Below, piece by piece: positions 1 to 58,117 of a DNA stretch of 58,117 nt. The translations under genes and the position numbers were made by a program. The first letter of the stretch is position 1, and the number at the start of each line of letters is the position of its first letter. The stretch comes from Ahrensia sp. GTDB lineage: Bacteria; Pseudomonadota; Alphaproteobacteria; Rhizobiales; Rhizobiaceae. Location of the stretch: the NCBI GenBank assembly GCA_002706335.1, contig PAKZ01000034.1, positions 1 to 58,117 of the forward strand, read 5' to 3'. Below the pieces are notes generated by a model. The model was not told where the DNA came from. It saw nothing but the letters and a program-made list of their open reading frames with translations, and did not search any database.

Positions 1-220
1 CCAACTAGCTAATCCAACGCGGGCTCATCCATCTCCGATAAATCTTTCCCCCGAAGGGCGTATACGGTATTAATTCCAGTTTCCCGGAGCTATTCCGTAG
101 GGATGGGTAGATTCCCACGCGTTACTCACCCGTCTGCCGCTCACCCGAAGGTGCGCTCGACTTGCATGTGTTAAGCCTGCCGCCAGCGTTCGTCCTGAGC
201 CAGGATCAAACTCTCAAGTT
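1..220 (-). rRNA. rrs: 16S ribosomal RNA, 5' end (partial)
   Basis: Read on the minus strand, the sequence opens with AACTTGAGAGTTTGATCCTG and continues with the universal GGCTCAGGACGAACGCTGGC segment, the start of bacterial 16S rRNA. Only about the first 220 nt are present; the rest lies off the left edge. The short V1 helix around CACCTTCGGGTG and the V2 text are of alphaproteobacterial, rhizobial type. The gene runs leftward from the promoter at 571-600. Confidence 0.97.
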
Positions 221-423
221 GAGAGAAGATCGAACGGCTCGTCGTTATTGGTCACGCTTGAATTGACGAGAACATCTGTACACCCGTTGTTTTCACAACG
301 GATAAGGTTCTCTATCAGAAACGTGTAACGACACCATTTGTATCTTTGCGATCTCATCCACCTTGCGGCTTCGAGATCTGCAGGACACCGCCGTCCACGT
401 TTCTCTTTCTTACCTATTCACTT

Positions 424-435
424 GTCAAAGAACTG
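424..435 (-). promoter_or_regulatory. boxA-like antitermination site in the rRNA leader
   Basis: On the minus strand this reads CAGTTCTTTGAC, followed by AAG. That resembles the bacterial boxA element (TGYTCTTTNA) bound by NusB/NusE to suppress Rho termination of rRNA transcripts. It lies inside the 16S leader, downstream of the promoter at 571-600, as boxA should. The assignment rests on motif and position only. Confidence 0.5.
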
Positions 436-570
436 ACAGCGAAACGCTGTCGCCGGCTATCCACTTTAGGGCTTCAAGCCGATGTGAGGGTCGCTATCGC
501 GGCTCTCTGGGTAACCTTCGGGGCGAAGCAGTCTGCCGTGTGCAGCGGTGCCGCCCTCGTTGGTGAGCGG

Positions 571-600
571 TATATAGGCTGCGGGCCCTCGAACTGTCAA
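571..600 (-). promoter_or_regulatory. rRNA operon promoter
   Basis: On the minus strand a perfect -35 TTGACA (595-600) is followed after 17 bp by CTATAT, or after 18 bp by TATATA (571-577). This is a near-consensus sigma-70 promoter facing the 16S gene. Predicted initiation near 562-566 gives a leader of about 345 nt. Confidence 0.75.
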
Positions 601-639
601 TCGACTTTTTTCATTTTTTTCATTTTTTTGACAGCCCTC

Positions 640-663
640 AAAAAAAGTCCCGGAACACCGGGA
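640..663 (-). terminator. leftward intrinsic terminator upstream of the rRNA promoter
   Basis: On the minus strand TCCCGG-TGTT-CCGGGA is followed directly by C and seven T residues (640-646). The T tract is itself part of a second inverted repeat with the T run at 623-629. It would stop leftward transcription about 40 bp before the rRNA promoter. What it terminates is unclear, because the flanking peptidase gene runs rightward. Confidence 0.6.
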
Positions 664-882
664 AAGTGCTCCCGACAGACCGCTTTTTTGGCGGCCGGAT
701 TCGTCCTTCGCGGCCAAAAAAATTCCGCCGCGGATTCATTGCAAGATCGGCCCGCCGGCCTGGCGTTTTCCGATGCTGTCCGAGACACCCTGAATGGACC
801 CTATATATAAGAAGTGTCCGGGCGGTTTTCCCGAGGCTACTTTCCGTGACCCCGCGCGTTGACACATTGCCGTCCAAAAGGC

Positions 883-2913
883 ATGCACAAACAAGGGAAA
901 CGCCCGCGAACGAGAAGAATGCCCAGCACGCACCACGCCGGTGGAACGACCCGGGACATCGAGATCGGAAATGAGCCGCCCCTGATCGGGGCCGGACGCA
1001 GACGTGCGCCTGACCGCCGCGAGGTTTCGCTGCGCTGGCTGAGCGGCACGACCCTGACCGGTTTCACCTCCACCCTTTTGATGGGGGCCGCCCTGTTCGC
1101 CGCGCTCGACGGGCGCGAATTGCTGGCGACGCCGGACGAGGTCGCGACATCGGAAGAGCTCGGCACGTTTGGCGACCAGGGCCTCGCGGTCAAAGGCGCC
1201 CGGGTCGTCAAGGCCCGCGCCATCCGCACCGAGCCGAGCGATCGCCGCCGCATGAGCCTGTCGACGATCACCCGCGTCGGCGACAGCGACGTCATTCGCA
1301 CCAAGCCCTTCGAATATGTGAAGATCGCGCTGGCGGCCAATCACCAGACCGACAAGTCCTATCCGCCTTTCAACCCGCTCAACATCTTCTCCGACGGGTC
1401 GGAGCCGAAGGCGGAGGACAGTTCGGGGTCGGCCAGCTCCGAGAGCATCATTTACGGCGCCTCCGTGGAGACGGAACTGAGCGTGAAGGTCGCCGACTTC
1501 AATTTCGACACGGATATTCCGCCGGGCGCCCTGACTCTGAGCGACGACGAGGCGGAGGAAATCGTGCGCACCACGGCCGCTGTCCTGACCGACGGCTCCA
1601 TCCAGGTCGCCTCGCTGCACTATGTCGACCCGCTGCGTTTCGGCATCGACGATCCGAGTCTTGCGGCCGGCATCGGGCTGGCCGCCTCGGCGCGCATCAT
1701 TCCGCAGAACATGTCTGTCGCCTCGCGCCAGGAGCAGGAATCGAGCGAGGCGCCGGTTTTCCAGGAGGATCTGCTCGAAGTCAGCTCCAACGAGGATATC
1801 GGCGAGGTTCTCGGGTCGACCGGCTACGCCCTCTCCTCCTCCATGGCCGAAGCGATCGAGACGCTTCTCAAGACCAAGACGCTGAAATCCGGCCACGCGA
1901 TCCGCCTCGGACTGCAGGAGACCGACGAGGGTCCGGAGATCGTCCGGGCGTCCGTCTATGACGGCTCCAGTCACGAACTGACCATCGCGCTCAACGACCG
2001 CCGCCAGTATGTGCCGGCGCCGGAGCCGGTGGATCCGGGGATCATGGACGAGCGCGGCGACAACGAGCAGGTTCCGGTCCCCGTACTGGCCAGCCGCGAC
2101 CTGCCCTCGGCCTATAACGCCATCTACCGCTCGGTGCTGTCCTACGACCTGCCCGAAGACATGGCCTCGCAGGTCATTCGCATGGTCGCCTCGGATGTCG
2201 ATTTCCAGTCGACAATCAAGCCGACCGACAAGCTCGAACTGTTCTTCTCGGTGCCGGAAGAGGGTTCCGATTCCGACGACGACTACGAACTGCTCTTCGT
2301 CGAAGCGAATTTCAGCGGCTCCGACAACACCTATTACCGTTTCCGCGCCAATGACGGCTCCGTCGATTATTATGACGAGGACGGCCGCAGCGCGCGGCAG
2401 TTCCTGTTGCGCAAACCGGTTCCCACCGGCCAGTTCCGCTCGCCTTTCGGCATGCGCCGCCACCCGATCCTCGGCTATTCGCGCATGCACTGGGGCGTCG
2501 ACTGGGCCGCGCCGCGCGGTACGCCGATCATCGCGCCTGGCAACGGCGTCGTCGTCAAGGCCGGCTGGGCGAGCGGCTACGGCAAGCAGACGATCCTGCG
2601 CCACGCCAATGGCTACGAGACGTCCTATTCGCACCAGACGAAATTCGCCAAGGGCATCGTCCCGGGCGCGCGGGTGCGGCAGGGACAGGTCATCGGCTAT
2701 GTCGGCACGACCGGCCTCTCGACCGGCCCGCATTTGCACTATGAAATGCGCGTGAACGGCACCCGCGTCGATCCGATGCGCGTGCGCCTGCCGAAGGGCA
2801 AGGTGCTGGCGGGCGGCGATCTCGAGGCCTTCAAACGCGAACGCGACCGCATCAACACCCTTCTCAAGAAGGGCGAGAGCGAAGGCACGGTCGTCGCGCA
2901 GGTTTCCGGCTAA
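883..2913 (+). CDS. M23 family metallopeptidase, membrane-anchored, polar-growth (RgsM-like) type
   Basis: Predicted zinc peptidoglycan endopeptidase acting in the periplasm. The N-terminal region is basic and cytoplasmic, with one transmembrane segment around GTTLTGFTSTLLMGAALFAA. A long, acidic, poorly conserved middle precedes the C-terminal LytM/M23 domain. Zinc ligands are visible: HxxxD in MHWGVDW (codon 2488) and the HxH of GPHLHYE (codons 2731-2737), so the enzyme looks catalytically complete. From memory, rhizobia carry a similar protein of about 650 residues (RgsM) needed for unipolar growth; that parallel is inference. The start is uncertain: TTG 859, ATG 883 and ATG 919 are in frame and none has a well-spaced ribosome-binding site. 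TTG 859 also spells TTGACA. Confidence 0.85.
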   Translation: MHKQGKRPRTRRMPSTHHAGGTTRDIEIGNEPPLIGAGRRRAPDRREVSLRWLSGTTLTGFTSTLLMGAALFAALDGRELLATPDEVATSEELGTFGDQGLAVKGARVVKARAIRTEPSDRRRMSLSTITRVGDSDVIRTKPFEYVKIALAANHQTDKSYPPFNPLNIFSDGSEPKAEDSSGSASSESIIYGASVETELSVKVADFNFDTDIPPGALTLSDDEAEEIVRTTAAVLTDGSIQVASLHYVDPLRFGIDDPSLAAGIGLAASARIIPQNMSVASRQEQESSEAPVFQEDLLEVSSNEDIGEVLGSTGYALSSSMAEAIETLLKTKTLKSGHAIRLGLQETDEGPEIVRASVYDGSSHELTIALNDRRQYVPAPEPVDPGIMDERGDNEQVPVPVLASRDLPSAYNAIYRSVLSYDLPEDMASQVIRMVASDVDFQSTIKPTDKLELFFSVPEEGSDSDDDYELLFVEANFSGSDNTYYRFRANDGSVDYYDEDGRSARQFLLRKPVPTGQFRSPFGMRRHPILGYSRMHWGVDWAAPRGTPIIAPGNGVVVKAGWASGYGKQTILRHANGYETSYSHQTKFAKGIVPGARVRQGQVIGYVGTTGLSTGPHLHYEMRVNGTRVDPMRVRLPKGKVLAGGDLEAFKRERDRINTLLKKGESEGTVVAQVSG

Positions 2914-3017
2914 GGCCGGCGCTCCCAGACCAAATCACGGATCCCGGAAACTGGCGCAACCGGATGCCGCCGGCTTTCGCCTTTTGTCGACTCACCAGCT
3001 ACGGCGGCGCCAGAACG

Positions 3018-3046
3018 AAAAAAACCGCCACGGCGGACCGTGGCGG
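3018..3046 (-). terminator. intrinsic terminator of etfBA
   Basis: A perfect 9-bp stem, CCGCCACGG (3025-3033) with CCGTGGCGG (3038-3046) and a 4-nt loop, is followed on the minus strand by seven T residues (3018-3024). It lies about 30 bp beyond the etfA stop and between convergent genes, so it ends the leftward etf transcript. Confidence 0.85.
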
Positions 3047-3077
3047 GCTTGATCGTTTGGCTTTGTCTGCCTGAAGC

Positions 3078-4007
3078 TCAGAGAGCCTTTTCGAGCTCCG
3101 GCAGGACGTCGAAGAGGTCCGCGACGAGGCCGTAATCGGCGACCTGGAAGATCGGGGCTTCCTCGTCCTTGTTGATGGCGACGATGACCTTGGAATCCTT
3201 CATGCCGGCCAGATGCTGTATCGCACCCGAGATGCCGCAGGCGATGTAGAGGTCGGGGGCGACCACCTTGCCCGTCTGGCCCACCTGCCAGTCGTTCGGG
3301 GCGTAGCCGGCATCGACCGCAGCGCGGCTTGCGCCGACGGCCGCGCCGAGCTTGTCGGCAACCGGCAGGATGACTTCCTGGAACTTCTCGGAGGAGCCGA
3401 GGGCCCGGCCGCCCGAGATGATGATCTTGGCGCTCGTCAGCTCCGGACGGTCGCCGCCCGACAGTTCGGTGGAGACGAAGGAGGAGAGGCCCGGATCGGC
3501 AGCAGCCGAGACGGTCTCGACGGAGGCGCTACCGCCCTCGCCCGCCGCCGCGAACGACGCCGTGCGCACCGTGATCACCTTCTTGGCGTCGGTCGCCTGC
3601 ACCGTCTGGATCGCGTTGCCGGCATAGGTCGGCCGCTTGAACGTATCGGCGCTCTCGACCGCGATGATGTCGGAGACCTGCATCACGTCGAGCAGGGCCG
3701 CAACGCGCGGCATGGTGTTCTTGCCATTGGTCGTCGCCGGCGCGATCAGCGTGTCATAGCCGTCGGCCAGCAACACGATCAGCTCCGCCATCGGCTCGGC
3801 CAGCTGCTGGTCGAGCGAGGCGTCGTCGGCGAGCAGCACCTTGGAAACGCCGTCGAGCTTCGCCGCCGCGTCCGCCGCCGCTTTCGCATCCTTGCCGGCG
3901 ACCAGCACATGCACGTCGCCGCCGATCTCTTTCGCGGCCGTCAGCGCCTTGTTGGTCTGGTCGGACAGGGTTTCATTGTCGTGTTCGGCAATCAGAAGGA
4001 TTGTCAT
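3078..4007 (-). CDS. etfA: Electron transfer flavoprotein subunit alpha
   Basis: Alpha subunit of the soluble FAD/AMP heterodimer that passes electrons from acyl-CoA, sarcosine and dimethylglycine dehydrogenases to ETF:quinone oxidoreductase. The 309-residue length is normal. The N-terminal alpha/beta ETF domain starts [11 protein letters not shown]. The C-terminal FAD-binding domain from about residue 195 shows [31 protein letters not shown] and [10 protein letters not shown], the family's FAD-contact segments. It follows etfB in the same transcript across a structured spacer (4049-4165). The dimethylglycine-dehydrogenase-like enzymes at 15.8-20.7 kb are plausible electron donors, though nothing here proves it. 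Confidence 0.96.
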
Positions 4008-4048
4008 TGTCTTGTTCCTTGCCTTCTTGTCCCATTTGCTCTGGTCGA

Positions 4049-4165
4049 ATTCGGATCAGGCCGGAGCGAAAACGGTTGGTATCGAGAACCGGAGCGGAGC
4101 GTACTTTGGTACGTGAGCACCGGAAGCGCAGAAGCCGGCCGTTTGCAGGCCGGCCTCATCCGAAT
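4049..4165 (-). repeat. structured etfB-etfA intercistronic palindromic element
   Basis: The whole etfB-etfA spacer folds back on itself. Outer arms at 4049-4064 and 4150-4165 are 16 bp long with a single mismatch. Inside lie CGTAC-TTTG-GTACG (4100-4113), a CGGTT/AACCG pair near 4073-4093, and GCCGGCC-N7-GGCCGGC (4134-4154), which competes with the outer arm. The left arm continues with CCGGAGCG, and the elements ACCGGAGCG and ACCGGAAGCG repeat within. Such REP-like mosaics occur in rhizobial genomes; whether this one is repeated elsewhere cannot be judged here. It could stabilise or process the etf mRNA. Confidence 0.75.
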
Positions 4166-4168
4166 GCG

Positions 4169-4918
4169 TCAGAGCACACCCGCTTCGTTCTTCAGCTTGG
4201 AAACCAGTTCCGCGACATCGGCGACCTTGACGCCCGCCTTGCGGCCTTCCGGCTCCTCCGTCTTGAGAACCTTCAGACGCGGCGCGGTGTCAACGCCGTA
4301 ATCGGACGGCGCCTTCTCGTCGAGCGGCTTCTTCTTCGCCTTCATGATGTTCGGCAGCGACGCGTAACGCGGCTGGTTGAGGCGAAGGTCGGTCGTCACG
4401 ATCGCCGGCATCTTGATCTCGATGGTCTGCAGACCGCCGTCGATCTCGCGCGTCACCTTCGCGGTGTCGCCCTCGATGACGACCTTCGACGCGAACGTGC
4501 CCTGGCTCCAGCCAGTCAGCGCGGCCAGCATCTGGCCGGTCTGGTTGGCGTCGTCGTCGATCGCCTGCTTGCCGAGGATCACCAGGCCGGGCTGCTCTTC
4601 CTCGACGATCCCCTTGAGGATCTTCGCCACGGCGAGCGGCTCGGTCGTGTCTTCCGTTTTAACCAGGATGCCACGGTCGGCCCCCATGGCGAGCGCAGTG
4701 CGGATCGTCTCCCGCGCCTGCTGCGGACCGACAGAGACAGCGACGATCTCTGTTACCGTGCCGGCTTCCTTCAGCCGGATCGCCTCTTCAACCGCGATCT
4801 CGTCGAACGGGTTCATGCTCATCTTCACATTGGCGAGCTCGACGCCAGACCCGTCCGCCTTCACACGAACCTTAACATTGTAGTCGATCACCCGTTTGAC
4901 CGGCACCAAGACTTTCAT
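4169..4918 (-). CDS. etfB: Electron transfer flavoprotein subunit beta
   Basis: Beta subunit of ETF, partner of the downstream etfA product. At 249 residues it has the usual length. It begins [20 protein letters not shown], and the family signature region [11 protein letters not shown] and the AMP-binding segment [20 protein letters not shown] are intact. The recognition-loop region follows with [20 protein letters not shown]. It is first in the etfBA unit. Its promoter overlaps a LiuR-like palindrome at 5079-5100, pointing to control by branched-chain amino-acid or fatty-acid catabolism. Confidence 0.96.
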
Positions 4919-5071
4919 TCTCGTTCAACTCCCGTGCTGATTTGCGTCACCATTAACAGGTGAACGACGCGCCGCTTGCGCAAACTCGACATTTTCCGTC
5001 GGCAGGGGAATGCCGGTTTCCGCTTGAGCGGGCAACCCCCTCGCATTCAACGTAAAACGATTTTATTGACC

Positions 5072-5100
5072 TCAATAATTGACGTTAACGTAAACGTCAA
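5072..5100 (-). promoter_or_regulatory. etfBA promoter with MerR/LiuR-like operator
   Basis: On the minus strand TTGACG (5095-5100) and TATTGA (5072-5077) are 17 bp apart. The inverted repeat TTGACGTT-N6-AACGTCAA (5079-5100) fills the -35 and spacer, the position MerR-family regulators use. The half-site and ACGTTAACGT core resemble published LiuR motifs. A further ACGTAAA half-site lies near 5050. The regulator gene is not in this window, so its identity is inference. Confidence 0.6.
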
Positions 5101-5118
5101 ACAATTTTCAGCTTCGAT

Positions 5119-5895
5119 TCAGCCGCGGCCCCAGCTCGGCGGCTCGGTTCCGCCGGCCCCCTGCGCAGTCACGCGGGGCGCTTCGGTTTCGACCGATTTC
5201 GGCGTCACGATCGCCCTGTCGAAAAGCGGCACGCCCCGTCGGCGCAGGAAGAGGACAAGGATGGCGCCGGCAACGAAGCCGCCCACATGCGCGGCCCAGG
5301 AAATGTCCTCGTCGGACACCAGCGCCACCGCGCCGATCTGATAGGCGAACCAGACCAGCAGCGGAATGGCCGCGGGCAATCTGAGCGGAATGCGGCCGAA
5401 GGCAAGCACCCAGATCCGCACCTTGGGGTGGAGCATCAGATAAGCGCCGATAACGCCGGATATGGCGCCGGAGGCCCCGATCAGCGGCGCCGTCGATTCC
5501 GGCACCAGGAAACCATGCGCCAGCGCGCCCGCCACCGCGCAAAGAAGATAGAAGACTAGGTAGCGAAAATGCCCCAACGCATCCTCGACATTGTCGCCGA
5601 ACACCCACAGGAACAGCATGTTGGACGCCAGATGCATGAAACCGCCATGCAGGAAGGAATATGAGACCAGCGACAGTTCTTCCGGAATGTAGACGATGCT
5701 CGGCGGCAACTCCGCCACGTCGTTCACGACAGCCGGGATATAGCCAAACGAGATCACCGCCGCCTGATAGACCCCACCCGCCAGACCGACATTGACGACG
5801 AGATAGACAAGGACATTCAGCGCGATCAGCGACAGCGTCACATATTGCAGCTTGATGTGTTTGAGAGTGTTGGCGTCGTGAAGCGGAATGAACAT
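5119..5895 (-). CDS. Rhomboid family intramembrane serine protease
   Basis: Six-helix membrane protease of 258 residues, cutting substrates within the bilayer. The catalytic serine lies in GASGAISG (Ser142) and the partner histidine in AAHVGGF (His203). The conserved HGGFMHLASN motif (His83, His88, Asn92) supplies the oxyanion region. The first helix follows the short N-terminal MFIPLHD segment typical of alphaproteobacterial rhomboids. The last 30 residues are hydrophilic and variable. It lies downstream of the AraC gene on the same strand, 80 bp away, and probably has its own transcript. Its substrate is unknown. Confidence 0.92.
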   Translation of the reverse strand: MFIPLHDANTLKHIKLQYVTLSLIALNVLVYLVVNVGLAGGVYQAAVISFGYIPAVVNDVAELPPSIVYIPEELSLVSYSFLHGGFMHLASNMLFLWVFGDNVEDALGHFRYLVFYLLCAVAGALAHGFLVPESTAPLIGASGAISGVIGAYLMLHPKVRIWVLAFGRIPLRLPAAIPLLVWFAYQIGAVALVSDEDISWAAHVGGFVAGAILVLFLRRRGVPLFDRAIVTPKSVETEAPRVTAQGAGGTEPPSWGRG

Positions 5896-5975
5896 GAAGG
5901 CGGGTCGACGTGGCGTTGGCGACCGACACTAGACCAAAACACCGCCGGAGGAAATCGACCGCGACCCGCTCGCGC

Positions 5976-6881
5976 TCAAGCGTGGTTGTCCGGCGCGACC
6001 GTCCGCCGGATCGCCGCGCCGTCGCGGCCAGGCGGCGCTCCGAACATGCGGCGATATTCGCGGCTGAACTGCGACGGGCTTTCATAGCCAATGGCGAAAC
6101 CGACCTGCGCCACGTCGGTGCATTCCGCCAGAAGCAGCCGCCGCGCCTCCTGCAGACGCAGGGATTTCTGGAATTGCACGGGTGTCATGTCCGTCGCCGC
6201 CTTGAAGTGGCGATGGAAGGTTGCGGGGCTCATGCCGGCCAGCCCCGCGAGATGCGGGACGCTGATCGTTTCGGTGTAGTTATCCCTTACCCAGGCGATC
6301 GACCGGCCGATGCGCGCCGTGCGGCTGTCGGCGAGGCCGATCTGGCGCATCATCGCTCCCTGCGGGCCGTTCAGCAGATGCCAGTAGATCTCGCGGCGGA
6401 TCAGCGGCGCCAATACGGGGATATCGCGCGGACGGTCGGCGAGCGCCAGCAGCCTTTCCAGCGGATCGATCAGCCCGTTGGCCAGCGGGTGCACGCTCAT
6501 CGCGGCAGGGCCCGCCGCGGCTATCGGCTCTCCGCGCGCCAACTCCACCAGCAGTTCCGAGACCACCGCGGGCTCGATATCGAGCACGAAGGCGACATAG
6601 GGCGCATGCGCTGAAGCATCGAGGATATGCGCCCGGATGGGCACCTCAAGCGATGTGATCAGACAATTGCCTTCCTCATAGCGATAGGCCTGCCCGCCGA
6701 GCTGGCTGATCTTCGTTCCCTGCAGGACGATGCACACCGATGGCCGGTAAACGCCGTGAATCGGACCGGTCGGCACATCCGCAGACGCCACGAACAGCCC
6801 CGGCACCGGGGTCTCGCGCCCGTGGCGCTTCCACAGCGCCAATGCCCGGGTCTTCAGGGTTTCCAGTTGGGCTTTATCCAT
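5976..6881 (-). CDS. AraC family transcriptional regulator (YqhC-like)
   Basis: A 301-residue regulator. The N-terminal half resembles the AraC-type N-terminal ligand domain (PF06719 type), with VYRPSVCIVLQGTKISQLGG and an EEGNCLITSLEVPI strand pair. The C-terminal 100 residues carry two helix-turn-helix motifs, including VPHLAGLAGMSPATFHRHFK and VGFAIGYESPSQFSREYRRM. The gene is divergent from an aldo/keto reductase beginning at 7051. In Escherichia coli the related YqhC activates aldehyde-reducing yqhD and the aldo/keto reductase dkgA. By analogy this protein probably senses reactive aldehydes and activates the reductase; that role is inferred from context. Confidence 0.88.
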   Translation of the reverse strand: MDKAQLETLKTRALALWKRHGRETPVPGLFVASADVPTGPIHGVYRPSVCIVLQGTKISQLGGQAYRYEEGNCLITSLEVPIRAHILDASAHAPYVAFVLDIEPAVVSELLVELARGEPIAAAGPAAMSVHPLANGLIDPLERLLALADRPRDIPVLAPLIRREIYWHLLNGPQGAMMRQIGLADSRTARIGRSIAWVRDNYTETISVPHLAGLAGMSPATFHRHFKAATDMTPVQFQKSLRLQEARRLLLAECTDVAQVGFAIGYESPSQFSREYRRMFGAPPGRDGAAIRRTVAPDNHA

Positions 6882-7050
6882 GGCTCCAGACTAGCCGATT
6901 GCGCGCGCCATGAAAGCGTCACCCGGAGCGAATGAGAGAATCGGGCAGAAATTCGCGAGGATCGGCGTGGTGCGGCCCTGCGGTCCCGCCCCATATGCCA
7001 GCCACGCCGAGGCCACCCGGGTCGCGGCGCTCAACGAAAGGGACATATCC

Positions 7051-8076
7051 ATGCGTTATCGTCGTCTCGGCCATAGCGGCCTCTTCGTTTCCGAACTCTG
7101 CCTCGGCACCATGACCTTCGGCGGATCGGACGACATGTGGGGACAGATCGGCCAGCTCCGCCAGGAGGAAGCCGACAGCCTCGTCCGCACCGCCCTCGAT
7201 GCGGGTATCAATTTCATCGACACGGCCAATGTCTACGCGGCCGGCAAGAGCGAGGAAATCCTCGGCCAGTCCATCAGGAATCTCGGCGTCGCCCGCGAGG
7301 ACCTGGTGATCGCGACCAAAGTGCTCGGCCCGATGGGCGAAGGCCCGAACGCGCGCGGCGCCTCGCGCGGGCACATTCTCGACCAGGCGAAGGCGAGCCT
7401 CAAACGGCTTCAGCTCGATCATATCGACCTCTACCAGATCCACGGCTTCGATCCGGCAACGCCGATCGCCGAAACGCTGGAGGCGCTCGACATGCTGGTC
7501 CGCCACGGCCACGTTCGCTACGTCGGCCTGTCGAACTGGGCGGCCTGGCAGATCGTCAAGGCGGTCGGCATCGCCGAAGCGCGCCAGCTGGCCCCGATCG
7601 TCTCGCTGCAGGCCTATTATACGCTGGCCGGACGCGACCTCGAGCGCGAGGTGGCTCCGATGCTGGAAGCCGAGGAGATCGGGCTGATGGTGTGGAGCCC
7701 GCTCGCCGGCGGCTTCCTGTCCGGGAAATACGACCGCGACGGGACCACCGCGGAAGGCCGGCGGGTGAATTTCGATTTCCCGCCCATCAACAAGGATCGC
7801 GCCTATGACGCCATCGAGGTCATGCGCGAAATCGCTGCCGCCAGGAATTGCACCGTGCCGCAGGTAGCGCTGGCCTGGCTGTTGCATCAGAAAGTGGTCA
7901 CCAGCGTGATCCTCGGCGCGAAACGCGTCGACCAGTTGCAGGACAATATCGGGGCCGCGGAGGTTTCGCTCTCGACCGACGATCTTGCCGCACTGGATGA
8001 GGTGACGAAGCTCCCGGCGGAATATCCCGGCTGGATGCTCGAACGCCAGGGCGGATACCGCTCGCACATGATGTAG
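7051..8076 (+). CDS. Aldo/keto reductase
   Basis: NADPH-dependent carbonyl reductase with a TIM-barrel fold, 341 residues. The catalytic tetrad is complete: Asp57 and Tyr62 (FIDTANVY), Lys90 (VIATK) and His131 (LYQIHGFD). The NADP-binding C-terminal part shows VTSVILGAKRVDQLQDN. ATG 7051 is chosen because GAAAGGGA lies 7-14 bp upstream and the family motif RRLGHSGLFVSELCLGTM starts immediately. An upstream in-frame start at 6910 would add an unconserved tail. It faces the AraC gene across a 169-bp spacer that presumably holds both promoters. Confidence 0.93.
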   Translation: MRYRRLGHSGLFVSELCLGTMTFGGSDDMWGQIGQLRQEEADSLVRTALDAGINFIDTANVYAAGKSEEILGQSIRNLGVAREDLVIATKVLGPMGEGPNARGASRGHILDQAKASLKRLQLDHIDLYQIHGFDPATPIAETLEALDMLVRHGHVRYVGLSNWAAWQIVKAVGIAEARQLAPIVSLQAYYTLAGRDLEREVAPMLEAEEIGLMVWSPLAGGFLSGKYDRDGTTAEGRRVNFDFPPINKDRAYDAIEVMREIAAARNCTVPQVALAWLLHQKVVTSVILGAKRVDQLQDNIGAAEVSLSTDDLAALDEVTKLPAEYPGWMLERQGGYRSHMM

Positions 8077-8100
8077 CCCGGCCGGCTGTGTCCCGCCCGG

Positions 8101-8682
8101 CTAACGGTTTTCGCCGGGCGTCCACAACACGTCGCGCGCGCCGTCCTCGTTGACGGCGCGCGATGCGACGAAAAGAAAGTCGGAGACCCGGTTGATATAG
8201 CGCAGCGCCTGCGCATTGACCGTCTCGCCCGGCGTCTGCGCCAGTTCCGTCATCAGCCGTTCCGCCCGCCGCGACACCGTGCGCGCCAGATGCAGCGCCG
8301 CCGCCGCCGGCGAGCCGCCCGGCAGGATGAAGGATCGCAGCGGCTTGAGATCGGCGTTCAGCATGTCGATATCGGCCTCGATCCGCTTCACCTGCGTTTC
8401 GATGATGCGCAGCGGCTCGTATTGCGGCGGCTCGTCGGTTTCGGGCGTCGCCAGATCGGCGCCGAGATCGAAGAGATCGTTCTGGATACGCGCCAGTATC
8501 GCGTCGACCGGCCCGTCCATCCCGCTTGTGTGGATGCGCGCCATGCCGATACAGGCATTGGCCTCGTCGACGGTCCCGTAGGCCGCGACCCGCAGATCGT
8601 GTTTCGGCCGCCGCTCGCCGGTGCTGAGCGCCGTCGAGCCGTCATCGCCGGTCTTCGTGTAGATCTTGTTGAGGACAACCAA
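8101..8682 (-). CDS. PduO-type cob(I)yrinic acid a,c-diamide / cob(I)alamin adenosyltransferase
   Basis: Transfers the adenosyl group of ATP to cob(I)alamin, making coenzyme B12. At 193 residues it has the usual size. The N-terminal ATP-binding segment IYTKTGDDGSTALSTGER and the signature YGTVDEANACIG are intact, as are the arginine-containing LHLARTVSRRAERLM helix and LRYINRVSDFLFVASR near the C-terminus. The small HIG1 gene lies 10 bp upstream on the same strand. No cobalamin riboswitch or B12-dependent enzyme was seen nearby. In rhizobia this gene often neighbours etfBA, as roughly here. Confidence 0.94.
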   Translation of the reverse strand: MVVLNKIYTKTGDDGSTALSTGERRPKHDLRVAAYGTVDEANACIGMARIHTSGMDGPVDAILARIQNDLFDLGADLATPETDEPPQYEPLRIIETQVKRIEADIDMLNADLKPLRSFILPGGSPAAAALHLARTVSRRAERLMTELAQTPGETVNAQALRYINRVSDFLFVASRAVNEDGARDVLWTPGENR

Positions 8683-8692
8683 TTGATCCGCC

Positions 8693-8896
8693 TCAGCCCG
8701 CGCCGTTGGAGCGCGCGATATAGATGCCGATGACGATGACCACGACCGCGATCGCCTGCAGGAAAACGCGGAGCTGCATCATCTTGTTGGAGAAATTGGA
8801 GTCGCCCTGACGCATCAGGTTGCGCAGGCCGACGAACAGCACCGCGACGACCGCCAGCATGACGACGAGAGCGAGATAAGTCATTCCAGTGGACAT
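8693..8896 (-). CDS. Twin-transmembrane HIG1 domain protein
   Basis: A 67-residue inner-membrane protein with two hydrophobic helices joined by a short polar loop, GLRNLMRQGDSNFSNKMMQL. That loop followed by the second helix is the HIG1 (hypoxia-induced protein) signature. Related mitochondrial proteins (Rcf1) help assemble and regulate cytochrome oxidase supercomplexes. In alphaproteobacteria the role is less clear. It sits just upstream of the adenosyltransferase gene and is probably co-transcribed with it. The start ATG at 8896 is preceded by a purine-rich GGAATA on the coding strand. Confidence 0.88.
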   Translation of the reverse strand: MSTGMTYLALVVMLAVVAVLFVGLRNLMRQGDSNFSNKMMQLRVFLQAIAVVVIVIGIYIARSNGAG

Positions 8897-8941
8897 GATA
8901 TTCCTGTTCCGCCGGCGATTTGACCCGGCTATGCCCTGAAT

Positions 8942-9775
8942 CTAGGTGCTCCGCGCCGCGAGTCGATAGAAAAGCGCCGCCGGAAGCAGCCATTTCCCGA
9001 ACACGCCGATCCGCGCTTGCGGCGTCACCACGTAATGCGGCTTCGGCTTAGCCGCCGTCAGCGCATGCTTCAAGTCACGATAGACCCACCCGGCGGCCCG
9101 CCCGCCATCGTCCGGCGTCCCCCCGGCTTCCAGTTCCCCGATCCGCTTGTCATAGGCTTTTGCGTGGACGCTGCCTTCGATGTCGACATATTTGCGCGCG
9201 AAGACCAGGCCGTTCGCCGCCAGTCGCGACGGCACCGGCCCCGGCTCGATCAGGGATACATGGATTCCGCTGCCCTGCAGCTCCATGCGCTGTGTCAGCA
9301 TCAGCCCTTCCAGCGCATATTTCGATGCGACATAAGCGCCGCGCAGCGGCGCCGGCACCAGGCCGAGGATCGACGAGCAGTGGACGATGCGGCCATGCCC
9401 CTGCCTGCGCATCGCGCCGACGGCCATCCGCGTCAATTCGTGCCAGCCGAAGACATTGGCCTCGAACTGCTCGCGCAATGCCGTAACCGGCAAATCCTCC
9501 ACCGCGCCCGGCTGTGCATGCGCGCCATTGTTGAAGAGCGCGTCGAGGGTGCCGCCGGTGGCGTTCATGACGGCGTCAAAGGCGGCGCGTATGGAATTCG
9601 CGTCGCGATAATCCAGATAGATCGCATCGAAGCCGTTATCAGACAGCTGTTTGAGGTCTTCCGGCTTGCGTGCGGTCGCGAACACGCGATATCCGTCCTC
9701 GCGGAGACGACGGGCGCAGAATTCGCCTATTCCGGTCGAACAGCCGGTAATGAGGATTGTCGGTTTCCGGGTCAT
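8942..9775 (-). CDS. Short-chain dehydrogenase/reductase (SDR) family oxidoreductase
   Basis: A 277-residue classical SDR. The cofactor motif TGCSTGIGE (TGxxxGxG) is at the N-terminus, NNGAH replaces the usual NNAG strand, and the catalytic Ser-Tyr-Lys triad is in HCSSILG and YVASKYALEG. The KPEDLKQL segment after the second strand suggests NADP. The long C-terminal tail includes a positively charged segment (TAAKPKPHYVVTPQARIG), as in SDRs that act on bulky or lipid substrates. The true substrate cannot be inferred. It is divergent from the YihY gene with only about 40 bp between starts. Confidence 0.9.
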   Translation of the reverse strand: MTRKPTILITGCSTGIGEFCARRLREDGYRVFATARKPEDLKQLSDNGFDAIYLDYRDANSIRAAFDAVMNATGGTLDALFNNGAHAQPGAVEDLPVTALREQFEANVFGWHELTRMAVGAMRRQGHGRIVHCSSILGLVPAPLRGAYVASKYALEGLMLTQRMELQGSGIHVSLIEPGPVPSRLAANGLVFARKYVDIEGSVHAKAYDKRIGELEAGGTPDDGGRAAGWVYRDLKHALTAAKPKPHYVVTPQARIGVFGKWLLPAALFYRLAARST

Positions 9776-9813
9776 CGTGATTCGGGACTGTAGCTTATGG
9801 AGGGCTTTTCCAC

Positions 9814-10704
9814 ATTCGTTCCCGCAGGAAAATCATCCGCGCCGCGCTTTGGCACATCGGCCGCGATGCGCTTGGCCACTTCAACTCGACCGACGGTTGG
9901 GCGCTGGCCAGCCATGTCGCGTTGTCGGCGCTGCTGGCGATTTTTCCGTTCCTGATCTTCGCCACCACGCTGGCCGGCTTTCTCGGCGCCGATCGCTTCG
10001 CCGATACGGCCGTGCATCTGGTCTTCGACACGTGGCCGGAACGCATTGCCGCGCCGATCGCCCGCGAGGTTCAGAACGTGCTTACCGTGCAGCGCGGCGG
10101 GCTGTTGACCGTCTCCGTCCTTGCCGCCGCCTTCTTTGCCTCCAACGGCATCGAGGCGCTGCGCGTCGCGCTGAACCGGGCCTACCGCGTCGAGGAAACC
10201 CGCTCGATCTTCACCATCCGGCTGCAAAGCCTCGGCTTCATCATCATCGCCACTTTCGGGATCATGGCGATCTCCTTCCTGCTCGTCCTCGCGCCGCTTG
10301 CCTTCAGGCTGGCGCAACAATGGATGCCCGGCATCGAGACGATCTCGGTCTCCATCGGCTTCTGGCGCTTCACGATCGCGCTTGTCGTCCTCGTCGCCGG
10401 CCTCTTCGTCGCGCACAAATGGCTGCCCAACGGCAAGCGCAGTTTCGCTTCGCTGGTGCCGGGCATCGTGCTGACGCTGGCGGCATGGGTGCTCGGCGCG
10501 ATTCTGTTCGCGTCCTATCTGGAGACCTTCGCCAATTACGTGACCACCTATGCCGGCCTCGCCTCGCTGATGATCGCGCTGGTTTTCCTCTACATCATCG
10601 CGGCGATCTTCATCGTCGGCGCCGAGGTGAACGCCGCGACCATCCGCTTTCGGGAAGCCAAGGCGCTGGTCGCCATGTCGGCTGCGGACCGTGGCAAATC
10701 CTGA
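9814..10704 (+). CDS. YihY/virulence factor BrkB family membrane protein, start codon unusual
   Basis: Polytopic inner-membrane protein with about six helices, once misannotated as RNase BN. The family N-terminus is plain in this frame: ALWHIGRDALGHFNSTDGWA then LASHVALSALLAIFPFLIF. Later family motifs include FFASNGIEALRVALNRAYRV and VPGIVLTLAAWVLGAILFAS. The frame has no ATG, GTG or TTG between a stop at 9778-9780 and TTG 9922, which would delete the conserved start. ATT at 9814 follows GGAGGG (9799-9804) with 9-nt spacing, so I place the start there. Alternatively ATG 9797 in another frame joins by one added base in the A run 9829-9832, meaning a frameshift or sequencing error. Function is unknown. 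Confidence 0.8.
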   Translation: MRSRRKIIRAALWHIGRDALGHFNSTDGWALASHVALSALLAIFPFLIFATTLAGFLGADRFADTAVHLVFDTWPERIAAPIAREVQNVLTVQRGGLLTVSVLAAAFFASNGIEALRVALNRAYRVEETRSIFTIRLQSLGFIIIATFGIMAISFLLVLAPLAFRLAQQWMPGIETISVSIGFWRFTIALVVLVAGLFVAHKWLPNGKRSFASLVPGIVLTLAAWVLGAILFASYLETFANYVTTYAGLASLMIALVFLYIIAAIFIVGAEVNAATIRFREAKALVAMSAADRGKS

Positions 10705-10797
10705 CAATTCAGCTCAATTGCGAACCTTCGCGCCAAGTCCCGCTTAATAGACATACCATAGGATAAACGATCGCCGGATTGGCAGCGGAGGTCGAGC

Positions 10798-11091
10798 GTG
10801 CTTACGGAATTCGACAATTTCTCGCTGATCGCTTTCACCCTCGCTCTCGCGGTCGGGGCCTACTTCCTCGCCGCCGCGACCGACAATGTGATCGGATCCG
10901 ACGGTTTCGGCACAATTCCGAACATGATCATCCTGATCGCCGGGGCCTTTCTGGGGCTCGTGGGTCTCGAGCATCTGAAACTGCCGATTCACAACGACGC
11001 GCTGCGGATGTTCGCCTGCGCGGCGGGCGCGTTCCTGTGCCTCGGCCTTATGTCCGTGCTGAAGGCCTTCGCCAACCGGCTGCACTACTGA
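10798..11091 (+). CDS. Small hypothetical membrane protein
   Basis: A 97-residue protein with three predicted membrane helices, ALAVGAYFLAA, IPNMIILIAGAFLGLVGLE and MFACAAGAFLCLGLMSVL. The GTG start at 10798 follows GCGGAGGTC with good spacing. No domain is recognised. It lies 94 bp after the YihY gene on the same strand and may be expressed with it. Coding is supported by codon use and the ribosome-binding site rather than homology. Confidence 0.65.
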   Translation: MLTEFDNFSLIAFTLALAVGAYFLAAATDNVIGSDGFGTIPNMIILIAGAFLGLVGLEHLKLPIHNDALRMFACAAGAFLCLGLMSVLKAFANRLHY

Positions 11092-11151
11092 CCTGGACCG
11101 GTTCCCGATCATGATGAATCGTGATCGGAAATTGCCGGTCCACACACAAAG

Positions 11152-12033
11152 CTAGCCCGGCAGGCCGATCATCCTGCGGATATCGCCCGGCGTCGCCCCC
11201 GCCGCGCGCAGCGATTGCAGGCTCGTGTCGCGATTGCTCTTCGACAGTTTCCGACCGTCATCGGCCAAGACCAGATCGTGATGGAAATAGTCCGGGCGCG
11301 GCAAACCGAGCAGATCCTGCAAAAGCACATGCACCGAGGTGGCGTGGAGCAGGTCGCGCCCGCGCACCACATGCGTCACGCCCTGCAACGCGTCGTCGAC
11401 CACCACGGAAAGGTTGTAGCTTGTCGGCGTGTCGCGCCGCGCGAGGATGACGTCGCCCCAGGCGGCCGGATCCGCCGCGATCTCGCCGGTTTCGCCGTCC
11501 GGCCCGAGGCCGCTCTCGTGCCACGACAAAGTCGAGCCGGCCCTCTCGATGGCGCGGGCCATGTCCAGGCGCAGGATATAGGGTGCATCCTCCTCGCCCT
11601 TCTCGTCCGGGCCGCCCGGATAGAGCGGCGCACCGTCGGGATCGCGCGGCCAGGACGTGCCCGCCTGCTCGCCCGCCTCCACCAGCCGCCTGATGTCGGA
11701 ACGGCTGAGATAGGCGCGGTAGACCAGCCCTTCGCCTTCCAGCGCTTCCAAAGCGGCGCGGTAATCGGCAAAATGCTCCGACTGGCGGCGCACCGGTTTC
11801 TCCCAGGACAGGCCGAGCCAGTCGAGATCCTCCAGCAAAGCCGCCTCCAAAGCTGGCGAACAGCGGTCCGTGTCGATATCCTCCATGCGCAACAGGAACC
11901 GTCCGCCCGCGTCGCGCGCCATTTCGAAATTGAGTATGGCGGAATAGGCATGGCCGAGATGCAGCGCCCCGTTGGGGCTGGGCGCAAAACGGAACACGGG
12001 CTGGTGGTCGGAAGCGGAGACATCTTGGGTCAT
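11152..12033 (-). CDS. gluQ: Glutamyl-Q tRNA(Asp) synthetase
   Basis: A truncated glutamyl-tRNA synthetase paralogue lacking the anticodon-binding domain. It activates glutamate and attaches it to queuosine at the wobble base of tRNA-Asp. The 293-residue catalytic core has the HIGH-like APSPNGALHLGHAYSA and the KMSKS-like DGRKLSKSNRD. The Escherichia coli enzyme binds zinc through a CxC pair in this region, but here the aligned stretch reads VYRAYLSRSD with no cysteine, so that site is missing. ATG 12033 is chosen. A longer in-frame start at 12105 would run into the divergent glycosylase gene and adds nothing conserved. Confidence 0.92.
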   Translation of the reverse strand: MTQDVSASDHQPVFRFAPSPNGALHLGHAYSAILNFEMARDAGGRFLLRMEDIDTDRCSPALEAALLEDLDWLGLSWEKPVRRQSEHFADYRAALEALEGEGLVYRAYLSRSDIRRLVEAGEQAGTSWPRDPDGAPLYPGGPDEKGEEDAPYILRLDMARAIERAGSTLSWHESGLGPDGETGEIAADPAAWGDVILARRDTPTSYNLSVVVDDALQGVTHVVRGRDLLHATSVHVLLQDLLGLPRPDYFHHDLVLADDGRKLSKSNRDTSLQSLRAAGATPGDIRRMIGLPG

Positions 12034-12067
12034 AACTGGCGATCTAGGTAGAGGCGACGCGACGCCA

Positions 12068-12724
12068 GTGCAATCGCTGTCGCCAATCGACACCAGCGAC
12101 GACATCGCCCGGGGTCTCGCTTATCTGAGCGCCGCCGATCCGCGTTTGGATGCCGTCATCGCCGAGGCCGGAGAGGTGCCGCTGCGCCGCTCGGAGTCCG
12201 GCTTTGCCAGTCTGGCCTCGGTCATCGTATCGCAGCAGGTCTCCAAGCAGAGCGCCGCCGCGATCTGGGATCGCCTGACCCGGCTCATCGATCCGCTCGG
12301 TCCCGCTGCCTTTCTGGCCGGCGGCGAGGATGCGTGGCGGGAAGCCGGCCTGTCGCGCCCCAAACAGCGCACGCTTGTCTTCGTGAGCGAGGCGGTTCTG
12401 GAGGGCCGGCTCGACCTCGATCATATGTGCCGGATCGACGGCGCGGCGGCGATCGCCGAGATGACCGCGATCAAGGGCATCGGGCCATGGACAGCCGAAG
12501 TCTATCTGCTGTTCGCGGCGGGCCACCCCGACATCTTCCCGTCAGGCGACGTCGCGCTGCAGGCAGCGGTGGCCGACGCCTTCGAGCTTCCCTCGCGTCC
12601 GGCCGAGAAGCAGTTGCGGACAATGGCCGAATCATGGGCGCCCTGGCGCGGCGTGGCGGCACGGCTTTTCTGGTCATTTTACGCCGCGCGGCGCGGACGC
12701 GCCGTCATGCCCGTCGACAGCTGA
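12068..12724 (+). CDS. DNA-3-methyladenine glycosylase, AlkA/HhH-GPD superfamily
   Basis: Base-excision repair enzyme removing alkylated purines. The helix-hairpin-helix plus Gly/Pro-Asp signature is clear: MTAIKGIGPWTAEVYLLFAA followed by the catalytic aspartate in FPSGDVALQAAV. An upstream SVIVSQQVSKQSAAAIWDRL helix is typical of the AlkA group. The start is uncertain. GTG 12068 with GTAGAGG upstream gives 218 residues beginning VQSLSPIDTSDD, while TTG 11972 would overlap gluQ. It is divergent from gluQ, with 34 bp between starts. Confidence 0.9.
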   Translation: MQSLSPIDTSDDIARGLAYLSAADPRLDAVIAEAGEVPLRRSESGFASLASVIVSQQVSKQSAAAIWDRLTRLIDPLGPAAFLAGGEDAWREAGLSRPKQRTLVFVSEAVLEGRLDLDHMCRIDGAAAIAEMTAIKGIGPWTAEVYLLFAAGHPDIFPSGDVALQAAVADAFELPSRPAEKQLRTMAESWAPWRGVAARLFWSFYAARRGRAVMPVDS

Positions 12725-12736
12725 ACAAACAAGCGA

Positions 12737-12764
12737 TTGAAATTTTTGCCGTTTTTGCTACAAC
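12737..12764 (+). promoter_or_regulatory. candidate promoter of the HNH gene
   Basis: TTGAAA (12737-12742) and TACAAC (12759-12764) are separated by 16 bp in the AT-richer gap between the glycosylase and HNH genes. The match is moderate. Confidence 0.35.
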
Positions 12765-12850
12765 GCAGATAACGCGGCAATGCTTCACAAGGATGTCACA
12801 ACGCGCTTACTATATGGCCACGGAAACATCGTGATACGAAGAGGTGAGCC

Positions 12851-13408
12851 TTGACGATTGCGGTCTCGCCGGACAGCCTTCCGGCGCTCGTCTTGAATGC
12901 GGATTACCGTCCGCTGAGTTATTATCCCTTGTCGCTCTGGTCCTGGCAGGACGCGATCAAGGCGGTCTTTCTCGACCGTGTGAACATCGTGGCCGAATAC
13001 GACCACGCGGTCTCATCGCCGTCGTTTGCGATGAAGGTTCCAAGCGTCGTTTGCCTGAAAAGCTACGTCAAACCCTCGGCCCATCCGGCCTTCACCCGCT
13101 TCAATGTCTTCCTGCGGGACCGGTTCCAGTGCCAGTATTGCGGCTCGCCCGACGACCTGACCTTCGACCATCTCATTCCGCGCCGCTTCGGCGGCCAGAC
13201 GACATGGGAAAACATCGTCACGGCCTGCTCGCCCTGCAATCTGAGGAAGGGCGGCAAGATGCCCCGGGAATCGGGCATGATGCCGCATCAAAAACCCTTC
13301 CATCCCACCGTGCACGACCTGCACAACAATGGCCGAAGTTTTCCGCCCAACTATCTTCACGAAAGCTGGATGGATTACCTTTACTGGGATGTCGAGCTGG
13401 AACCCTGA
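12851..13408 (+). CDS. HNH endonuclease domain protein
   Basis: A 185-residue protein of the widespread bacterial single-domain HNH type beginning with LPALVLNADYRPLSYYPLSL. The zinc-bound HNH core lies at about residues 92-137: FQCQYCGSPDDLTFDHLIPR, FGGQTTWENIV and CSPCNLRKGG. CxxC pairs and the catalytic DH are intact. TTG 12851 is taken as the start because GAGGTGAG ends about 3 bp upstream and the conserved N-terminus begins at once. Members are usually stand-alone chromosomal genes of unknown cellular role; no restriction or phage context is visible here. Confidence 0.9.
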   Translation: MTIAVSPDSLPALVLNADYRPLSYYPLSLWSWQDAIKAVFLDRVNIVAEYDHAVSSPSFAMKVPSVVCLKSYVKPSAHPAFTRFNVFLRDRFQCQYCGSPDDLTFDHLIPRRFGGQTTWENIVTACSPCNLRKGGKMPRESGMMPHQKPFHPTVHDLHNNGRSFPPNYLHESWMDYLYWDVELEP

Positions 13409-13448
13409 TCGGGTCTCCGGCCTTTTTTGAAGCCTGACCCGGCCTTGA

Positions 13449-13964
13449 TCAGGCTTTGCGCAGCGCCGACCGGTAGGCGATCGCCGCCAGGATCAGGCTG
13501 GCAACCACGTTCCACCCGGCAAAGGACAATCCGAGGAAACGGCCCGCCGCCTGGTCGCAGGCCGGCGGCGTGACGCTGTCCAGCGAGCCAAGAAGATCGC
13601 CGGCATTGTTCGCCAGGCCGCTCGTTGCCGATGTCGAGCAATCGGCGGGCCCTGCCCACCAGTGCCATTCGACGCCGGAATGATAGATCGCCATCGCCAG
13701 TCCGACCGTCATCAGCAGGCCGACGATCGCCAGCAGCAGCCTTGCGATCCATGCCGGCATGCGCATGCCCGCGGCAATCGCCGCCAACAACGCCACCGGC
13801 ACGCCGGTATAATAGGGAATGCGCTCTTCGAGGCAGAGCTTGCAGGGGATGAAGCCGCCTATGTGTTCGAAGCCCAGCGCCGTTCCGACCACGGCCGCCA
13901 TGGCCACCGCCAGAAACAGTGCCGTCATCATGTGAAAGCGGGCGGAACCATGTGTCGATGTCAT
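13449..13964 (-). CDS. dsbB: Disulfide bond formation protein B
   Basis: Four-helix inner-membrane protein that reoxidises periplasmic DsbA and passes electrons to ubiquinone. The quinone-proximal pair is PCKLC (Cys41, Cys44) and the second periplasmic pair is Cys109 and Cys136, in GPADCSTS and PPACDQA. ATG 13964 is chosen because the family starts just before the first helix and GGAAAC lies 6 bp upstream. The gene follows the YqaA-like gene on the same strand, 13 bp downstream, so the two are likely co-transcribed. No dsbA is present in the window. Confidence 0.9.
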   Translation of the reverse strand: MTSTHGSARFHMMTALFLAVAMAAVVGTALGFEHIGGFIPCKLCLEERIPYYTGVPVALLAAIAAGMRMPAWIARLLLAIVGLLMTVGLAMAIYHSGVEWHWWAGPADCSTSATSGLANNAGDLLGSLDSVTPPACDQAAGRFLGLSFAGWNVVASLILAAIAYRSALRKA

Positions 13965-13977
13965 AGGAGTTTCCAGT

Positions 13978-14565
13978 CTAGAACAGGTAGCGCACGGCAA
14001 CGAAACCGCCGAGCAGCAAGACCACGAAAAGGGTAAAAAGAAGGCCGAGATACTTCTCGATGAAATCGCGGATCGGCGCGCCGAACCAGAAAAGCAGGCC
14101 CGATACGATCAGGAAGCGCAGGCCGCGCGACACAATCGACGCGACGATGAAGATCGGCAGGCTGAGGCCGGCGGCTCCCGATGCAATCGTGATGACCTTG
14201 TAGGGAAACGGCGTCAGCCCGGCGATCAGCACGAACCACCAGCCCCAGTCCTTGAAGATCGCCCGGAACTCGTCGAACTTGTCGAGATAACCGTAGAATT
14301 CCAGCAGCGGCACGGCGGCCTGTTCGTAGAGGAACATGCCGATTGCGTATCCAAGCAGCGCGCCAAGGATCGAGGCTGCCGTGCAGACCAGCGCATAACG
14401 CAGCCACTTCGCCTTGTCCGCAAGCACCATGGGGATCAGCAGGACATCCGGCGGGATCGGGAAGAACGAGCTCTCCATGAAGGAGACCGCGGCGAGCATG
14501 CGCTCGGCATGGCGGGTCGCGGCGAGACCCATGGTCCAGTCGTAAAGCCTGCGAATCATGTTCAT
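13978..14565 (-). CDS. YqaA/DedA-like (VTT domain) membrane protein
   Basis: Small inner-membrane protein of the SNARE-associated/VTT (DedA) superfamily, about 195 residues. The conserved reentrant-loop region FMESSFFPIPPDVLLIPMVL and the later GLTPFPYKVITIASGAAG, with its functional Pro and Lys/Arg, are present. Relatives act as lipid scramblases or flippases in membrane homeostasis, and YqaA-type members are uncharacterised. ATG 14565 is preferred for ACGGGA about 10 bp upstream. ATG 14559 and ATG 14601 are possible. It precedes dsbB. Confidence 0.87.
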   Translation of the reverse strand: MNMIRRLYDWTMGLAATRHAERMLAAVSFMESSFFPIPPDVLLIPMVLADKAKWLRYALVCTAASILGALLGYAIGMFLYEQAAVPLLEFYGYLDKFDEFRAIFKDWGWWFVLIAGLTPFPYKVITIASGAAGLSLPIFIVASIVSRGLRFLIVSGLLFWFGAPIRDFIEKYLGLLFTLFVVLLLGGFVAVRYLF

Positions 14566-14730
14566 GCGGTCGATGTCCCGTTCGATGTCGCGCACGTCCA
14601 TAGGTCGCACGGGCGCGAAGCGCAATCGATCAGCCCACGCCGGGTTCGGAAAACTGCGCGACCTTGCCGCTTGACGCCCCCCGTGGCGGAACGCTAGACG
14701 ATTTGCGCACCGAAGCGACACGCTTCGCAT

Positions 14731-14815
14731 GCCCCTGTGGCGGAATTGGTAGACGCGCTCGACTCAAAATCGAGTTCCGCAAGGAGTGCTGGTTCGATCC
14801 CGGCCAGGGGCACCA
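14731..14815 (+). tRNA. tRNA-Leu (CAA)
   Basis: An 85-nt class II tRNA with acceptor stem GCCCCTG/CAGGGGC and encoded CCA end. The D-arm region GGCGGAATTGGTAGACGCGC is typical of leucine tRNAs. The anticodon stem CTCGA/TCGAG encloses loop CTCAAAA (anticodon CAA), and GGTTCGATCC forms the T arm. An AT-rich hairpin, AAAATC-TTC-GATTTT (14815-14829), starts at the last base and may help 3'-end formation. Confidence 0.97.
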
Positions 14816-14888
14816 AAATCTTCGATTTTGGATTCCTTGTTTGCAGGTTGCCGCCCGCCAACCCAACCTGGCGGTTTTAAAAAAACGG

Positions 14889-15794
14889 CTAGAACGTTTC
14901 GACCGCCCGCAGATGCTCGGCGAAATCCGGCGTAGCCATCAGCGCCTTGCAGCGCCCGAAGCGCCCGTCGGCATAGGCGCGGAAATCCTCCGCCGGATTG
15001 TTGTTGGCGAGCTGGATTAAGCCCCAAAGCGTCCACAAGAGGTCGCACATGGCCTTGTAGATCACCATGCGGCCGCGATCCTGCGGCGTCGCCTCGCCGC
15101 CGAAATAGGCGACGAGCATCTCTTCATCCTGGGCCGACGAGAAGCCGCCTTCGACGGACAGATCGCCGAGATCCCACATCGGATCGTTCATGCCGGAATA
15201 TTCCCAGTCGACGATCCACATGCGCCCGTCCGCATCGAGGAAGTTCTCGCACAGCGGATCACAATGGCAGGCGGCGAGCGGCACGGGATTGACGGCAAGC
15301 GCCTTGCGCACCGCCTCCGCTTCGCGCACCACATCGTGATAGCCGTCGGGCAGCGCCACGTCCTTTGTCGACAGGATGCCGAGATACTCGTCGATCATCG
15401 AAAACAGTTCGAAGCGGAACGGAAACACGGCCCCGGACAGATGCAGGCGGCGGAACGCCTCGCCCGCCCGCGCTGGCGCGCCGTCCCGGCGGGCGAAATT
15501 GTCCGGTGTCATCGTCACGCTGCCCTCGATGTAGCGCGTCACCATAACGCCGGTCGCCGGATCGAAATGCAAAAGCTCGGGGCTGACACCGGCCTTTGCG
15601 GTCTCCTTCGTGGCGACCGCCTCGTTGGCGCGGTCGATATATTCCTCTGTGCCCTTGCCGGGAATGCGCAGGCAGTAGTCGCCGACGCGGAAGACGAGAT
15701 TGGTCAGGCCGCCGAGCCGCCGCGGCTCTCCCGCATCTGCGAGAAGCGGGATCCCCGCAATGGCCTGTCTTGCCTCGTCCATCCCGTCCGTCAT
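14889..15794 (-). CDS. Choline-kinase-like phosphotransferase (second kinase of the cluster)
   Basis: A 301-residue aminoglycoside-phosphotransferase/choline-kinase-fold enzyme expected to transfer phosphate from ATP to a hydroxyl. The Brenner motif CHCDPLCENFL supplies the catalytic Asp and Asn. IVDWEYSGMNDPMWDLGDLS supplies the metal-binding Asp and matches the choline/ethanolamine kinase version of this loop. The N-terminal segment GGLTNLVFRVGDYCLRIPGK is the nucleotide-binding hairpin. Its ATG overlaps the upstream oxidoreductase stop by 4 bp (ATGA), so translation is probably coupled. It ends the seven-gene operon. The substrate is unknown; a choline-like amino alcohol is inferred. Confidence 0.87.
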   Translation of the reverse strand: MTDGMDEARQAIAGIPLLADAGEPRRLGGLTNLVFRVGDYCLRIPGKGTEEYIDRANEAVATKETAKAGVSPELLHFDPATGVMVTRYIEGSVTMTPDNFARRDGAPARAGEAFRRLHLSGAVFPFRFELFSMIDEYLGILSTKDVALPDGYHDVVREAEAVRKALAVNPVPLAACHCDPLCENFLDADGRMWIVDWEYSGMNDPMWDLGDLSVEGGFSSAQDEEMLVAYFGGEATPQDRGRMVIYKAMCDLLWTLWGLIQLANNNPAEDFRAYADGRFGRCKALMATPDFAEHLRAVETF

Positions 15795-18211
15795 GCCTTC
15801 AGCCTTTCCATTTTCGCATCATAGAGACAGCGCGGCCCCCGAACGGCATCATATGCCGTGCCGAAGGCCTCGATCGCAAATCCCTCCCGCCCGGCCAGTT
15901 CCACCGGCAGATAACCGAAACCGATTGTCCGGCCGAGGTGATGGCCGTAGCCGGCGCTCGTCAGAGAGCCAACGGGTTCGTCGTCGAGAAGCACCGTTTC
16001 GCCGCCCAGGAACGGCGCGAAGCCGTCCACCGTCAGCGTCACCAGCTTGCGTTGCGGCCCCGCCGCCTTCGCTTCGGCGAGCGCCTCGCGGCCGATGAAA
16101 TCGCCCTTGTCCAGCGCGACCGCGAAGCCGAGCCCGGCCTCGTAAGGCGTCGTTTCAGGCGTCACATCCGCCGACCAGTAGAGATAGCCCTTTTCCAGCC
16201 TGCAGCTTTCGATGGCGCGGTAACCGACGTCGGCGATGCCGTGCGGCGCGCCGGCCTCTTTCAGCGCCTCGTAGACATGAACCGCATAGTCCTGCGGCAC
16301 GTAAAGCTCCCAGCCGAGTTCGCCGACATAGCCGACGCGCACCGCCAGCGCGGTCGCCAATCCGATTTCGATCTCCTTTGCCGCCAGGAACGGGAAGCCT
16401 GCATTCGACAGATCGGCGGGGGTCAGCGTCTGCAGCACGTCGCGCGCCTTCGGCCCGCAGACATTGATCACGGCGAGACTGTTGGTCGCCTCGCGCATCG
16501 TCACGCCGTCGGGCAGATGTCGCCGCACCCAGGCGGAATCGCGCACGCCGAAGCCCGATCCCGTTACCAGCAGGAACCGTTCCGGCCCGGCATGGATCAG
16601 CGTCACATCCGCCTCGACGCCGCCCTTCTCGTTGCAGAGCTGCGTGTAAATCGCACGGCCCGGCTCGCCGGAGAGGTCGCCCGCGGCGATCCGGTTCAGC
16701 GCGGCGCGGGCGCCCTGCCCGGTGATCTCGAATTTCGAGAACGACGTCTGGTCGATAAGCGCCACACGCTCGCGGATGGCCCGGGCTTCCTCTCCGACCG
16801 CGTAGAACCATCCCGGCTTGCCTTCGAAGCTCGGCGTCTCGTCTGACGTCGTGCCGTCAAGCGCGAACCAGTTCGGGCGCTCCCATCCGAATTTCGAGCC
16901 GAACCGCGCGCCGTTCGCCTTCAGCGCCTCGTGCAGCGGCGAACGCCGCAATCCGCGCCCGGCATGGCTTTCCTCGCCGGGCCAGTGGATCTTGTAATAG
17001 GACCCATAGGCCTCGATGGCGCGCTCCTGCAGAAAGTTGGCCTGCGCATGCGGCGCGCCGAAACGGCGTATGTCGAAGGGCCACAGATCGAGCCCCGGAT
17101 CGCCATGCATGATCCAGTTCGCCATCGCGTCGCCCGCACCGCCCGAAGCGGCGATGCCGGCTGTGAAGCCGCAGGCGACGTAGAAATTGTCGAGTTCCGG
17201 CGCGAGCCCCATGATCGGCTCGCCATCGGCCGAAACGGGGATCGGCCCGTTGATCACCGTGCGGATGCCGATTTCGTTGAGCACAGGCAGCCGCTCGGCC
17301 GCCGGCAGCGCGAAGAGTTCGAGGCGATCCATGTTGGCCGGGAACAATTGCCGGCCGAAATCGAACGGCGCGCGCTGGCCCCAGCAGCCCTCCGTACCAT
17401 CCTCCCATCCGCCGATGGCAAACGCGCCGCCGACATCGGGCTTCAGGTAGAAATTCTTGTCCGGATCGCGCAGCGTCGGCAAATCGTCGCCGTATTCGAG
17501 GCCCTTTTCGGTGACGAAATACTGGTGCTCGACGACGCCGGCGGCCAGCGCCACGCCGGCCATCTCGCCGATGCGCTTCGCCCACAGGCCGGCGCAATTG
17601 ACCAGCACGTCGCAGCCGATCGTGCCGTGATCCGTGACGACGCCGACCGCACGGCGGTTCTCGATCACGATATCCTCGACGCAGACGCCTTCCTCGATTT
17701 TCGCCCCGTTCTGGCGCGCCGCATAGGCGAAAGCCTGGGTGACAGCATAGGGATCGATATAGCCGTCGGACGGGATAAAGGCCGCGCCGACCACCCCGTC
17801 GGGATCGATATAGGGAAACCTGTCGCGCGCCTCCTGCGGCGTCAGCATATGCGCCTCGAAGCCGAAGCTCTTCGCCAGTTGCATCGAGCGACGGATCTCG
17901 CTCCAGCGCGCCTCACTCGATGCCAGCCGCAGCGACCCAACCTTCTTCCAGTCGGTCGCCTGCCCGGTTTCGCCGGCCAGCCGGTCGAACACCGCAACCG
18001 AGTTCTGCATCAGCCTGGTCAGGGATTTCTTGCCGCGCAGCTGGCCGACGAGGCCGGCCGCATGCCAGGTGCATCCATGGGTGATCTGCGCCTTTTCCAG
18101 GACAAGCACGTCCTTTTCCCCGGCGCGGGCCAGATGATAGGCGAGCGAACAGCCGATGGCGCCCGCTCCGATGATGACGATGCGCGCATGGCGGTCAGCG
18201 GCAAAAGACAT
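15791..18211 (-). CDS. FAD-dependent oxidoreductase-GcvT fusion, DMGDH/sarcosine dehydrogenase-like (copy 2)
   Basis: An 806-residue enzyme. Residues about 9-370 form a D-amino-acid-oxidase-type FAD domain with IVIIGAGAIGCSLAYHLARA. His50 in CTWHAAGLVGQL aligns with the histidine that carries covalent FAD in dimethylglycine dehydrogenase. A short linker domain follows, then GcvT (about 430-700) and a GcvT C-terminal barrel, which in relatives transfers the released one-carbon unit to tetrahydrofolate. The expected reaction is oxidative N-demethylation with electrons going to ETF. It is a tandem paralogue of the gene at 18215-20656, 3 bp upstream, and overlaps the following kinase by 4 bp. The specific substrate is not deducible. 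Confidence 0.9.
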   Translation of the reverse strand: MSFAADRHARIVIIGAGAIGCSLAYHLARAGEKDVLVLEKAQITHGCTWHAAGLVGQLRGKKSLTRLMQNSVAVFDRLAGETGQATDWKKVGSLRLASSEARWSEIRRSMQLAKSFGFEAHMLTPQEARDRFPYIDPDGVVGAAFIPSDGYIDPYAVTQAFAYAARQNGAKIEEGVCVEDIVIENRRAVGVVTDHGTIGCDVLVNCAGLWAKRIGEMAGVALAAGVVEHQYFVTEKGLEYGDDLPTLRDPDKNFYLKPDVGGAFAIGGWEDGTEGCWGQRAPFDFGRQLFPANMDRLELFALPAAERLPVLNEIGIRTVINGPIPVSADGEPIMGLAPELDNFYVACGFTAGIAASGGAGDAMANWIMHGDPGLDLWPFDIRRFGAPHAQANFLQERAIEAYGSYYKIHWPGEESHAGRGLRRSPLHEALKANGARFGSKFGWERPNWFALDGTTSDETPSFEGKPGWFYAVGEEARAIRERVALIDQTSFSKFEITGQGARAALNRIAAGDLSGEPGRAIYTQLCNEKGGVEADVTLIHAGPERFLLVTGSGFGVRDSAWVRRHLPDGVTMREATNSLAVINVCGPKARDVLQTLTPADLSNAGFPFLAAKEIEIGLATALAVRVGYVGELGWELYVPQDYAVHVYEALKEAGAPHGIADVGYRAIESCRLEKGYLYWSADVTPETTPYEAGLGFAVALDKGDFIGREALAEAKAAGPQRKLVTLTVDGFAPFLGGETVLLDDEPVGSLTSAGYGHHLGRTIGFGYLPVELAGREGFAIEAFGTAYDAVRGPRCLYDAKMERLKA

Positions 18212-18214
18212 GGT

Positions 18215-20656
18215 TCAGGCTTTCACGCGGGAATTGGAGGGGTCGAAGAAGGGGTCCATGCCGATCTTCGCCGGGATGCGCTCATTGGCGACAACGAGTT
18301 CGTAGGAGCCCGACATCAGGAAGTCGTCGCTGACGCCGTCGGCATGGCGCACATAGCCGTAGCCGACGCTCTTGCCGATCGTGTAACCATAGCCGCCCGA
18401 GGTCAGGTAGCCGACGGTGTCGCCGTCGCGCAGGATCGTCTCGCGCCCGACGAGGACGGCGTCCGGATCGTCCAGGGTGAAGCCGGCGAGCCGTTTCGTC
18501 AGCGGCATGCCCACCTTGCCCTCCAGCGCTTTGCGGCCCATGAAGTCGGTGTTCTTTTTCAGCTTGACCGCCCATCCGAGCCCCGCCTCGAACGGCGTGT
18601 CGTTCGGCGTGATGTCGGACGACCAGGCACGGTATCCCTTTTCGAGCCGCAGGCTCTCCAGCGCCCGGTAGCCGATCGGGCGAATATCCTCCGCCTTGCC
18701 GGCCTCCATCAGCGCGTCGAAGATCTCGCCCGTCGCGCCGATCGGCACATGCAGTTCCCAGCCAAGCTCGCCGACATAGGTGACGCGCAGCGCCCGAACG
18801 ACATGCCCGGCGATCTCGATCTCCCGGACATGGCCGAACGGGAACGCCCCGTCGGAGACATCGGCCGAAGTGACCTTCGCCAGCACGTCGCGGGCCTTCG
18901 GGCCCATAAGCGACAACGTGCCCCAGTCCTCGGTGATGTCGGTCAGCGTGGCATCCGCACCGTCCGGAATATGGTCGGCGATCCAGGCGAGATCGTGCGT
19001 GCGGTATCCCGTGCCGGTGACGATGTAGAAGCGATCCTCGGCGATGCGCGCCACGGTGAGGTCGGCCTCGATACCGCCGCGCGAATTGAGCAACTGGGTA
19101 TAAGTCAGTCGTCCGACTGGCTTCGACACATTGTTCGCGCAGATCCAGTCGAGCGCCTTCAGCGCATCCGCGCCGGCCAGTTCGTATTTGGCGAAGGAGG
19201 ACTGGTCGAAGATGCCGACTTTCTCGCGCACATGGGCATGCTCTTCGCCAACCGGGGCAAACCAGTTCTGCCGGCCCATCGAATAGACGTCCTGCGCCTC
19301 CATGCCCTCGGGCGCGACCCAGTTCGGCCGCTCCCAGCCGAGCTTGGAGCCGAACACGGCGCGATGCGCCTTCAGGCGCTCATAGAGCGGCGACACGATA
19401 CGCGGCCGTCCGCTTTCGTATTCCTCGTGCGGAAAACCGATCGTGTAATGCTTGCCATAGGCTTCCAGCGTCCGGTCGCAAACCCATTGCCGGTCGCGAT
19501 GCAGGCCCGAGAAACGCCGAATGTCGACGACCCAGAGATCGAGCGGCGCCTCACCCGAGATCGTCCATTCGGCCAGCACCCATCCGGCGCCGCCGCCTGA
19601 CGCGATGCCGAAGGCGTTGAAGCCCGCGCCGACAAACATGTTCGAACATTCCGGCGCCGTGCCGAGGATAAAATTGCCATCCGGCGTAAAGCTCTCCGGG
19701 CCGTTGATCATCTGCTTGACCCCGGCTTCGGCAAGCGCCGGAATGCGGGCCATCGCCTGCTCCATATGCTGTTCGAAATGGTCGAAATCGTCGTCGAACA
19801 GGCGAAACTCCCAATCGTTCGGCACGTCGCCGGTCGTCCAGGGCTGCGGGTTGGGCTCGTAGCCGCCCATGACGAGGCCGCCGACCTCTTCCTTGAAATA
19901 GGTCCGCCGGTCGGGATCGCGGATCGTCGGCGCATCGGAGGCGAGACCGGCGATCGGTTCGGTGATGATATACTGGTGCTTGACCGGCTGCAGCGGCACA
20001 TTGATGCCGGCCATCTCGCCGACCTGCCGCGCCCACTGGCCGGCGCAGTTGACCACCTTCTCGCAGGCGATATCGCCCTTGTCGGTCTTTACTTTCGTGA
20101 TCCGGTCTCCGTCCATCTCGAAGCCGGTGACGCGCACCTGTTCGTGGATCTTCGCGCCGTGCATGCGCGCGCCCTTGGCGAGCGACTGGGTGATGTCGGA
20201 GGGGCTCGCCTGCCCGTCGGTCGGCAGCCAGCTCGCGCCGACAAGATCGGACGTGTCCATCAGCGGCCACATCGCCTTCACCTCGTCGGGCGACAGGAGA
20301 TGCATCTCCATGCCGAAGGACCGCGCCGTGGTGGCGAGGCGGCGATATTCGGTCCAGCGGTCTTCGTTCGTCGCGAGCCGCAGGCAGCCGCTCATCTTCC
20401 AGCCGGTCTCCAGCCCGGTTTCCTGATCGAGCCGCTTGTAAAGGTCGACCGAATATTTGAGCACCCGCGTGATCGAAGCCGACGAGCGCAGCTGACCGAC
20501 GAGGCCGGCGGCGTGCCAGGTCGAGCCGGAGGTCAACTGCCCCATTTCAAGCAGTACCACGTCCGCCTTGTGATCCTTCGCCAGGTGATAGGCCGTCGAG
20601 CATCCGATGATGCCGCCGCCGATGACGACGATCTCGGCCTGTTGGGGAAGCGTCAT
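18215..20656 (-). CDS. FAD-dependent oxidoreductase-GcvT fusion, DMGDH/sarcosine dehydrogenase-like (copy 1)
   Basis: An 813-residue enzyme with the same architecture as copy 2. The Rossmann motif VVIGGGIIGCSTAYHLAK is near residue 10. His48 in GSTWHAAGLVGQL is the presumed covalent-FAD site. VVNCAGQWARQVGEMAG, the central linker, and the GcvT and GcvT-C domains follow. GRLTYTQLLNSRGGIEADLT and YVGELGWELHVP mark the folate-binding half. ATG 20656 overlaps the kinase stop upstream by 4 bp. An earlier in-frame start at 20812 would run into that kinase and is unconserved. The copy presumably acts on a different methylation state from copy 2, which is inference from the duplication. Confidence 0.9.
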   Translation of the reverse strand: MTLPQQAEIVVIGGGIIGCSTAYHLAKDHKADVVLLEMGQLTSGSTWHAAGLVGQLRSSASITRVLKYSVDLYKRLDQETGLETGWKMSGCLRLATNEDRWTEYRRLATTARSFGMEMHLLSPDEVKAMWPLMDTSDLVGASWLPTDGQASPSDITQSLAKGARMHGAKIHEQVRVTGFEMDGDRITKVKTDKGDIACEKVVNCAGQWARQVGEMAGINVPLQPVKHQYIITEPIAGLASDAPTIRDPDRRTYFKEEVGGLVMGGYEPNPQPWTTGDVPNDWEFRLFDDDFDHFEQHMEQAMARIPALAEAGVKQMINGPESFTPDGNFILGTAPECSNMFVGAGFNAFGIASGGGAGWVLAEWTISGEAPLDLWVVDIRRFSGLHRDRQWVCDRTLEAYGKHYTIGFPHEEYESGRPRIVSPLYERLKAHRAVFGSKLGWERPNWVAPEGMEAQDVYSMGRQNWFAPVGEEHAHVREKVGIFDQSSFAKYELAGADALKALDWICANNVSKPVGRLTYTQLLNSRGGIEADLTVARIAEDRFYIVTGTGYRTHDLAWIADHIPDGADATLTDITEDWGTLSLMGPKARDVLAKVTSADVSDGAFPFGHVREIEIAGHVVRALRVTYVGELGWELHVPIGATGEIFDALMEAGKAEDIRPIGYRALESLRLEKGYRAWSSDITPNDTPFEAGLGWAVKLKKNTDFMGRKALEGKVGMPLTKRLAGFTLDDPDAVLVGRETILRDGDTVGYLTSGGYGYTIGKSVGYGYVRHADGVSDDFLMSGSYELVVANERIPAKIGMDPFFDPSNSRVKA

Positions 20657-21540
20657 GATGAAGTCTTTCCGTGTTTGGAGTGATAGCGGTCGAGCGCGGC
20701 GGCGAGCCGCGCGAGGTTTTCCTGCGTATAGGCGGCGTAATCGACGCCCGGCGCATCCAGGTGCAGCTCCGAGACCATCGACCACATCGCCTCGCGCAGC
20801 AGCGAGGCGCATTGCATGGCGTCGAAGGACCGGGTCATCGCCTCGTCGGAGGCACGGCCGAAATAGGTCGAAAGCAGCCGCTCGGCCGTTTCGTCGTCCA
20901 TACCCGAATTGGAGGCCGCGCCGGCCAGATCGAACATCGCCGTGTTGAAACCGGCATATTCGAAGTCGATCAGCCAGAGCCGCTCGCCGTCATCGAGAAA
21001 ATTACCGGGAAGGAGATCGTTGTGCCCGAAGACGATCGGCAACGGCGCCTGCGCCGCTTCCAGCGCCTCGGCCAGCGCGAGGTAATGCGGCAGTTCCCCC
21101 GCGTGCGCGCTGCCGCCTGATTTCAGCGTGCGCGCATAGTCCCGGATCACATGGAATACCCAGAACATGAATCCCGGCCCGGAAACCGCTGCCGGCATCC
21201 TGTGATGGAAATCATGCAGAAGCCCGGCGATCCGCTCCGGCTGCGCCCGCATGTCCTCTTCCGTCCAGGTCCGAGCCTCGATGAAGGCGGAGACCATCAC
21301 GCCCGGTTCCGAATACTCAACCTTCGGCGCGAAACCGGCCTCATGCGCCGCGCGCGCCACCGCAATCTCGCGCTCGCGGACAACGTGGTGGAACAGATAA
21401 TCCTTGCCGAAGCGCACGACATGCCTGCCGCCGGCGTCGGTCACCAGCCAGCTCTCGTTCGACAGCCCGCCGGTCAGCGGCTCCATGGCGACGCTACCCG
21501 TCCAGCAGGGCAAGGCGGCGATCTTCTCCATGCCGTTCAT
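20653..21540 (-). CDS. Choline-kinase-like phosphotransferase (first kinase of the cluster)
   Basis: A 295-residue kinase of the aminoglycoside phosphotransferase/choline kinase fold. PLTGGLSNESWLVTDAGGRH is the glycine-rich nucleotide loop. FGHNDLLPGNFLDDG holds the catalytic Asp and Asn, and LWLIDFEYAGFNTAMFDLAG holds the metal-binding Asp. It shares this plan with the kinase at 14889-15794 but differs clearly in sequence, so the two are diverged paralogues. Its ATG overlaps the permease stop by 4 bp and its stop overlaps the next ATG by 4 bp, suggesting tight translational coupling. With the importer it suggests that the substrate is phosphorylated soon after entry. Confidence 0.87.
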   Translation of the reverse strand: MNGMEKIAALPCWTGSVAMEPLTGGLSNESWLVTDAGGRHVVRFGKDYLFHHVVREREIAVARAAHEAGFAPKVEYSEPGVMVSAFIEARTWTEEDMRAQPERIAGLLHDFHHRMPAAVSGPGFMFWVFHVIRDYARTLKSGGSAHAGELPHYLALAEALEAAQAPLPIVFGHNDLLPGNFLDDGERLWLIDFEYAGFNTAMFDLAGAASNSGMDDETAERLLSTYFGRASDEAMTRSFDAMQCASLLREAMWSMVSELHLDAPGVDYAAYTQENLARLAAALDRYHSKHGKTSS

Positions 21541-23558
21541 TGGCCCTCCTCCGAAAGACCGAGCCGGCTGCGCGCCCGCGCCGCTCCGGCAGAAATCAGC
21601 CGGTCGGAGATGATCGCGATAAAGGCGACGGCAAGGCCTGCGACGAGGCCGCGGCCCGGATCGGCCTTGGTCAGTGCGATATAGACCTCCTGGCCGAGGT
21701 CTCGCGTGCCCACGAGCGCCGTAATGACCAGCATCGACAGGGCGAACATGATCGTCTGGTTCAGTCCCAGCATGATCTCCGGCAGGGCCAGCTTCAGCTT
21801 GATGCGCGTCAGGATCTGCCATTCCGTGCAGCCCATCGCCTTGCCTGCCTCGATCAGCCGCGGATCGACCCGCCGGATGCCGAGCACCGTGTAGCGGATA
21901 GCCGGCACGATGGAATAGGCGACGACCGCGATCATCGCCGTGAAGTCGCCGACCCTGAACAGCATCACCGCCGGCATCAGATAGACGAAGGAGGGCAGCG
22001 TCTGCAGCGTATCGATGGCCGCCTGCACAACGCGCCACAACCGTTCCTTCTCGGCCGCGAGAATGCCGATGGGCGTGCCGAGCAGCGTCGCGAAAAGCAC
22101 CGAGATGCCGCAGAGATAGGTCGTGATCATCGCCTTTTCCCACTGGCCGGTGGCGGCGACCAGAAAGGACAGCGCCGCGACCAGCAAAGCGAGGCCGGGA
22201 CCGCGCAGCACCCAGCCGGCCGCCGCCAGGACCGCCACGACTCCGATCCAGGGAAAACCGAGCAGCAACCGCTTGAACGGGATCAGCACGTTCAGAAGCA
22301 GCGTGTTCTTGATCGCCTCCAGCGTGTCGAAGAAGTTGACGTTGATCCACTCGACCACGCGCGACATGAAGGTGCCCGTCGATATCGTCAGCGCGTCCGG
22401 ATAGGTCTGGACGGCCGGAACAAAAAGGCCGGCGACGCCCGCAATGACCACGAAGACGAGCGCCGCCAGCAGATAGGGATGGTTCGCGACGAAGCCGCGC
22501 GGCTCATGCACCAGCGGCCTGGCCTGCCGGTTCGCAAAGGCCTGGCTCAACCGGTCGAGCGCGATCGCCAGCGCCACGATGGCGAAACCCGCCTCCAGCC
22601 CGGCGCCGAAATCGAGCCGTCTCAGCGCCGCGAGGACATCGAAGCCGAGCCCGCCCGCGCCGATCATCGAGGCGATGATGACCATGTTCAGCGACAGCAT
22701 GATCACCTGGTTCATGCCAACCAGGAGACTTTCCTTCGCGGACGGCACCAGCACGCGCCAGGTCATCTGGCGCTGCGAACAGCCGATCATCTGGCCGAGA
22801 TCCTTGACCTCCGGCGGCACCCGGCGCAGCGCCAGTATCGTCACGCGGGTCATCGGCGGCATCGCGTAGATCAGCGTCGCCACGACGGCGGCGATCGCGC
22901 CGAAGCCGAACATGAACAGGATCGGCACCAGATAGGCAAAGACCGGGATCGTCTGCATCAGGTCGAGCACCGGTATCAGCGCACGTTCGAGCCAGCGCCA
23001 GCGATAGGCGCCGATGCCGAGCAGAAGCCCGCCGACGACGCCGATGGGCACGGCGACGAGGATCGAGGCGAGCGTCACCATCGCGCTCGTCCATTGGCCG
23101 AACACCGCGATGAAGATGAAACAGAGCGAAACGACCAGAGCCAGCCGCCGTCCGCCGGCATAGAGCCCCATCAATGCGACCACGACGATGACAGCGATCC
23201 AGGGAAGCGGCGGCACGATCTGTATCGCGCCCGATCCCTGTCCGGAGAGATACCCGGTCGACAGCAGGCTCAGCACCACCTGGTAGGGCACGTTGACGAC
23301 CGCCGAGATGAAGCGGGTCAGATCCGTGAAGGTGAAGAGCCCGAAAGAGGCGTCGTTCAGCAGCCACTTGGTGAATATGTTGATCCACTTCGCGACCGGA
23401 ACTTCCATTTTCCGGGGATAATCGAAGGCCCATTCGGCGATGGGCTCGCCATATTGCCAGAAGAGAACGAACAGGATGGCCGCCGCGCCCATGATCCACG
23501 CGCCGGTTCGCCGCGGCTTCGCGGCGCCCATGGGCTGGATGGAGGCGACGTCCGTCAT
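21537..23558 (-). CDS. Betaine/proline-type ABC transporter permease, two fused ProW-like halves
   Basis: A 673-residue integral membrane protein, about twice the length of a usual ProW. Each half has its own set of helices and a coupling (EAA) loop: EVKDLGQMIGCSQRQMTWRV in the first half and RLIEAGKAMGCTEWQILTRI in the second. Each loop follows a matching TIPVFAYLVP or TLPSFVYLMP segment. The protein is therefore an internal duplication that can form both transmembrane subunits of the importer. The halves have diverged well beyond recent duplication. It lies 1 bp after the ATPase stop and overlaps the first kinase by 4 bp. Confidence 0.93.
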   Translation of the reverse strand: MTDVASIQPMGAAKPRRTGAWIMGAAAILFVLFWQYGEPIAEWAFDYPRKMEVPVAKWINIFTKWLLNDASFGLFTFTDLTRFISAVVNVPYQVVLSLLSTGYLSGQGSGAIQIVPPLPWIAVIVVVALMGLYAGGRRLALVVSLCFIFIAVFGQWTSAMVTLASILVAVPIGVVGGLLLGIGAYRWRWLERALIPVLDLMQTIPVFAYLVPILFMFGFGAIAAVVATLIYAMPPMTRVTILALRRVPPEVKDLGQMIGCSQRQMTWRVLVPSAKESLLVGMNQVIMLSLNMVIIASMIGAGGLGFDVLAALRRLDFGAGLEAGFAIVALAIALDRLSQAFANRQARPLVHEPRGFVANHPYLLAALVFVVIAGVAGLFVPAVQTYPDALTISTGTFMSRVVEWINVNFFDTLEAIKNTLLLNVLIPFKRLLLGFPWIGVVAVLAAAGWVLRGPGLALLVAALSFLVAATGQWEKAMITTYLCGISVLFATLLGTPIGILAAEKERLWRVVQAAIDTLQTLPSFVYLMPAVMLFRVGDFTAMIAVVAYSIVPAIRYTVLGIRRVDPRLIEAGKAMGCTEWQILTRIKLKLALPEIMLGLNQTIMFALSMLVITALVGTRDLGQEVYIALTKADPGRGLVAGLAVAFIAIISDRLISAGAARARSRLGLSEEGQ

Positions 23559-23559
23559 C

Positions 23560-24579
23560 TCAGCCTCCGAGCATCATGGTGACGACGTCCGAGCGGTCGA
23601 TCACGCCGACCGTCTCGTCATCCGTTCCGGTCACCCGCAGCCTTTCGGCGCCCGCGAGGAACAGCGGCGCCGCCTCGGAAATGGTCGCATTTGCCGAAAC
23701 GGCGGCCTGCGGCGCATCGCCTTCAAGCGGCTTCATCACCGAGCGCACGCGCACCACCTTGGCGCGCGGCACGGCGCGGGTGAATTCCTGAACATAATCG
23801 GTGGCGGGATGGAGGACGATTTCCTCCGGCGTACCGGCCTGCACGACTTCGCCGTCCTTCATGATGGCGATCTTGTCGGCGAGCCGGATCGCCTCGTCGA
23901 AATCATGCGTGATGAAGACGATGGTCTTCTTCAGCACCGATTGCAGGCGAATGAACTCGTCCTGCATCTCGCGGCGGATAAGCGGATCGAGTGCGGAAAA
24001 CGGCTCGTCGAGGAACCAGAGCTCCGGTTCGACGGCAAGCGACCGGGCGATGCCGACGCGCTGCTGCTGGCCGCCGGAGAGTTGCCTCGGATAGGCTTCC
24101 TCGCGGCCTGTCAGACCGACCAGCGCAATCATCTTGCGGGCGCGTTCCTCGCGCTCTGCCCGGCCCATCCCCTGCACTTCGAGCGGGAAAGCGACGTTCG
24201 ACAGCACCGTCATGTGCGGAAGCAGGGCGAAGTGCTGGAACACCATGCCCATCTTGTGGCGGCGGATCTCGATCATCCGCGAATCGCTCGCCGTCAGCAG
24301 GTTCTCGCCGTGAAACAGGATTTCGCCGGCCGTCGGCTCGATCAGCCGCGACAGGCAGCGCACCAAGGTCGACTTGCCGGAGCCCGAAAGGCCCATGATG
24401 ACGAAGATTTCGCCCTCGCCGACCGTGATGTCGACAGCGCGCGCGGCAGCGACGAGGCCGGCGGACTGGATATCTTCAAGAGACGGGTTGCCGCCATGTC
24501 GGGTCAGGAACTCCTGGGCTCCGTGCCCGAACAGTTTCCAGATATTTCGGCAGACGAGTTTGGCTTCCGGCGGCGCCAT
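23560..24579 (-). CDS. Glycine betaine/proline-type ABC transporter ATP-binding protein
   Basis: ProV/OpuAA-like ATPase of 339 residues. The nucleotide-binding domain is complete: Walker A GLSGSGKST, Q-loop region MGMVFQHFALLPH, signature LSGGQQQR, Walker B LWFLDEPFSALDP and H-loop FITHDFDEA. The C-terminal 80 residues, with TISEAAPLFLAGAERLRVTG and VGVIDRSDVVTMML, look like a reduced CBS region, the osmosensory or regulatory part in OpuA-type transporters. It sits 87 bp after the binding-protein gene, across a strong hairpin, and 1 bp before the permease. Confidence 0.94.
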   Translation of the reverse strand: MAPPEAKLVCRNIWKLFGHGAQEFLTRHGGNPSLEDIQSAGLVAAARAVDITVGEGEIFVIMGLSGSGKSTLVRCLSRLIEPTAGEILFHGENLLTASDSRMIEIRRHKMGMVFQHFALLPHMTVLSNVAFPLEVQGMGRAEREERARKMIALVGLTGREEAYPRQLSGGQQQRVGIARSLAVEPELWFLDEPFSALDPLIRREMQDEFIRLQSVLKKTIVFITHDFDEAIRLADKIAIMKDGEVVQAGTPEEIVLHPATDYVQEFTRAVPRAKVVRVRSVMKPLEGDAPQAAVSANATISEAAPLFLAGAERLRVTGTDDETVGVIDRSDVVTMMLGG

Positions 24580-24611
24580 TGATGCCTCGGCAGATGGGGA
24601 ATTCGTGAAGT

Positions 24612-24647
24612 CGGAGCCGCCGTCCGGGAGGTTGGGCGGCGGCTCCG
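24612..24647 (-). promoter_or_regulatory. intra-operon hairpin between binding-protein and ATPase genes
   Basis: CGGAGCCGCCGTCC (24612-24625) pairs with GGGCGGCGGCTCCG (24634-24647) as a 14-bp stem with one G-T wobble and an 8-nt loop. No T tract follows on the minus strand. Such a hairpin after a binding-protein gene typically protects the upstream mRNA, giving excess binding protein over the membrane subunits. Confidence 0.7.
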
Positions 24648-24666
24648 GGCTGTTGGCGGATGCGGC

Positions 24667-25641
24667 TTACTTGCCGATCCAGCCCATCCAGCGGTCCTGG
24701 TTGGCGTCCATCCACTCGGCGGTCCCCTCCTCGACGGTCTTGCCGTCGAGATCGACCTCGGTGATCATCGCGCCCATCTCGTCATTGTTGATGGTGAACG
24801 CCTTGATCGCCTCGTAGGCGCCCGGCCACTTGTCCTTCACGCCGGCCCAGCCGACCTTCCAGATCTCGCCGAACGGCTTGCCGCAATCATAAGCCATATC
24901 CGGATTGGAGCCCCAGGACGGATCGCCGTAGCACTCGGGCGTATATTCGGGGAATTCGACCCACTCGCCCTTGTATTTCGCCGGCGCCCAATGCGGCGCG
25001 TAGATCCACAGCATGATCGGGGCCTTGCGCTGATAGGCGCTTTCCAGTTCGGCGAACAGCGCCGCGTCGGTTCCGGCATGGATCACCTCGAAAGGCAGGT
25101 CCAGCGCCTCGACACGCTCGTCGTCAAAGCCGCCCCAGGTCACCGGCCCGCCGAGATAACGGCCCTTCGGCGCGGTTTCCGCGGTCGAGAAGGCCTCGGC
25201 GCAAGCCTCGTCCTTCAGCGCTTCCCAGTTCGGAAGACCGGGGCACTTCTCTTTCATGTATTCGGGATACCACCACTCTTCCTTGGCCTTCATGCCGGTC
25301 GGACCGAAATTCTCGACCTTGCCGGTGGCGGTCGCCGCATCCATCGCCTCGCGGCCGGTCGTTTCCCACATTTCCATCGCGACATCGAGGTCGCCCGTCT
25401 CGAGCCCGGCGAACTGCGCCAGGTAGTCGGCCTGGACATATTCGACATTGTAGCCGGCCTTCTGCAGCACCTCGCCCATGATCTGGGTGGTGATCAACTG
25501 GCCGGTCCAGTCGTGCAATGTCAGCTTGATGGGATCGGTGGATTCCTGCGCCGTCGCGGAAAACGACCCCGCCATCATCGCGATGGCCGACACCGCGAAA
25601 CTCGCGGCGATGGCCCTTTTCCTGAATTCGAATGCTGTCAT
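24667..25641 (-). CDS. Glycine betaine-type ABC transporter substrate-binding protein
   Basis: Periplasmic OpuAC/ProX-type ligand-binding protein of 324 residues. The signal peptide runs from KRAIAASFAVSAIAMMAG to a predicted cleavage after SATAQ. The mature protein is rich in Trp and Tyr (KEEWWYPEYMKEKCPG, MLWIYAPHWAPAKYKGEWVE), as expected for an aromatic cage binding a quaternary ammonium group. Three cysteines lie in EKCPG, DEACAE and PECYG. ATG 25641 is chosen for AGGGAGC 5-6 bp upstream. It is first in the seven-gene operon, with its promoter at 25737-25766. The actual ligand is unknown. Confidence 0.92.
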   Translation of the reverse strand: MTAFEFRKRAIAASFAVSAIAMMAGSFSATAQESTDPIKLTLHDWTGQLITTQIMGEVLQKAGYNVEYVQADYLAQFAGLETGDLDVAMEMWETTGREAMDAATATGKVENFGPTGMKAKEEWWYPEYMKEKCPGLPNWEALKDEACAEAFSTAETAPKGRYLGGPVTWGGFDDERVEALDLPFEVIHAGTDAALFAELESAYQRKAPIMLWIYAPHWAPAKYKGEWVEFPEYTPECYGDPSWGSNPDMAYDCGKPFGEIWKVGWAGVKDKWPGAYEAIKAFTINNDEMGAMITEVDLDGKTVEEGTAEWMDANQDRWMGWIGK

Positions 25642-25736
25642 GTCGCGCTCCCTGTGCACTGTTCGGGACCCGTGATGATCGCAATCGCCTGACCTGCTTG
25701 GGTCGTCTGTTGCCTTGCACCCCGGTCCTGACCGAA

Positions 25737-25766
25737 ATTAACGCGTGAGAAGCCACTGCCTGTCAA
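25737..25766 (-). promoter_or_regulatory. promoter of the importer/oxidoreductase operon
   Basis: On the minus strand a perfect TTGACA (25761-25766) is followed after 18 bp by GTTAAT (25737-25742), about 95 bp before the binding-protein ATG. The operator-like repeats at 25773-25828 begin 7 bp upstream of the -35. Confidence 0.6.
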
Positions 25767-25772
25767 TGAAGT

Positions 25773-25828
25773 TTTGTGGCTTTTTGTGATTATCATGCCC
25801 GAATTTGTGGATTTGATTGCAAATTCGG
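25773..25828. promoter_or_regulatory. putative DeoR-family operator region
   Basis: A perfect inverted repeat, CCGAATTTG (25799-25807) and CAAATTCGG (25820-25828), has a 12-bp spacer, so arm centres are 21 bp apart. TTTGTGG, TTTGTGA and TTTGTGG start at 25773, 25783 and 25804, spaced 10 and 21 bp, on one helical face. The region lies between the divergent deoR-type gene and the importer operon and is the AT-rich centre of the spacer. Binding by the adjacent regulator is inferred. Confidence 0.6.
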
Positions 25829-25870
25829 CAGACAACGCCTAACGAATAAGCATCAATTGGAGCAATCCTC

Positions 25871-26650
25871 ATGCTCTCCAAGCGCCACGCAGAGATCCTG
25901 AAGATCCTCAACGAGGAGGGAAGCGTCACAATCGCGGCGCTCGCTGCCCGGCTTGGCGTGTCGCTGGAAACCGTGCGGCGCGACGTGCGGCCGCTGACGG
26001 AAAACGGCAGCGTGCTCAAGGTGCACGGCGCGGTCGGCCTTGCCGGCCAGATCGGCGAGGCGCCATTCCAGCGCCGCATGCGCGAAAACGCCAGCGCCAA
26101 GCAGCGTATCGCCAGACATCTCGCCGAAACGATCCGCAATGGCGATTCCGTCATGCTAGACACCGGCACGACGACGAGCTTCGTCGCCCGCGAACTGACG
26201 GCGCTCCGCCGCCTCACCGTCGTGACCAATTCATCCGATGTCGCCCGCACCCTGGCGACCGTCAACGGCAACCGCGTCTACATGGCCGGCGGCGAGTTGC
26301 GCAGCGATTCCGGCGCCGCCTTCGGCGCGTCGGCGGTCGACTTCATCCGCCGCTTCACCGTCACGCATGCGGTCATCTCGACCGGCGCGGTCGGCGAACA
26401 CGGCGTCATGGATTTCGATCTGGAGGAAGCGGAGTTTGCCCGCATGGTGCTCTCCTGCGGCGAGCGGAAGGTCGTCGTCACCGACCGCACCAAGTTCGGC
26501 CGTCGCGGCCTCGTCAATGTCTGCGGGTTCGACTCCATCGACGAACTGATCACCGACGCGCCACCGCCCGACGAAATCGCCGCCGCGCTTGAGCGTGACG
26601 GGACGACGCTGACGATCGCCCGGGACCAGTCCCGCTCATCCCCGGCTTGA
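25871..26650 (+). CDS. DeoR/GlpR family transcriptional regulator
   Basis: A 259-residue regulator, usually a repressor. The N-terminal winged helix includes RHAEILKILNEEGSVTIAAL and LGVSLETVRRDVRPLTENG, with the family's RRD signature. The C-terminal DeoRC domain, an isomerase-like ligand fold, shows MLDTGTTTSFVARELT, YMAGGELR and VVTDRTKFGRRG. DeoR-type proteins normally sense phosphorylated intermediates. That fits the two kinases of the divergent operon, so it probably controls both directions through the repeats at 25773-25828. GGAG ends about 9 bp before ATG 25871. The acyl-CoA ligase gene follows 19 bp downstream. Confidence 0.92.
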   Translation: MLSKRHAEILKILNEEGSVTIAALAARLGVSLETVRRDVRPLTENGSVLKVHGAVGLAGQIGEAPFQRRMRENASAKQRIARHLAETIRNGDSVMLDTGTTTSFVARELTALRRLTVVTNSSDVARTLATVNGNRVYMAGGELRSDSGAAFGASAVDFIRRFTVTHAVISTGAVGEHGVMDFDLEEAEFARMVLSCGERKVVVTDRTKFGRRGLVNVCGFDSIDELITDAPPPDEIAAALERDGTTLTIARDQSRSSPA

Positions 26651-26669
26651 CTGGCTTCGGGAACAATGC

Positions 26670-28298
26670 ATGAGCTTTTTCATGCTGCCTGCCGATCCCG
26701 TTTCCTATGACGATCTCGTGTCCCGCTTTCGCTGGGACATCCCCGAACGCTTCAATATCGGCGTCGCCTGCGCCGACAGGCACGCGCCTGAGAAGCCGGC
26801 CATCATCGACTGGTCGGGCAATCGACCGGTCACGCTGAGCTTCGGCGAACTGTCGGAAAAGTCGAACCGCTTCGCGGCGGCGCTCGCCGCCCTCGGCGTA
26901 CGGCGCGGCGACCGGGTGGCGATCCTGCTGCCGCAATGTTTCGAGACGCCGATCGCCCATCTGGCGATCTACAAGCTCGGCGCCATCGCCGTGCCCATGG
27001 CCATGCAGTTCGGCCCGGACGCGATCGCCTATCGGCTGAACCTGTCCGGCGCGGCCGCCATCGTCCTCGATCAAAGCGGCCTCGCGAAACTGGCGGCCTC
27101 GCAGGAGGATTTCCCCGCATTGAAGGAGCGGATTTCCATTGACGGCGGCGCGGATGCACGCGACTTCGATGCGCTTGTCGCCGGCGGCGCGGCGGATTTC
27201 GAACCCGCCGATACCGGTCCCGACGACCCGGCCCTGATGATCTTCACTTCCGGTACAACCGGCCAGCCCAAGGGCGCGCTGCACGCCCATCGCGTCCTGC
27301 TCGGCCACCTGCCCGGCGTCGAGACCCATCATGAATTCCTGCCGCAGCCGGGCGACCTGCTGTGGACGCCGGCGGACTGGGCCTGGGCCGGCGGCCTGCT
27401 CAACGTCCTGCTGCCCGGCCTCTATCACGGCATTCCTGTCATCGCGGCCCGCGCCCCGCGCTTCAGCGCCGAATGGGCGCTCTCGCTCATGGAAAAGGCC
27501 GGCGTGCGCAACGCATTCCTGCCGCCGACCGCGCTGCGCATGCTGGCGACACTGGGGCCACGCGCACGCGATTTCGACCTGAAGCTGCGCACGCTCGGTT
27601 CCGGAGGCGAGGCGCTCGGCCGCGAGACGCTCGCCTGGTGCCGCGACAATCTCGGCCTGACGGTCAACGAGTTCTACGGACAGACGGAATGCAACCTCGT
27701 CCTCGCGGCCTGCGCCGCGCTCGATGTCGTCCGTCCCGGCTCGATGGGCAAACCGGTCGCCGGCCACCGCGTCGCGGTCATCGACGACAACGGCAACGAA
27801 CTTCCGCCCGGCGAGCAGGGCCAGGTCGCAATCCGCCACCCCGACCCGGTGATGTTCCTGGAATACTGGGGCAATCCGGACGCGACCAAAGCGAAATTCA
27901 TCGGCGACTGGATGACCACCGGCGATCAGGGCATGCGCGACGAGGATGGCTATTTCTTCTTCGTCGGACGCGACGACGACGTCATATCGTCGGCCGGCTA
28001 CCGGATTGGCCCGGGCGAGATCGAGGACTGCCTCGTCAGCCATCCGGACGTCGCGCTGGCCGCCGTGATCGGCAAGCCAGACCCGATCCGCGGCCAGCTG
28101 GTAAAAGCCTATCTGGTGCTCAACGAGGGCATCACACCGTCCGAGGAGCTGAAGGAGGCCATCGGATCCTTCGTGAAGCAGCGCCTGTCTGCGCATGAAT
28201 ATCCGCGCGAGATCGAATTCGTCGACGAAATGCCGCTGACCACGACAGGCAAGGTCATCCGCCGGATCTTCAGGGAAAAAGCCGAGGCCGAAGCCTAG
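26670..28298 (+). CDS. AMP-forming acyl-CoA synthetase (acetyl-/medium-chain acyl-CoA ligase-like)
   Basis: A 542-residue member of the ANL superfamily, making acyl-CoA through an acyl-adenylate. Motif A3 is IFTSGTTGQPKGALHAH, the adenylate-binding motif is EFYGQTECN, A7 is WMTTGDQGM, and the hinge/A8 region is YFFFVGRDDDVISSAGYRIG. The catalytic lysine is in MPLTTTGKVIRR near the C-terminus. It most resembles acetyl-CoA synthetase-like MACS enzymes. Co-transcription with the regulator suggests it activates a carboxylate produced by, or fed into, the divergent operon. The acid itself cannot be named. Confidence 0.92.
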   Translation: MSFFMLPADPVSYDDLVSRFRWDIPERFNIGVACADRHAPEKPAIIDWSGNRPVTLSFGELSEKSNRFAAALAALGVRRGDRVAILLPQCFETPIAHLAIYKLGAIAVPMAMQFGPDAIAYRLNLSGAAAIVLDQSGLAKLAASQEDFPALKERISIDGGADARDFDALVAGGAADFEPADTGPDDPALMIFTSGTTGQPKGALHAHRVLLGHLPGVETHHEFLPQPGDLLWTPADWAWAGGLLNVLLPGLYHGIPVIAARAPRFSAEWALSLMEKAGVRNAFLPPTALRMLATLGPRARDFDLKLRTLGSGGEALGRETLAWCRDNLGLTVNEFYGQTECNLVLAACAALDVVRPGSMGKPVAGHRVAVIDDNGNELPPGEQGQVAIRHPDPVMFLEYWGNPDATKAKFIGDWMTTGDQGMRDEDGYFFFVGRDDDVISSAGYRIGPGEIEDCLVSHPDVALAAVIGKPDPIRGQLVKAYLVLNEGITPSEELKEAIGSFVKQRLSAHEYPREIEFVDEMPLTTTGKVIRRIFREKAEAEA

Positions 28299-28320
28299 TC
28301 CGGCGTCCGAACATGATCCG

Positions 28321-29610
28321 TCATGACCGGGAACCGGTCTGGCGTTTCACCATATGGCGGAGCCGCTCGCGCACCTGCTTTGCGGCGTTGCGGGTGTTGC
28401 GATAGAGATCCAGCTGCGTGGCGACCATGCGCGTTTCGCGGTCGCTGTCCGGGCGCAGGCCGATGATCATCGTGGCGAATTCGCGTCGTTCCGCCCAGAG
28501 CCGGCTCATCACGGGATGGTCTTCCACGGCACAGGAATCGGTAATCTGGATGTTCGGATCGTCGAGATGCGATTCCGTCGTTTCCATCATCAGCATCGTG
28601 CCGATCGAATGTTGAGCCAGCGCCTCGTCATAGGTCGTTTTCCAGGTCCAGGCATGGCCCGACTGGACAAGCACGATCAGCGAAGCGACGACACGTCCGT
28701 CGAGCTTGAAGGCATGGATGCGGACGAGGTCGCGTTCGGCCAGATTGTTGATGGCCTCGCGCGCAAAGGCCGCGCGGAACCGCTCGGCGGCAAGCGATGT
28801 CTTCTGGCGTCCCTTCCAGCCGGCATTTTCCAGCAGCAGGAACTCCTCCATCGCGAAGCGAACATCCGTCGGGTTGCGCGCAACCTCGTATTCGAACTCC
28901 CCCATCGCCTCGAGGTTGCGGCGCAGGCGGCGGTAATTGCGGCGGGTGCTCGAGGAAAGCGTGTCCTTGAAATAGTCGACGCCGTCCTTGTCGCTTTGCA
29001 AGAAAGGCCGCTGCACGGACGCCGTGGTCAGCACCGGCAGGCCCCGGCCGATAGCTACGCCGCGCAGCGCCGAGATCACCGGGCTTTCCATCATGATGTC
29101 CGGCAGGACCAGCACTTTCGGCATGCCGAGATTCGGATCGCCGAGCGTGGACAGAAGGTCGTCGAGAATACGCGAGGCCTCGCGCCGCTCGACGATCGGA
29201 ATGCCGTAGGGACCATAGCTGTTCGACCAGGCGCGGATCACTTCCGGGCCCAGCGGAAAGCCCGAACGTTCGATCGAGACCGGCATCAGGAACCGGGTCT
29301 CGGCTTCGCCGGATGGCCCGTCCTGCAGCAGCATCAGGCGAACCTCGCGCTCATCGATCCGCGGCATGGCAGGAACCAGAAAGCGCGGCGAGAAGAAGAT
29401 ATTCGGTTCCAGCGCGTAGTCGGTCACGCGGTCGATATCTTCAAGGATGTCGAAGCCGCTATCGGCCGGATAGATAACCAGCCGCCGGTCACCCCTGGAC
29501 AGCCGGCTGATCTCGGGGCGGATTTCCTGCGCAATACCACCTTCGAGGCCGGACATCATGAACGATCCGGCCCGCGGCACTGCCTGTTCGATGATCGGCT
29601 GGGGGAGCAT
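28321..29610 (-). CDS. CelD/BcsL-like GNAT family N-acyltransferase
   Basis: A 429-residue protein with the double GNAT (acetyltransferase 6, BioF2-like) architecture found in exopolysaccharide and cellulose clusters. The conserved core is SSSTRRNYRRLRRNLEAMGE, followed by FLLLENAGWKGRQKTSLAAE and the acceptor-loop region KTTYDEALAQHSIGTMLMME. The start overlaps the flippase stop (TAATG), so the two genes form a coupled pair. Its substrate is unknown. Modification of a polysaccharide or lipid-linked precursor is inferred from the partner. Confidence 0.82.
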   Translation of the reverse strand: MLPQPIIEQAVPRAGSFMMSGLEGGIAQEIRPEISRLSRGDRRLVIYPADSGFDILEDIDRVTDYALEPNIFFSPRFLVPAMPRIDEREVRLMLLQDGPSGEAETRFLMPVSIERSGFPLGPEVIRAWSNSYGPYGIPIVERREASRILDDLLSTLGDPNLGMPKVLVLPDIMMESPVISALRGVAIGRGLPVLTTASVQRPFLQSDKDGVDYFKDTLSSSTRRNYRRLRRNLEAMGEFEYEVARNPTDVRFAMEEFLLLENAGWKGRQKTSLAAERFRAAFAREAINNLAERDLVRIHAFKLDGRVVASLIVLVQSGHAWTWKTTYDEALAQHSIGTMLMMETTESHLDDPNIQITDSCAVEDHPVMSRLWAERREFATMIIGLRPDSDRETRMVATQLDLYRNTRNAAKQVRERLRHMVKRQTGSRS

Positions 29611-30956
29611 TACGCAGCGGGCTCCTTGAGTTGCGGCGCCAAGACGAACATCAGAACGCCGACGCGGCGATACACCACCAGGACCAGAAGCAGCGCCTCG
29701 GTGCCGATGGCGATGGCCGACGCATAGGCCGCGCCCAGCAGCCCGTAAGTCGGAATGAGCATGAGGTTGAGCGCGATATTGATGGCGAGCGCCGCGCCGA
29801 AAATGCCGGCGCAGATGTTCTGGTGACCCGTCATGTTCAGCAGGCTTTCGGCCGGCCCGACGCCGGAGCGAAGAACCACGCCGATGACCAGTATGAAAAG
29901 CAGCGGATAACCCTCGCTGAATTCCGCGCCGAACATGGACAAGAGCAGATGCCCCCCGGCCAGCACGGCCAGCGCCATCGCCAGTGAGGGGAAGAAGGTC
30001 CAGTTGGCCGACCTGCGCGCGAAACTCCGCAGCGCCTCCCTGTCTTTGGCTCCCGCGAGGCTGGCGAATTGAGGCGCCACGCCGGCGCGGACCGCGAAGA
30101 AGACGAAATGCACCAGCGCCAACGTTTTCACGGTGGCGAAATAGACCGCGACATCTGACGGCGGAAGATAGATGCCGACCATCATGATGTCGGCGTTGGT
30201 CAGCAGGACGAAGAAGCTCTCGACCAGCAGAACCGGCACCGCGTATTTGATCCAGACGCCATATTCCGTGCGGCGAGGACCGCCTGGAAACATGCCGTCG
30301 AGATCATGGGTCATCACGAGAAGCTGCAGGATCGTCGTGGTGTAGGTCGCCAGCACGGCGGAAATCACCGCGGTGATCGCGTTGGCCTCGTATCCGAGCG
30401 CATGCGCGGTGGCCATGTAGCCGAGCACCATTAGCGGCCTGATGATGTAGGTCGGCGCAAGGGCGCGAACCGGCCAGGACTGCGCCCTGGCGGCGCCCTC
30501 GAGCACCCCGCCGAGCGCCACCATCGGGATGCTGGTGAAGATCAGGATGAACGGAACGCGGTAATAGGCTTCCATCTGCTCCCTCAGGAGCCAGACCGCC
30601 GCGATTGCGATCGCCGCGAAGACGCTGGAAAACAGGAGCGAGAACAGGCGGCTGCCGAGAAGCAGGCCGCGCAGCCGGTCTATGTCGCCGTCTTTCACAT
30701 ATTGCGGCAGAAACCGGATCACCACCGTGGAAAATCCGAGGCAGGAAAAATCGCTGAGCATCAGGACCGCGGTCCAGACGAAGACGTAGATCCCGTATTC
30801 GTGACTGCCGGTCCAGCGCGCCATGACAACCTGCGAGAGGAAGGCGAGGCCGGCGCTGCCGACGCGGATGGCGAATGCGACCAGCGACATGCGCTGCGCC
30901 TTCGCGGCCTCGTCCGAACCGAACCAGATCGTATCGAACCGACGCGCCAGCGGCAT
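29610..30956 (-). CDS. Lipopolysaccharide/polysaccharide flippase (MOP superfamily)
   Basis: Integral membrane protein of 448 residues with about 12-14 predicted helices, of the Wzx/PST oligosaccharide-flippase type. The N-terminal helix region is LVAFAIRVGSAGLAFLSQVV followed by WTGSHEYGIYVFVWTAVLML, and RFLPQYVKDGDIDRLRGLLL is typical of the family. It presumably moves lipid-linked glycans across the inner membrane. ATG 30956 has GGAGCGG 4-5 bp upstream. Translation in frame upstream has no membrane character. The linked GNAT follows directly. No glycosyltransferases are nearby, so the glycan is unknown. Confidence 0.87.
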   Translation of the reverse strand: MPLARRFDTIWFGSDEAAKAQRMSLVAFAIRVGSAGLAFLSQVVMARWTGSHEYGIYVFVWTAVLMLSDFSCLGFSTVVIRFLPQYVKDGDIDRLRGLLLGSRLFSLLFSSVFAAIAIAAVWLLREQMEAYYRVPFILIFTSIPMVALGGVLEGAARAQSWPVRALAPTYIIRPLMVLGYMATAHALGYEANAITAVISAVLATYTTTILQLLVMTHDLDGMFPGGPRRTEYGVWIKYAVPVLLVESFFVLLTNADIMMVGIYLPPSDVAVYFATVKTLALVHFVFFAVRAGVAPQFASLAGAKDREALRSFARRSANWTFFPSLAMALAVLAGGHLLLSMFGAEFSEGYPLLFILVIGVVLRSGVGPAESLLNMTGHQNICAGIFGAALAINIALNLMLIPTYGLLGAAYASAIAIGTEALLLVLVVYRRVGVLMFVLAPQLKEPAA

Positions 30957-31081
30957 TATCCGCTCCGAGAGCGGACCCGTCAGATAGTGTTCAGCTGTTT
31001 CGACTGCCGAGAACCGCACGGGCACGTTCCGAATTTCCTCAAACCGAAATCCGGATACCCTATCGTGCTTAAGAAAGCGTT

Positions 31082-31102
31082 CGCCCGGCACATGGCCGGG
31101 CG
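31082..31102 (-). terminator. hairpin after secA
   Basis: CGCCCGGC (31082-31089) and GCCGGGCG (31095-31102) form a perfect 8-bp stem with a 5-nt loop, 36 bp beyond the secA stop. On the minus strand it is followed by AACGCTTTCTT, only a weak T tract, so it may be a 3' stabiliser rather than an efficient terminator. A second GGGTC/GACCC stem lies between it and secA. Confidence 0.45.
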
Positions 31103-31138
31103 AGAATAATGCGATTGGTTCGGGGGTCCAGACCCCGA

Positions 31139-34009
31139 TCAGGCCGTGGTCACGAAGGCGCCGTGGCAGTGCTTGTACTTCTTGCCCGAACCGCAAGGAC
31201 ATGCCTCGTTGCGGCCGACCTTGCCCCAGGTCGAGGGATCGTCGGGATCGCGATCTTCGGCGGCGACCTGCCCCGATGCGATAGCGGCGCCGTAATCGGA
31301 AGCCGCGGCGAGTTCGGAAAACTCGTCCTCGCCCGTCGTCGCGTCGGTGTGATGCGCCGCCATTTCCGGCATTTCCGGCGGCGGCGCTTCCGCCTGCTCG
31401 CGCACGATTTCGACGCGCATCAACTGGGCCGTGACCGCCTGGCGCAGATTGGCCAGCATCGCCTGGAACAGTTCGAAGCTTTCCTGCTTGTATTCCTGCA
31501 GCGGATCGCGCTGGGCGTAGCCGCGGAAGCCGATCACCGAGCGTAGGTGATCCAGGCTCATCAGGTGCTCGCGCCACAGGGTGTCGAGTGTCTGAAGGAC
31601 GATCGACTTTTCGACATATTCGGTGATTTCCGGCCCGAAGCGCTCGGCACGGTCGGCGGCGGCCTTGTTGGCCGCGTCCATCAGCCTTTCGAGGATGTCG
31701 TCCTCGGCAATGCCTTCCTCGCGGGCCCATTCGTCGACGGGCACATCGATATTCAGCAGCCGGACGGTCTCTTCCTTCAGGCCCGCGACGTCCCACTGCT
31801 CCGCATAGGCCTTTTCGGGGATATGCTTCTCGACGATCCCTTCGACGACCTCGCGGCGCATTTCCTCGACCGTGTCGGAGAGGCCCGTGCCGTCCATCAG
31901 TTCCTTGCGCTGCTCGAAAACGACCTTGCGCTGATCGTTCATCACGTCGTCGTATTTCAGCAGGTTCTTGCGGATGTCGAAGTTGCGCGCCTCGACCTTC
32001 TTCTGGGCCTTTTCAAGCGCCTTGTTGATCCACGGATGGATGATCGCCTCGCCTTCCTTGAGGCCGAGCTTCTGCAGCATGCCGTCCATGCGGTCGGATC
32101 CGAAGATGCGCATCAGATCGTCCTGCAGCGACAGGAAGAATTTCGAACGGCCGGGGTCGCCCTGACGGCCGGAGCGGCCGCGCAGCTGGTTGTCGATGCG
32201 GCGGCTTTCGTGACGCTCGGTGGCCAGCACGTAGAGACCGCCGGCTTCCAGCGCCCGCGCCTTGAGCCGCTTGATGTCCTCGACGATCTCGGCGATGCGC
32301 TTTTCGCGTTCCTCGCCTTCCGGGACATCGGCCAGTTCCTGCTCGATGCGCATCTCGGCATTGCCGCCGAGCTGAATGTCCGTGCCGCGGCCAGCCATGT
32401 TGGTGGCGATGGTCACCGCTCCCGGCACGCCGGCCTGCGCGACGATGAACGCCTCGCGCTCATGCTGGCGCGCATTGAGCACCTCGTGCTTGACGCCGCC
32501 GTCCTTGATCACCGCATCGAGATTGTCCAGCGAGGTCTGCAGATACTCGCGAAGCTCCGGCTCCTTGCCTTCCTTGATGGAGTCGAGCCGCGTCTTGATC
32601 GTGTCGCGGATATGCTTGAGGCCCTTCGGATTGCTCAGAATCGCCGACAGCATTTCCGATTTCTCGATCGAGGTCGTACCGACGAGAACCGGCTGGCCCT
32701 TTTTCTGGCTCGCAATGATGTCCAGGACCACCGCGGCATATTTCTCGTCGACGGTGCGATAAACCTCGTCGTCCTCGTCGATGCGCTGGATCGGAAGGTT
32801 GGTGGGGATCTCGACGACGCCGAGGTCGTAGATATTGCCGAATTCCTCGGCTTCCGTGGACGCCGTACCGGTCATGCCGGCCAGCTTGTCATACATGCGG
32901 AAGTAATTCTGGAAGGTCACGGAGGCGAGCGTCTGGTTCTCCGGCTGGATGGACGCCCCTTCCTTGGCTTCCAGCGCCTGGTGCAGCCCTTCCGAGAACC
33001 GGCGGCCGGGCATCTGGCGGCCGGTGAACTCATCGATGATGATGACCTCGCCGTTCTTGACGATGTAATCCTTGTCGCGCTGGAACAGCTTGTGGGCCTT
33101 CAGCGCATTGTTGACGTGGTGAACGATGCCGACATTCTCGATGTCGTAGAGGTTCTCGCCCTTCAGCATGCCGGCTTCCTCGAGCATCCGCTCGAGCTTC
33201 TCCGTGCCTTCTTCGGTAAAGGTCGCGGAGCGCTGCTTCTCGTCGATCTCGTAGTCTTCCTCGCTCAGCAACGGCACGAACTTGTCGATGGCGATGTAGA
33301 GTTCGGACTTGTCGTCGAGCGGCCCGGAAATGATCAGCGGCGTGCGCGCCTCGTCGATCAGGATCGAGTCCACCTCGTCGACGATCGCGAAAGCATGGTC
33401 GCGCTGCACCATCTGGGCGCGCTCGTACTTCATGTTGTCGCGCAGATAGTCGAAGCCGAGTTCGTTGTTTGTCGCGTAGGTGACGTCGCACTCATAGGCG
33501 AGCTTGCGCTGATTGTCGTCGAGACCATGGACGATGACACCGACCGACAGGCCGAGGAATTTGTAGAGCCTGCCCATCCACTCGGCGTCGCGCGAGGCCA
33601 GGTAGTCGTTCACCGTGACGACATGAACGCCGCGACCGGTCAGTGCATTGAGATAGACCGGAAGCGTAGCGACAAGCGTCTTGCCCTCACCGGTCCGCAT
33701 CTCCGCGATGGCGCCCTCATTCAGCACCATGCCGCCGATCAGCTGGACATCGAACGGCCGCATGCCGAGCGCCCGTTTGGCGCCTTCGCGGGCGACCGCG
33801 AAGGCCGGGATCAGGATGTCGTCGACGGTCTTGCCGTCGCGGATCTGGGCCTTGAACTCTTCCGTCTTGCCGCGAAGCTGTTCGTCGCTGAGCGCCGCAA
33901 TCTCGTCTTCCAGCGCGTTGATCGCGGCGACTTTGGGGTTCAGCGACTTGAGGCGGCGGTCATTGACAGAACCGAAAATCTTGCGGGCGAAGCCGCCGAA
34001 ATTGACCAT
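31139..34009 (-). CDS. secA: Preprotein translocase subunit SecA
   Basis: ATP-driven motor of the Sec export pathway, 956 residues. The N-terminus is [20 protein letters not shown]. Walker A is in [14 protein letters not shown] and the DEAD-type Walker B is in [31 protein letters not shown] and the [16 protein letters not shown] arginine-finger region are intact. The C-terminal zinc/SecB-binding motif [14 protein letters not shown] is present. ATG 34009 is chosen over a longer in-frame start at 34153 that is unconserved. It is divergent from the parvulin gene at 34254. The promoter is at 34138-34166. Confidence 0.98.
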
Positions 34010-34137
34010 GAAAATGGTCCTTTCCCAAGGATTTGCCGCGTCGTGTGGCGGCTTGAATTCTTCGTGTTTGCGTCGGTCGTGCGATGCTAGTTCGCCCCGG
34101 AATCCGGCTATTCGGAGGTGGACGCGATAGCGAAGGA

Positions 34138-34166
34138 CAGATAAGAGGGGCAAATTGTGATGTCAA
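34138..34166 (-). promoter_or_regulatory. secA promoter
   Basis: On the minus strand a perfect TTGACA (34161-34166) is followed after 17 bp by TATCTG (34138-34143). The predicted leader to the secA ATG at 34009 is about 120 nt. Confidence 0.6.
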
Positions 34167-34253
34167 CGTTGCGCCGAACCAAGAAACCCTATGCCGCGCG
34201 GCGCGTTTCGATTGAATCCGTGTAACCTTTTTTCGCAACCAGGCGAGTGATCA

Positions 34254-35165
34254 ATGCAGATTTTCCGTTCGTTCAACCTCCTGTCAGCCGCTTCCATGCG
34301 CGGCGCCGTCGCCGGTTTGGCGGTGGCATCAATGACGCTCGCCGGCACCTTGCCGTCCGCGATGGCGCAAGATCAGGACGAGGTTCTCGCCACGCTGAAT
34401 GGCGAGCCGATCACCCGCCGCGATCTCGACATGACCCTCAACGACCTGCAGGACCAGCTTGGCCAGGTGCCGGAGGAAGGCCGCGACGCAGCCGCGCTGA
34501 CGGCGCTCGTCGATATCCGCGCGCTTGCCAGGAGAGCGCAGGAAGAAGGCCTCGACGAAACCGAGGATTTCAAGAGCCGGCTCGAGTTCCTGCGCCAGCG
34601 CGCCCTGCACAATGCCTATTTCAAGGCCGAAGTGCTCGACAAGATCACCGACGAGGACGTACGCGCCCGCTACGACAAGGAAGTCGCGGCGACGCCGCCC
34701 GAAAACGAGGTCCGCGCCCGCCACATCCTCGTCGAAACCGAGGATGAAGCGAAAGCGATCATCGCCGAACTCGACAAGGGTGCGGATTTCGAGACGCTCG
34801 CCAAGGAAAAATCGACAGGTCCGTCCGGTCCCGCCGGCGGCGATCTGGGCTATTTCTCCCGCGGCCGCATGGTTCCCGAATTCGAGGAAGCCGCCTTCGC
34901 CCTGGATGTCGGCGCCTATACCGAGGAACCGGTCCAGACGCAGTTCGGCTGGCATGTCATCAAGGTCGAGGACAAGCGCGCCGTGCAGCCGCCGGCTTTC
35001 GCCGAGGTCGAGAACCAGATCCGTTCCGTCATGCTGCGCGAGCGCTATTTCGATCTCCTCAACAGCCTGCGCGACGAGGCGAAGGTCGAAGTCAGCGATC
35101 CGGCGCTCAAGGACGCCTATGACAAGGCGATGAGCGCGCAACAGCCCCCGCAGCCCCAGCAGTAA
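34254..35165 (+). CDS. Periplasmic peptidylprolyl isomerase, parvulin type
   Basis: Foldase of 303 residues acting on proteins emerging from the Sec pathway. The signal peptide includes [15 protein letters not shown] and ends at SAMAQ. A SurA/PrsA-like N-terminal helical region, including [20 protein letters not shown], precedes the rotamase domain. That domain shows [40 protein letters not shown] and [12 protein letters not shown], the family's three conserved blocks. The C-terminal tail is glutamine- and proline-rich. It is divergent from secA, a functional pairing of export with folding, and precedes argJ by 19 bp. Confidence 0.92.
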
Positions 35166-35184
35166 AGCGGCGACGGGAGGCAAG

Positions 35185-36417
35185 ATGACCAGCGTTTCTC
35201 CGCTCGCGCCGAAAACCCTGCCGGACATGCTGGCAATCTCCGGCGTCCGCATCGCCACTGCCAAGGCCGGCATCAAATACAAGAACCGCGTCGACCTGAT
35301 GGCCATGGTTTTCGACGAAGGCACGGCGGTCGCCGGTGTCTTCACCCGGTCGAAATGCCCGTCCGCCCCGGTCGAGCTGTGCCGCGAGCACCTGTCCGGC
35401 GGCAAGGCCCGTATCCTTGTCGTCAATGCCGGCAACGCCAATGCCTTCACCGGCAAGAAGGGCCGCCACACCACCGCCGTCGCCGCAACGGCCGCAGCGG
35501 GCGCGGCTGGCTGCGCCGAGGACGAGGTGTTCCTGTCCTCGACGGGCGTGATCGGCGAACCGCTCGATCCCTCGCATTTCGAGCGTCACCTCGCCGACAT
35601 GGTCGCTCGCGCGGAAGATGGCCTCTGGAACGAGGCCGCCCATGCGATCATGACGACGGACACCTTCCCGAAAATGGTGACCCGCACCGTCCGCCTCGGC
35701 GACGCGGAGGTGATCATCAACGGCATCGCAAAGGGCGCCGGCATGATCGCGCCTGACATGGCGACAATGCTCTCCTATGTCGCCACCGACGCTCCGGTAT
35801 CGGCGGCGGTCCTGCAAGCCCTGCTCGACCGTTTCACGCCGACCACCTTCAACGCCGTCACGGTCGATTCCGACACCTCGACCTCCGATACGCTGCTCGC
35901 TTTTGCGACCGGCAAGGCGGAAGGCGCACCGGCGATCGCCGACCCGGACGATCCGCGCCTCGCGGATTTCGCGACCGCCTTCGGTGAGTGCCTGCAAGAG
36001 CTGGCGCTGATGATCGTCAAGGACGGCGAGGGCGCGACCAAATTGGTGCGCGTCGACGTCACCGGCGCGGTTTCGGACAACTCCGCCAAGCGCATCGCGA
36101 TGGCTATCGCCAATTCCCCGCTGGTCAAGACGGCAATCACCGGCGAGGACGCCAATTGGGGCCGCGTTGTCATGGCGGTCGGCAAGGCGGGCGAGCCCGC
36201 GGACCGCGACCGTCTCGCCATCTGGTTCGGCGATCTCCTTCTCGCCAGCGAAGGAGAACGACGCGAGGATTATTCCGAAGAGGCCGCCAGCGCCTACATG
36301 GCGAATGAAGAGATCGTCATTCGCGCCGATATCGGCCTTGGCGACGGCAGCTTCACGGCCTGGACCTGCAACCTCACGAAGGAATATGTCGCGATCAATG
36401 GCGATTACAGGAGTTAA
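35185..36417 (+). CDS. argJ: Bifunctional glutamate N-acetyltransferase/amino-acid N-acetyltransferase
   Basis: Ornithine acetyltransferase of 410 residues. It moves acetyl from N-acetylornithine to glutamate, completing the cyclic arginine pathway. The self-cleavage site is in [14 protein letters not shown], with Thr194 becoming the N-terminal nucleophile of the beta chain. Other family blocks are [42 protein letters not shown] and [16 protein letters not shown], and the C-terminus is [19 protein letters not shown] 35185 follows GACGGGAGG by about 7 bp. It is transcribed with the parvulin upstream and the GNAT 4 bp downstream. Confidence 0.97.
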
Positions 36418-36421
36418 CAAA

Positions 36422-37174
36422 ATGTCCGGGCTCGCCCTCGTCAGGCGTCTCGAAGCCGTGGGATTCCGTGCCTGGCCCGCGGCTTCCGTGCACTACGATG
36501 GAAGCTGGGCGGTGCGCCTCACCGCCGGCCACCCTTCAAAGCGCCTGAACTCCGTCAATCCGCTCGATCCGTCCGATGTCCGCGATATCGACCAGCGGAT
36601 CACCCGCGCCGCCAAGCGTTTCAGCTCCTATGGCCGGCCACTCGTCTTCCGACTGTCGCCACTGGCGCCGTTGCAGCTCAACGCGCATTTCGACGCCAAT
36701 GGCTGGCGGCGCTTCGATGAAACCAGGGTGATGATCGCGTCGCTCAAGGACATCGATCTCGACAGCGGCATCGACCAGATTCCGCTGCAGGACATCGGAC
36801 GCTATGTCGATGCGTCCATCGGGATCCGCGCGATGGAGGGCGAAAGAAAGCCCGGCCTCACCGAGGTCGTCGAATCGATCCGCCCGCCGAGCGGCATGTT
36901 CGTTCTGGAAGACGATGACGGGCCGGTGGCGTCCGCCCTGTGCGTGCACGACAACGACCTTGCCGGCCTGTTCGACGTCGCCGTCCGCGAAGATCAGCGC
37001 GGCAAGGGCTATGCCCGCTCGATCGTTCGCGCCGCGCTGCGCTGGGCGGCCGCGCAAGGCGCGCAGCGCGCCTGGCTGCAGGTCATGGTCGCCAACAAGT
37101 CCGCGGTCGATCTCTACACGAGGCTCGGCTTCCAGGAAGCCTATTCCTATTCCTACCGCCAGAAGGGCGAGTGA
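36422..37174 (+). CDS. GNAT family N-acetyltransferase with N-terminal extension
   Basis: A 250-residue protein. The first 130 residues form a poorly characterised domain with YDGSWAVRLTAGHPSKRLNS and NPLDPSDVRDIDQRI. The GNAT fold follows, with the acetyl-CoA loop in VREDQRGKGYARSIVRAALR and the C-terminal strand NKSAVDLYTRLGFQEAYSYS. ATG 36422 starts 4 bp after the argJ stop. The argJ-GNAT-mutT order is a recurrent rhizobial arrangement. The acceptor is unknown. Confidence 0.88.
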   Translation: MSGLALVRRLEAVGFRAWPAASVHYDGSWAVRLTAGHPSKRLNSVNPLDPSDVRDIDQRITRAAKRFSSYGRPLVFRLSPLAPLQLNAHFDANGWRRFDETRVMIASLKDIDLDSGIDQIPLQDIGRYVDASIGIRAMEGERKPGLTEVVESIRPPSGMFVLEDDDGPVASALCVHDNDLAGLFDVAVREDQRGKGYARSIVRAALRWAAAQGAQRAWLQVMVANKSAVDLYTRLGFQEAYSYSYRQKGE

Positions 37175-37181
37175 CCCTCCC

Positions 37182-37598
37182 GTGAGCGAGGCAGCGCCGA
37201 AACGACTTCTCCTTGTCGCCGCCTGCGCGTTGCTCGACACCGACAACCGCGTTTTGCTGGCGCGCCGGCCCGAGGGAAAGTCCATGGCCGGCCTGTGGGA
37301 ATTTCCCGGCGGCAAGATCGAGACGGGCGAGACGCCGGAGCAGACCCTCGTGCGCGAACTGCATGAGGAGCTTGGCATAGAGACCGAGGAACCCTGCCTT
37401 GCGCCGCTGCCCTTCGCCAGCCATGCCTATGATGATTTCCACCTGCTGATGCCGCTTTATGTCTGCCGCAAGTATCAGGGCATCCCGGTGTCGCGCGAAG
37501 GCCAGCAACTGAAATGGGTCCGGGCCGCCGCCCTGCGCGATTATCCGATGCCGCCTGCGGATATCCCGCTGATTCCAGTCATTCAGGACCTTCTGTGA
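37182..37598 (+). CDS. mutT: 8-oxo-dGTP diphosphatase MutT (Nudix)
   Basis: Removes oxidised dGTP from the nucleotide pool, preventing A:T to C:G transversions. The complete Nudix box is GGKIETGETPEQ then TLVRELHEELGIE, fitting Gx5Ex7REUxEExGU. The N-terminal VAACALLDTDNRVLLARRPE and the C-terminal LKWVRAAALRDYPMPPADIP match MutT proper. The 138-residue protein starts at GTG 37182, 7 bp after the GNAT stop. There is no better ATG before the conserved region. Confidence 0.93.
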   Translation: MSEAAPKRLLLVAACALLDTDNRVLLARRPEGKSMAGLWEFPGGKIETGETPEQTLVRELHEELGIETEEPCLAPLPFASHAYDDFHLLMPLYVCRKYQGIPVSREGQQLKWVRAAALRDYPMPPADIPLIPVIQDLL

Positions 37599-37629
37599 TC
37601 GCCCCCTTGGCAACCCCTAACAAACGTCG

Positions 37630-37644
37630 TTAATCAAACATTTA
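37630..37644. promoter_or_regulatory. CtrA-like site upstream of the small membrane protein
   Basis: TTAA-N7-TTTA is one base from the CtrA consensus TTAA-N7-TTAA. It is about 90 bp before ATG 37733, in an AT-rich spacer. A single imperfect site is weak evidence. Confidence 0.3.
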
Positions 37645-37732
37645 TTACAATGTGCGATTCGATATGAATATGCCGGGCTTTACAGCTTTCCGGCGGTGCG
37701 TTTGTCTCGTCGTCAAGAGGGGGTTAGTTAAC

Positions 37733-38053
37733 ATGCATAATGACCGCGATTGGGCCGATCTGCGGCCTCAAAATGCGTCCACATTCACCGAAGCAGGCTT
37801 CGGAATGGTGCGGATAACGCTTCTGTTCGGGTCCTTTGCAATCGCTATCGCCCTGTTCCTGACGCCCTTGCTGGACCGCTCGGAAGAAATGTCTGTCGCC
37901 GGCGGACAATTCTATACCGGCGTCGACCGCATGGCGACCGGGACGGTCCGATCCGGCGAGCGGCAGTACACGCTGCGCCGCAGCGTCCTTCAGATGTCCC
38001 CCACCTCCACCTGTGTCATCCATTCCAACGGCGCGCGCACGGGCGACTGCTGA
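37733..38053 (+). CDS. Small hypothetical single-pass membrane protein
   Basis: A 106-residue protein beginning MHNDRDWADLRPQNASTFTE, with one transmembrane helix (MVRITLLFGSFAIAIALFLT) and an extracytoplasmic tail containing two cysteines, in STCVIHS and GDC. ATG 37733 is selected because AGAGGGGG lies 9 bp upstream; an earlier ATG at 37652 lacks this. I recognise no domain. A possible CtrA box at 37630-37644 hints at cell-cycle control. Confidence 0.75.
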   Translation: MHNDRDWADLRPQNASTFTEAGFGMVRITLLFGSFAIAIALFLTPLLDRSEEMSVAGGQFYTGVDRMATGTVRSGERQYTLRRSVLQMSPTSTCVIHSNGARTGDC

Positions 38054-38068
38054 TCCGTTTTCCGGGGT

Positions 38069-38917
38069 TTACCCCTTCTCGCCGCCGGACCTGTCCTTAA
38101 GGACATCCGCCAGCCGCGCCGTTGCGCTGCCCGGCTTCAGCGGCTTTTGCTGCGATTCATGCGGCGCCCATCCCGACATCCAGACGAAATTGAACGAAGC
38201 GCGCACCCGCCCGTCCGCATCGCTGTGGCGCGCGGCATAGAGTTCCGCCGCCTTGCCGAACAGGTCGCGCCGGGAAAATGACCGGCTGCGCGAAGCCAGC
38301 GTGTTGGTGGCGCCCATGGTCCGAAGATCGAGCATCAGGTTGAAAAGTGTGTCGTAGCGCACCGTCAGCGTCTCGCTGTCGGTGACCGGCAGGGCAAAGC
38401 CCGCCCTTTGCAACAGGGCGCCGGCATCGCGCACGTCGAGGAATGGCAGGACGCGGGCATTGGCCGCGCCGGTCAATTCAGCTTCCGCCGCGATCAGGCA
38501 ATCGCGCAACTCGCCGAGTGTGCCGGCGGCGGGAACGCAGGCAAGAAACAGCCCGTCCGGCTTCAGCGCCCGGCGGATCTGCGCCAGCACGCCGGGAGTG
38601 TCGTTCGTCTCATGCAGCGTCAGCAGGCTGACTGCCAGATCGTAATCCGCCTCGCCGAGGCCAAGCGCCTCGTCCGCGCTGGTGTCGCTCGCGCCATGGC
38701 GTACGAGGAGACCGCTTTCCTCCATCGCCAACCGCGGCGCGCCGTCGGGAACGAACAGCATCCCGCGTTCGAAGTCGCGCTTCACGGTCGACAGTCTGAA
38801 GTCGAGATCCTCCGAAATCGCGCGAAACAGGAAATCGGCTCCTTCCGCGCCAATCCTGGTGGCGCGGCGGCGGTTTCTTCGGACCTGCTCGAGATCGATG
38901 ATTGTTTTGACGGCCAT
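38069..38917 (-). CDS. SAM-dependent methyltransferase, NDUFAF5/BioC-like
   Basis: A 282-residue class I methyltransferase-like protein. Motifs include RRRATRIGAEGADFLFRAIS, LGLGEADYDLAVSLLTLHET, and IRRALKPDGLFLACVPAAGT for the post-II and post-III strands. The C-terminal RDLFGKAAELYAARHSDADG and NFVWMSGWAPHESQQKPLKP are typical of the alphaproteobacterial relatives of NDUFAF5, which in mitochondria hydroxylates an arginine of complex I. The SAM-binding glycine loop is not obvious, so methyltransferase activity is uncertain. It is divergent from comF, with 51 bp between starts. Confidence 0.85.
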   Translation of the reverse strand: MAVKTIIDLEQVRRNRRRATRIGAEGADFLFRAISEDLDFRLSTVKRDFERGMLFVPDGAPRLAMEESGLLVRHGASDTSADEALGLGEADYDLAVSLLTLHETNDTPGVLAQIRRALKPDGLFLACVPAAGTLGELRDCLIAAEAELTGAANARVLPFLDVRDAGALLQRAGFALPVTDSETLTVRYDTLFNLMLDLRTMGATNTLASRSRSFSRRDLFGKAAELYAARHSDADGRVRASFNFVWMSGWAPHESQQKPLKPGSATARLADVLKDRSGGEKG

Positions 38918-38968
38918 GGCCGCTTCTGTAACAGTAAATCCCTTCGCTGCCAGCCTCGGGGCGTTCAC

Positions 38969-39736
38969 ATGACGCAATTGACGCAAATGGCGAGCCGCGC
39001 CGTCGTCTCGATCCTGTTTCCCGACACGTGCCTTTCCTGTCGCATGCATGTCGCCGAGCGCGGCACGCTGTGTCCGGACTGCTGGTCGCAACTGCATTTC
39101 ATCGCCGAGCCGGTCTGCGACGTGACCGGTACGCCCTTTCAGCATGACTTCGGCGAGCGCATGATCAGCGCCGAGGCGCTGGCCGCCCCGCCGCCATATC
39201 GCCGCGCGCGCGCCGCCGTACTGCATGCCGGCATTGCGCGCCAACTCGTGCAGCGCCTCAAATATGGCGACCAGACAGAACTGGCGCCCTGGATGGCGCG
39301 CTGGATGCTGCGGGCCGGGAGCGAGCTTGTCGGCGAGAGCGACATCATCGTGCCCGTGCCCCTGCACAAGCGTCGGTTTCTTGCCCGCCGGTACAATCAG
39401 TCGGCCGAGCTTTCGCGCGCCATCGCCCGCCAGACGGGCCTGAATTTCGAGCCGGGAGCGCTGCAGCGCGTCAAACCGACACGCCAGCAGGTGGGCCTGA
39501 CCGCGAACGAACGCCGCCTGAATGTCCGCGGCGCCTTTCGCGTGCCCGCGGAGCGCGAGATCGCCGTCTCCGGACGAACGGTGCTGCTGATCGATGACGT
39601 CTATACGACCGGCGCAACGATCATCGCCGCGACCAAGGCGCTGAAGCGCGCTGGCGCCTCAGAGGTCAACGTTCTGACCTTCTCGCGCGTTGTCGCGCAT
39701 TTTACAGGACCGCTTCACCACCGGACCTTCCGATAA
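38969..39736 (+). CDS. comF: ComF family protein (phosphoribosyltransferase fold)
   Basis: A 255-residue homologue of ComF/GntX. The N-terminal zinc-ribbon cysteines are in PDTCLSCRMHV and GTLCPDCW. The C-terminal phosphoribosyltransferase domain has VPVPLHKRRFLARRYNQS and the PRPP motif VLLIDDVYTTGAT. In competent bacteria ComF helps take up single-stranded DNA. In alphaproteobacteria the role is mostly untested. No other competence gene is visible here. Confidence 0.9.
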   Translation: MTQLTQMASRAVVSILFPDTCLSCRMHVAERGTLCPDCWSQLHFIAEPVCDVTGTPFQHDFGERMISAEALAAPPPYRRARAAVLHAGIARQLVQRLKYGDQTELAPWMARWMLRAGSELVGESDIIVPVPLHKRRFLARRYNQSAELSRAIARQTGLNFEPGALQRVKPTRQQVGLTANERRLNVRGAFRVPAEREIAVSGRTVLLIDDVYTTGATIIAATKALKRAGASEVNVLTFSRVVAHFTGPLHHRTFR

Positions 39737-39796
39737 GGCGATCTTTTCACCATCATGCAGTGCACATATATAGCTGCCTGGAAAAGGATGCCCTCT

Positions 39797-40057
39797 ATGG
39801 CCAATGTCACCATCTATACACGTCAGTTCTGCGGATTCTGCAGCGCCGCCAAGCGTCTTCTCGACAAGAAAGGCGTTGCCTATGTCGAACATGATGCGAC
39901 CTTCAATCCGGACCTGAAGCGCGAAATGATCCAGCGCTCGCACGGCGGTTCCACATTCCCGCAGATCTTCATCGGCGACATCCATGTCGGCGGCTGCGAC
40001 GACCTGCATGCGCTGGAGCGCGCCGGCAAGCTCGACCCGCTGCTGGCAGCCGCCTGA
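39797..40057 (+). CDS. grxC: Glutaredoxin 3
   Basis: An 86-residue dithiol glutaredoxin starting MANVTIYTRQFCGFCSAAKR, with the active site Cys12-Gly-Phe-Cys15. The glutathione-binding TFPQIFIGDIHVGGCDDL includes the cis-Pro. ATG 39797 is chosen because AAGGA lies 8-13 bp upstream; ATG 39788 would add three residues. It precedes the nitrilase-type gene by 2 bp, an arrangement common in rhizobia that links two glutathione-related functions. Confidence 0.95.
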   Translation: MANVTIYTRQFCGFCSAAKRLLDKKGVAYVEHDATFNPDLKREMIQRSHGGSTFPQIFIGDIHVGGCDDLHALERAGKLDPLLAAA

Positions 40058-40059
40058 CC

Positions 40060-40896
40060 ATGGCCCGTCCGCTCACTTGCGCCGCTGTCCAGATGCGGTC
40101 GACAACCGACATCGCCGTCAACCGCGACGATCTGGAACGGCTTGTCCGCGAGGCGGCAGGCCGCGGCGCGACCTATGTCCAGACACCGGAGATGACTGGC
40201 CTTATCCAGAAGAACCGCCCGACGCTGCTGGAAGAAATCTCGCCCGAAGCCGAAGATCCGATCGCGGCGACGGCATCGTCGCTTGCGAAGGACCTCGGCA
40301 TCTGGCTGCATGTCGGCTCGACACCCATCGCGCTCGGCGACGGCAAGGTGGCCAATCGCGCCTTCCTGTTCGCGCCGGACGGTGGAAAGCGCGTTTCCTA
40401 CGACAAGATCCACATGTTCGATGTGGATCTCGACAATGGCGAGAGCTGGCGGGAATCGGCGGTCTACCAGCCGGGCGACAGCGCTGTGACCGTGCAAATG
40501 GATGACGCGCTTGTCGGCCTCGCCATCTGCTACGATGTTCGCTTCCCCGACATCTTTCGCCAGCAGGCGCTCGCCGGCGCGGACATCCTCACCTCACCGG
40601 CCGCATTCACCCGGCAGACCGGCGAAGCGCACTGGCATGTCCTGCTGCGCGCCCGCGCCATCGAGAACGGCGCCTTCATGATCGCCGCCGCGCAGGGCGG
40701 CACCCATGAGGACACCCGCGAAACCTACGGACATTCGCTGATCATCGACCCGTGGGGCCGCATCATCGCGGAGAAGGACGACGACGAACCGGGCGTTATC
40801 ACGGCGGAGATCGATCTCGACGCCGTGCTTGAAGCCCGGCAGAAAATTCCCAATCTTAAAAATATACGACAGTTTAATCTCGTCGGCCCACAATGA
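40060..40896 (+). CDS. Carbon-nitrogen hydrolase, deaminated-glutathione amidase (Nit1) type
   Basis: A 278-residue nitrilase-superfamily enzyme. The Glu-Lys-Cys triad is complete: Glu44 (QTPEMTGLI), Lys116 (VSYDKIHMFD) and Cys157 (GLAICYDVRFP). SPAAFTRQTGEAHWHVLLRA and IENGAFMIAAAQGG match the Nit1/YafV branch, which removes the amide of deaminated glutathione as metabolite repair. Linkage to glutaredoxin 2 bp upstream supports that reading. Confidence 0.92.
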   Translation: MARPLTCAAVQMRSTTDIAVNRDDLERLVREAAGRGATYVQTPEMTGLIQKNRPTLLEEISPEAEDPIAATASSLAKDLGIWLHVGSTPIALGDGKVANRAFLFAPDGGKRVSYDKIHMFDVDLDNGESWRESAVYQPGDSAVTVQMDDALVGLAICYDVRFPDIFRQQALAGADILTSPAAFTRQTGEAHWHVLLRARAIENGAFMIAAAQGGTHEDTRETYGHSLIIDPWGRIIAEKDDDEPGVITAEIDLDAVLEARQKIPNLKNIRQFNLVGPQ

Positions 40897-40918
40897 GGGC
40901 CCGACCGGAGCGTTCAAG

Positions 40919-41347
40919 GTGATCAAGTTTTCGCTCAAATGTGATAACGGCCATGGCTTCGAGGCCTGGTTCCGCGACAGCGGCGATTATGAAACGCAGA
41001 ACAAGCGCGGCTTCCTCGAATGCCCGACCTGCGGTTCCGGCCATGTGTCGAAGGCGCTGATGGCGCCCAATGTGGCGACAGCGCGCAAGCGCGAAGAGGT
41101 CGCCGTCGCCACCGGCAATGCGGTTCAGCGGGAGGTTGTGGCGAAATTGCAGGCCATGGCCCGCGAGGTCCGCAAGTCCGGCGAGGATGTCGGCGCGCGC
41201 TTTCCGGAGGAAGCCCGCAAGATCCACTATGGCGAGGCCGATGCCCGCGGCATCTATGGCAAGGCGTCGCCGGAAGAAGTCACCGAGCTTCTCGACGAAG
41301 GCGTCGAGATCATGCCGCTGCCCGACCTGCCCGAAGACATGAACTGA
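40919..41347 (+). CDS. DUF1178 family protein
   Basis: A 142-residue protein of unknown function conserved in alphaproteobacteria. The N-terminus VIKFSLKCDNGHGFEAWFRD and a rubredoxin-like ECPTCGSGHVSKALMAP suggest a small metal-binding domain. The C-terminus (ARKIHYGEADARGIYGKASP) is the family signature. The GTG start at 40919 has GGAG 8 bp upstream. It is co-oriented 22 bp after the amidase gene. Confidence 0.9.
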   Translation: MIKFSLKCDNGHGFEAWFRDSGDYETQNKRGFLECPTCGSGHVSKALMAPNVATARKREEVAVATGNAVQREVVAKLQAMAREVRKSGEDVGARFPEEARKIHYGEADARGIYGKASPEEVTELLDEGVEIMPLPDLPEDMN

Positions 41348-41354
41348 TCGCCGC

Positions 41355-42101
41355 TCAGCCGTTCGGCCGCTCGGCGACCACCATGTAGTTGACGTCCATA
41401 TCGCGCGACAGCCGCCATTGATCGGCAATCGGGTTGTAGCTCACGCCGCTGCGCCGCGTGATCTGCACGCCCGTTTCCTGAAGGGCGGCATCCAGTTCGG
41501 CGGGCGTGACGAGTTTTTCGTATTGGTGCGTTCCCCGGGGCAGCCAGCGCAGGATGTGTTCCGCGCCAATGATCGCAAGCCCGTAGGCCTTCAAGGTGCG
41601 GTTGATCGTCGCGACGAACATCAGCCCGCCGGGCCGCACCATCGCCGCGCAGGACTTCATGTAGAGATCGACGTCGGAAACGTGCTCGACGACTTCCATG
41701 TTCAGGACGACATCGAAGGTCTCGCCAGCCGCCTGCAGGTTTTCCGAGGTGGTGGCGCGATAGTCGATCGCGAGACCGGATTGCTCTGCATGGATCTTCG
41801 CCACCTCGATATTCGTCTCAGAGGCATCCGCGCCGACGACATCGGCGCCCAGCCGCGCCATCGGTTCCGACAGCAGGCCGCCGCCGCAGCCTATATCGAG
41901 GAAACGCAGGCCTTCGAAGGGCTTGGCGGCCTTCGGGTCGAGCCCGAAATGGTCGATGACCGTTTCGCGAACATAGCTCAGGCGAACCGGATTGAACTTG
42001 TGCAGCGGCTTGAACTTTCCGGTCGGGCTCCACCATTCGGCGGCCATCCGGGAAAACCGTTCGACTTCCGCGGCGTCGATCGTCGTTGCTGGGCTGTCCA
42101 T
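41355..42101 (-). CDS. ubiG: Ubiquinone biosynthesis bifunctional O-methyltransferase
   Basis: Carries out both O-methylations of ubiquinone synthesis (2-polyprenyl-6-hydroxyphenol and 3-demethylubiquinol), using S-adenosylmethionine. The 248 residues include the UbiG-specific N-terminus [20 protein letters not shown], the SAM loop [20 protein letters not shown], and [20 protein letters not shown]. Convergent with DUF1178 and divergent from lysC, a neighbourhood common in rhizobia. Confidence 0.96.
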
Positions 42102-42284
42102 GCCATCGCTTCCTTCATATTTCCTCTCTCAACTCGGGCCGGGAGACCGGCAAGTCAAGAGGCGGGCGCGACGATCGGCCAAAGCCAAACTTGCGACGAT
42201 TGACGCAATTGGATAAGGAGCGCTCCGACCTGTCGGACGCAAGTCGCCCGAAATCCGAACCTAAAGCCGAGCATTCAATCCGCC

Positions 42285-43538
42285 ATGGCCCGTATCGTCA
42301 TGAAATTTGGCGGCACTTCCGTCGCCGATATCGACCGCATCCGCAACGTCGCGCGGCATGTGAAACGGGAAGTCGACAGCGGCCACGAAGTCGCCGTCGT
42401 CGTCTCCGCCATGGCGGGCAAGACCAATGAGCTGGGCGACCTGACCCGCGCCGCCTCGCCGATGCACGATGCGCGCGAATATGACGCGATCGTCGCCTCC
42501 GGCGAACTCGTGACCGCCGGCCTGCTGGCGATCGTCCTGCAGTCTATGGGAGTCGATGCCCGCTCCTGGCAGGGCTGGCAGATCCCGATCAAGACCGACA
42601 ACGCCCACGGCGCGGCGCGCATCCAGGAGATCAATGGCGAGCGGCTGATCGAACGCTTCAAAATAGGCCAGGTCGCGGTTGTCGCCGGTTTCCAGGGCGT
42701 CGCGCCGGACAATCGCGTCTCGACGCTCGGCCGCGGCGGGTCGGATACGAGCGCTGTGGCGATCGCCGCGGCGGTTCACGCCGACCGCTGCGACATCTAT
42801 ACCGATGTGGACGGCGTCTACACGACCGACCCGCGCATCGAGCCGAAGGCCAAGCGGCTCGGCAAGGTGTCGTTCGAGGAAATGCTCGAAATGGCCTCGC
42901 TCGGCGCCAAGGTGCTGCAGGTCCGCTCGGTGGAACTGGCCATGGTGCACAATGTGCGCACCTTCGTGCGCTCGAGCTTCGAGGCTCCGGACGCTCCCGG
43001 CATGGATGACTTCGACAATCCGCCGGGCACGTTGATCTGTGATGAGGATGAGATCGTGGAAAAGCAGAATGTGACCGGTATCGCCTATACGCGCGACGAG
43101 GCGCAGATTTCGCTGCGCCGTGTGCAGGACCGTCCGGGCGTGTCCGCCGCCATTTTCGGCCCGCTCGCCGAGGCCGGCATCAATGTGGACATGATCGTCC
43201 AGAACGTTTCGGGCGACGGCCAGTTTACGGACATGACCTTCACGGTGCCGAGCAGCGACATGGACAAGGCCCTGCGGGCGCTCGAAAACGTCAAGGACGA
43301 GGTCGGCTACGATGCGGTCCATTCGGACACGGGCCTCGCCAAGGTCTCGGTGATCGGCGTCGGCATGCGCAGCCATGCCGGTGTCGCAGCCACCGCTTTC
43401 AAGGCGATGGCGGGCAAGGGAATCAACATTCGCGCCATCACCACGTCCGAAATCAAGATCTCGATCCTGATCGACGGGCCCTATTGCGAACTCGCCGTGC
43501 GCACGCTGCACGACGTCTACGGTCTCGACAAGCTTTAG
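42285..43538 (+). CDS. lysC: Aspartate kinase
   Basis: Phosphorylates aspartate, the first step to lysine, threonine and methionine. The 417 residues start MARIVMKFGGTSVADIDRIR. The kinase domain has VASGELVTAGLLAIVLQSMG, VSTLGRGGSDTSAVAIAAA and YTDVDGVYTTDPR. Two C-terminal ACT domains, with VTGIAYTRDEAQISLRRVQD and VSVIGVGMRSHAGVAATAFK, are the allosteric sites for lysine and threonine. It is the first gene of the conserved lysC-ptsP-prfA-prmC order. Confidence 0.97.
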   Translation: MARIVMKFGGTSVADIDRIRNVARHVKREVDSGHEVAVVVSAMAGKTNELGDLTRAASPMHDAREYDAIVASGELVTAGLLAIVLQSMGVDARSWQGWQIPIKTDNAHGAARIQEINGERLIERFKIGQVAVVAGFQGVAPDNRVSTLGRGGSDTSAVAIAAAVHADRCDIYTDVDGVYTTDPRIEPKAKRLGKVSFEEMLEMASLGAKVLQVRSVELAMVHNVRTFVRSSFEAPDAPGMDDFDNPPGTLICDEDEIVEKQNVTGIAYTRDEAQISLRRVQDRPGVSAAIFGPLAEAGINVDMIVQNVSGDGQFTDMTFTVPSSDMDKALRALENVKDEVGYDAVHSDTGLAKVSVIGVGMRSHAGVAATAFKAMAGKGINIRAITTSEIKISILIDGPYCELAVRTLHDVYGLDKL

Positions 43539-43627
43539 TCCCTACGGCTATGCCATAGGGATGGAAGCGCCGGCGAAGCCCGCCGCGCGCGAAGGCAAGT
43601 GATTTCGGGGCGTGCAATTGCCGGGAG

Positions 43628-45910
43628 ATGCATGTGATACGTGAGGCGGATGCCGGACCACGGGTTCTGCTGAAACGGCTGCGCGAGATCATGGCGGAGC
43701 CAATGGAGCCGCAGGAGCGACTCGACCGGATCGTCCGCCAGATCGCCCAGAACATGGTCGCGGAAGTCTGCTCGGCCTACGTGCTGCGCGCCGACGACGT
43801 GCTCGAACTCTACGCTACGGTCGGCCTCAACCCGAATGCGGTGCACCTCTCCGCCCTGCGTCTCGGCCAGGGTCTTGTCGGCTCGATCGCCTCTTCGGCG
43901 CGGCCGTTGAACCTCGCCGAAGCCCAGAAACACCCCGCCTTCGAATATCTGCCGGAGACGGGCGAAGAGGTCTACAACTCCTTCCTCGGCGTGCCGATAC
44001 TGCGCGCCGGCCGCACGCTCGGCGTTCTCGTTGTCCAGAACGAGGCACACCGCGTCTATGGCGAGGACGAGGTCGAGGCGCTCGAAACAACAGCCATGGT
44101 GCTCGGCGAACTGATCGCCGCCGGCGACCTGAAACGCCTCTCGACGGCCGGTATCGAGCTCGACCTGACCCGGCCTGTCACCTCCAACGGACAGGCGCTC
44201 GCCGAAGGCATCGGCCTCGGCCACGTCGTCCTGCATGAACCGCGCATCGTCGTCACCAACCTGTTCAACGAGGACAGCGACACCGAAATCGAGCGCCTCG
44301 CCTCCGCGCTTTCCTCGCTGCGCCTGACGATCGACGACATGCTGGCGCGTCGCGAGATCGCCTTCGAGGGCGAACACCGCGACGTGCTGGAGAGCTACCG
44401 GATGTTCGCCCATGACAAGGGCTGGGTGCGGCGGCTGGAGGAAGCGATCCGCAACGGCCTGACGGCCGAGGCGAGCGTCGAGAAGGTCCAGAGCGACATG
44501 CGCGCCCGCATGTCGGTTGTCTCCGATCCCTATCTGCGCGAGCGCATGAGCGATTTCGACGATCTCGCCAACCGCCTGCTGCGCGAATTGATGGGCGAGG
44601 ACACCGCCAGCCGCGACGAAAAGCTGCCGCCGGACACGATCATCGTTGCGCGATCCATGGGCGCCGCCGAGCTGCTGGACTATCCGCGCAAGAACCTGCG
44701 CGGCCTCGTGCTCGAGGACGGCGCGGCAACGAGCCATGTCGTCATAGTCGCCCGCGCCATGGGCATTCCCGTGGTGGGCCAGGCCAAGGGTATCGTGGCG
44801 CTCTCGGAAAACGCCGACGCGATCATCGTCGACGGCCTGTCGGGCGACGTGCATCTGCGCCCGCAGCCGGATGTCGAGACGGCCTATGCTGAAAAGGTCC
44901 GCTTCCGCGCCCGCCGCCAGCAGGAATATCGCGATCTGCGCGACAAGCCTTCGATGACGAAGGACGGCCAGAGCTTCAACCTGCACATGAATGCCGGTCT
45001 CCTCGTCGACCTGCCGCAGCTCGACGAATCCGGCGCGGTCGGCATCGGACTGTTCCGCACCGAACTTCAATTCATGATCGCGGAGACCTTTCCGCGCGCC
45101 GAGGCGCAGGAAGCGCTCTACAGCAGCGTCCTGGAAGCCGCCGGCAAGAAGCCGGTGACCTTCCGCTCCCTAGATATCGGCGGAGACAAGGTGCTGCCCT
45201 ATTTCCGCGGCGCTCCGCAGGAGGAAAATCCGGCGCTCGGCTGGCGCGCCATCCGCCTGTCGCTCGACCGGCCAGGCCTGTTCCGGACCCAGCTGCGGGC
45301 GCTGCTAAAGGCAGCATCGGGCCGCGAATTGCGCATCATGCTGCCGATGGTCACGGATATTGGCGAGATCGAGCAGGCGCGCGCCATCATCAACCGCGAG
45401 GTGCAGCACCTTTCGCGCTTCGGCCATGGCCTGCCGACACGGCTGCGGCTCGGCGCGATGCTGGAGGTACCGGCGCTTCTCTTCGACCTCGAAGCGCTGA
45501 TGCGCGCCGTCGACTTCGTTTCGATCGGCTCGAACGACCTGTTCCAGTTCATGACCGCCACCGACCGCGGCAATCCGCAGATCGCGTCCCGCTTCGAACC
45601 GATATCGCGGCCTTTCCTGCGGGCGTTGCGCAGCGTCGTCCGTGCCGCGGAGAAAAACGGCACCGCGCTGACGCTTTGCGGCGAACTCGCCGGATCTCCG
45701 GTTTCCGCCCTGGCTCTGGCCGCGATCGGCATCCGCGATCTGTCGATGTCGGCGGCGGGCATCGGCCCAGTCAAGGCGGCGCTGCTGGCCACCGACCTCG
45801 CCGCGCTGTCGGCGACGCTGAACGAGGCGATTGAAAACGACCGCGGCGTCACCGATATGCGAAAGACAATCCGCGATTTCGCGGACAAACACGACATTCC
45901 CCTCACCTGA
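43628..45910 (+). CDS. ptsP: Phosphoenolpyruvate-protein phosphotransferase of the nitrogen PTS (EI-Ntr)
   Basis: First phosphocarrier of the PTS-Ntr, using PEP to phosphorylate NPr and influencing nitrogen, potassium and carbon-storage control. The N-terminal GAF domain (about 20-160) includes LEVYNSFLGVPILRAG-type sequence at GEEVYNSFLGVPILRAG. The phosphohistidine motif is DGAATSHVVIVARAMGIPVV. The PEP-binding barrel has FRSLDIGGDKVLPYF, IGLFRTELQFMI, MLPMVTDIGEI and GSNDLFQFMTATDR. The 760-residue reading uses ATG 43628, which directly abuts GGGAG. GTG 43634, six bases after that site, is the better-spaced start. Confidence 0.95.
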   Translation: MHVIREADAGPRVLLKRLREIMAEPMEPQERLDRIVRQIAQNMVAEVCSAYVLRADDVLELYATVGLNPNAVHLSALRLGQGLVGSIASSARPLNLAEAQKHPAFEYLPETGEEVYNSFLGVPILRAGRTLGVLVVQNEAHRVYGEDEVEALETTAMVLGELIAAGDLKRLSTAGIELDLTRPVTSNGQALAEGIGLGHVVLHEPRIVVTNLFNEDSDTEIERLASALSSLRLTIDDMLARREIAFEGEHRDVLESYRMFAHDKGWVRRLEEAIRNGLTAEASVEKVQSDMRARMSVVSDPYLRERMSDFDDLANRLLRELMGEDTASRDEKLPPDTIIVARSMGAAELLDYPRKNLRGLVLEDGAATSHVVIVARAMGIPVVGQAKGIVALSENADAIIVDGLSGDVHLRPQPDVETAYAEKVRFRARRQQEYRDLRDKPSMTKDGQSFNLHMNAGLLVDLPQLDESGAVGIGLFRTELQFMIAETFPRAEAQEALYSSVLEAAGKKPVTFRSLDIGGDKVLPYFRGAPQEENPALGWRAIRLSLDRPGLFRTQLRALLKAASGRELRIMLPMVTDIGEIEQARAIINREVQHLSRFGHGLPTRLRLGAMLEVPALLFDLEALMRAVDFVSIGSNDLFQFMTATDRGNPQIASRFEPISRPFLRALRSVVRAAEKNGTALTLCGELAGSPVSALALAAIGIRDLSMSAAGIGPVKAALLATDLAALSATLNEAIENDRGVTDMRKTIRDFADKHDIPLT

Positions 45911-45933
45911 GAGCATGACCGGCGCACCGACGC

Positions 45934-47007
45934 ATGATTGAACTTCCCGCCGACAAGATGGACCTGATGGTCAAGCGCTTCGCCATGCTGGAAAGCGAAT
46001 TGGCGAACGGTCCCGACAGCGAGACCTATGTGAAGCTCGCCTCGGAATATGCCGAGCTGGAGGACATTGTCGGCCGCATCAACGCCTATCGCGCCGCGCT
46101 CTCCGAACGCGACGACCTGAATATCCTGCTCTCCGACAAGGCGACCGATGGCGACATGCGCGCGCTCGCCGAGATGGAGTTGCCGGAAGTCGAGGAGAAG
46201 ATCGAGGCGCTGCAAAAGGACATCCAGCTCCTGCTGCTGCCCAAGGACGCCGCCGACACCAAGGACGCCATTCTCGAAATCCGGGCCGGCACCGGCGGCC
46301 TCGAAGCCGCCCTATTCGCCGGTGACCTTTTCCGCATGTACGAGCGCTACGCGGCCGGCCATGGCTGGAAGATCGAGATCATCTCCGCCTCCGAGGGCGA
46401 CGCCGGCGGCTACAAGGAAATCATCGCCAAGGTATCGGGGCGCGGCGTCTTCTCGCGGCTGAAGTTCGAATCCGGCGTCCACCGCGTCCAGCGCGTGCCC
46501 GAAACCGAGGCTGGCGGGCGTATCCACACCTCCGCGGCAACCGTCGCCGTCCTGCCGCAAGCCGAGGATGTCGATGTCGATATTCGCGACCAGGACATCC
46601 GGATCGACACGATGCGCGCATCAGGCGCCGGCGGCCAGCACGTCAACACGACCGACTCGGCTGTCCGCATTACCCATATCCCCACCGGCATCGTCGTCGT
46701 CCAGGCGGAAAAGTCCCAGCACCAGAACCGCGCCCGCGCCATGGAGGTCCTGCGCGCCCGCCTCTACGACATGGAACGCCAGAAGGCCGCCGACGAACGC
46801 GCCGAATCGCGCCGCCTGCAAGTCGGATCGGGCGACCGCTCCGAACGCATCCGCACCTACAACTTCCCGCAGGGCCGGCTGACCGACCATCGCATCAACC
46901 TGACGCTGTACAAGCTGGATCGCGTCATGGAGGGCGAACTCGACGACGTGATCGATCCGCTGATCGCCGATCACCAGGCGAAACTGCTCTCCGAGGAGCC
47001 CGCATGA
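45934..47007 (+). CDS. prfA: Peptide chain release factor 1
   Basis: Recognises UAA and UAG stop codons and triggers peptide release. It has 357 residues. The catalytic GGQ lies in [20 protein letters not shown], its glutamine being the target of PrmC encoded next. The codon-recognition domain precedes it, with [20 protein letters not shown] and [40 protein letters not shown] and [20 protein letters not shown] complete the family. It overlaps prmC by 4 bp. Confidence 0.97.
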
Positions 47008-47876
47008 GCGCCGAGATCGCCCCGCAATCGATCGAAGGCCTGTTCCAGGATTCGAGGCGGCGGCTCGCCGAAGCCGGCATTGTCACCCCCGATCTGGACA
47101 CGAGCCTGCTTCTCGAACATGCGACCGGCTTTACCGTGTTGTCGCGCATCACCGAGGCGGGCCGGATCGTACCGCCGGATCTGATCGAGCGTTTCGAGGA
47201 CTGCCTCGCCCGCCGACTTCGTCGTGAACCGGTCCATCGCATCATCGGCGAGCGTGAATTCTACGGCCTGCCGCTGAAGCTCAACGCCTCGACCCTGGTG
47301 CCGCGTCCGGACACCGAAACGCTGGTCGACCTCGTACTGCCCTTCGTCAAGGACACGGTCCGCCAGACCGGCCCCTGCCGCATCCTCGATCTCGGCACGG
47401 GAACCGGGGCAATCGCGCTCGCACTTCTCGCAACGGTGCCGGGGACGGTCGCGATCGGCAGCGACATTTCCGATGAGGCCCTCGACGCGGCCGAACAGAA
47501 TGCCGCGGCACTTCGACTGGAAGACCGCTTCGCACCCGTCCGCTCGGACTGGTTCGAGGCGATTGCCGGCGAATTCGACCTGATCCTGTCCAATCCGCCC
47601 TATATCCGCATCGGCGACATCGCTTCGCTCGACAGCGATGTGCGCGATTATGACCCGTTGGCCGCGCTCGACGGCGGCGGCGACGGACTGGCCGCCTACC
47701 GCATCCTGGCCGAGCAGGCGCCGGCATATATGTCCGGCCGGGGCGCGCTCGCAGTCGAAATCGGTCATGATCAAAAAGAAGACGTGACGATTCTTTTCGA
47801 AGACCTCGGATTTCGCAGAATCGGTATACGAAAGGACTATTCGGGCCACGATCGGGCACTTTTTTTTGTGAAATGA
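47004..47876 (+). CDS. prmC: Release factor glutamine methyltransferase
   Basis: N5-methylates the GGQ glutamine of RF1 and RF2, increasing release efficiency. The 290-residue protein has an N-terminal helical RF-binding domain and a Rossmann domain with [20 protein letters not shown] and the catalytic NPPY in [20 protein letters not shown]. The segment [20 protein letters not shown] and [13 protein letters not shown] are also typical. Its ATG overlaps the prfA stop (ATGA), so enzyme and substrate are translationally coupled. Confidence 0.96.
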
Positions 47877-48078
47877 CAGAAACTTGCATGCTGTTGTGAA
47901 AAAATCACTTGGCAATGCACCATCGGAAGGCTACCTAGTTGGTAGCGGCTTACTAATCAGGCCGCTGGTCCGGCACCCAACGGAAAACCCGAATGTGACC
48001 GTGCGGACACCCGCCTTCCCGTTGATCAATTGTGCGAGATCGGCGAAGAGGCACGCACACAAGCCAATTCATAATCCT

Positions 48079-48105
48079 GGGCGAGGTAAGGGGAAACCTT
48101 CGCCC
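48079..48105 (+). promoter_or_regulatory. hairpin in the leader of the DUF4167 gene
   Basis: GGGCGAGGT and ACC(T)TCGCCC form a stem with one bulged T and a purine-rich loop, 59 bp before the ATG at 48164. Earlier in the 287-bp gap are CTACC-TAGTT-GGTAG and GCGGC/GCCGC stems, plus GTGA-A5-TCAC (47896-47908). No open frame in the gap looks genuine, so it is probably a structured 5' leader plus promoter. Confidence 0.45.
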
Positions 48106-48163
48106 GGAACGGACAGGCGCAATGCGCACTCTGTATGCACTGTAATGACAACATGAGAGTCTG

Positions 48164-48874
48164 ATGAGACCACAACAGCAAGGTCGCCGCCAGCGCAATC
48201 GCAACAGCGGCGGGGGCAACAGGCGTAACCAGAATCCGCTTTCCCGGAATTACGAGAGCAACGGTCCGGACGTTAAGATCCGCGGCAATGCCCAGGTGAT
48301 CGCCGACAAATACGCTACGCTCGCCCGCGACGCGCTTTCGTCCGGCGACAGTGTGATGGCGGAGAACTATCTCCAGCACGCCGAACACTACAACCGCATC
48401 ATCATGGCCGCGCAGGCTCAAATGCAGGCGCAGCGCGATGAACGTCAGCAGTCGGACGACGACAATGACGACGGCGGCGACGACAACAACAATTCGGCGC
48501 AGGACGCATCCTCCGACAATGGCGGAGAACAGCGCCAGCGTCGCGACCGTCAGGAACGGCAGGATCGGCCTGAGCGGCAGGACCGGCAAGATCGCGGCGA
48601 GCGCAAGGAACGCAAGGCTGCCAATGGCGACGCCAGGCCGAACGGCGAGGATGCTTCCGAAGCACCGCAGCCGGTGATCGGCGAAACGCCTGTCGAAGTG
48701 GCGATGGAAGAGCAGGAACAGGCCGCCGCCAGCGCGCCGCGCCGCGCTCCCGCGCGCCGTCCGCGCAAGCCTCGCGCGACCAAGGAACAGGCTGCGTCGG
48801 ATGGCGAGAGCGGTTCCGAGGGGGGCGACAATTCGTCCCCGGACGACAGCAAGGCAGTCGCGGCCGAGGCCTGA
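48164..48874 (+). CDS. DUF4167 domain protein
   Basis: A 236-residue alphaproteobacterial protein. The N-terminal DUF4167 domain (about 1-85) includes GRRQRNRNSGGGNRRNQNPL and IRGNAQVIADKYATLARDAL. The remainder is charged low complexity: acidic DDDNDDGGDDNNNS, then R/Q/D/E-rich repeats such as RQERQDRPERQDRQDRGERK, then an Ala/Arg-rich tail. It is probably disordered. The basic N-terminus suggests nucleic-acid binding, but function is not established. It follows prmC and is closed by a strong terminator before clpB. Confidence 0.9.
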   Translation: MRPQQQGRRQRNRNSGGGNRRNQNPLSRNYESNGPDVKIRGNAQVIADKYATLARDALSSGDSVMAENYLQHAEHYNRIIMAAQAQMQAQRDERQQSDDDNDDGGDDNNNSAQDASSDNGGEQRQRRDRQERQDRPERQDRQDRGERKERKAANGDARPNGEDASEAPQPVIGETPVEVAMEEQEQAAASAPRRAPARRPRKPRATKEQAASDGESGSEGGDNSSPDDSKAVAAEA

Positions 48875-48902
48875 GCCGAACCCCGACAATCGGTGAATAT
48901 CG

Positions 48903-48935
48903 AACCCGCATCGCCCCGCGATGCGGGTTTCTTCT
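48903..48935 (+). terminator. intrinsic terminator after the DUF4167 gene
   Basis: AACCCGCATCG (48903-48913) and CGATGCGGGTT (48919-48929) form a perfect 11-bp stem with a 5-nt loop, followed by TCTTCTT. It lies 29 bp after the stop and separates the lysC-to-DUF4167 block from clpB. Confidence 0.85.
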
Positions 48936-49073
48936 TGTCGCACCCGTCCCCTCTTTTTTTCGCCATCGCCAGTTCCCATATTCAGTCCGAACAGTGGTTT
49001 GCCGCTTGCGGGAACCCGTCATCGATGATCCGGCAGTGCTCGAACGAGGCTTTCCGGACGATTGGAGACCGAC

Positions 49074-51680
<2,607 letters not shown>

Positions 51681-51707
51681 GCGCGAACCCTCGCAGAAAA
51701 ACGACAT

Positions 51708-51739
51708 CTGACCCGGACAATGGCCGGGTCAGCCTTTTT
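51708..51739 (+). terminator. intrinsic terminator of clpB
   Basis: CTGACCCGG (51708-51716) pairs with CCGGGTCAG (51724-51732) as a perfect 9-bp stem with a 7-nt loop, followed by CCTTTTTG. It lies 28 bp after the clpB stop. Confidence 0.85.
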
Positions 51740-51836
51740 GATGCCGCTATTGTGAAAAATCCTGCGTTTCGAAGGGACGAAATCGCGTGCGAGCAGTTAT
51801 ATCTCGCAGGAATCATTTTGTGCCCTGGAAACCCGC

Positions 51837-53264
51837 ATGAAGACCTCCCTTACGATCGGCCTGCTCTTCCTCCTTGCCCCGGCCATGGCGGCGGCGTCCG
51901 CCCTTTCCGCGCAGGCGGGGCAAACTGGCCAGACCTATTCCGTCGCGCAGGCCGATGTCGGGGTCTTCATCGACAATCACGGACGGCGCGTCTATTTCGA
52001 CCGCCGCACCAACCGGATCATCGCGGTTGAAGAGCCGCAGCCGCTGCAAAACCTGCTGGAGCGGGTCTTGCCGCCGCTGGCGGCGTCGCCGGAAATGGAC
52101 CCCAACACGTTTCCGCCTGCGCCAGAACCGGCACCGGGCGCGCGCAATGCCAACGCCGACCCCGTTCCCGCGCCCGAATCGGTGGAGCGGGGCCCGATCC
52201 CAGGCGTTTCTCCGGGCGGCAGCGAACCCGAAATCCGCAGCCTCGACGAATTGCTGGCCGAGCCCGATCCCGACGCAAAGGTGCGGATCATCCCGCCGAC
52301 TGGCCAGGCTCCCGAACCGCAGATCGTCCCGGCGCCCGATAACGGCCCGACGCCCGGCATCGAAGAGCAACCCGGCACCGAAACAGCCGCCTTGCCGCGT
52401 CCCGAACCGGCCGTCCCGTCCAAGGGACCGGCGGTCGCAAGGCTTCAAATCCTGCTGGACCGCCTTGGTTTCTCACCGGGCGTGATCGACGGCCAGATGG
52501 GCTCCAATGTGCGAAAGGCTGTGGCGGCCGCGAGCGACGTGACCGGCGTCGCCTTGACCGCCGGCGACGAAGCGGCGATCGACGCGGGACTGGAACGCAC
52601 CGGCGGGCCGGCATTCATCGAATACGTGATTTCGCCCCAAGACGTGGCGGGTCCGTTCGCCGAGCGCATTCCCACGGACTACGCCGAAAAGGCGCAGATG
52701 ACCGCCCTGTCATACACCTCGCCGGCGGAGATGCTGGCGGAACGCTTCCACATGGCGCAAAGCTACCTGGAGCAGCTCAATCCCGACGTGAATTTCTACC
52801 GCGCCGGCAGCGTCATCCGCGTCGCCGCCGTCGGCCGCAATGTCGACAAGCCGGTCGTCCGGATCGAGGCCGACAAGGCCAATGAGCAAGTGCGCGCCTA
52901 TGATGAGGCGGGGCAACTGATCGCGGCCTATCCGGCGACCATCGGTTCGTCCGACACGCCGTCACCATCGGGCACGGTGCAGGTCGAACGTGTCGCCTTC
53001 GATCCCAACTACACCTACAATCCGAAGATCAATTTCGTGCAGGGCACCAACACGAAGGTGTTGACCATTCCGCCCGGTCCCAATGGTCCGGTCGGCTCGA
53101 TCTGGATCGCCCTGTCGAAACCGACCTATGGCATCCATGGCACGCCGGAACCCGATCGCATCGGCAAGACCAATTCGCATGGCTGCGTGCGGCTGACCAA
53201 CTGGGACGCCGCCGAGCTGGCAAGGCTTGTCAGCAAGGGGGTAACAGTCGAATTCATCGACTAG
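51837..53264 (+). CDS. L,D-transpeptidase (YkuD) with peptidoglycan-binding domain
   Basis: Secreted cell-wall enzyme of 475 residues forming 3-3 cross-links or attaching proteins to peptidoglycan. The signal peptide spans MKTSLTIGLLFLLAPAMAAA. A long proline-rich linker (about 65-195) follows. The PG_binding_1 motif is ARLQILLDRLGFSPGVIDGQ, and a LysM-like stretch is FHMAQSYLEQLNPDVNFYRA. The YkuD domain (about 345-475) has the histidine in YGIHGTPEPDRIG and the nucleophile Cys450 in SHGCVRLTNWDA. L,D-cross-links are prominent in polar-growing rhizobia, which fits. Confidence 0.93.
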   Translation: MKTSLTIGLLFLLAPAMAAASALSAQAGQTGQTYSVAQADVGVFIDNHGRRVYFDRRTNRIIAVEEPQPLQNLLERVLPPLAASPEMDPNTFPPAPEPAPGARNANADPVPAPESVERGPIPGVSPGGSEPEIRSLDELLAEPDPDAKVRIIPPTGQAPEPQIVPAPDNGPTPGIEEQPGTETAALPRPEPAVPSKGPAVARLQILLDRLGFSPGVIDGQMGSNVRKAVAAASDVTGVALTAGDEAAIDAGLERTGGPAFIEYVISPQDVAGPFAERIPTDYAEKAQMTALSYTSPAEMLAERFHMAQSYLEQLNPDVNFYRAGSVIRVAAVGRNVDKPVVRIEADKANEQVRAYDEAGQLIAAYPATIGSSDTPSPSGTVQVERVAFDPNYTYNPKINFVQGTNTKVLTIPPGPNGPVGSIWIALSKPTYGIHGTPEPDRIGKTNSHGCVRLTNWDAAELARLVSKGVTVEFID

Positions 53265-53297
53265 GACGGGCGGCCGCGCCGGGGTAGCGTTCGAGCC

Positions 53298-53666
53298 ATG
53301 TTGCTTGATGAATACAACGCCTATTGCGCCTCGCTTCCGCACACGACCCACGTCGTCCAGTGGGGCGATGCGCATGTCTGGAAGGTCGGCGGCAAGGTCT
53401 TCGCCATCGCCGGCTGGAGCGCGGGCGACGAACTCGCCGTGACCTTCAAGGTGTCCGAACTCGGATTCGATATACTGAAGCAGCAGCCCGGCCTGCGCCC
53501 GGCCCCCTATCTCGCCTCGCGCGGCATGACCTGGATCCAGCGGACGTCCGGCGAAAGCATGGATGACGCAGCGCTGAAGGACTACCTCGCCGAAAGCCAT
53601 CGTCTGGTCGCCGCGAAGTTGACCCGCAAGCTTCGCCGCGAACTCGGCCTCGACACCGCGACGTAA
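53298..53666 (+). CDS. MmcQ/YjbR family protein
   Basis: A 122-residue small alpha/beta protein with the MmcQ/YjbR (CyaY-like fold) signature: GDAHVWKVGGKVFAIAGWSA, LAVTFKVSELGFDILKQQPG and PYLASRGMTWIQR. It is often labelled DNA-binding by structural analogy, but its function is unproven. ATG 53298 lies 33 bp after the transpeptidase stop, so it may be co-transcribed. Confidence 0.9.
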   Translation: MLLDEYNAYCASLPHTTHVVQWGDAHVWKVGGKVFAIAGWSAGDELAVTFKVSELGFDILKQQPGLRPAPYLASRGMTWIQRTSGESMDDAALKDYLAESHRLVAAKLTRKLRRELGLDTAT

Positions 53667-53771
53667 CTGCAAGGCCCCGTCTCCGGGCGACAATATTCCC
53701 GGTTTACATTGCAGCGCAGCAATCGCAGAATACCGGAAAACAGCGGTTACGAACCTGCGAGACAAGAAGAC

Positions 53772-54653
53772 ATGACGGGAAGCATCAAGACACTCGGCGT
53801 AATCGGCGCCGGCCAGATGGGCTGTGGCATCGCGCAGGTTAGCGCAACCGCCGGCTATGACGTGAAACTCAATGACATCTCGCTGGAGAATGCCGAAGCC
53901 GGCAAAGCGAAGATCGTCGAGGCGATGGATCGCGCAGTGGGCGGCGGCAAAATGGACAAGGCCGACGCCGACGCGGCGGCGGCGCGGATTGTCCCGGTCG
54001 GCACGCTGGAGGATCTGTCCGATTGCGATCTCGTCATCGAGGCCGCCAGCGAGAAGGAAGAGGTCAAGCGCGGCATCTTCTCCAAGCTCTGCCCGGTGCT
54101 GAAACCCGAAGCGATGCTCGCCTCCAACACCTCGTCGATCTCGATCACCCGTCTCGCCGCGTCGACCGACCGGCCCGAACGCTTCATGGGCATCCATTTC
54201 ATGAATCCGGTGCCGCGCATGAAGCTGGTCGAACTGGTGCGCGGCATCGCCACCGAGGACGTCACCTTCGAGGCATCGAAAGCCTATGTGGCCACGCTCG
54301 GCAAGACGACCACCGTTTCCGAAGACTTCCCCGCCTTCATCGTCAACCGCATCCTGCTGCCGATGATCAACGAGGCGATCTACACGCTCTATGAAGGCGT
54401 CGGATCGGTCGAGGCGATCGACACCGCGATGAAGCTCGGCGCCAATCACCCGATGGGGCCGCTGGAACTGGCCGATTTCATCGGGCTCGATACCTGCCTG
54501 TCGATCATGCAGGTGCTGCATGACGGGCTGTCGGATTCGAAATACCGGCCCTGTCCGCTGCTGGTGAAATATGTCGAGGCCGGCTGGCTGGGCCGCAAGA
54601 CGGGCCGCGGCTTCTACGATTATCGCGGCGAGACGCCGGTTCCCACGCGCTGA
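53772..54653 (+). CDS. 3-hydroxybutyryl-CoA dehydrogenase
   Basis: NAD(P)-dependent dehydrogenase of 293 residues interconverting acetoacetyl-CoA and 3-hydroxybutyryl-CoA. The Rossmann motif is GVIGAGQMGCGIAQVSA. The catalytic His-Glu dyad is in FMGIHFMNPVPRMKLVELVR. The C-terminal dimerisation domain has AFIVNRILLPMINEAIYTLY, ANHPMGPLELADFIGLDTCL and GWLGRKTGRGFYDY. ATG 53772 matches the conserved N-terminus. In many rhizobia this gene directly follows etfBA. Here it lies about 50 kb away, after the MmcQ gene. Confidence 0.94.
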   Translation: MTGSIKTLGVIGAGQMGCGIAQVSATAGYDVKLNDISLENAEAGKAKIVEAMDRAVGGGKMDKADADAAAARIVPVGTLEDLSDCDLVIEAASEKEEVKRGIFSKLCPVLKPEAMLASNTSSISITRLAASTDRPERFMGIHFMNPVPRMKLVELVRGIATEDVTFEASKAYVATLGKTTTVSEDFPAFIVNRILLPMINEAIYTLYEGVGSVEAIDTAMKLGANHPMGPLELADFIGLDTCLSIMQVLHDGLSDSKYRPCPLLVKYVEAGWLGRKTGRGFYDYRGETPVPTR

Positions 54654-54894
54654 CGCGACCGGGAGAGGAAAGGGAGGCCCCGTTCGATCCGTGGGGCAAT
54701 CTTGGACCGTTCAAGGCCTCCCGCCACCGGAAGGTGGGTGCGCCCCCGCCCTCCGGCTTTGACCAACTATCAACATCGGCAGTCACGCGATGTGCGATGT
54801 GTCACAGACGCGACCGGATCGAATCTCCGCCGCCCGCTTGCCCGGCCGGGCCCCGATGCCTAAGACAGGACCGGATACAAAAAGGAACGATCGC
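54654..54894. other. 241-bp spacer with hairpins
   Basis: No coding signal was found here. The inverted repeat GGGAGGCC (54672-54679) and GGCCTCCC (54715-54722), and CCACC-GGAA-GGTGG (54724-54737), could end the dehydrogenase transcript, but no T tract follows. AAAGGA at 54881-54886 is the ribosome-binding site of the MoxR gene. Confidence 0.5.
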
Positions 54895-55737
54895 ATGCTG
54901 TTCGAAGGCACCGATGCCTATGTCGCCGAGAAGGATCTTACCGTCGCCGTCAACGCGGCGATCCGGCTGGAACGGCCGCTCCTGGTCAAGGGCGAACCGG
55001 GCACCGGCAAGACCGAACTGGCCAAGCAGGTTGCCGCGGCGCTGGACCTCGATCTGATCGAATGGCACGTCAAGTCGACCACCAAGGCGCAGCAGGGTCT
55101 TTACGAATATGACGCGGTCTCGCGGCTGCGCGATTCCCAGCTCGGCGATCCCCGTTTCGAGGACATCACCAACTACATCAAGCGCGGCAAATTGTGGGAA
55201 GCGTTCACCGCCGACAAGCGCACCGTGCTGCTGATCGACGAGATCGACAAGGCCGATATCGAGTTTCCGAACGATCTGCTGCAGGAACTCGACCGGATGG
55301 AGTTCTTTGTCTACGAGACCGGCGAGACGATCCGCGCGAACCACCGTCCGATCATCATCATCACCTCGAACAACGAGAAGGAACTGCCGGACGCCTTCCT
55401 GCGCCGCTGTTTCTTCCACTACATCAAGTTCCCGGATTTCGAGACGCTCAAGGCGATCGTCGACGTCCACTATCCCGGCATCAAGCAAAATCTTGTCCAT
55501 GCCGCGCTGACCCAGTTCTACGAAATCCGCGATATTGCGGGGCTGAAGAAGAAACCGTCGACATCGGAAGTGCTCGACTGGATACGCCTGCTGGTCGCCG
55601 ACGACGTGGAGCCGGAGACGCTGCGCGGCGAAGCGAAGAACGCCCTGCCGAAACTGCACGGCGCCCTGCTCAAGAACGAGCAGGACGTGCATCTGTTCGA
55701 GCGACTCGCCTTTCTTGCAAGGCAGCGCGGCGGGTGA
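54895..55737 (+). CDS. MoxR family AAA ATPase
   Basis: A 280-residue AAA+ ATPase of the MoxR/CoxD group, which remodels or activates protein complexes with a von Willebrand factor A partner. Walker A is in LLVKGEPGTGKTELAKQVAA. Walker B is in VLLIDEIDKADIEFPNDLLQ, sensor 1 is IIITSNNEKELPDAFLRRCF, and the C-terminal lid has TSEVLDWIRLLVADDVE. ATG 54895 has AAAGGA 8 bp upstream; a longer in-frame start at 54790 is not needed. The usual downstream VWA gene is missing, because the metA riboswitch begins 50 bp after the stop. Confidence 0.92.
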   Translation: MLFEGTDAYVAEKDLTVAVNAAIRLERPLLVKGEPGTGKTELAKQVAAALDLDLIEWHVKSTTKAQQGLYEYDAVSRLRDSQLGDPRFEDITNYIKRGKLWEAFTADKRTVLLIDEIDKADIEFPNDLLQELDRMEFFVYETGETIRANHRPIIIITSNNEKELPDAFLRRCFFHYIKFPDFETLKAIVDVHYPGIKQNLVHAALTQFYEIRDIAGLKKKPSTSEVLDWIRLLVADDVEPETLRGEAKNALPKLHGALLKNEQDVHLFERLAFLARQRGG

Positions 55738-55787
55738 GCGCAGCCCAAAGCATTGACCGCATGCCCTTTCAGGCATATCTATCGCCC

Positions 55788-55839
55788 CGTGGTGATTTGG
55801 CCGGCCGGCTTGCAGCCACGTAAAAAAACTCGCTAAAGG
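55788..55839 (+). ncRNA. SAM-II riboswitch (metA RNA)
   Basis: The near-invariant SAM-II elements appear in order: CGTGGTGATTTG, GGCCGGCCGGCTTGCAGCCACG, a run of seven A residues and GCTAAAG (55832-55838). CGTGG pairs with CCACG, and the downstream A-rich strand plus GCTAAAG forms the pseudoknot binding S-adenosylmethionine. It lies 80 bp before metA in the expected orientation. High SAM should lower metA expression. Confidence 0.96.
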
Positions 55840-55868
55840 GCCGAGACGAAATTTTGAAAAACGTCCCG

Positions 55869-55898
55869 ACCGGCAGCGACATTCGCGGCCGGTTTTTT
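55869..55898 (+). terminator. intrinsic terminator between the SAM-II aptamer and metA
   Basis: ACCGGCAGCG (55869-55878) and CGCGGCCGGT (55884-55893) pair with one mismatch around a 5-nt loop and run directly into six T residues (55893-55898). Its position 30 nt after the aptamer suggests SAM-dependent transcription termination. A GACG/CGTC pairing (55845-55866 region) could form an alternative stem. Confidence 0.75.
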
Positions 55899-55920
55899 GT
55901 TTGAGTGAGAGACGACTGCC

Positions 55921-56850
55921 ATGCCGATCCGTATTCCAGACCAGCTTCCCGCCCGCGACATTCTCGTGCGCGAGGGTGTCATGGTCATGGACGACACGAC
56001 GGCGCTGCGCCAGGACATCCGCCCGTTGCAGATCGGCCTGCTCAACCTGATGCCGAACAAGATCAAGACCGAGACGCAGATCGCCCGCCTCGTCGGCTCG
56101 ACGCCGCTGCAGGTGGAGATGACCCTGGTTCGCGTCGGCGGCCACCAGCCGAAGAACACGCCCGAAGAGCACCTGCTGTCCTTCTACCACACCTGGGAGG
56201 AGGTGAAGCACCGCAAGTTCGACGGCTTCATCATCACCGGCGCGCCGATCGAGACCCTGCCCTTCGAGGAGGTCACCTATTGGGACGAGTTGCAGCAGAT
56301 CCTCGACTGGACCGAGACCAACGTCCATTCGACCTTCAACATCTGCTGGGGCGCGATGGCGGCGATCTGGCACTTCCACGGCGTGCCGAAATATACGCTG
56401 CCCAAGAAGGCCTTCGGCGTTTACCGGCACCGCAATCTCAACCCGTCCTCGCCCTATCTGATGGGCTTTTCGGACGACTTCCAGATCTCCGTGTCGCGCT
56501 GGACCGAGGTGCGCCGCGCCGACATCGCGGCGGATATGGGGCTGGACGTGCTGATGGAATCCGACGACACCGGGCTGTGCCTGATCGCCGAGCGCAAATG
56601 CAACCGGCTCTATATCTTCAACCATGTCGAATATGATTCCACGACGCTTGCCGACGAGTATTTCCGCGACATCGCCAATGGCACCGCGATCGACGTGCCG
56701 GTGAATTACTTCCCCGGCAACGACCCGGAAAAGGTCCCGCTCAACCGCTGGAGCAGCCACGCCTTCCTGCTGTTCGGCAACTGGATCAACCAGGTCTATC
56801 AGACCACCGAATACGATCTGTCGGAAATCGGGAAGCACCGCCATGGCTGA
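55921..56850 (+). CDS. metA: Homoserine O-acyltransferase MetA, probably O-acetyltransferase
   Basis: Acylates homoserine to start methionine synthesis. It has 309 residues. Catalytic Cys142 is in [12 protein letters not shown], and His235 and Glu237 are in IFNHVEYDS, the same numbering as Escherichia coli MetA. The residue reported to set the acyl donor, position 111, is Glu here ([12 protein letters not shown]). Escherichia coli has Gly there (succinyl), so acetyl-CoA is the likelier donor. It is preceded by a SAM-II riboswitch and terminator and overlaps the following GNAT by 8 bp. Confidence 0.96.
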
Positions 56851-57298
56851 CGAACTGACGATCCGCCCGCTTGAAGCCGGCGACGAAGCGGAGTGGCGGC
56901 GGCTGTGGACGGCCTATCTGGAGTTCTACGAATCCTCCGTTACGGAGGAGGTCTACCGCTCCTCCTTCGACCGAATGCTCGCCGGCAACGCCGGCGCGCC
57001 GAACGAATTCCACGGCCTGATCGCGATCGACCGCGGCCGGCCGGTCGGCCTCGTCCATTACCTGTTCCACCGCCATGGCTGGAAAATCGAGAATGTCTGC
57101 TATCTGCAGGATCTCTACGCCGATCCGGATGTACGCGGAAAGGGCATCGGCCGGGCGCTGATCGAGGCGGTCTACGCCGCCGCCGACGCGGAGGGCTGCC
57201 CGGCCGTCTACTGGCTCACCCAAGACTTCAACGCCACGGCGCGCAAGCTCTACGACCGGATCGGCAATCTGACGCCGTTCATCAAATATTCGCGCTGA
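56843..57298 (+). CDS. GNAT family N-acetyltransferase
   Basis: A 151-residue single-domain acetyltransferase. The N-terminal strand is [18 protein letters not shown], the acetyl-CoA loop is [20 protein letters not shown], and the last helix is [20 protein letters not shown]. It overlaps metA by 8 bp, so it shares the riboswitch-controlled transcript and may acetylate an amine or amino acid linked to methionine metabolism; that is inference. Confidence 0.92.
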
Positions 57299-57334
57299 CG
57301 CCGCCACGCCGGGGTTTGGGACTGTCGCGACACG

Positions 57335-57814
57335 ATGAACGAACGCAGCATTCACCGGATCTTCGAGATAAGCGTTGTCCTCAAGGGGGTGCACGCGCTT
57401 GTCGAGTGTTTGAGCGGCCTGGCGCTCTATTTCGTTCCGTCGGCGGCGATCATCCACTGGGTCGGCATCCTGACGCAGCATGAGCTGCGGGAAGATCCGC
57501 ACGATGTCATCGCCAATTATCTGCTCTCCGCGGCGCAGCACCTGTCCGTCTCGGCCCAGTCCTTCTATGCGTTCTATCTTCTGAGCCACGGTTTGGTGAA
57601 GGTCCTGCTCGTGGCGGCCTTGCTGCGCGAGAAGCTCTGGGCCTATCCCTCGTCGCTGGCCGTGCTTGCCGCGTTCATCGCCTATCAGCTGTATCGCTAC
57701 TCGCACACCCACTCGCCCGCGCTCATCGCCCTGACGGCGTTCGACATCTTCATCATCGTGCTCGTCTGGCACGAATGGCGGTTCCTGCGAGCGCATCCGC
57801 GCGCGAAGGGCTGA
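57335..57814 (+). CDS. DUF2127 family membrane protein
   Basis: A 159-residue protein of unknown function with about four membrane helices. The N-terminus is HRIFEISVVLKGVHALVECL. The conserved LSVSAQSFYAFYLLSHGLVK and LLREKLWAYPSSLAVLAAFI then YQLYRYSHTHSPALIALTAF are diagnostic of DUF2127. It lies 36 bp after the GNAT and may be read from the same transcript. Confidence 0.9.
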   Translation: MNERSIHRIFEISVVLKGVHALVECLSGLALYFVPSAAIIHWVGILTQHELREDPHDVIANYLLSAAQHLSVSAQSFYAFYLLSHGLVKVLLVAALLREKLWAYPSSLAVLAAFIAYQLYRYSHTHSPALIALTAFDIFIIVLVWHEWRFLRAHPRAKG

Positions 57815-58117
57815 GCGCGGGCAATGCTCCCGATCTTGCGCTGACGGCTTCGCTCCGCGGCTCGCCAAATCCTCGATGTTTGCGTATTCAAAGAACCCGG
57901 GCGTTAATCCGTTTTGTTGATGGCCGACATCTCGACCCCCCTCTTGCAAAAGCTAAGGGCTTAGCTGTCGCTAAACCCAAGCTTTTGCTTTCTCCCCCAC
58001 AAGGGTGGAGAGTGGGAGCCTTCGGGCGGAGCCCGCAAGCGCGACCGCGCGTCGGCCACTTTTGGCCGCCCATGCGGAGGCGTTCCCGCGCAGCGGGAAC
58101 TGCCGTGAGCACGCAAA
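57815..58117. repeat. terminal intergenic region with palindromic (RIME-like) element
   Basis: No gene is supported in these 303 bp. A long hairpin at 57946-57988 has outer arms GCAAAAGCT and AGCTTTTGC and inner arms GGGCTTAGC and GCTAAACCC (one mismatch) around TGTC. Next to it TCTCCCCC-ACA-AGGGTGGAGA (57990-58010 region) forms a second stem, and GACCCCCCTC lies just before the first. This arrangement resembles palindromic intergenic elements repeated in rhizobial genomes. A last hairpin, GTTCCCGC-GCA-GCGGGAAC, is at 58082-58100. Short open frames on the minus strand here are repeat-derived. Confidence 0.6.

What the first reader, a model, noticed from the sequence alone, without database searches (positions are those of the whole stretch)
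14889..28298. Candidate undescribed pathway: betaine-type importer plus kinase-oxidoreductase-oxidoreductase-kinase, with DeoR control
Seven coupled genes import a ligand through a betaine-type ABC system and encode two choline-kinase-like phosphotransferases flanking two DMGDH-like FAD-GcvT enzymes. A DeoR regulator and an acyl-CoA ligase are divergent. Ordinary betaine degradation needs no kinase, and DeoR proteins usually sense phosphorylated compounds. This suggests uptake, phosphorylation, stepwise N-demethylation to methylene-tetrahydrofolate, and CoA activation of the remaining acid. I know of no characterised pathway with this exact set.
Basis: partly seen in the sequence, partly recalled or inferred. 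Interest (0 to 1): 0.75.

Follow-up and report, generated by a model that had tools for sequence, protein, structure and literature searches.

The report
Kinase-primed demethylation of methylated ethanolamines
A conserved set of bacterial genes appears to take up small methylated amino-alcohols, add a phosphate to them, and strip off their methyl groups for use as carbon and nitrogen; this would be a route that I did not find described.

Summary
Seven tightly packed genes (14889-25641, minus strand) encode a betaine-type ABC importer and K2-Ox2-Ox1-K1; a DeoR gene is divergent. The acyl-CoA ligase is not part of the system: no homologue at 40% identity or more lies within 9 kb of K2 in 154 related loci.

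K2 and an Ox gene are the core, adjacent in 137 of 154 loci (132 of 149 without duplicates), often with DeoR and importer. K1 is an optional module, partnered by Ox1 or by a SAM methyltransferase, never both.

The binding protein resembles the TMAO-binding TmoX; K1 keeps most of the choline site of LicA; both Ox proteins keep the covalent-flavin histidine and His/Tyr dyad of dimethylglycine oxidase. In some genomes neighbours point to ethanolamine or to a temporary phosphate: EutH, a phosphatase or ETF in 20 of 154 loci.

Best reading: N-methylated ethanolamines are imported, phosphorylated, demethylated by flavin and folate while phosphorylated, and released as (phospho)ethanolamine. Substrate and order of steps are inferred. 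I rate it a new variant of dimethylglycine-dehydrogenase-type demethylation.

The parts
24667..25641 (-). Substrate-binding protein of a betaine-type ABC importer (TmoX-like)
   Evidence: Pfam OpuAC; best solved relative 4xz6, E 3e-73, the TMAO-binding protein of Ruegeria pomeroyi (PMC8918994); W45, W92, E121, W169, W212 and Y214 invariant in 20 sequences
23560..24579 (-). ABC importer ATPase
   Evidence: NCBIfam TIGR01186 proV family above cut-off, 349 vs 327 bits
21537..23558 (-). ABC importer permease with two permease halves
   Evidence: BPD_transp_1, two stretches; TIGR03416 choline ABC permease above cut-off, 403 vs 363 bits
20653..21540 (-). K2, choline/ethanolamine-kinase-like phosphotransferase (core module)
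   Evidence: Pfam APH and Choline_kinase; catalytic His, Asp and Asn invariant in 24 sequences; relative to LicA two amine-site residues changed (read from the alignment)
18215..20656 (-). Ox2, FAD plus GcvT-domain demethylase (core module)
   Evidence: DAO, FAO_M, GCV_T, GCV_T_C; best solved relative human dimethylglycine dehydrogenase; own clade, support 96
15791..18211 (-). Ox1, FAD plus GcvT-domain demethylase (optional module)
   Evidence: same domains; best solved relative human dimethylglycine dehydrogenase; own clade, support 99
14889..15794 (-). K1, choline-kinase-like phosphotransferase (optional module)
   Evidence: close relative of solved 3dxq, E 4e-157; seven of eight choline-site residues of LicA kept (alignment; residues from PMC4364537)
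25871..26650 (+). DeoR/GlpR-family regulator, divergent from the importer
   Evidence: HTH_DeoR and DeoRC; homologue near K2 in 108 of 154 loci
26670..28298 (+). Acyl-CoA ligase; listed because the finding includes it, judged not part of the conserved system
   Evidence: AMP-binding; homologue near K2 in 0 of 154 loci

Best explanation
The locus encodes a catabolic route for N-methylated ethanolamines (monomethyl- and dimethylethanolamine, perhaps also choline). A TmoX-like ABC importer brings the amino-alcohol in. K1 and K2 phosphorylate the hydroxyl group. The phosphate then takes the place of the carboxylate of dimethylglycine, so that Ox1 and Ox2 oxidise an N-methyl group with FAD (electrons to ETF) and pass the one-carbon unit to tetrahydrofolate in their GcvT domain. 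Stepwise demethylation ends at phosphoethanolamine, which a phosphatase turns into ethanolamine for the gamma-glutamyl-ethanolamide pathway. K2-Ox2 is the core and most likely does the last demethylation; K1-Ox1 handles the more methylated substrate. DeoR probably senses a phosphorylated intermediate. Shown here by sequence: gene content, intact catalytic residues, conservation, gene context. Inferred: the substrate, phosphorylation before demethylation, the phosphatase step, and the ligand of DeoR.
For: Binding protein: closest to TmoX, with an invariant aromatic cage and invariant Glu in 20 sequences; in TmoX the matching Glu bonds the oxygen of TMAO (PMC8918994). K1 keeps LicA residues Y197, W251, W254, Y268, E213, T29 and D176; V178 is Leu. 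Both Ox enzymes keep the FAD histidine and the His/Tyr dyad in the 138 Ox2 and 29 Ox1 rows. EutH, above its curated cut-off in the one copy scanned, lies near K2 in 8 of 154 loci (7 of 149), none with K1; in six of those seven it follows Ox2 by 46-64 bp on the same strand, in L138 it is on the other strand. Salipiger abyssi: importer-K2-Ox2-EtfB-EtfA-FolD-PurU, then GS-like, ALDH and Fe-ADH genes, the order described for ethanolamine use in Phaeobacter (PMC10132767). An inositol-monophosphatase-family gene lies near K2 in 9 of 154 loci, next to DeoR in five. Own genome: GS-like gene 67% identical to that of Salipiger, neighbours read by eye as the same operon. That gene occurs in 31 of 36 relatives with K2 and 31 of 65 without, p = 0.0001, not corrected for kinship. 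Arg57 of Ox2 is invariant in both Ox clades but Asn or Ser in five dimethylglycine-dehydrogenase-like paralogues. Precedent: flavoenzymes that oxidise N-methyl-aminoethylphosphonate but not sarcosine (passages of PMC10590968).
Against: No experiment exists. EutH, the phosphatase or EtfB occur in only 20 of 154 loci. The GS-like, FolD and PurU genes lie near K2 in 1 of 154 loci, Salipiger itself, the source of the queries; Fe-ADH in 2 and ALDH in 2 weakly. The Salipiger GS-like and Fe-ADH proteins are below every curated cut-off listed, so their ethanolamine role rests on gene order. The best phosphatase match in the window's genome is 36% identical and unlinked. In L195 a choline dehydrogenase gene above its cut-off lies just upstream of the binding protein, and in L194 and L196 a BHMT-like gene is divergent from K2 (L194 scanned, below cut-off); both would also suit choline or betaine use. 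K1 is partnered by a methyltransferase instead of Ox1 in 44 of 67 non-identical K1 loci, which this scheme does not explain. In L043 and L060 K2 is missing from the operon and lies elsewhere in the genome.
Confidence: 0.5

Rival explanations
1. Ox1 and Ox2 are ordinary dimethylglycine or sarcosine dehydrogenases of the betaine route, and the kinases are a side branch making phosphocholine or phosphoethanolamine.
For: Best solved relatives are dimethylglycine dehydrogenases. BetA upstream in L195 and BHMT-like genes beside K2 in L194 and L196.
Against: The window's genome has a separate dimethylglycine-dehydrogenase-like gene and genes that look like sarcosine oxidase by eye, and all three 1.4 Mb genomes searched keep a second such dehydrogenase-like gene besides Ox2. 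Ox1 and Ox2 form clades apart from these in a quick tree with some long branches. K2 and an Ox gene travel as a pair (137 of 154 loci).
Confidence: 0.16
2. The substrate is choline: K1 makes phosphocholine and the first methyl is removed from the quaternary amine by Ox1 or by the methyltransferase that replaces it.
For: K1 keeps seven of eight LicA choline-site residues. Ox1 and the methyltransferase never co-occur with K1 (0 of 67 loci). BetA lies beside the importer in L195.
Against: Flavin amine oxidation needs a lone pair on nitrogen, which a quaternary amine lacks (general chemistry); EutH loci suggest less methylated substrates.
Confidence: 0.14
3. The order is reversed: the free methylated ethanolamine is demethylated first and K2 then phosphorylates ethanolamine, for lipid synthesis or for a phospho-lyase.
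For: K2 is of the choline/ethanolamine kinase family, and two amine-site residues differ from LicA (alignment).
Against: A phosphatase gene linked in 9 of 154 loci would make a final phosphorylation futile there; Arg57 is specific to the Ox clades.
Confidence: 0.1
4. The kinases act on an N-oxide such as TMAO, as GntI does in guanitoxin biosynthesis.
For: GntI is the best NCBIfam match of both kinases; the binding protein is TmoX-like.
Against: GntI scores are far below cut-off, 151 and 131 against 357 bits; it explains neither EutH nor the phosphatase.
Confidence: 0.03

Closest known systems
Dimethylglycine dehydrogenase / dimethylglycine oxidase
   Same: Domain order, FAD histidine, His/Tyr dyad, folate domain
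   Different: Separate clades; invariant Arg where five paralogues have Asn or Ser; a kinase gene beside it in 137 of 154 loci
TmoXWV TMAO importer
   Same: Closest solved binding protein; W55, W102, E131 and W177 kept
   Different: Phe106 becomes Gly, Phe220 becomes Trp, Trp222 becomes Tyr
LicA choline kinase (Streptococcus pneumoniae)
   Same: K1 keeps seven of eight choline-site residues
   Different: K2 has Val and Asn in place of W254 and E213 (alignment); gene context differs
PbfB/PbfC/PbfD oxidases of N-methyl-aminoethylphosphonate
   Same: Flavin oxidation of a methylated amine that carries a phosphorus acid group (passages of PMC10590968)
   Different: They release methylamine; the text mentions neither GcvT, tetrahydrofolate nor a kinase
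EtoX / gamma-glutamyl-ethanolamide ethanolamine pathway (Phaeobacter MED193)
   Same: Same gene order beside K2-Ox2 in Salipiger, and by eye elsewhere in the window's genome
   Different: Handles ethanolamine itself; no demethylation step

Membership tests
Dimethylglycine dehydrogenase | FAD histidine, His/Tyr dyad and folate domain | tested here: met
Dimethylglycine dehydrogenase | Groups with the genome's own dimethylglycine-dehydrogenase-like genes | tested here: not met
   Ox1 and Ox2 are separate clades, support 99 and 96; quick tree of 86 chosen from 173 rows, some long branches
Dimethylglycine dehydrogenase | Oxidises dimethylglycine | not testable with these tools
   needs enzyme assay
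LicA-type choline kinase | Choline-site residues (K1) | tested here: met
   seven of eight kept, V178 is Leu; read from the alignment with the list
LicA-type choline kinase | Choline-site residues (K2) | tested here: not met
   W254 and E213 replaced by Val and Asn, T29 by Ser, V178 by Leu; read from the alignment
TmoX TMAO-binding protein | TMAO pocket W55, W102, F106, E131, W177, F220, W222 | tested here: not met
   four of seven identical (W55, W102, E131, W177); F106, F220 and W222 changed
ChoXWV choline importer | NCBIfam models for all three parts | tested here: not met
   permease 403 vs 363 bits above cut-off; ATPase 307 vs 484 and binding protein 38 vs 379 below
GntI N-oxide kinase | NF041256 above cut-off | tested here: not met
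   151 and 131 vs 357 bits
TMAO demethylase Tdm | NF053776 above cut-off | tested here: not met
   184 and 168 vs 1100 bits

The most novel reading that the evidence does not exclude
A phosphate-handle demethylation pathway: an amino-alcohol is phosphorylated only so that a dimethylglycine-dehydrogenase-like flavin/folate enzyme can grip it, is demethylated as a phosphate ester, and is then dephosphorylated to ethanolamine. The route is spread through Alphaproteobacteria, including streamlined 1.4 Mb genomes.
Probability: 0.4. Interest if true: 0.75.

Novelty: new variant of a known kind. Interest (0 to 1): 0.6.

Why it matters
Methylated ethanolamines are head groups of known membrane lipids (general knowledge), yet I found no described bacterial pathway for them in the searches named. 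If right, this gives a function to a kinase found in 42 of 385 sampled alphaproteobacterial genomes, the window's own included (model hits of 264 bits or more, my count of the listing), mostly with a linked flavin/folate enzyme, and a directly testable new enzyme activity, phospho-N-methylethanolamine demethylase. It would also suggest a role for the crystal structure 3dxq, named only as a choline/ethanolamine kinase family protein.

Tried and rejected
CoA activation of a remaining acid: dropped, since the ligase is not conserved. A shared DeoR operator: an inverted repeat is present in the window's intergenic region; of 11 other loci printed, 8 have none at the same settings and 3 (L092, L096, L158) have different ones, so nothing is claimed (102 intergenic stretches were taken, 12 printed). 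Literature: ten searches, of which 15, 48, 52, 65, 66, 92 and 93 sought this pathway; no listed title or abstract start describes it, but searches list 15 of 41 and 15 of 46 papers, and only open-licence PubMed Central papers are held. Papers were seen as passages only: PMC8918994, PMC5082570, PMC10574752, PMC4744692, PMC10132767, PMC4364537, PMC10590968, PMC3141670. Searching the own genome for EutH gave nothing. No structure prediction was run.

Full report
What is there. Nine genes end at the stated coordinates; the starts of Ox2, K2 and the binding protein are my choice among in-frame starts. Pfam and NCBIfam give an OpuAC binding protein, a ProV-type ATPase, a two-half permease, two choline-kinase/APH proteins, two DAO-FAO_M-GCV_T-GCV_T_C proteins, a DeoR regulator and an AMP-binding ligase. 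The seven minus-strand genes overlap by 4 bp or are 1-3 bp apart, save for 87 bp after the binding protein.

Where it occurs. The window is a contig of a 5.1 Mb genome. A same-genus genome, G005, shares its contig length and K2 DNA with Oricola indica JL-62, so the window is probably Oricola. K1 relatives, distant kinases included, occur in 40 of 101 near genomes and K2 in 36 of 101 at a stricter cut. In a class-wide sample 47 of 385 genomes ring, 42 of them at 264 bits or more by my count of the listing, the own genome included.

Core and optional modules. I examined 166 loci; 154 hold K2, 149 with distinct K2 DNA. Ox2 or Ox1 lies within 3.5 kb of K2 in 137 of 154 (132 of 149), on the same strand in 136 of 137. 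DeoR is within 9 kb in 108 of 154, the binding protein in 57 and the acyl-CoA ligase in none. K1 is present in 67 of the 149 distinct loci: with Ox1 in 22, with a SAM methyltransferase in 44, with both in 0, with neither in 1; four further loci have the methyltransferase without K1 in the stretch held. Of the 12 loci without K2, six hold K1: five with Ox1 (L043, L053, L058, L059, L060), one alone (L061). The methyltransferase is divergent from K1 also where the pair is inverted (L162); its nearest solved relative is methyltransferase-like 27. The counts are not corrected for kinship; Mesorhizobium is heavily represented.

Catalytic parts. Both Ox proteins keep the FAD histidine and the dyad that corresponds to His225 and Tyr259 of dimethylglycine oxidase in the 138 Ox2 and 29 Ox1 rows (dyad and its numbers from passages and a cited title in PMC5082570). 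Arg57 of Ox2 is invariant in both clades and Asn or Ser in five dimethylglycine-dehydrogenase-like paralogues; that it binds phosphate is a guess. A quick tree of 86 rows puts Ox1 and Ox2 in separate, well-supported clades; some paralogues have long branches. K1 is close to the solved M. loti protein 3dxq and keeps seven of eight LicA choline-site residues, V178 being Leu. In K2, W254 and E213 are Val and Asn, T29 is Ser and V178 is Leu (alignment).

Importer. The binding protein is nearest to TmoX. Four of the seven TMAO-pocket residues are identical, and F106, F220 and W222 are Gly, Trp and Tyr. An aromatic cage with a Glu suits a methylated amino-alcohol, but does not prove it; I did not test for a carboxylate site.

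Context that names the substrate. EutH, an ethanolamine permease family, above its curated cut-off in the one copy scanned, lies near K2 in 8 of 154 loci (7 of 149), none with K1. In six of the seven it follows Ox2 by 46-64 bp on the same strand, always with DeoR divergent; L070 and L165 are close relatives (860 of 876 K2 bases alike). In L138 it is about 400 bp away on the other strand and Ox2 is split in two reading frames. In Salipiger the genes continue with ETF, FolD, PurU and then GS-like, ALDH and Fe-ADH genes, matching the ethanolamine operon order of Phaeobacter; this GS-like gene is near K2 in that locus only (1 of 154), and its NCBIfam matches are below cut-off. A phosphatase of the inositol-monophosphatase family lies near K2 in 9 of 154 loci: next to DeoR on the same strand in L171, L047, L055, L079 and L168, directly after K1 in L049 (a K1 whose matched stretch holds a stop codon), after Ox2 in L163, and near K1 or K2 in L056 and L178. 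A kinase and a phosphatase in one locus suggest that the phosphate is temporary. ETF genes are near K2 in 4 of 154. In all, 20 of 154 loci have EutH, the phosphatase or EtfB. In L192, K2-Ox2 is followed by TmpA, TmpB, a LysR-like gene on the other strand (by eye), PhnW, PhnA and a phosphonoacetaldehyde dehydrogenase; the five named enzymes are above cut-off. This puts Ox2 among amines carrying a phosphorus acid. The window's own genome holds a GS-like gene 67% identical to that of Salipiger, with neighbours that I read by eye as the same ethanolamine operon. Among 101 relatives this gene occurs in 31 of 36 with K2 and 31 of 65 without (p = 0.0001).

Against. L195 has choline dehydrogenase upstream of the importer, and L194 and L196 have a BHMT-like gene beside K2 (the L194 copy is below cut-off). 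These suit choline or betaine. Yet the same three genomes keep a second dimethylglycine-dehydrogenase-like gene, and the window's genome has true BetA and a separate such gene, so Ox2 is not needed for that. The best phosphatase match in the window's genome is 36% identical and unlinked. The methyltransferase partner of K1 is unexplained.

Comparison. Flavoenzymes that oxidise N-methyl-aminoethylphosphonate but not sarcosine exist (PMC10590968), which makes a phosphate-ester substrate plausible. The difference here is the paired kinase and the folate domain. I found no described pathway in the searches.

Verdict. The finding is real and conserved; the kinase-demethylation idea is probably right in outline, CoA activation is not. 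Confidence in the methylated-ethanolamine route is 0.5.

Noticed in passing
L063, L064, L077, L078: A second kind of locus with kinases distantly related to K1, in three of the four beside an inositol-monophosphatase-family gene in the same stretch; in G015 a homologue of the ethanolamine GS-like gene lies about 4 kb from them.
   Followed up: partly
L192 714-10862: K2-Ox2 sits in one region with TmpA, TmpB, PhnW, PhnA and phosphonoacetaldehyde dehydrogenase genes.
   Followed up: partly
L194, L195, L196: Streamlined 1.4 Mb, low-GC genomes carry K2-Ox2 with ETF genes; the contig length of G130 recalls HIMB59, which is from memory and not tested.
   Followed up: partly
window 14731-14815: tRNA-Leu next to the 3' end of the operon; related genes lie on plasmids in Shinella, Rhizobium, Ruegeria, Nitratireductor, Salipiger and Labrenzia.
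   Followed up: no
window 55779-55856: SAM_alpha riboswitch.
   Followed up: no
window 1-221: The contig starts inside a 16S rRNA gene.
   Followed up: no
L162, L158, L096, L046: A SAM methyltransferase divergent from K1 replaces Ox1; its role is unexplained.
   Followed up: partly
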